NCBI GenBank assembly: GCA_030629485.1
Contig: DAOVOW010000028.1
Span: forward strand, 1 to 11,380
Reading direction: 5' to 3'
From: a bacterium
GTDB lineage: Bacteria > Zixibacteria > MSB-5A5 > GN15 > FEB-12
DNA length: 11,380 nucleotides
Below, in pieces: positions 1 to 11,380 of this stretch; positions within the stretch are counted from its first letter, which is position 1, and every line of letters starts with the position of its first letter. A program made the translations under genes and the position numbers. The notes below the pieces were generated by a model. The model ran no database searches. It saw nothing but the letters and a program-made list of their open reading frames with translations, and was not told the DNA's origin.

Positions 1-1022
1 ACGCCACTCAAAGCAACTTTGATGTTCGGGTTGAGGTCATAATCCAGCTTGCAGCTATACGACCATCCTGAGAGAGAGTTGTTGGGCAGTCTGTCGGGGC
101 TACCCGGCAGCACATCGCTGGTAACAGCAGAGGGTCGGCGGTCGCGATGGTAGCGACGTTCAATCGAACCGAAAAAGAAAGCGTTCTGTATACCGGGGAG
201 AGGGCCGCCCAAAGTGGCCGAGTACCAGTTCTGGTCGTAAACCTGGTCGGTGACCACCTCGGCCGTTCCGGAAAGCTTGTCACCACCTGACTGTGTGATG
301 ACATTGACGATACCGGAGGTAACGTGACCGTACTCGACCGGGAATCCACCCGATATTACAGCAATCTCCTTGATGGCATTGTTGCTGATGTTGCCGGTCG
401 AGGTTCCGGTGAGCGGGTCCTGTTGAGAATGGCCGTCCACATAGAAGGCAACCTCAGAAGGGCGCCCCCCGCGGATGAACAACTCCGGAGTGTTGGTGTA
501 CTCCCTGCTCGATCGATTTCCGCCACGGAAGCTCTGGATGGCGGCAACCACGCCCGATTGTATGCCAACCACATCTTCAAACCCGCGGGTGGGCATGGCC
601 AGAAGTTCATCGTCTCTGACAATCTGTATAGACGCGGTCTTGTCCTTGATGACCATCGGACGTTCGGCCGTGACCTTGATGATCTTGCCGATGTCGGCTG
701 CTTTGGAGCTCACGGCCATGTCGTGATAACTGGCCAGATCAGCGGAGACCTCCACATTGCTGATCTCCACCGTGGCATAACCAACAGCCGTGATCACCAA
801 AGTGTACGTTCCTACCGGAACATTGTGGACAGTATAGATACCATCCTGGTCAGCCACTGCTCCCATGTCGGTGTCTTTTACCGATACTGTTGCACCCACC
901 ACCGGCTGATCGGTATCGGCGTCCGTGATCTCGCCGGTTATTTTGCCGACCACGGACCCGAACACGGTGCCTCCCGACAGGCATAGCAACAGTACGATAA
1001 TCGGGATAAGTTTCAGGTTCAT
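1..1022 (-). CDS. TonB-dependent outer-membrane receptor with carboxypeptidase-regulatory-like domain (C-terminus outside window)
   Basis: This is the first 340 codons of a minus-strand gene that is open to the left edge. Residues 1-22 form a Sec signal peptide (short K4 n-region, hydrophobic IPIIVLLLCL, cleavage probably after VFG). Residues ~26-105 are a carboxypeptidase-regulatory-like beta-sandwich (TDQPVVGATVSV, DQDGIYTVHNVPVGTYTL, VGYATVE). Residues ~118-250 look like a TonB plug domain, with DELLAMPTRGFEDVVGIQSG, LFIRGGRPSEVAFYVDG and GFPVEYGHVTSGIVNVIT. The beta-barrel begins after ~255 and is cut off. Such receptors import large ligands across the outer membrane using TonB energy; the ligand cannot be told here. 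The start is supported by AGGAGT (plus-strand 1029-1034) seven bases before the ATG. I see no frameshift in the visible part. The family call is firm; substrate and exact subfamily are unknown. Confidence 0.9.
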   Translation of the reverse strand, partial: MNLKLIPIIVLLLCLSGGTVFGSVVGKITGEITDADTDQPVVGATVSVKDTDMGAVADQDGIYTVHNVPVGTYTLVITAVGYATVEISNVEVSADLASYHDMAVSSKAADIGKIIKVTAERPMVIKDKTASIQIVRDDELLAMPTRGFEDVVGIQSGVVAAIQSFRGGNRSSREYTNTPELFIRGGRPSEVAFYVDGHSQQDPLTGTSTGNISNNAIKEIAVISGGFPVEYGHVTSGIVNVITQSGGDKLSGTAEVVTDQVYDQNWYSATLGGPLPGIQNAFFFGSIERRYHRDRRPSAVTSDVLPGSPDRLPNNSLSGWSYSCKLDYDLNPNIKVALSG

Positions 1023-1197
1023 ATCTTTACTCCTAAAAGATGTTGTAATTGTCTGTTTACCGTGCGTTCCTTCGACGGTTCGTTAGCTACATCCTTATGC
1101 TTCAATCCTCCTTTTCCCTATGTAGTATTTGTCCTTGCAGGTCTCTATACTCCTTACTTATTCGTCTACATGCTATTTAGTGCAAAAAGGCATGAAT

Positions 1198-1224
1198 TTG
1201 TCAATCAAAAAATTATGCTAAAAT
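1198..1224 (+). promoter_or_regulatory. Candidate plus-strand promoter toward larE
   Basis: TTGTCA at 1198-1203 is followed by TGCTAAAAT at 1216-1224, an extended -10 (TGn plus TAAAAT, five of six to TATAAT). The 15-base spacer is short, but an extended -10 tolerates a poor -35. It would give a leader of about 450 bases before larE. No other good promoter is visible nearer the operon. Confidence 0.35.
1199..1204 (-). promoter_or_regulatory. Possible -35 box of the TonB receptor gene
   Basis: The minus strand reads a perfect TTGACA here, about 180 bases upstream of the receptor ATG. The matching -10 is weak (TAAATA with about 19 bases of spacing), so this is only a candidate. It overlaps the -35 of a plus-strand promoter candidate. 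Confidence 0.3.
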
Positions 1225-1560
1225 CGCTCATTTATCTGGGGATATACCGGATAATCCACACCCGAAATGACTGCGCATTTCTCCAACCGTGCTTTTCTTG
1301 CCGTCAAGCTCAGGTCTGCGGCGTTTCGCTCGCCACCGACAAAGTCAGATTTGCGACCGACACACTGCTTTTGTGAGTTTCATCAATGGCTTTGTCCTGC
1401 CGAGCTTCCGGATCGTATTAGAAAAATCGAAGTCGGCATTCTTCGATCAACTGCTATTCCATGCCGCCCCCTGCAGCTTGTCACGCCGTCGAAACCGGTG
1501 GTCACAAAAAAGAGAACCTGATGGGTTTCAACACGTTACGATATGGGTAAGGCGTGAGTT
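1225..1560. other. Region without a recognisable gene upstream of larE
   Basis: All frames either carry stops or give compositionally implausible peptides rich in R, S, C and F. I see no tRNA or rRNA signature, no clear terminator and no riboswitch I can name. If transcribed from the candidate promoter at 1198-1224, it would be the long leader of the lar operon. Confidence 0.4.
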
Positions 1561-1684
1561 GGTGGCAGATGGACTGCTTTGCGGCGGCATCTCCAAGGGC
1601 GAAGTGAGTTCCGGCCTTGCCCACCGGCGATTCAACGAGTATCTTGACAGTGTGAACAACAAACCCGAGGACTGGATGTCATGA
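1289..1684 (+). CDS. Doubtful short ORF overlapping the larE start
   Basis: This frame is open for 131 codons and ends in TGA sharing ATGA with the larE start codon, the same junction type as larB/larC. Only the last ~45 residues (from about VADGLLCGGISKG to NNKPEDWMS) look protein-like. The first part is rich in R, S, C and F and resembles translated non-coding DNA. There is no convincing ribosome-binding site for the first ATG; an internal GTG near 1561 is possible. I do not recognise a family. It could be the 3' remnant of a degraded gene, a short coupling peptide, or chance. The coordinates give the maximal ORF, not a supported start. Confidence 0.2.
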   Translation: MLFLPSSSGLRRFARHRQSQICDRHTAFVSFINGFVLPSFRIVLEKSKSAFFDQLLFHAAPCSLSRRRNRWSQKREPDGFQHVTIWVRRELVADGLLCGGISKGEVSSGLAHRRFNEYLDSVNNKPEDWMS

Positions 1685-2529
1685 CCGAACCCCAGGCCAA
1701 GCAGGCGAGCGAACAGGGAAATCCCGAATTGAACGCGAAGCTCCAGCAGTTACGAAACTCACTATCGGCAATGGAAAGCGTTCTGGTCGCCTTCTCAGGC
1801 GGGGTTGACAGCACTTTTTTACTAAAGGTGGCTTCCACTGTGTTGGAAGATCGGGTTATGGCGGTTACCGCCGAGTCCGACACGCTGCCCAAAGCCGAAC
1901 TGGATTTGGCCACGGCCACGGCTGCCGCTTTTGGGGTGCGTCACCTGGTAGTGCACACCGACGAAATGTGCGATCCCGATTTTGTGGCCAACCTGCCGGA
2001 CCGATGTTATCACTGTAAAAAGACGCTCTTTGGACGCTTGACGGAGTTGGCTAAAGAATTCGGTTTCGAGAAGGTGGTGGAAGGATCGAATCTCAGTGAC
2101 CTCGATGATTATCGGCCCGGGTTCAAGGCAATTGAGCAGTTTTCGGTTCTTAGCCCGTTAAAGGATGCGAGACTGACCAAAGAGGACATCAGAGTTTTGT
2201 CCAAAGAAATGAACCTGCCCACCTGGGACAAACCTGCCGCACCCTGCCTGTCCTCGCGCATTCCGTACGGCAGCATTATCACCAAAGAGAAACTCATGCG
2301 AATCGAGCGGTCCGAAAGTTACTTGCGCAGCTTGGGACTGACGGTCCTTCGCGTGCGAGATCACGACGACGTCGCACGGATCGAAGTCCCCCCGGAGCAA
2401 ATCGCCTGGTTGCTCGACGAGTCCCGGCGGGCAGTGATTACCGAGAAACTGAAGTCGTACGGTTATCAATACGTAACCGTCGACCTTCTCGGCTTCCGAA
2501 GTGGCAGTATGAACGAGGCACTTAGGTAA
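1681..2529 (+). CDS. larE: LarE, ATP-dependent sulfur transferase for the nickel-pincer cofactor
   Basis: LarE activates the carboxylates of pyridinium-3,5-biscarboxylic acid mononucleotide (P2CMN) by adenylation and replaces oxygen with sulfur, giving the dithio form (P2TMN) in the cytoplasm. The 282-residue product has the PP-loop SGGVDS at 39-44, an EGSNLSDLDDYRPG segment at 134-147, and PCLSSRIPYG at 188-197. Cys189 matches the position of the sacrificial cysteine of the Lactobacillus enzyme. A CYHC pair (Cys109, Cys112) is also present. Family knowledge says three-cysteine LarE proteins bind a [4Fe-4S] cluster that relays sulfide rather than sacrificing a cysteine, so this protein is probably of that type. 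GAGG at 1667-1670 lies ten bases before the ATG. It is first in larE-larB-larC, eight bases before larB. PP-loop relatives such as NadE and GuaA lack the cysteine pattern. Confidence 0.93.
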   Translation: MTEPQAKQASEQGNPELNAKLQQLRNSLSAMESVLVAFSGGVDSTFLLKVASTVLEDRVMAVTAESDTLPKAELDLATATAAAFGVRHLVVHTDEMCDPDFVANLPDRCYHCKKTLFGRLTELAKEFGFEKVVEGSNLSDLDDYRPGFKAIEQFSVLSPLKDARLTKEDIRVLSKEMNLPTWDKPAAPCLSSRIPYGSIITKEKLMRIERSESYLRSLGLTVLRVRDHDDVARIEVPPEQIAWLLDESRRAVITEKLKSYGYQYVTVDLLGFRSGSMNEALR

Positions 2530-2537
2530 AGGTAATA

Positions 2538-3296
2538 ATGGACAAGAATAGTCTCCGCTGGCTTCTGGAGAGTCTCAGCGAGGGCAAGGTCGATGTTGAC
2601 CAGGCGCTGGAGCGACTCAAGGGTCTGCCGTACGACGATATCGGATTTGCCAAGCTCGATACCCACCGCGATCTGAGGCGCGGTTTTCCTGAGGTGGTTT
2701 TCTGTATGGGCAAGACGGCGGCGCAGGTGTCAGAGATCATGACTGCGCTGGGTCGGGGGGAACGTCTGGTCATGGCCACCAAAGCCACCGCCGACCTTTA
2801 CGCTGCCGTCAAAGAACGCTGTCCTGAGGCTGTCTACCATGAGGCCGCTCAGATTATCCTGAGCGGACCGATGCCTGAGCCCCGCACTGAGAAGAACATC
2901 GCTGTGGTCAGCGCCGGTACGTCTGATATGCCGATTGCCGAAGAAGCCGCGGTCACGGCCGAATCGATGGGCAACCCGGTCGAACGTCTGTACGATATCG
3001 GGGTCGCCGGGATTCATCGCCTGCTCCACAACAAAGAGAAGCTGTTTGCGGCCAATGTCATCATCGTTGTCGCCGGGATGGAAGGAGCCCTGGCCTCGGT
3101 CGTGGGAGGGATGGTCAGCAGCCCGGTGATCGCGGTGCCCACCTCGATTGGTTACGGCGCCAGTTTCAATGGACTCGCGCCGCTGTTGTCTATGCTCAAC
3201 TGCTGCGCGCCGGGTGTCGTGGTAGTAAATATCGATAACGGTTTCGGCGCCGGTTATTCAGCGGCCGTAATCAATCAAATGGATACCGAACGATGA
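2538..3296 (+). CDS. larB: LarB, P2CMN synthase (NaAD carboxylase/hydrolase)
   Basis: LarB carboxylates C5 of the nicotinate ring of nicotinic acid adenine dinucleotide with CO2 and releases AMP, giving P2CMN, the first committed step of NPN synthesis. The 252-residue product has a helical N-terminus and a PurE-like (AIR carboxylase) domain from ~119, with IAVVSAGTSDMPIAEEA at 121-137, YDIGVAGIHRL at 152-162, IIVVAGMEGALASVVGG at 175-191, PVIAVPTSIGYGASFNG at 196-212, and LNCCAPGVVVVNIDNGFGAGY at 220-240. The second cysteine of CC (Cys223) fits the family's catalytic cysteine, which adds to the pyridinium ring. Length is normal. An AAAGGT ribosome-binding site sits close before the ATG, and the stop overlaps the larC start by ATGA, so larB and larC are probably translationally coupled. 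Confidence 0.94.
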   Translation: MDKNSLRWLLESLSEGKVDVDQALERLKGLPYDDIGFAKLDTHRDLRRGFPEVVFCMGKTAAQVSEIMTALGRGERLVMATKATADLYAAVKERCPEAVYHEAAQIILSGPMPEPRTEKNIAVVSAGTSDMPIAEEAAVTAESMGNPVERLYDIGVAGIHRLLHNKEKLFAANVIIVVAGMEGALASVVGGMVSSPVIAVPTSIGYGASFNGLAPLLSMLNCCAPGVVVVNIDNGFGAGYSAAVINQMDTER

Positions 3297-4483
3297 AGCT
3301 GGCTTATTTCGATTGTTTCGCCGGTGTCTCAGGTAACATGATTCTGGGCGCGCTGGTCGATGCCGGAGTCGCCCTCGGCGATCTCAAGATCGAACTGGCC
3401 AAGCTGAAACTCGACGGCTTCGATCTCACGGCCAAGAAAGTGGTGAAGAACGGTATCACCGGTACTCACGTTGAGGTGATCACCGAGGAATCACATGTTC
3501 ATCGCCACCTGAAGGAGATCGAGGAGATAATCAACCAGTCGGATTTGGCGGCTGACCTCAAGGACAAAAGCAAACGAGTATTCCAAATGCTGGCGAAGGC
3601 CGAGGCAAGAGTCCATAACACTACGCCTGACAATATCCACTTCCATGAAGTCGGCGCTCTGGATGCTATCGTTGACATTGTTGGTTCCGTGATCGGCCTG
3701 AGTCTACTCGGTATCGATATGGTGGTGGCGTCGCGAATCCATGTCGGTACCGGATTTGTCGAGTGTCAACATGGAAAAATCCCTGTGCCGGCCCCGGCGA
3801 CTATCGAGATACTGAAAGGAGCGCCGCTGTTCTCAACAGGGATTGAAGCCGAACTAACAACACCCACCGGCGCAGCCATTCTCAAGACTTTGGCCAAAGG
3901 ATTCGGCCCGATGCCGGCGATGACTGTCGACTGCACCGGCTACGGCGCCGGGAGTCGCGATCTGGAAATACCGAACCTGTTGCGCCTGGTGGTCGGCACG
4001 GCGATCGGTTCAGCTTACCTAACAGATCAGGTTATACTTATCGAAACCAACGTTGACGACATGAACCCCGAGATTCTGGGTTATGTCACCGAACGCGTCA
4101 TGGAACATGGCGCCCTCGACGTCTGGCTGACACCGATCAACATGAAGAAGAATCGTGTCGGCGCCAAACTATCGGTTTTGGCATCCGTTGCCGACGCTGA
4201 ATCTCTGGTCGATATCATCTTTGCCGAGACAACCACCTTGGGGGTTCGTGTGCAGCGCATCGAACGCCGCAAGCTGGTGCGTGAGGTGCGGCTCGTTCAC
4301 ACTCGTTACGGGGATATCAAGACAAAAGTATCACTGACGAACGGCAAGGTTCGCCACGCAACTCCCGAATACGAAGACTGCAAGGCGGTGGCCCGACGCG
4401 AAGGTGTTCCCCTGATGGAAGTGTATGAGGAAGTCCGTCGCACGGCGTCAGAGCAAATCTTGTCAGGAGGCCTGTCCTCCTGA
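3293..4483 (+). CDS. larC: LarC, CTP-dependent nickel insertase for the nickel-pincer cofactor
   Basis: LarC inserts Ni(II) into P2TMN, forming carbon-nickel and sulfur-nickel bonds in a CTP-hydrolysing reaction. The 396-residue product carries the family landmarks in order: YFDCFAGVSGNMILGAL at 5-21, the metal-rich HVHRHLKEI at 68-76, IHFHEVGALDAIVDIVG at 115-131, HGKIPVPAPAT at 160-170, ELTTPTGAAILKTL at 187-200, ETNVDDMNPEILGY at 251-264, LDVWLTPINMKKNR at 275-288, and TTLGVRVQRIERRKL at 314-328. It is one uninterrupted reading frame, whereas the Lactobacillus plantarum gene is split into larC1/larC2 and needs a programmed frameshift. It starts inside the larB stop (ATGA). The last codons lie within a perfect hairpin terminator. 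Confidence 0.94.
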   Translation: MKLAYFDCFAGVSGNMILGALVDAGVALGDLKIELAKLKLDGFDLTAKKVVKNGITGTHVEVITEESHVHRHLKEIEEIINQSDLAADLKDKSKRVFQMLAKAEARVHNTTPDNIHFHEVGALDAIVDIVGSVIGLSLLGIDMVVASRIHVGTGFVECQHGKIPVPAPATIEILKGAPLFSTGIEAELTTPTGAAILKTLAKGFGPMPAMTVDCTGYGAGSRDLEIPNLLRLVVGTAIGSAYLTDQVILIETNVDDMNPEILGYVTERVMEHGALDVWLTPINMKKNRVGAKLSVLASVADAESLVDIIFAETTTLGVRVQRIERRKLVREVRLVHTRYGDIKTKVSLTNGKVRHATPEYEDCKAVARREGVPLMEVYEEVRRTASEQILSGGLSS

Positions 4484-4492
4484 CATTTTCTT
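4461..4492 (+). terminator. Rho-independent terminator overlapping the larC stop codon
   Basis: TGTCAGGAGG (4461-4470) and CCTCCTGACA (4476-4485) pair perfectly over ten bases around the loop CCTGT, followed by TTTTCTT (4486-4492). The larC stop TGA (4481-4483) lies inside the right arm, so the hairpin doubles as coding sequence for the last residues of LarC. It should end or attenuate lar operon transcription before the downstream AT-rich genes. Confidence 0.8.
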
Positions 4493-4574
4493 ATCCCCAA
4501 GAACCAGTCGGGCAAGCCTGGAAACCACCGCAAGCGGATGAGCCACCCGGCCATTATCTATTCAAGAGGAGAAT

Positions 4575-4976
4575 ATGAAAAAAATTAGACTGTGTATAGC
4601 ATCAAATGACGGCAATAATATTGCTAAAACCCATATGGGCGATACGGAGTATTTCTATATTTATGATATTTTCGCAAATTCAAAACATGTGTTTGTAGAA
4701 AAAAGGACTAATACTGCAAAAAATATGGGACATGCAAAAGTCGGAAAAATGAAAGGAGTTATTAAGATAATCGAAGACTCAGATGTTCTCATAGCCCGAC
4801 AGAAAAGTCCAAATTTCATAAGAATCGCAAAAAAAACAAAATATCAACCTGTAGTAGTAAAAACTGAGAAGATATCAGACGTACTAATGACATTGTGTAA
4901 GTCATTCGATGAAATATATGAACATACTACAAGAAGGAAAAACGGTGAAGTGTTTGATACTATACTTGAATTATAG
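4575..4976 (+). CDS. NifX/NifB-C-type dinitrogenase iron-molybdenum cofactor-binding domain protein
   Basis: The 133-residue product fits the FeMo-cofactor-binding fold shared by NifX, NafY and the NifB C-terminus. It shows the N-terminal strand and loop IRLCIASNDGNNIAKTHMGDTEYFYIYD (parts at 4-31), the VEKRTNT turn at 41-47, His53 in MGHAKVGKM, and the GVIKIIEDSDVLIARQ helix-strand at 61-76. Stand-alone members occur in many non-nitrogen-fixing bacteria, so nitrogenase is not implied; the ligand may be another metal cluster. AGAGGAG at 4565-4571 precedes the ATG by three bases. It follows the larC terminator by about 80 bases and opens the AT-rich block: line 4801-4860 has 16 G+C of 60, against 35 of 60 at 3961-4020 in larC. 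I see no clear promoter of its own. Confidence 0.75.
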   Translation: MKKIRLCIASNDGNNIAKTHMGDTEYFYIYDIFANSKHVFVEKRTNTAKNMGHAKVGKMKGVIKIIEDSDVLIARQKSPNFIRIAKKTKYQPVVVKTEKISDVLMTLCKSFDEIYEHTTRRKNGEVFDTILEL

Positions 4977-4989
4977 CAATCCATAGAAT

Positions 4990-5050
4990 GCATAACAAAT
5001 CGTTGTACCTGGCCACTTTTTCGCTGCGCTACAAAGCGGCAAGTGACCGG
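4990..5050. repeat. Partial attC-like imperfect hairpin
   Basis: Thirteen bases after the preceding stop codon the sequence reads GCATAAC (4990-4996), an R''-type core (RYYYAAC), then AAATCGTTG. An imperfect hairpin follows: CTGGCCACTT (5009-5018) against AAGTGACCGG (5041-5050), with eight Watson-Crick pairs, one G-T and one mismatch, and an inner CGCT/AGCG pair (5022-5025 and 5035-5038). The position just after a gene and the left-half layout resemble an integron attC site. The expected right-hand GTTRRRY core and its complementary arm are not found downstream, so it is at best a remnant. Confidence 0.3.
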
Positions 5051-5079
5051 TTTCCAGATTTTCTTTAAATAACTATAAT
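5051..5079 (+). promoter_or_regulatory. Candidate promoter for the ThrRS editing-domain gene
   Basis: TTTCCA (5051-5056, four of six to TTGACA) is followed after 17 bases by a perfect TATAAT (5074-5079). It would give a leader of roughly 175 bases. The leader contains TCAATGG (5116-5122) and CCATTGA (5145-5151), which could pair. The surrounding DNA is AT-rich, which raises the chance of a false match. Confidence 0.4.
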
Positions 5080-5261
5080 TGTATATTCTATGATGTAGCT
5101 TGACAATAGAATGAATCAATGGACAGTTACCGTAGCAATTCAACCCATTGAACATAAGAGTGCACGATAGTTTCAGTTGTAGGAGAAGCTGCCGGATTTT
5201 CAGATAGAACTCTATAAATGGAAAGAGTGTTTTGGCAAGCACGTTAATAGAAGGAGCCATA

Positions 5262-5672
5262 ATGAAACTATTAATGATCTATGCAACCGAGTTCCATTAT
5301 AAGACAAGCCTGAAAAGTCTTGAGTCTGTACCTGAAGCAACGGGAGAAAATACAATTGAAAATGCTGTGGTGGGTTTTATTCATGTAGAAGAAAAAGATG
5401 AAGAGCATCTTGCTGATGTTGAGACCAAATTGATCAAAAACCTCAAATGGGCCGCGAGAAAAAACAATACAGAAAGAATAGTACTACACTCTTTCACTCA
5501 TTTATCTGAAAGCAAGGCTTCGTCTGAAATTACAAAGCAATTGCTTAATAATTCAGAGCAGCGATTAAAGAATGCAGACTACGAGGTCTATCAAACACCA
5601 TTCGGTTACTTTCTTGATCTGAATGTCAAGGCGCCAGGATATCCATTAGCCAGGTTATTCAAAGACATATAG
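5262..5672 (+). CDS. Free-standing archaeal-type threonyl-tRNA synthetase editing domain protein
   Basis: The 136-residue product resembles the N-terminal editing domain of archaeal ThrRS, a D-aminoacyl-tRNA deacylase-like fold that removes serine mischarged onto tRNA-Thr. Landmarks are the first strand MKLLMIYATEFHYK (1-14), VVGFIHVEEKD (36-46), the LHSFTHLSESKAS segment (75-87) with conserved His80, the TPFGYF turn (112-117), and GYPLARLFKDI at the C-terminus (126-136). No synthetase catalytic core follows. Compared with archaeal enzymes as I remember them, the lysine after FGYY is Leu118, the histidine of GHPL is Tyr127, and a downstream glutamate is Arg131, so editing activity is uncertain. 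The start at 5262 is chosen because AAGGAG (5251-5256) precedes it by five bases; an upstream in-frame TTG at 5232 has no such site. It may act on another substrate or be a trans-editing relic. Confidence 0.7.
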   Translation: MKLLMIYATEFHYKTSLKSLESVPEATGENTIENAVVGFIHVEEKDEEHLADVETKLIKNLKWAARKNNTERIVLHSFTHLSESKASSEITKQLLNNSEQRLKNADYEVYQTPFGYFLDLNVKAPGYPLARLFKDI

Positions 5673-5715
5673 TCGATGTTTCCATAAAGGAGCAGGTCTA
5701 ACACGATATTACTTC

Positions 5716-5907
5716 TTGAATATTGCCGAAGTCGGAGAGAAAACTGAAGACTGGAGGATGGTATTAAACGGAGTGGCTACAGGTTGGCGCACCACGGCAG
5801 AAGATAAACGAGCATACCTCAACAAAAACCCGACGGAAGAACAAATTCATGGCTCGTCCCAATCATGGAAGTTGATCAGGGTCATTGGCCATAAAGTGAG
5901 GTTGTGA
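5716..5907 (+). CDS. Unrecognised short ORF, start uncertain
   Basis: The frame gives 63 residues from a TTG, with tryptophans in EDWRMV, TGWRTT and SQSWKLI and a basic end VIGHKVRL. The composition looks protein-like and I do not recognise a family. The only good ribosome-binding site (AAAGGAG, 5686-5692) is 23 bases before the TTG and has no ATG, GTG or TTG at proper spacing in this frame. The first ATG in frame is 5758, directly abutting GGAGG with no spacer. Either the start is unusual or the 5' part was lost by a frameshift. The stop overlaps the next ATG by one base (TGATG), which suggests it is, or was, part of the same operon. Confidence 0.4.
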   Translation: MNIAEVGEKTEDWRMVLNGVATGWRTTAEDKRAYLNKNPTEEQIHGSSQSWKLIRVIGHKVRL

Positions 5908-6473
5908 TGGAAATTAATAAATGGAAGGCGGCTCTCGAGCGAGAAAGAAAAAGTAAAGATGTGTTTTTTGCAACGCATTGGCAATCGCCGGTACCATTAG
6001 AAGACAAATCGAGGTTTTTGGGGCTTGCATATTTCCCTCCAAACCATAATTACAGATTTGACCTTCAGCTTCATGAATATAAGGATAGAAAAGTGTTGCA
6101 AATTCAAGATACCACTGGCAACACGCGGGAGTTTTTGCGATGGGGTGAATTTAGGTTCAGGGTAGGTAATGAGAAGTGCACACTTCAAGCATATAAGAGT
6201 GCACCTGATGAGGATCGACTTTTTGTGCCGTTTAAGGACGCTACCAGCGGTAAGGAAACATATGGAGCGGGGCAGTATCTCGATCTCGATTATGTGACAG
6301 ATCGTACTCCAGGAGGAATGTGGATGTTGGACTTTAATAGAGCTTATAATCCATGGTGTGCATATAGCGCGAATTATTCCTGTCCATATGTACCACCTGA
6401 AAATTGGCTTAGGGTCCCTATACTTACTGGTGAGAGAAATTATCTTCTAAGAGGAATAGAGGTAAAAGAATAA
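5907..6473 (+). CDS. DUF1684 family protein
   Basis: The 188-residue product carries the conserved order of the DUF1684 family: an N-terminal basic helix (KWKAALERERKSKD), FLGLAYFPPNHNYRFDL at 37-53, TTGNTREFLRWGEFRF at 69-84, LFVPFKDATSGKETYGAGQYLDLD at 105-128, LDFNRAYNPWCAYS at 141-154 and SCPYVPPENWLRVPILTGE at 158-176. The biochemical function of the family is not established. It has no signal peptide, so it is probably cytoplasmic. GAGG (5898-5901) lies five bases before the ATG at 5907; an in-frame GTG one codon earlier is less well placed. It overlaps the preceding ORF and the next gene by one base each, so these genes are likely co-transcribed. The G+C content is low like its island neighbours. 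Confidence 0.85.
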   Translation: MEINKWKAALERERKSKDVFFATHWQSPVPLEDKSRFLGLAYFPPNHNYRFDLQLHEYKDRKVLQIQDTTGNTREFLRWGEFRFRVGNEKCTLQAYKSAPDEDRLFVPFKDATSGKETYGAGQYLDLDYVTDRTPGGMWMLDFNRAYNPWCAYSANYSCPYVPPENWLRVPILTGERNYLLRGIEVKE

Positions 6474-6778
6474 TGGCTAAAGAAATCTCAGAAGAAGATG
6501 TCCATGGCGCAATAGCACAGATAATGCATCCTGCGATTGACCGCACATTGGTTGACTTGGGAATGGTAAAGGGAGTATCGATTAAAGAAAACAAAGTGAC
6601 TGTTACTTTGGCGTTTCCCATTCCTAATATTCCTATCGGGGATTATCTTGTGAATAGTGTAAGAGAGACAATAGAAAGTCTTGGCGCAGACGTCGAAGTA
6701 AAAATAACGGTGATGGCAAAAGAAGAACTGAATAAATTCCTGGCTATGGAACAGGAAAGCTGGAAAGGGCCTATGTAA
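6473..6778 (+). CDS. DUF59/MIP18-type (metal-sulfur cluster assembly) small protein without cysteine
   Basis: The 101-residue product resembles the DUF59 domain found in SufT, PaaD, eukaryotic MIP18 and the N-terminus of Mrp/ApbC, which take part in Fe-S cluster assembly. It shows an N-terminal helix (ISEEDVHGAIAQIM), the equivalent of the DPE-IVDLGLV motif as HPAIDRTLVDLGMV (19-32), strands VSIKENKVTVTLAF (35-48), the turn PIPNIPIGDYL (49-59), and a helix-strand end (VRETIESLGADVEVKITV). The acidic DPE is changed to HPA, and the protein has no cysteine at all, although family members often carry one after the central strand. It may therefore be a structural or adaptor variant. It overlaps the DUF1684 stop (TAATG) and ends the AT-rich block. 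Confidence 0.75.
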   Translation: MAKEISEEDVHGAIAQIMHPAIDRTLVDLGMVKGVSIKENKVTVTLAFPIPNIPIGDYLVNSVRETIESLGADVEVKITVMAKEELNKFLAMEQESWKGPM

Positions 6779-6882
6779 TTCAATTGGAGATTTGATAGAA
6801 TCACCAATGTGTGCTTGTAGTGCTCCCGATTAGTCAAGCCGATCTTAAGAGAGTTTTGCGGCTGAGTTGATAGGTTTCTTCG

Positions 6883-6916
6883 GCGGGTGGGCCACGCGGC
6901 GTCCGACATCCCCCGC
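6883..6916. repeat. GC-rich inverted-repeat segment in the convergent intergenic region
   Basis: GCGGG (6883-6887) and CCCGC (6912-6916) enclose a GC-rich stretch containing GTGGGCCAC. It lies between the convergent DUF59 and S41 genes and has no coding potential I can support. It might be a small dispersed element; only one copy is seen here. Confidence 0.25.
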
Positions 6917-6946
6917 AAAAAAAGAGCGCCGATGGTCGGCGCTCTT
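6917..6946 (-). terminator. Rho-independent terminator of the S41 protease gene
   Basis: AAGAGCGCCGA (6922-6932) and TCGGCGCTCTT (6936-6946) pair perfectly over eleven bases around a three-base loop. On the minus strand the hairpin is followed by a run of seven T (plus-strand A at 6917-6923). It lies 23 bases after the S41 stop codon. It lacks a T run on the plus strand, so it may serve the convergent plus-strand genes only weakly. Confidence 0.9.
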
Positions 6947-6968
6947 GAAGCAAACCTTGCCGTGTGAC

Positions 6969-8777
6969 CTAATTGAGTTCTGCTTTCGTCTGGCCGCGGA
7001 CCATTAAATCCGAATACTGACCCGGCGTCGACAGAATCTCGACGGCCCTCATCACCGTCTTGTCAGTCTTGAGAATAAGTCCCTCGTAGACGCCGCGCTG
7101 ACCGACAACAGAAGAGAGAATGTCACGTTTGATTGAGCGGCTGATGTAGTCGCGCGACTGGTCGAAATCATCACTCTTCTCAACCTCGACAAGCTTTTCC
7201 AGTTCCTCCAGCGCTCTCTCGAATAACTCCTGGGTTTCTTCTTCTTCAACACTTTCGCGCAGCTCTTCGAGCGCCACCTGCAACGACGTTTTGTATTCGA
7301 ACTCCTTTTCCGCGATGAAAGTACGGAACTGTTCAAGAATCTCGTCGCTCACTTCAAACGAGGCATTGACATCGGGATGTTCGGCGACATACTGAATGGC
7401 GAAATCAAAGAACAGCGACTTCCGCTCGAGATTTATCTCAATCGGCTTATACAGGTCCGACTCGATCTCGATGTCCGGCACGATCCCACCGCCCCCGTAG
7501 ACGATTCGGCCGCCGTTGGTGTAGAACACTTCTTCCTCAGAGATGGCCAACGAATCGCTCTCTTCATCTTCGTCAGAATCCAGGGCAAGATCGGAGCCTG
7601 AACTGCGTTTGGCTTGTGTCTCCGGTTTCTGGATACAGCGTCCCGAAGGCACGTAATACTTGGCCGTGGTCAGCTTCAGCGCCATCGAGCCATCGTTGGC
7701 AATCTGGAATATCTGCTGCACCAGTCCCTTACCGTAGGTGGGGGCGCCGACGATGAGTCCGCGGTCCCAATCCTGAATGGCGCCCGAGACGATCTCACTG
7801 GCCGATGCGGTGCCTTCGTTCACCAGGACAATCAGTGGTTTGTCCTCGAACAGCGGCGCCCGCTCGGAATAGTAATGACGTTCACTGGTTTCGTAGCGCC
7901 CTTTGGTATAGACGATCTCGCGCCCCTGTTGCAGGAACAGTTCGGCGGTCTCTTTAGCCTGGTCGAGTAGTCCGCCGCCGTTACTGCGCAGGTCGAGAAT
8001 AAGCGCCGAGACGTTCTGATCGTTCAAGTCGCTGATTGCATCTCTGAGTTCGTGCGAAGTTTCTTCGGCGAAACGCGAGAGACGGACGTAGCCGATGTCG
8101 GTCCCCGGAACTACCCCGGCATACGGTACCGATTTCAATTCGATCACCGCTCGCTCCACCTCAAAGTCCATCAGGTCGGCGATACCGGCCCGTTTGATCG
8201 TAAGCACCACCGAGGTCCCGGCCGTGCCGCGCATTAACTTGGCGCCGTCGGCCGTCTTCATACCCTCGGTCGACTCGCCGTCGATGGCCCATATAATATC
8301 ACCGGCGCGAAGGCCTTTGCGATAGGCCGGGGTGCCTTCGATCGGCGTGATGATGATGATACGATTGTCACGAGAGTCTATCTGCATGCCCAACCCTTCG
8401 TACTTGCCGTGGGTGGACTCCATCAGCGCCTCGTACGACGAACGCTCCATCAGGATGGAATATCGATCAAGATCGGTAAGCATTCCTCTGATGCCCGCCT
8501 TGATAATCTCGTCGGTGTCGACATCCTCCATGTATTGATTTCTGATATTGAAAGCAGTCGAAGAGAGCTTCTTGACATCCTTCAAAAAGCTGTCTCGTTT
8601 GCGACGGGTTGTTTCGCGGCTATCGGTGGTGACCGGTTCGGTGTTAATATGCGTGGTGTCGGCCCACATCACCGGTTCGGTCGTAGTTACCTGTTCGGCT
8701 TCAAGAGACCCTATTTCAGCAATAAAGGCGATAGCAAAAACCGTTACTCCGACCAACAGAACCATATATCGAATCAT
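6969..8777 (-). CDS. S41 family C-terminal processing protease with PDZ domain
   Basis: This is a CtpA/Prc-like serine protease that cleaves periplasmic or membrane proteins near their C-termini. The 602-residue product begins with a signal peptide or anchor (MVLLVGVTVFAIAFIAEIG, ~5-23). A variable linker follows, then an N-terminal helical domain (~62-120), a PDZ domain (~124-200; GLGMQIDSRDN, GLRAGDIIWAIDG) and the protease core. The core holds LDLRSNGGGLLDQA (261-274), NEGTASASEIVSGA (320-333) with Ser325 as nucleophile, and PTYGKGLVQQ (346-355) with Lys350 as general base, 25 residues apart as in E. coli Prc. A helical, Glu-rich C-terminal extension (~470-602) is additional. The start at 8777 is chosen over an upstream in-frame ATG at 8819 because GGAGG precedes it by five bases. 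The gene is monocistronic, with its own promoter and terminator. Confidence 0.93.
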   Translation of the reverse strand: MIRYMVLLVGVTVFAIAFIAEIGSLEAEQVTTTEPVMWADTTHINTEPVTTDSRETTRRKRDSFLKDVKKLSSTAFNIRNQYMEDVDTDEIIKAGIRGMLTDLDRYSILMERSSYEALMESTHGKYEGLGMQIDSRDNRIIIITPIEGTPAYRKGLRAGDIIWAIDGESTEGMKTADGAKLMRGTAGTSVVLTIKRAGIADLMDFEVERAVIELKSVPYAGVVPGTDIGYVRLSRFAEETSHELRDAISDLNDQNVSALILDLRSNGGGLLDQAKETAELFLQQGREIVYTKGRYETSERHYYSERAPLFEDKPLIVLVNEGTASASEIVSGAIQDWDRGLIVGAPTYGKGLVQQIFQIANDGSMALKLTTAKYYVPSGRCIQKPETQAKRSSGSDLALDSDEDEESDSLAISEEEVFYTNGGRIVYGGGGIVPDIEIESDLYKPIEINLERKSLFFDFAIQYVAEHPDVNASFEVSDEILEQFRTFIAEKEFEYKTSLQVALEELRESVEEEETQELFERALEELEKLVEVEKSDDFDQSRDYISRSIKRDILSSVVGQRGVYEGLILKTDKTVMRAVEILSTPGQYSDLMVRGQTKAELN

Positions 8778-8782
8778 CGAAA

Positions 8783-8787
8783 CCTCC
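8783..8787 (-). promoter_or_regulatory. Ribosome-binding site deciding the S41 protease start
   Basis: The minus strand reads GGAGG five bases before the ATG at 8777. The upstream ATG at 8819 has no such site and would add 14 charged residues before the hydrophobic signal segment. That ATG also falls just beside the -10 of the promoter candidate at 8818-8845. Confidence 0.8.
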
Positions 8788-8817
8788 GTTTCAGTGTGCT
8801 CGTATCCATCCAGCGTC

Positions 8818-8845
8818 AAGATAACACACCGAGTCGCTTTGTCAA
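8818..8845 (-). promoter_or_regulatory. Sigma70-type promoter of the S41 protease gene
   Basis: On the minus strand a perfect TTGACA (8845-8840) is followed after 16 bases by TATCTT (8823-8818). Transcription would start near 8811 and leave a short leader to the ribosome-binding site at 8783-8787. Confidence 0.65.
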
Positions 8846-9136
8846 GTTGGAGGACGGCTGATATCGATGTGTATCTCTTTGAACTTTATACGCTTACAAT
8901 ACACCGTTGGTTGCCGAAGGTTCCCCGGCCAACGGCTATCGGGATACAAACGGTTGTCGTTCGGCTGCTTACCGGAAGGAACTACTCGGCTTGTTCGCCG
9001 GATTCTAAGCAGTTTTTATCATGATAATCTGTCTCCGACCCTAACTTTGTTGTAGGTATCGGTTTGGCTTGAGGATGCACGACTAAAGCAAAAAAGATTG
9101 TCCTTTTCATGCACAATCTCGTATGGTTAGAACCGT
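8846..9136. other. Divergent intergenic region with palindromes
   Basis: I see no gene here. It holds a perfect 12-base palindrome, TTATCATGATAA (9016-9027), and an inverted repeat AGATTGT (9095-9101) / ACAATCT (9113-9119) with an 11-base loop, ending 17 bases before the next start codon. Either could be an operator. The inverted repeat could also form a small mRNA hairpin near the start. No convincing plus-strand promoter was found; GATAAT at 9023-9028 lacks a good -35. Confidence 0.45.
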
Positions 9137-9916
9137 ATGCAGTTCCACAAACGTCTCATCTTCGCTTGGATGCTCAATCTGCTTTTGCCGGGTTTGGGCC
9201 ATTTCTACTGGAGGGAATATGCCTTCGGGCTGTTCATATTCCTGGTCATGTTGTTGGCTTCTGTGCTGTACGTGGCCTCGTTCTTCGTACCGTTACCGGG
9301 CGCGGTCACATGGTTGGTGCTTGGATTGCCGATCATGTTCTACGGCTTCACGTTTGTGGATCTGGCCCGGACAGCGCGTATCAAACGTGTCTCGGTAAAT
9401 CGTGCCACCCAGGCGGCGGTGGTCATCGTTGCCGCCGGTTTAGTATACCAGGCTCTATCGCCGTCCGCTTTGCTCAATTTCGGATGGCGCAACCGACCTG
9501 AAATCTACACCATGCCACACAACCGATTGAACCCTCTGTATGCCACCGGTGATGTTCTCAAGGCCAGTTCGCTCGCCTACACCGTCAGGATCGCCTTCGT
9601 CGATCGACCGATATTGCATCGACTGCCTCAGCGATTCGAGATGGTCCGCTTTGAAGAGGCCTCGGGACGACGTCGCACCGGCTTCGTGGTCGGTTTGCCG
9701 CTGGAGGAGGTCTTGATTGTCGGTGGTTTGGTGGTGGCGAACGGCCTCCCCGACCCGCGCGATGGTCCTCCCGGTATTACTCTCACTGGTGATTGGCCGT
9801 TGACCGGGACCGACCAGTTCTCTATCTTGGTGGCTACGGTCAGCATGGGTTCTCTGGACAAAGTGTATGAGATACCGCTGACGCAACTGGTGGGAAAGGT
9901 GGATAGACTTTTCTAA
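9137..9916 (+). CDS. Membrane protein with degenerate signal peptidase I-like domain
   Basis: The N-terminal half of this 259-residue protein is membrane-embedded, with hydrophobic segments at ~8-21, 30-52, 57-76 and 92-108, starting with LNLLLPGLGHFYWREYAFG (small-integral-membrane style). The C-terminal half follows the signal peptidase I (S26) layout. MPHNRLNPLYATGD (126-139) sits where PSxSMxPTLxxGD is expected. TGFVVGLPLEEVLIVGGLVVANG (parts at 181-203) sits where KRVVGLPGDxVxIxxGxLyvNG is expected. SMGSLDKVYEIPLTQLVGKV (236-255) replaces GDNRxxSxDSRxxGxVPxxxIxGK. The nucleophile Ser-Met is Asn-Arg and the general-base lysine is lost, so peptidase activity is not expected. It may bind or scaffold without cleaving. 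The ribosome-binding site is weak; the stop is one base before the next ATG. Confidence 0.6.
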   Translation: MQFHKRLIFAWMLNLLLPGLGHFYWREYAFGLFIFLVMLLASVLYVASFFVPLPGAVTWLVLGLPIMFYGFTFVDLARTARIKRVSVNRATQAAVVIVAAGLVYQALSPSALLNFGWRNRPEIYTMPHNRLNPLYATGDVLKASSLAYTVRIAFVDRPILHRLPQRFEMVRFEEASGRRRTGFVVGLPLEEVLIVGGLVVANGLPDPRDGPPGITLTGDWPLTGTDQFSILVATVSMGSLDKVYEIPLTQLVGKVDRLF

Positions 9917-9917
9917 A

Positions 9918-10577
9918 ATGTACAGATTTGTAATCTTCGATCTCGATGGCACGCTGATCGATTCTTCAGACGGGGTGGTGGAGGCTGTCAATTATTCGCT
10001 GCAGCAGATGGGTGAACCGACCCAGCCGCCGGAGATCATCAAACCATACATAGGTTACCCTTTGGCCAAGATGTATCCCGAGTTCACCGATGCGCCGTAC
10101 GAGCAGTTGTATGAACATTTTACGGTCAAGGCCGCTCAGACGGTTGTGACATCGACGTATGCATTACCGTATGCAGATGAAGTTTTGAAGCAACTGTACG
10201 CGGACGGCCGAACGTTGGCGGTGGCCACAACCAAGATCAAGAGACATGTTGACAGCATCCTCGACAAACTCGGCTGGTGCAAGTACTTCTCGGCAGCGGT
10301 GGGCGGTGATGAAGCTCCACGGTTCAAGCCGGACCCGGCGATTTTCCGTCTCACTCTCGAACGATTACAAGCAAAGCCGTCCGATGCTATGGTCGTTGGT
10401 GATACCGTGAACGATGTACACGCCGCCCAGGCCGTCCCGATGACGGTGACGGCTGTGGCGTCACCTTATGGACACCGTGATGAACTTATGGCGTCCCAGC
10501 CGGATCACTTCATCGAGGATATCCGGCAGCTTCCGGATATTCTACAACTCGCTGACGACGGAGGTGAAACGCGTTAG
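9918..10577 (+). CDS. HAD superfamily hydrolase, phosphoglycolate phosphatase-like
   Basis: The 219-residue product is a subfamily I HAD phosphatase with a helical cap. Motif I is FDLDGTLIDS (7-16; nucleophile Asp8, acid/base Asp10), motif II is AVATTK (101-106), motif III is the lysine of RFKPDP (Lys137) and motif IV is VVGDTVNDVHAA (159-170; Asp162 and Asp166 for Mg2+). The cap (~17-85) is a four-helix type as in Gph and PpaX. The exact substrate (phosphoglycolate, pyrophosphate or another small phosphate ester) cannot be decided from sequence. It begins one base after the preceding stop, so the two genes are very likely co-transcribed, but this gives no clear functional link. It ends 69 bases before the next gene. 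Confidence 0.87.
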   Translation: MYRFVIFDLDGTLIDSSDGVVEAVNYSLQQMGEPTQPPEIIKPYIGYPLAKMYPEFTDAPYEQLYEHFTVKAAQTVVTSTYALPYADEVLKQLYADGRTLAVATTKIKRHVDSILDKLGWCKYFSAAVGGDEAPRFKPDPAIFRLTLERLQAKPSDAMVVGDTVNDVHAAQAVPMTVTAVASPYGHRDELMASQPDHFIEDIRQLPDILQLADDGGETR

Positions 10578-10646
10578 TGATTCAATCTGTCGAGGCTGTC
10601 TCGTCAGACGCTATGTAATCTCAACGTGTGACTCGTGAGGATACCA

Positions 10647-11147
10647 ATGAAGAAGCTCTTTGTGAATTCATTCAAGACCAATATCGGTACCGTCCGCACG
10701 GCCGCAGCCGACAAGGGTCTGGTGCTTATCTGTCTGCCGGGAGAGTCGAGGCGATATTTCAATGAGCGCATCGAGCAACTTTTCAGCGGTCATCAGGTTC
10801 AAAGCGGGGGAGAGGTCAATCGTGAAGCTCAGCGACAGATCATCGATTACCTGAACGGCAAACGGACCAGGTTTGACCTGCCGCTGGATCTTCGCGGCAC
10901 GCCGTTTCAGAAGACAGCCTTGCGGCGGGTGGCGCGCATTCCTTACGGCAAGGTGAAGACGTATGGGGAAATCGCGGCCGCCATCGGTAGGCCGCGAGCG
11001 GCGCGGGCAGTCGGTTCCGCCAACGCTCGTAACAACCTGCCGCTGGTGATACCGTGTCATCGAGTCGTTGCTACGAACGGCTTGGGAGGCTATGGTGGCG
11101 GTCTGGCCTTGAAAAAGAGGCTATTGAAAATGGAAGGGAGTTTGTAA
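10647..11147 (+). CDS. ogt: Methylated-DNA--protein-cysteine methyltransferase (O6-alkylguanine-DNA alkyltransferase)
   Basis: This protein repairs O6-alkylguanine by irreversible transfer of the alkyl group to its own cysteine. The 166-residue product has a divergent N-terminal domain (~1-80) and a canonical DNA-binding/active-site domain: GTPFQKTALRRVARIPYGKVKTYGEIAAAIG (parts at 84-114), RPRAARAVGSANARNN (115-130) with the helix-turn-helix recognition helix and arginine finger, and VIPCHRVVATNGLGGYGGGLALKKRLL (parts at 134-160) with acceptor Cys137. There is no AdaA-type methyl-phosphotriester domain, so it is Ogt-type rather than Ada. The start at 10647 is preferred over the in-frame GTG at 10635 because GAGG (10637-10640) lies six bases before the ATG and overlaps the GTG. 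It stands between a HAD gene and an M29 peptidase gene on the same strand. Confidence 0.92.
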   Translation: MKKLFVNSFKTNIGTVRTAAADKGLVLICLPGESRRYFNERIEQLFSGHQVQSGGEVNREAQRQIIDYLNGKRTRFDLPLDLRGTPFQKTALRRVARIPYGKVKTYGEIAAAIGRPRAARAVGSANARNNLPLVIPCHRVVATNGLGGYGGGLALKKRLLKMEGSL

Positions 11148-11220
11148 GCTCGCTTCCGATCCCTCAAGCGTATCGAAAATGCAGTTCTGATTTAGCCCAT
11201 AACGATAATGGAGAACGAAG

Positions 11221-11380
11221 ATGGATCCACGTGTGGAAAAACTGGCCAGGGTTCTAGTGCACTATTCGGTCAGACTCAAGAAAGGCCAACTGGTCAAGAT
11301 CGCCGGTGAAGTGGCGGCGCTGCCGTTGATAAAGGCAGTCTTCGCAGAAGCCGTGCGGGTCGGGGCGCACCCCTACACCC
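11221..11380 (+). CDS. M29 family aminopeptidase (N-terminus only)
   Basis: The first 53 codons are open to the right edge. The peptide MDPRVEKLARVLVHYSVRLK, then KGQLVKIAGEVAALPLIKAV and AEAVRVGAHPYT, matches the N-terminus of the M29 thermophilic metalloprotease family (aminopeptidase T, AmpS, PepS), where an LVxYSxxxKxGxxVxI pattern and an R-x-GAxP segment are typical. The catalytic glutamates and histidines lie further on and cannot be checked. GGAG (11210-11213) is seven bases before the ATG. It follows the alkyltransferase gene by 73 bases, with no terminator seen between them. Confidence 0.8.
   Translation, partial: MDPRVEKLARVLVHYSVRLKKGQLVKIAGEVAALPLIKAVFAEAVRVGAHPYT

Follow-up and report, generated by a model that had tools for sequence, protein, structure and literature searches.

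The window analysed here, 11,380 nucleotides of a contig from the genome of an uncultured Zixibacterium (DAOVOW010000028.1), carries an AT-rich block of genes (4575..6778), flanked by the lar operon on one side and by a convergently oriented S41 protease gene on the other, and one of these genes encodes a freestanding protein of the tRNA-Thr editing domain family (ED). Is this block a foreign unit with a joint function, and does such a protein still proofread tRNA?

The sharp drop of G+C noticed in the first-pass annotation was reproduced in its counts (16 of 60 bases at 4801-4860 versus 35 of 60 at 3961-4020). The recovery by the S41 gene was seen as well in 500-base windows, in which the GC content is 0.35-0.45 from 4501 to 6750 and then rises again. 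For the whole block the GC content is 0.390, and none of 373 windows of 2204 bases from the same genome is that low (minimum 0.488, sd 0.019; the sample comprises 17 unmasked contigs with 110 kb, three of 20 contigs being all N and left out). GC3 of the NifX-fold, ED, DUF1684 and DUF59 genes is in each case under that of all 350 host slices, and a codon bias as strong as theirs was found in 0, 1, 0 and 0 of these slices, respectively. The block is foreign in both composition and codon usage, whereas the lar, S41, HAD and MGMT genes have GC3 and codon bias normal for the host.

The borders of the foreign interval were set at 4511..6901 (no strand assigned) by composition and by blastn of the window against L125. 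The interval has no alignment to the congener G045, in which the window is matched on the left as far as position 4510 and on the right from 6902, with a different gene between these flanks. One common gene occupies the slot in the congeners G043 and G044 (76% identical), and ED is absent from all six other genomes of the genus, with completeness of 69-99%. The ED-DUF1684-DUF59 run recurs with other flanks in another genus (locus L076 of genome G038), where positions 5230..6816 on the forward strand are matched at 83.8% DNA identity in another genomic setting. As compared by identity, ED is out of step with the relatedness of the hosts: it is 84% identical in a genome from another family of the same class (G113), in which S41 is 51% identical, and 74% identical in a genome of the same family (G049), in which S41 is 67% identical. 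Another genome of this family, G018, possesses three stretches with GC content of 0.37-0.38 and an ED 90% identical to that of the window, and an AT-rich member of the family such as this one is a possible source of the cassette. Just left of the interval lies a palindromic terminator-like repeat after larC (4461..4485, forward strand), with three perfect copies in the window's genome; the right edge, in host sequence, is marked by a terminator-like hairpin (6922..6946, reverse strand) that belongs to the convergent S41 gene. No integrase or transposase was found among the scanned ORFs of the block, and no repeat pair flanking the interval was found. A mobile carrier for ED was also considered and set aside after searches of plasmid and phage records and of viral contigs gave no match, the last being made with exact peptide patterns that recover close relatives only.

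The earlier suggestion of a transferred cassette is thus borne out by the foreign composition and codon usage, the other slot gene in the congener, the absence of ED from six congeners and the run shared with another genus. Both the existence of the AT-rich block and its foreign origin are confirmed, and the cassette by itself is ordinary gene transfer. An artefact of composition, mis-assembly or a mis-binned contig is highly improbable: the genome is a MAG of 437 contigs and 83% complete, which speaks for such an error, but the AT-rich stretch lies inside one contig between host genes collinear with G045 on both sides, and most of it was found in another genome. As the comparison shows, an AT-rich accessory cassette of about 2.4 kb was gained horizontally and occupies a variable slot with the lar operon on one side and the S41 gene on the other; its core of ED, DUF1684 and DUF59 is common to two genera as a unit and is under purifying selection.

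All four family assignments of the first-pass annotation pass the Pfam cut-offs. On the forward strand, the genes encode the NifX-fold protein of 133 aa (4575..4976; Di-Nase domain, PF02579, E 1.5e-9), ED of 136 aa (5262..5672; PF08915, 5e-41), the DUF1684 protein of 188 aa (5907..6473; PF07920, 5e-45) and the DUF59 protein of 101 aa (6473..6778; PF01883, FeS_assembly_P/DUF59, 8e-12). A fifth gene had been proposed, the unknown ORF at 5716-5907 in the spacer 5673..5906 (no strand assigned). This ORF has no family match, and its counterpart in L076 is interrupted by stops in each of the three forward frames and has a gap of 7 bases; it is therefore probably intergenic and not a gene, which leaves four. 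The described single-base overlaps are present as TGATG at 5907 and TAATG at 6473, but only the one between DUF1684 and DUF59 is meaningful. ED, DUF1684 and DUF59 are under purifying selection, with dN/dS of 0.17, 0.28 and 0.29 between the window and L076, and of 0.13 for ED between the window and L074.

The closest relative of the NifX-fold protein among the fetched loci is a 134-aa NifX from Ca. Tenebribacter (31% over 119 aa), and the protein differs from the upstream NifX of L075 and L076 (34-35% over 74 aa). Standard DUF59/SufT Fe-S carriers have a conserved cysteine. No cysteine is present in the DUF59 protein of the window or of L076, so it is perhaps not a standard Fe-S carrier. DUF1684 possesses a Cx7C pair (Cys151/Cys159) which is kept in L076, and the family is described as a candidate thiol-relay protein in Haloferax in the available text of PMC9426492. 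The four proteins of the block gave no PADLOC match to a defence system, and no known RNA element reached the gathering score in 4400-7000.

ED matches PF08915 with 140 bits over a cut-off of 30.2. Its AF2 model (mean pLDDT 94.2) has the Pyrococcus ThrRS editing domain 4rrr as the best PDB match, with TM 0.93, and DTD chains reach TM 0.74 at most among the matches listed. The protein is a complete 136-aa open frame with the stop at 5670-5672 and is not fused to the ThrRS core or anticodon-binding domain. At the positions where archaea have Tyr120, Lys121 and Glu134, the ED of the window has Phe117, Leu118 and Arg131. These residues were found in 188, 183 and 188 of 188 bacterial rows, respectively (the best 120 of 3504 search matches together with 68 of the 70 loci, two sets that overlap in part), while of the about 80 archaeal rows in which these positions are occupied, 77 have Tyr, 78 have Lys and 75 have Glu. 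The equivalent of His83 is kept in all 188 bacterial rows. A tree of eight archaeal and 68 bacterial rows separates the two sets along a very long branch (SH-aLRT 100), which places ED in a bacterial freestanding group separate from the archaeal ThrRS editing domains. Note that both protein searches admitted only proteins of 0.55-1.75 times the query length, and ED fusions to longer proteins therefore could not appear. With the Pyrococcus domain as query, 93 matches were obtained; those listed with an organism in their name were archaeal, mostly partial ThrRS. A metal site at His76/His80 was considered and dropped, since the titles of PDB entries 4s02, 4s03 and 4s0i-4s0l show the His76 equivalent (Pab residue 79) changed along with residue 11, 42 or 123. 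No published account of this family of freestanding bacterial proteins, or of its pocket, was found in the literature covered, outside of which most subscription papers lie.

According to PMC4491819, Lys121 places the catalytic water, and Glu134 holds the alpha-amine of the substrate in the Pyrococcus enzyme. Since all three pocket residues, Tyr120 included, are replaced, plain Ser-tRNAThr editing by ED is doubtful from its residues, and so is the tRNA proofreading assigned to it in the first-pass annotation. The same text reports that Tyr120 and Glu134, although conserved, are needed for neither activity nor specificity, that a mutant of Lys121 was partly active in an earlier study, and that DTD has Met at the place of Lys121, so the loss of these side chains alone would be compatible with deacylase activity.

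Of the 17 ED-bearing Zixibacteria genomes, 14 have a PF07973 match in an open frame about as long as a ThrRS (641-682 aa), an assignment made by frame length as this domain is common to ThrRS and AlaRS; in G018 and G041 all the frames with this domain differ from that length, and G091 has none. A whole separate DTD is present in 15 of the 17; G018 has only a 26-residue fragment, and DTD was not found in the window's genome, which is 83% complete. ED therefore fills no general gap, and the idea that it substitutes for a lost ThrRS editing domain or DTD is in general unsupported.

A NifX-fold gene was found within 2.5 kb of ED on the same strand in 13 of 70 loci, from Zixibacteria, Ignavibacteriota, Cloacimonadota and Bacteroidota; none of the 70 has one on the other strand up to 5 kb away. 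Among the 44 loci with 2.5 kb on both sides, seven have NifX. These counts are biased to what was seen first because these neighbourhoods themselves supplied the sequences for the profiles of NifX, MinD and other neighbours; PF02579 served as the independent check, and the NifX cases outside Zixibacteria that were run against Pfam pass it. Within Zixibacteria, PF02579 is near ED in four of the 17 ED-bearing genomes against about 0.09 by chance (P about 2e-6 if independent), and these four are not independent because their EDs come from one tree branch. The fewest changes of the nearby-NifX trait on the whole ED tree are six. DUF59 adjoins ED in a second phylum. The proposed link to metal or Fe-S is thus supported in part, by NifX-fold genes near ED in four phyla. 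On the other hand, 52 of the 70 loci have no NifX, MinD, DUF59 or HesB on the same strand within 2.5 kb, and many loci of Bacteroidetes (Draconibacterium, Mariniphaga and kin) have unrelated neighbours. The search for the same gene set, suggested at the outset, returned the full set in only two genomes, with DUF1684 of this kind in two of the 54 genomes of the family, and the set as a whole is therefore no broadly conserved module. Metalloid methylation and export, suggested by genes for methyltransferase, MFS and ArsP_2 proteins in the vicinity of some EDs, was set aside as too weak.

Several known systems resemble ED or its surroundings. It is alike to the archaeal ThrRS editing domain (PDB 4rrq/1y2q) in fold, length, PF08915 and His83 equivalent, and differs in being freestanding and bacterial, in its three replaced residues and in its long branch. 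DTD (PF02580) has a related fold and likewise a residue other than Lys at the Lys121 place, but PF02580 is absent from the Pfam matches of ED at E values of 0.1 or less. Six Bacteroidales ED loci, with ferredoxin-MinD pairs and Di-Nase proteins, resemble the Desulfovibrio ORP (orange protein) Fe-S cluster with MrpORP as it is described in the accessible part of PMC6345978; the ORP gene list given there names no ED, and the window has the NifX-fold gene only and no paired ferredoxin-MinD ATPases. The Di-Nase protein of the Bacteroidales locus L051 matches the C-terminal part of MrpORP (E 5e-37, below the whole-protein NCBIfam cut-off), and the best NCBIfam matches of a flavoenzyme in the Bacteroidales clusters are CoA-disulfide reductase, below cut-off.

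Archaea also have a standalone tRNA-Thr-ED, located beside clade VII SepCysS and sulfur-metabolism genes in the available descriptions (PMC5424206, PMC8762117). Although this likeness would place ED in the archaeal SepRS/SepCysS cysteine-coding system, such a membership is very improbable and, for the 17 ED-bearing Zixibacteria genomes, largely refuted: none has SepCysS over the TIGR02539 cut-off, and weaker matches occur in all 17 and in 14 of 14 controls. The descriptions set the two apart as well, since the serine motif, fully conserved in SepRS-fused bacterial domains according to what is available of these two sources, is replaced in ED. A less improbable but still unlikely explanation is that the AT-rich genes of the cassette are unrelated, were picked up passively by transfer and have no joint function. 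It would account for the rarity of the exact set, the dissimilar upstream NifX in L075 and L076 and the other genes seen in the slot of congeners; it sits poorly with the one-base overlap of DUF1684 and DUF59, the selection on three of the genes, and the recurrence of NifX-fold genes beside ED in several phyla and of DUF59 in a second one.

More serious, and quite possible, is that ED is an ordinary trans-editing factor which clears mischarged tRNA (Ser-tRNAThr, or Gly, Ala or D-amino acid esters) and that its neighbours are incidental. The archaeal ThrRS-domain fold and kinship to DTD, the invariant His83 equivalent and the many loci with no metal-related neighbour agree with this, as does the reliance of catalysis in DTD-like folds on the tRNA 2'-OH and backbone atoms that the available text of PMC4491819 describes. 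Against it, three archaeal enzymes are in the same account severely reduced in activity once Met replaces Lys121, every bacterial row examined shows the charge reversal from Glu134 to Arg, the hosts largely keep ThrRS-length PF07973 and DTD, and ED is patchy, being found in 17 of 132 genomes.

The reading that we favour, at close to an even chance, is that of a transferred accessory cassette in which ED would be a repurposed DTD-fold hydrolase or binder of acyl-adenosine tied to Fe-S/thiol redox. The rewritten pocket and the Fe-S/thiol-redox neighbours of some of its relatives from other anaerobic bacteria suggest that ED may have a different job. With Leu in place of the Lys for the catalytic water and Arg in place of the Glu for the alpha-amine, it could still hydrolyse or bind a 3'-acylated adenosine, and the acyl group, instead of being that of Ser-tRNAThr, would lack a free amine or be negatively charged. 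ED may serve in the Fe-S/thiol redox repair or stress response of an anaerobe, with the NifX-fold protein, DUF59 and the putative thiol-relay DUF1684 as candidate partners, and CoA-disulfide-reductase-like flavoenzymes in other genomes.

What makes the locus of interest is the ED family, which is named for threonyl-tRNA editing and whose examined members are missing residues of that active site. A wider and rather speculative proposal is that a large freestanding DTD-fold family would be no serine proofreader, its pocket having been rebuilt for another acylated adenosine (an aminoacyl-tRNA that is acidic or N-blocked, for instance, or a metabolite that contains adenosine) from the Fe-S/thiol redox chemistry of anaerobes, in company with ORP-like NifX/MinD or DUF59. 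At stake is whether tRNA quality control may be tied to Fe-S/thiol stress in these bacteria, or whether the family may be misnamed.

The AT-rich block at positions 4575-6778, whose low G+C counts in the first-pass annotation were reproduced on recounting, differs from the host genome in both GC content and codon usage. Its GC content is 0.390 against 0.488 in the lowest of 373 host windows of 2204 bases. These windows cover 110 kb on 17 unmasked contigs of that genome, three of the 20 fetched having been left out as fully masked. GC3, which averages 0.67 in the host, ranges from 0.26 to 0.39 in the NifX-fold, tRNA-Thr_ED (hereafter ED; 136 aa, 5262-5672, plus strand), DUF1684 and DUF59 genes; of 350 host slices, 0, 1, 0 and 0, respectively, equal these genes in codon bias. 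The lar, S41, HAD and MGMT genes are host-like in codon usage and GC3. The NifX-fold, ED, DUF1684 and DUF59 genes are backed by Pfam. The fifth, annotated earlier as an unknown ORF (5716-5907), is most likely not a gene; its counterpart DNA in the sister cassette of G038, a genome of another genus in the family, has a 7-base gap and is interrupted by stop codons in each of the three forward frames. Selection acts on three of the cassette genes, with dN/dS between the two cassettes of 0.17 for ED, 0.28 for DUF1684 and 0.29 for DUF59. The window DUF1684 possesses a Cx7C pair; the same motif is given for a DUF1684 protein of Haloferax assigned to a thiol-relay group, and the table concerned includes a CoA-disulfide-reductase homologue too (available text of PMC9426492).

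The cassette is foreign to its host. Window 5230-6816 aligns to G038 at 83.8% identity, with different neighbours there, and DUF1684 of this kind was found in two of 54 genomes of the family, namely these two. Identity to the window in G018, G038 and G049 of the same family and in G113 of another family is 90%, 82%, 74% and 84% for ED, and 65%, 65%, 67% and 51% for the S41 protease. G018 has the closest ED and three stretches with GC of 0.37-0.38, which makes a relative of G018 a possible source, with the direction of transfer inferred.

Alignment of the congener G045 to the window, with 88% identity on one side and 93% on the other, ends at 4510 and 6902. In between, G045 holds a 409-aa gene of normal GC without Pfam or NCBIfam match, which is absent from the examined stretches of G043, G044, G046 and G047. 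In the slot, G043 and G044 both carry an aldo/keto reductase that includes a ferredoxin domain (76% identical), accompanied in G044 by several further genes, and the gene adjoining S41 in G046 is a relative of the DUF4405 protein encoded in the Bacteroidales ED cluster, at 26-29% identity and a best E of 2e-25. The slot was seen in four congeners, G043-G046, and genome scans found ED in none of the six congeners, G042-G047. The convergent larC/S41 junction is therefore a variable slot, and it (window 4481-6971; L125-L128) may be a recurrent insertion slot. A terminator-like palindrome, GTCAGGAGGCCTGTCCTCCTGAC, lies at 4462-4484, with further perfect copies in the same genome at C399:5795-5817 and C403:386-408; congener G047 has three copies on one contig (L129), two differing by one base. 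A 259-aa protein without significant NCBIfam match (9137-9916) also adjoins the S41 gene in G043-G047.

A protein search with ED, accepting only proteins close to query length, gave 3504 matches, of which the best 120 all belong to PF08915 and are short, at 132-151 aa. Genome scans of 132 members of the phylum Zixibacteria placed ED in 17, and a scan reaching close relatives only placed it at 56 sites in GTDB genomes, mostly Bacteroidales by depositors' labels. Other ED-bearing taxa are Zixibacteria, Ignavibacteriota, Chlorobiota, Cloacimonadota, Fermentibacterota, Caldisericota, Acidobacteriota and Aminicenantes. DTD (PF02580) had no match in the window's genome (83% complete) and was present in each of the other 16 ED-bearing genomes searched, in G018 as a fragment only. 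In the tree, 68 bacterial rows are separated from eight archaeal ThrRS domains by a very long branch at SH-aLRT 100. The structure model (pLDDT 94.2) has a TM score of 0.93 to the Pyrococcus ThrRS editing domain.

As judged from aligned residues (Pyrococcus numbering), the ED pocket is altered. Across 188 bacterial rows (the best 120 of 3504 matches plus 68 of 70 loci, some proteins in both), Lys121 is replaced by Leu in 183, Tyr120 by Phe and Glu134 by Arg in all, and His83 is retained in all. According to the available text of PMC4491819, Glu134 from the other subunit holds the substrate alpha-amine in the Pyrococcus enzyme, the water is activated by the tRNA 2'-OH, and Lys121 to Met severely lowers activity in three enzymes and shifts the catalytic water; the same source mentions partial activity of this mutant in an earlier study, Met at this place in DTD, and removal of Tyr120 or Glu134 without loss of activity or specificity. 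From a removable Glu134 having become an invariant Arg, we infer that selection may have favoured another ligand.

The link of ED neighbourhoods to metal and Fe-S genes is partial. A NifX-fold gene lies within 2.5 kb on the same strand in 13 of 70 distinct loci (Bacteroidales 7, Zixibacteria 4, Ignavibacteriota 1, Cloacimonadota 1), and in none of the 70 on the opposite strand within 5 kb; only 44 loci extend 2.5 kb on both sides, and seven of these have NifX. At least one of NifX, MinD, DUF59 or HesB-like genes is near ED in 18 loci, none lies within 2.5 kb in 52, and many Bacteroidetes loci have unrelated neighbours. Pfam confirmed PF02579 in the window and in the tested loci L022, L040, L042, L065, L066, L068 and L075. 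As a check independent of our NifX profile, PF02579 was counted at 58 places in the 17 ED-bearing genomes; four adjoin ED against about 0.09 expected (P about 2e-6 if loci are independent, which the four are not fully).

The fullest Bacteroidales clusters comprise, in order, DUF134, DUF5320, Di-Nase, a pair of ferredoxin-MinD ATPases, Di-Nase, a flavoenzyme with CoA-disulfide reductase as its nearest match, in some cases cupin-DUF59, ED, methyltransferase, Di-Nase, MBL, ARMT1-like, DUF4405 and CGGC. For one Di-Nase protein the match is to the C-terminal domain of MrpORP (E 5e-37), described in the available text of PMC6345978 as Fe-S carrier of the ORP complex. DUF59 stretches near ED are cysteine-free in the window, L076, L067 and L069, and have one cysteine in L042. 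In the Zixibacteria loci L082, L084, L085 and L086, a small IscA/HesB-like gene follows ED by about 0.6-0.7 kb on the same strand, matching NF038090 weakly, below cut-off. OYE-type flavoenzymes stand upstream of ED in L020, L067 and L068, that of L067 being closest to BaiCD, below cut-off. A UbiE-like methyltransferase adjoins ED in L026, L040, L042, L069 and L074-L076, with an MFS transporter in several and a 10TM ArsP_2 family permease in L040; methylation and export of something are possibly denoted.

In archaea, standalone tRNA-Thr-ED genes adjoin SepCysS, whereas SepCysS was found above cut-off in none of the 17 ED-bearing genomes. Some bacterial SepRS carry a fused tRNA-Thr-ED with the serine motif intact (both in the available text of PMC5424206 and PMC8762117), unlike the freestanding ED with Tyr120, Lys121 and Glu134 replaced. 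In the literature searched, whose coverage left out most subscription papers, no description of the bacterial freestanding family was found.

ED may instead be an ordinary trans-editing factor, which we consider the less likely reading. The reported dispensability of Tyr120 and Glu134 weighs against a strong claim of changed substrate and so favours this alternative. Against it stand ThrRS-length editing frames in the ED-bearing hosts, though in no more than 14 of the 17, a count that together with the dispensability results tempers our best reading. That best reading, held tentatively at just short of an even chance, is a foreign cassette with ED as an altered-ligand hydrolase or binder linked to Fe-S or thiol chemistry. 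ED would bind or cleave a 3'-acyl adenosine whose acyl group is acidic or lacks an amine, and the cassette may aid an anaerobe against Fe-S or thiol damage.
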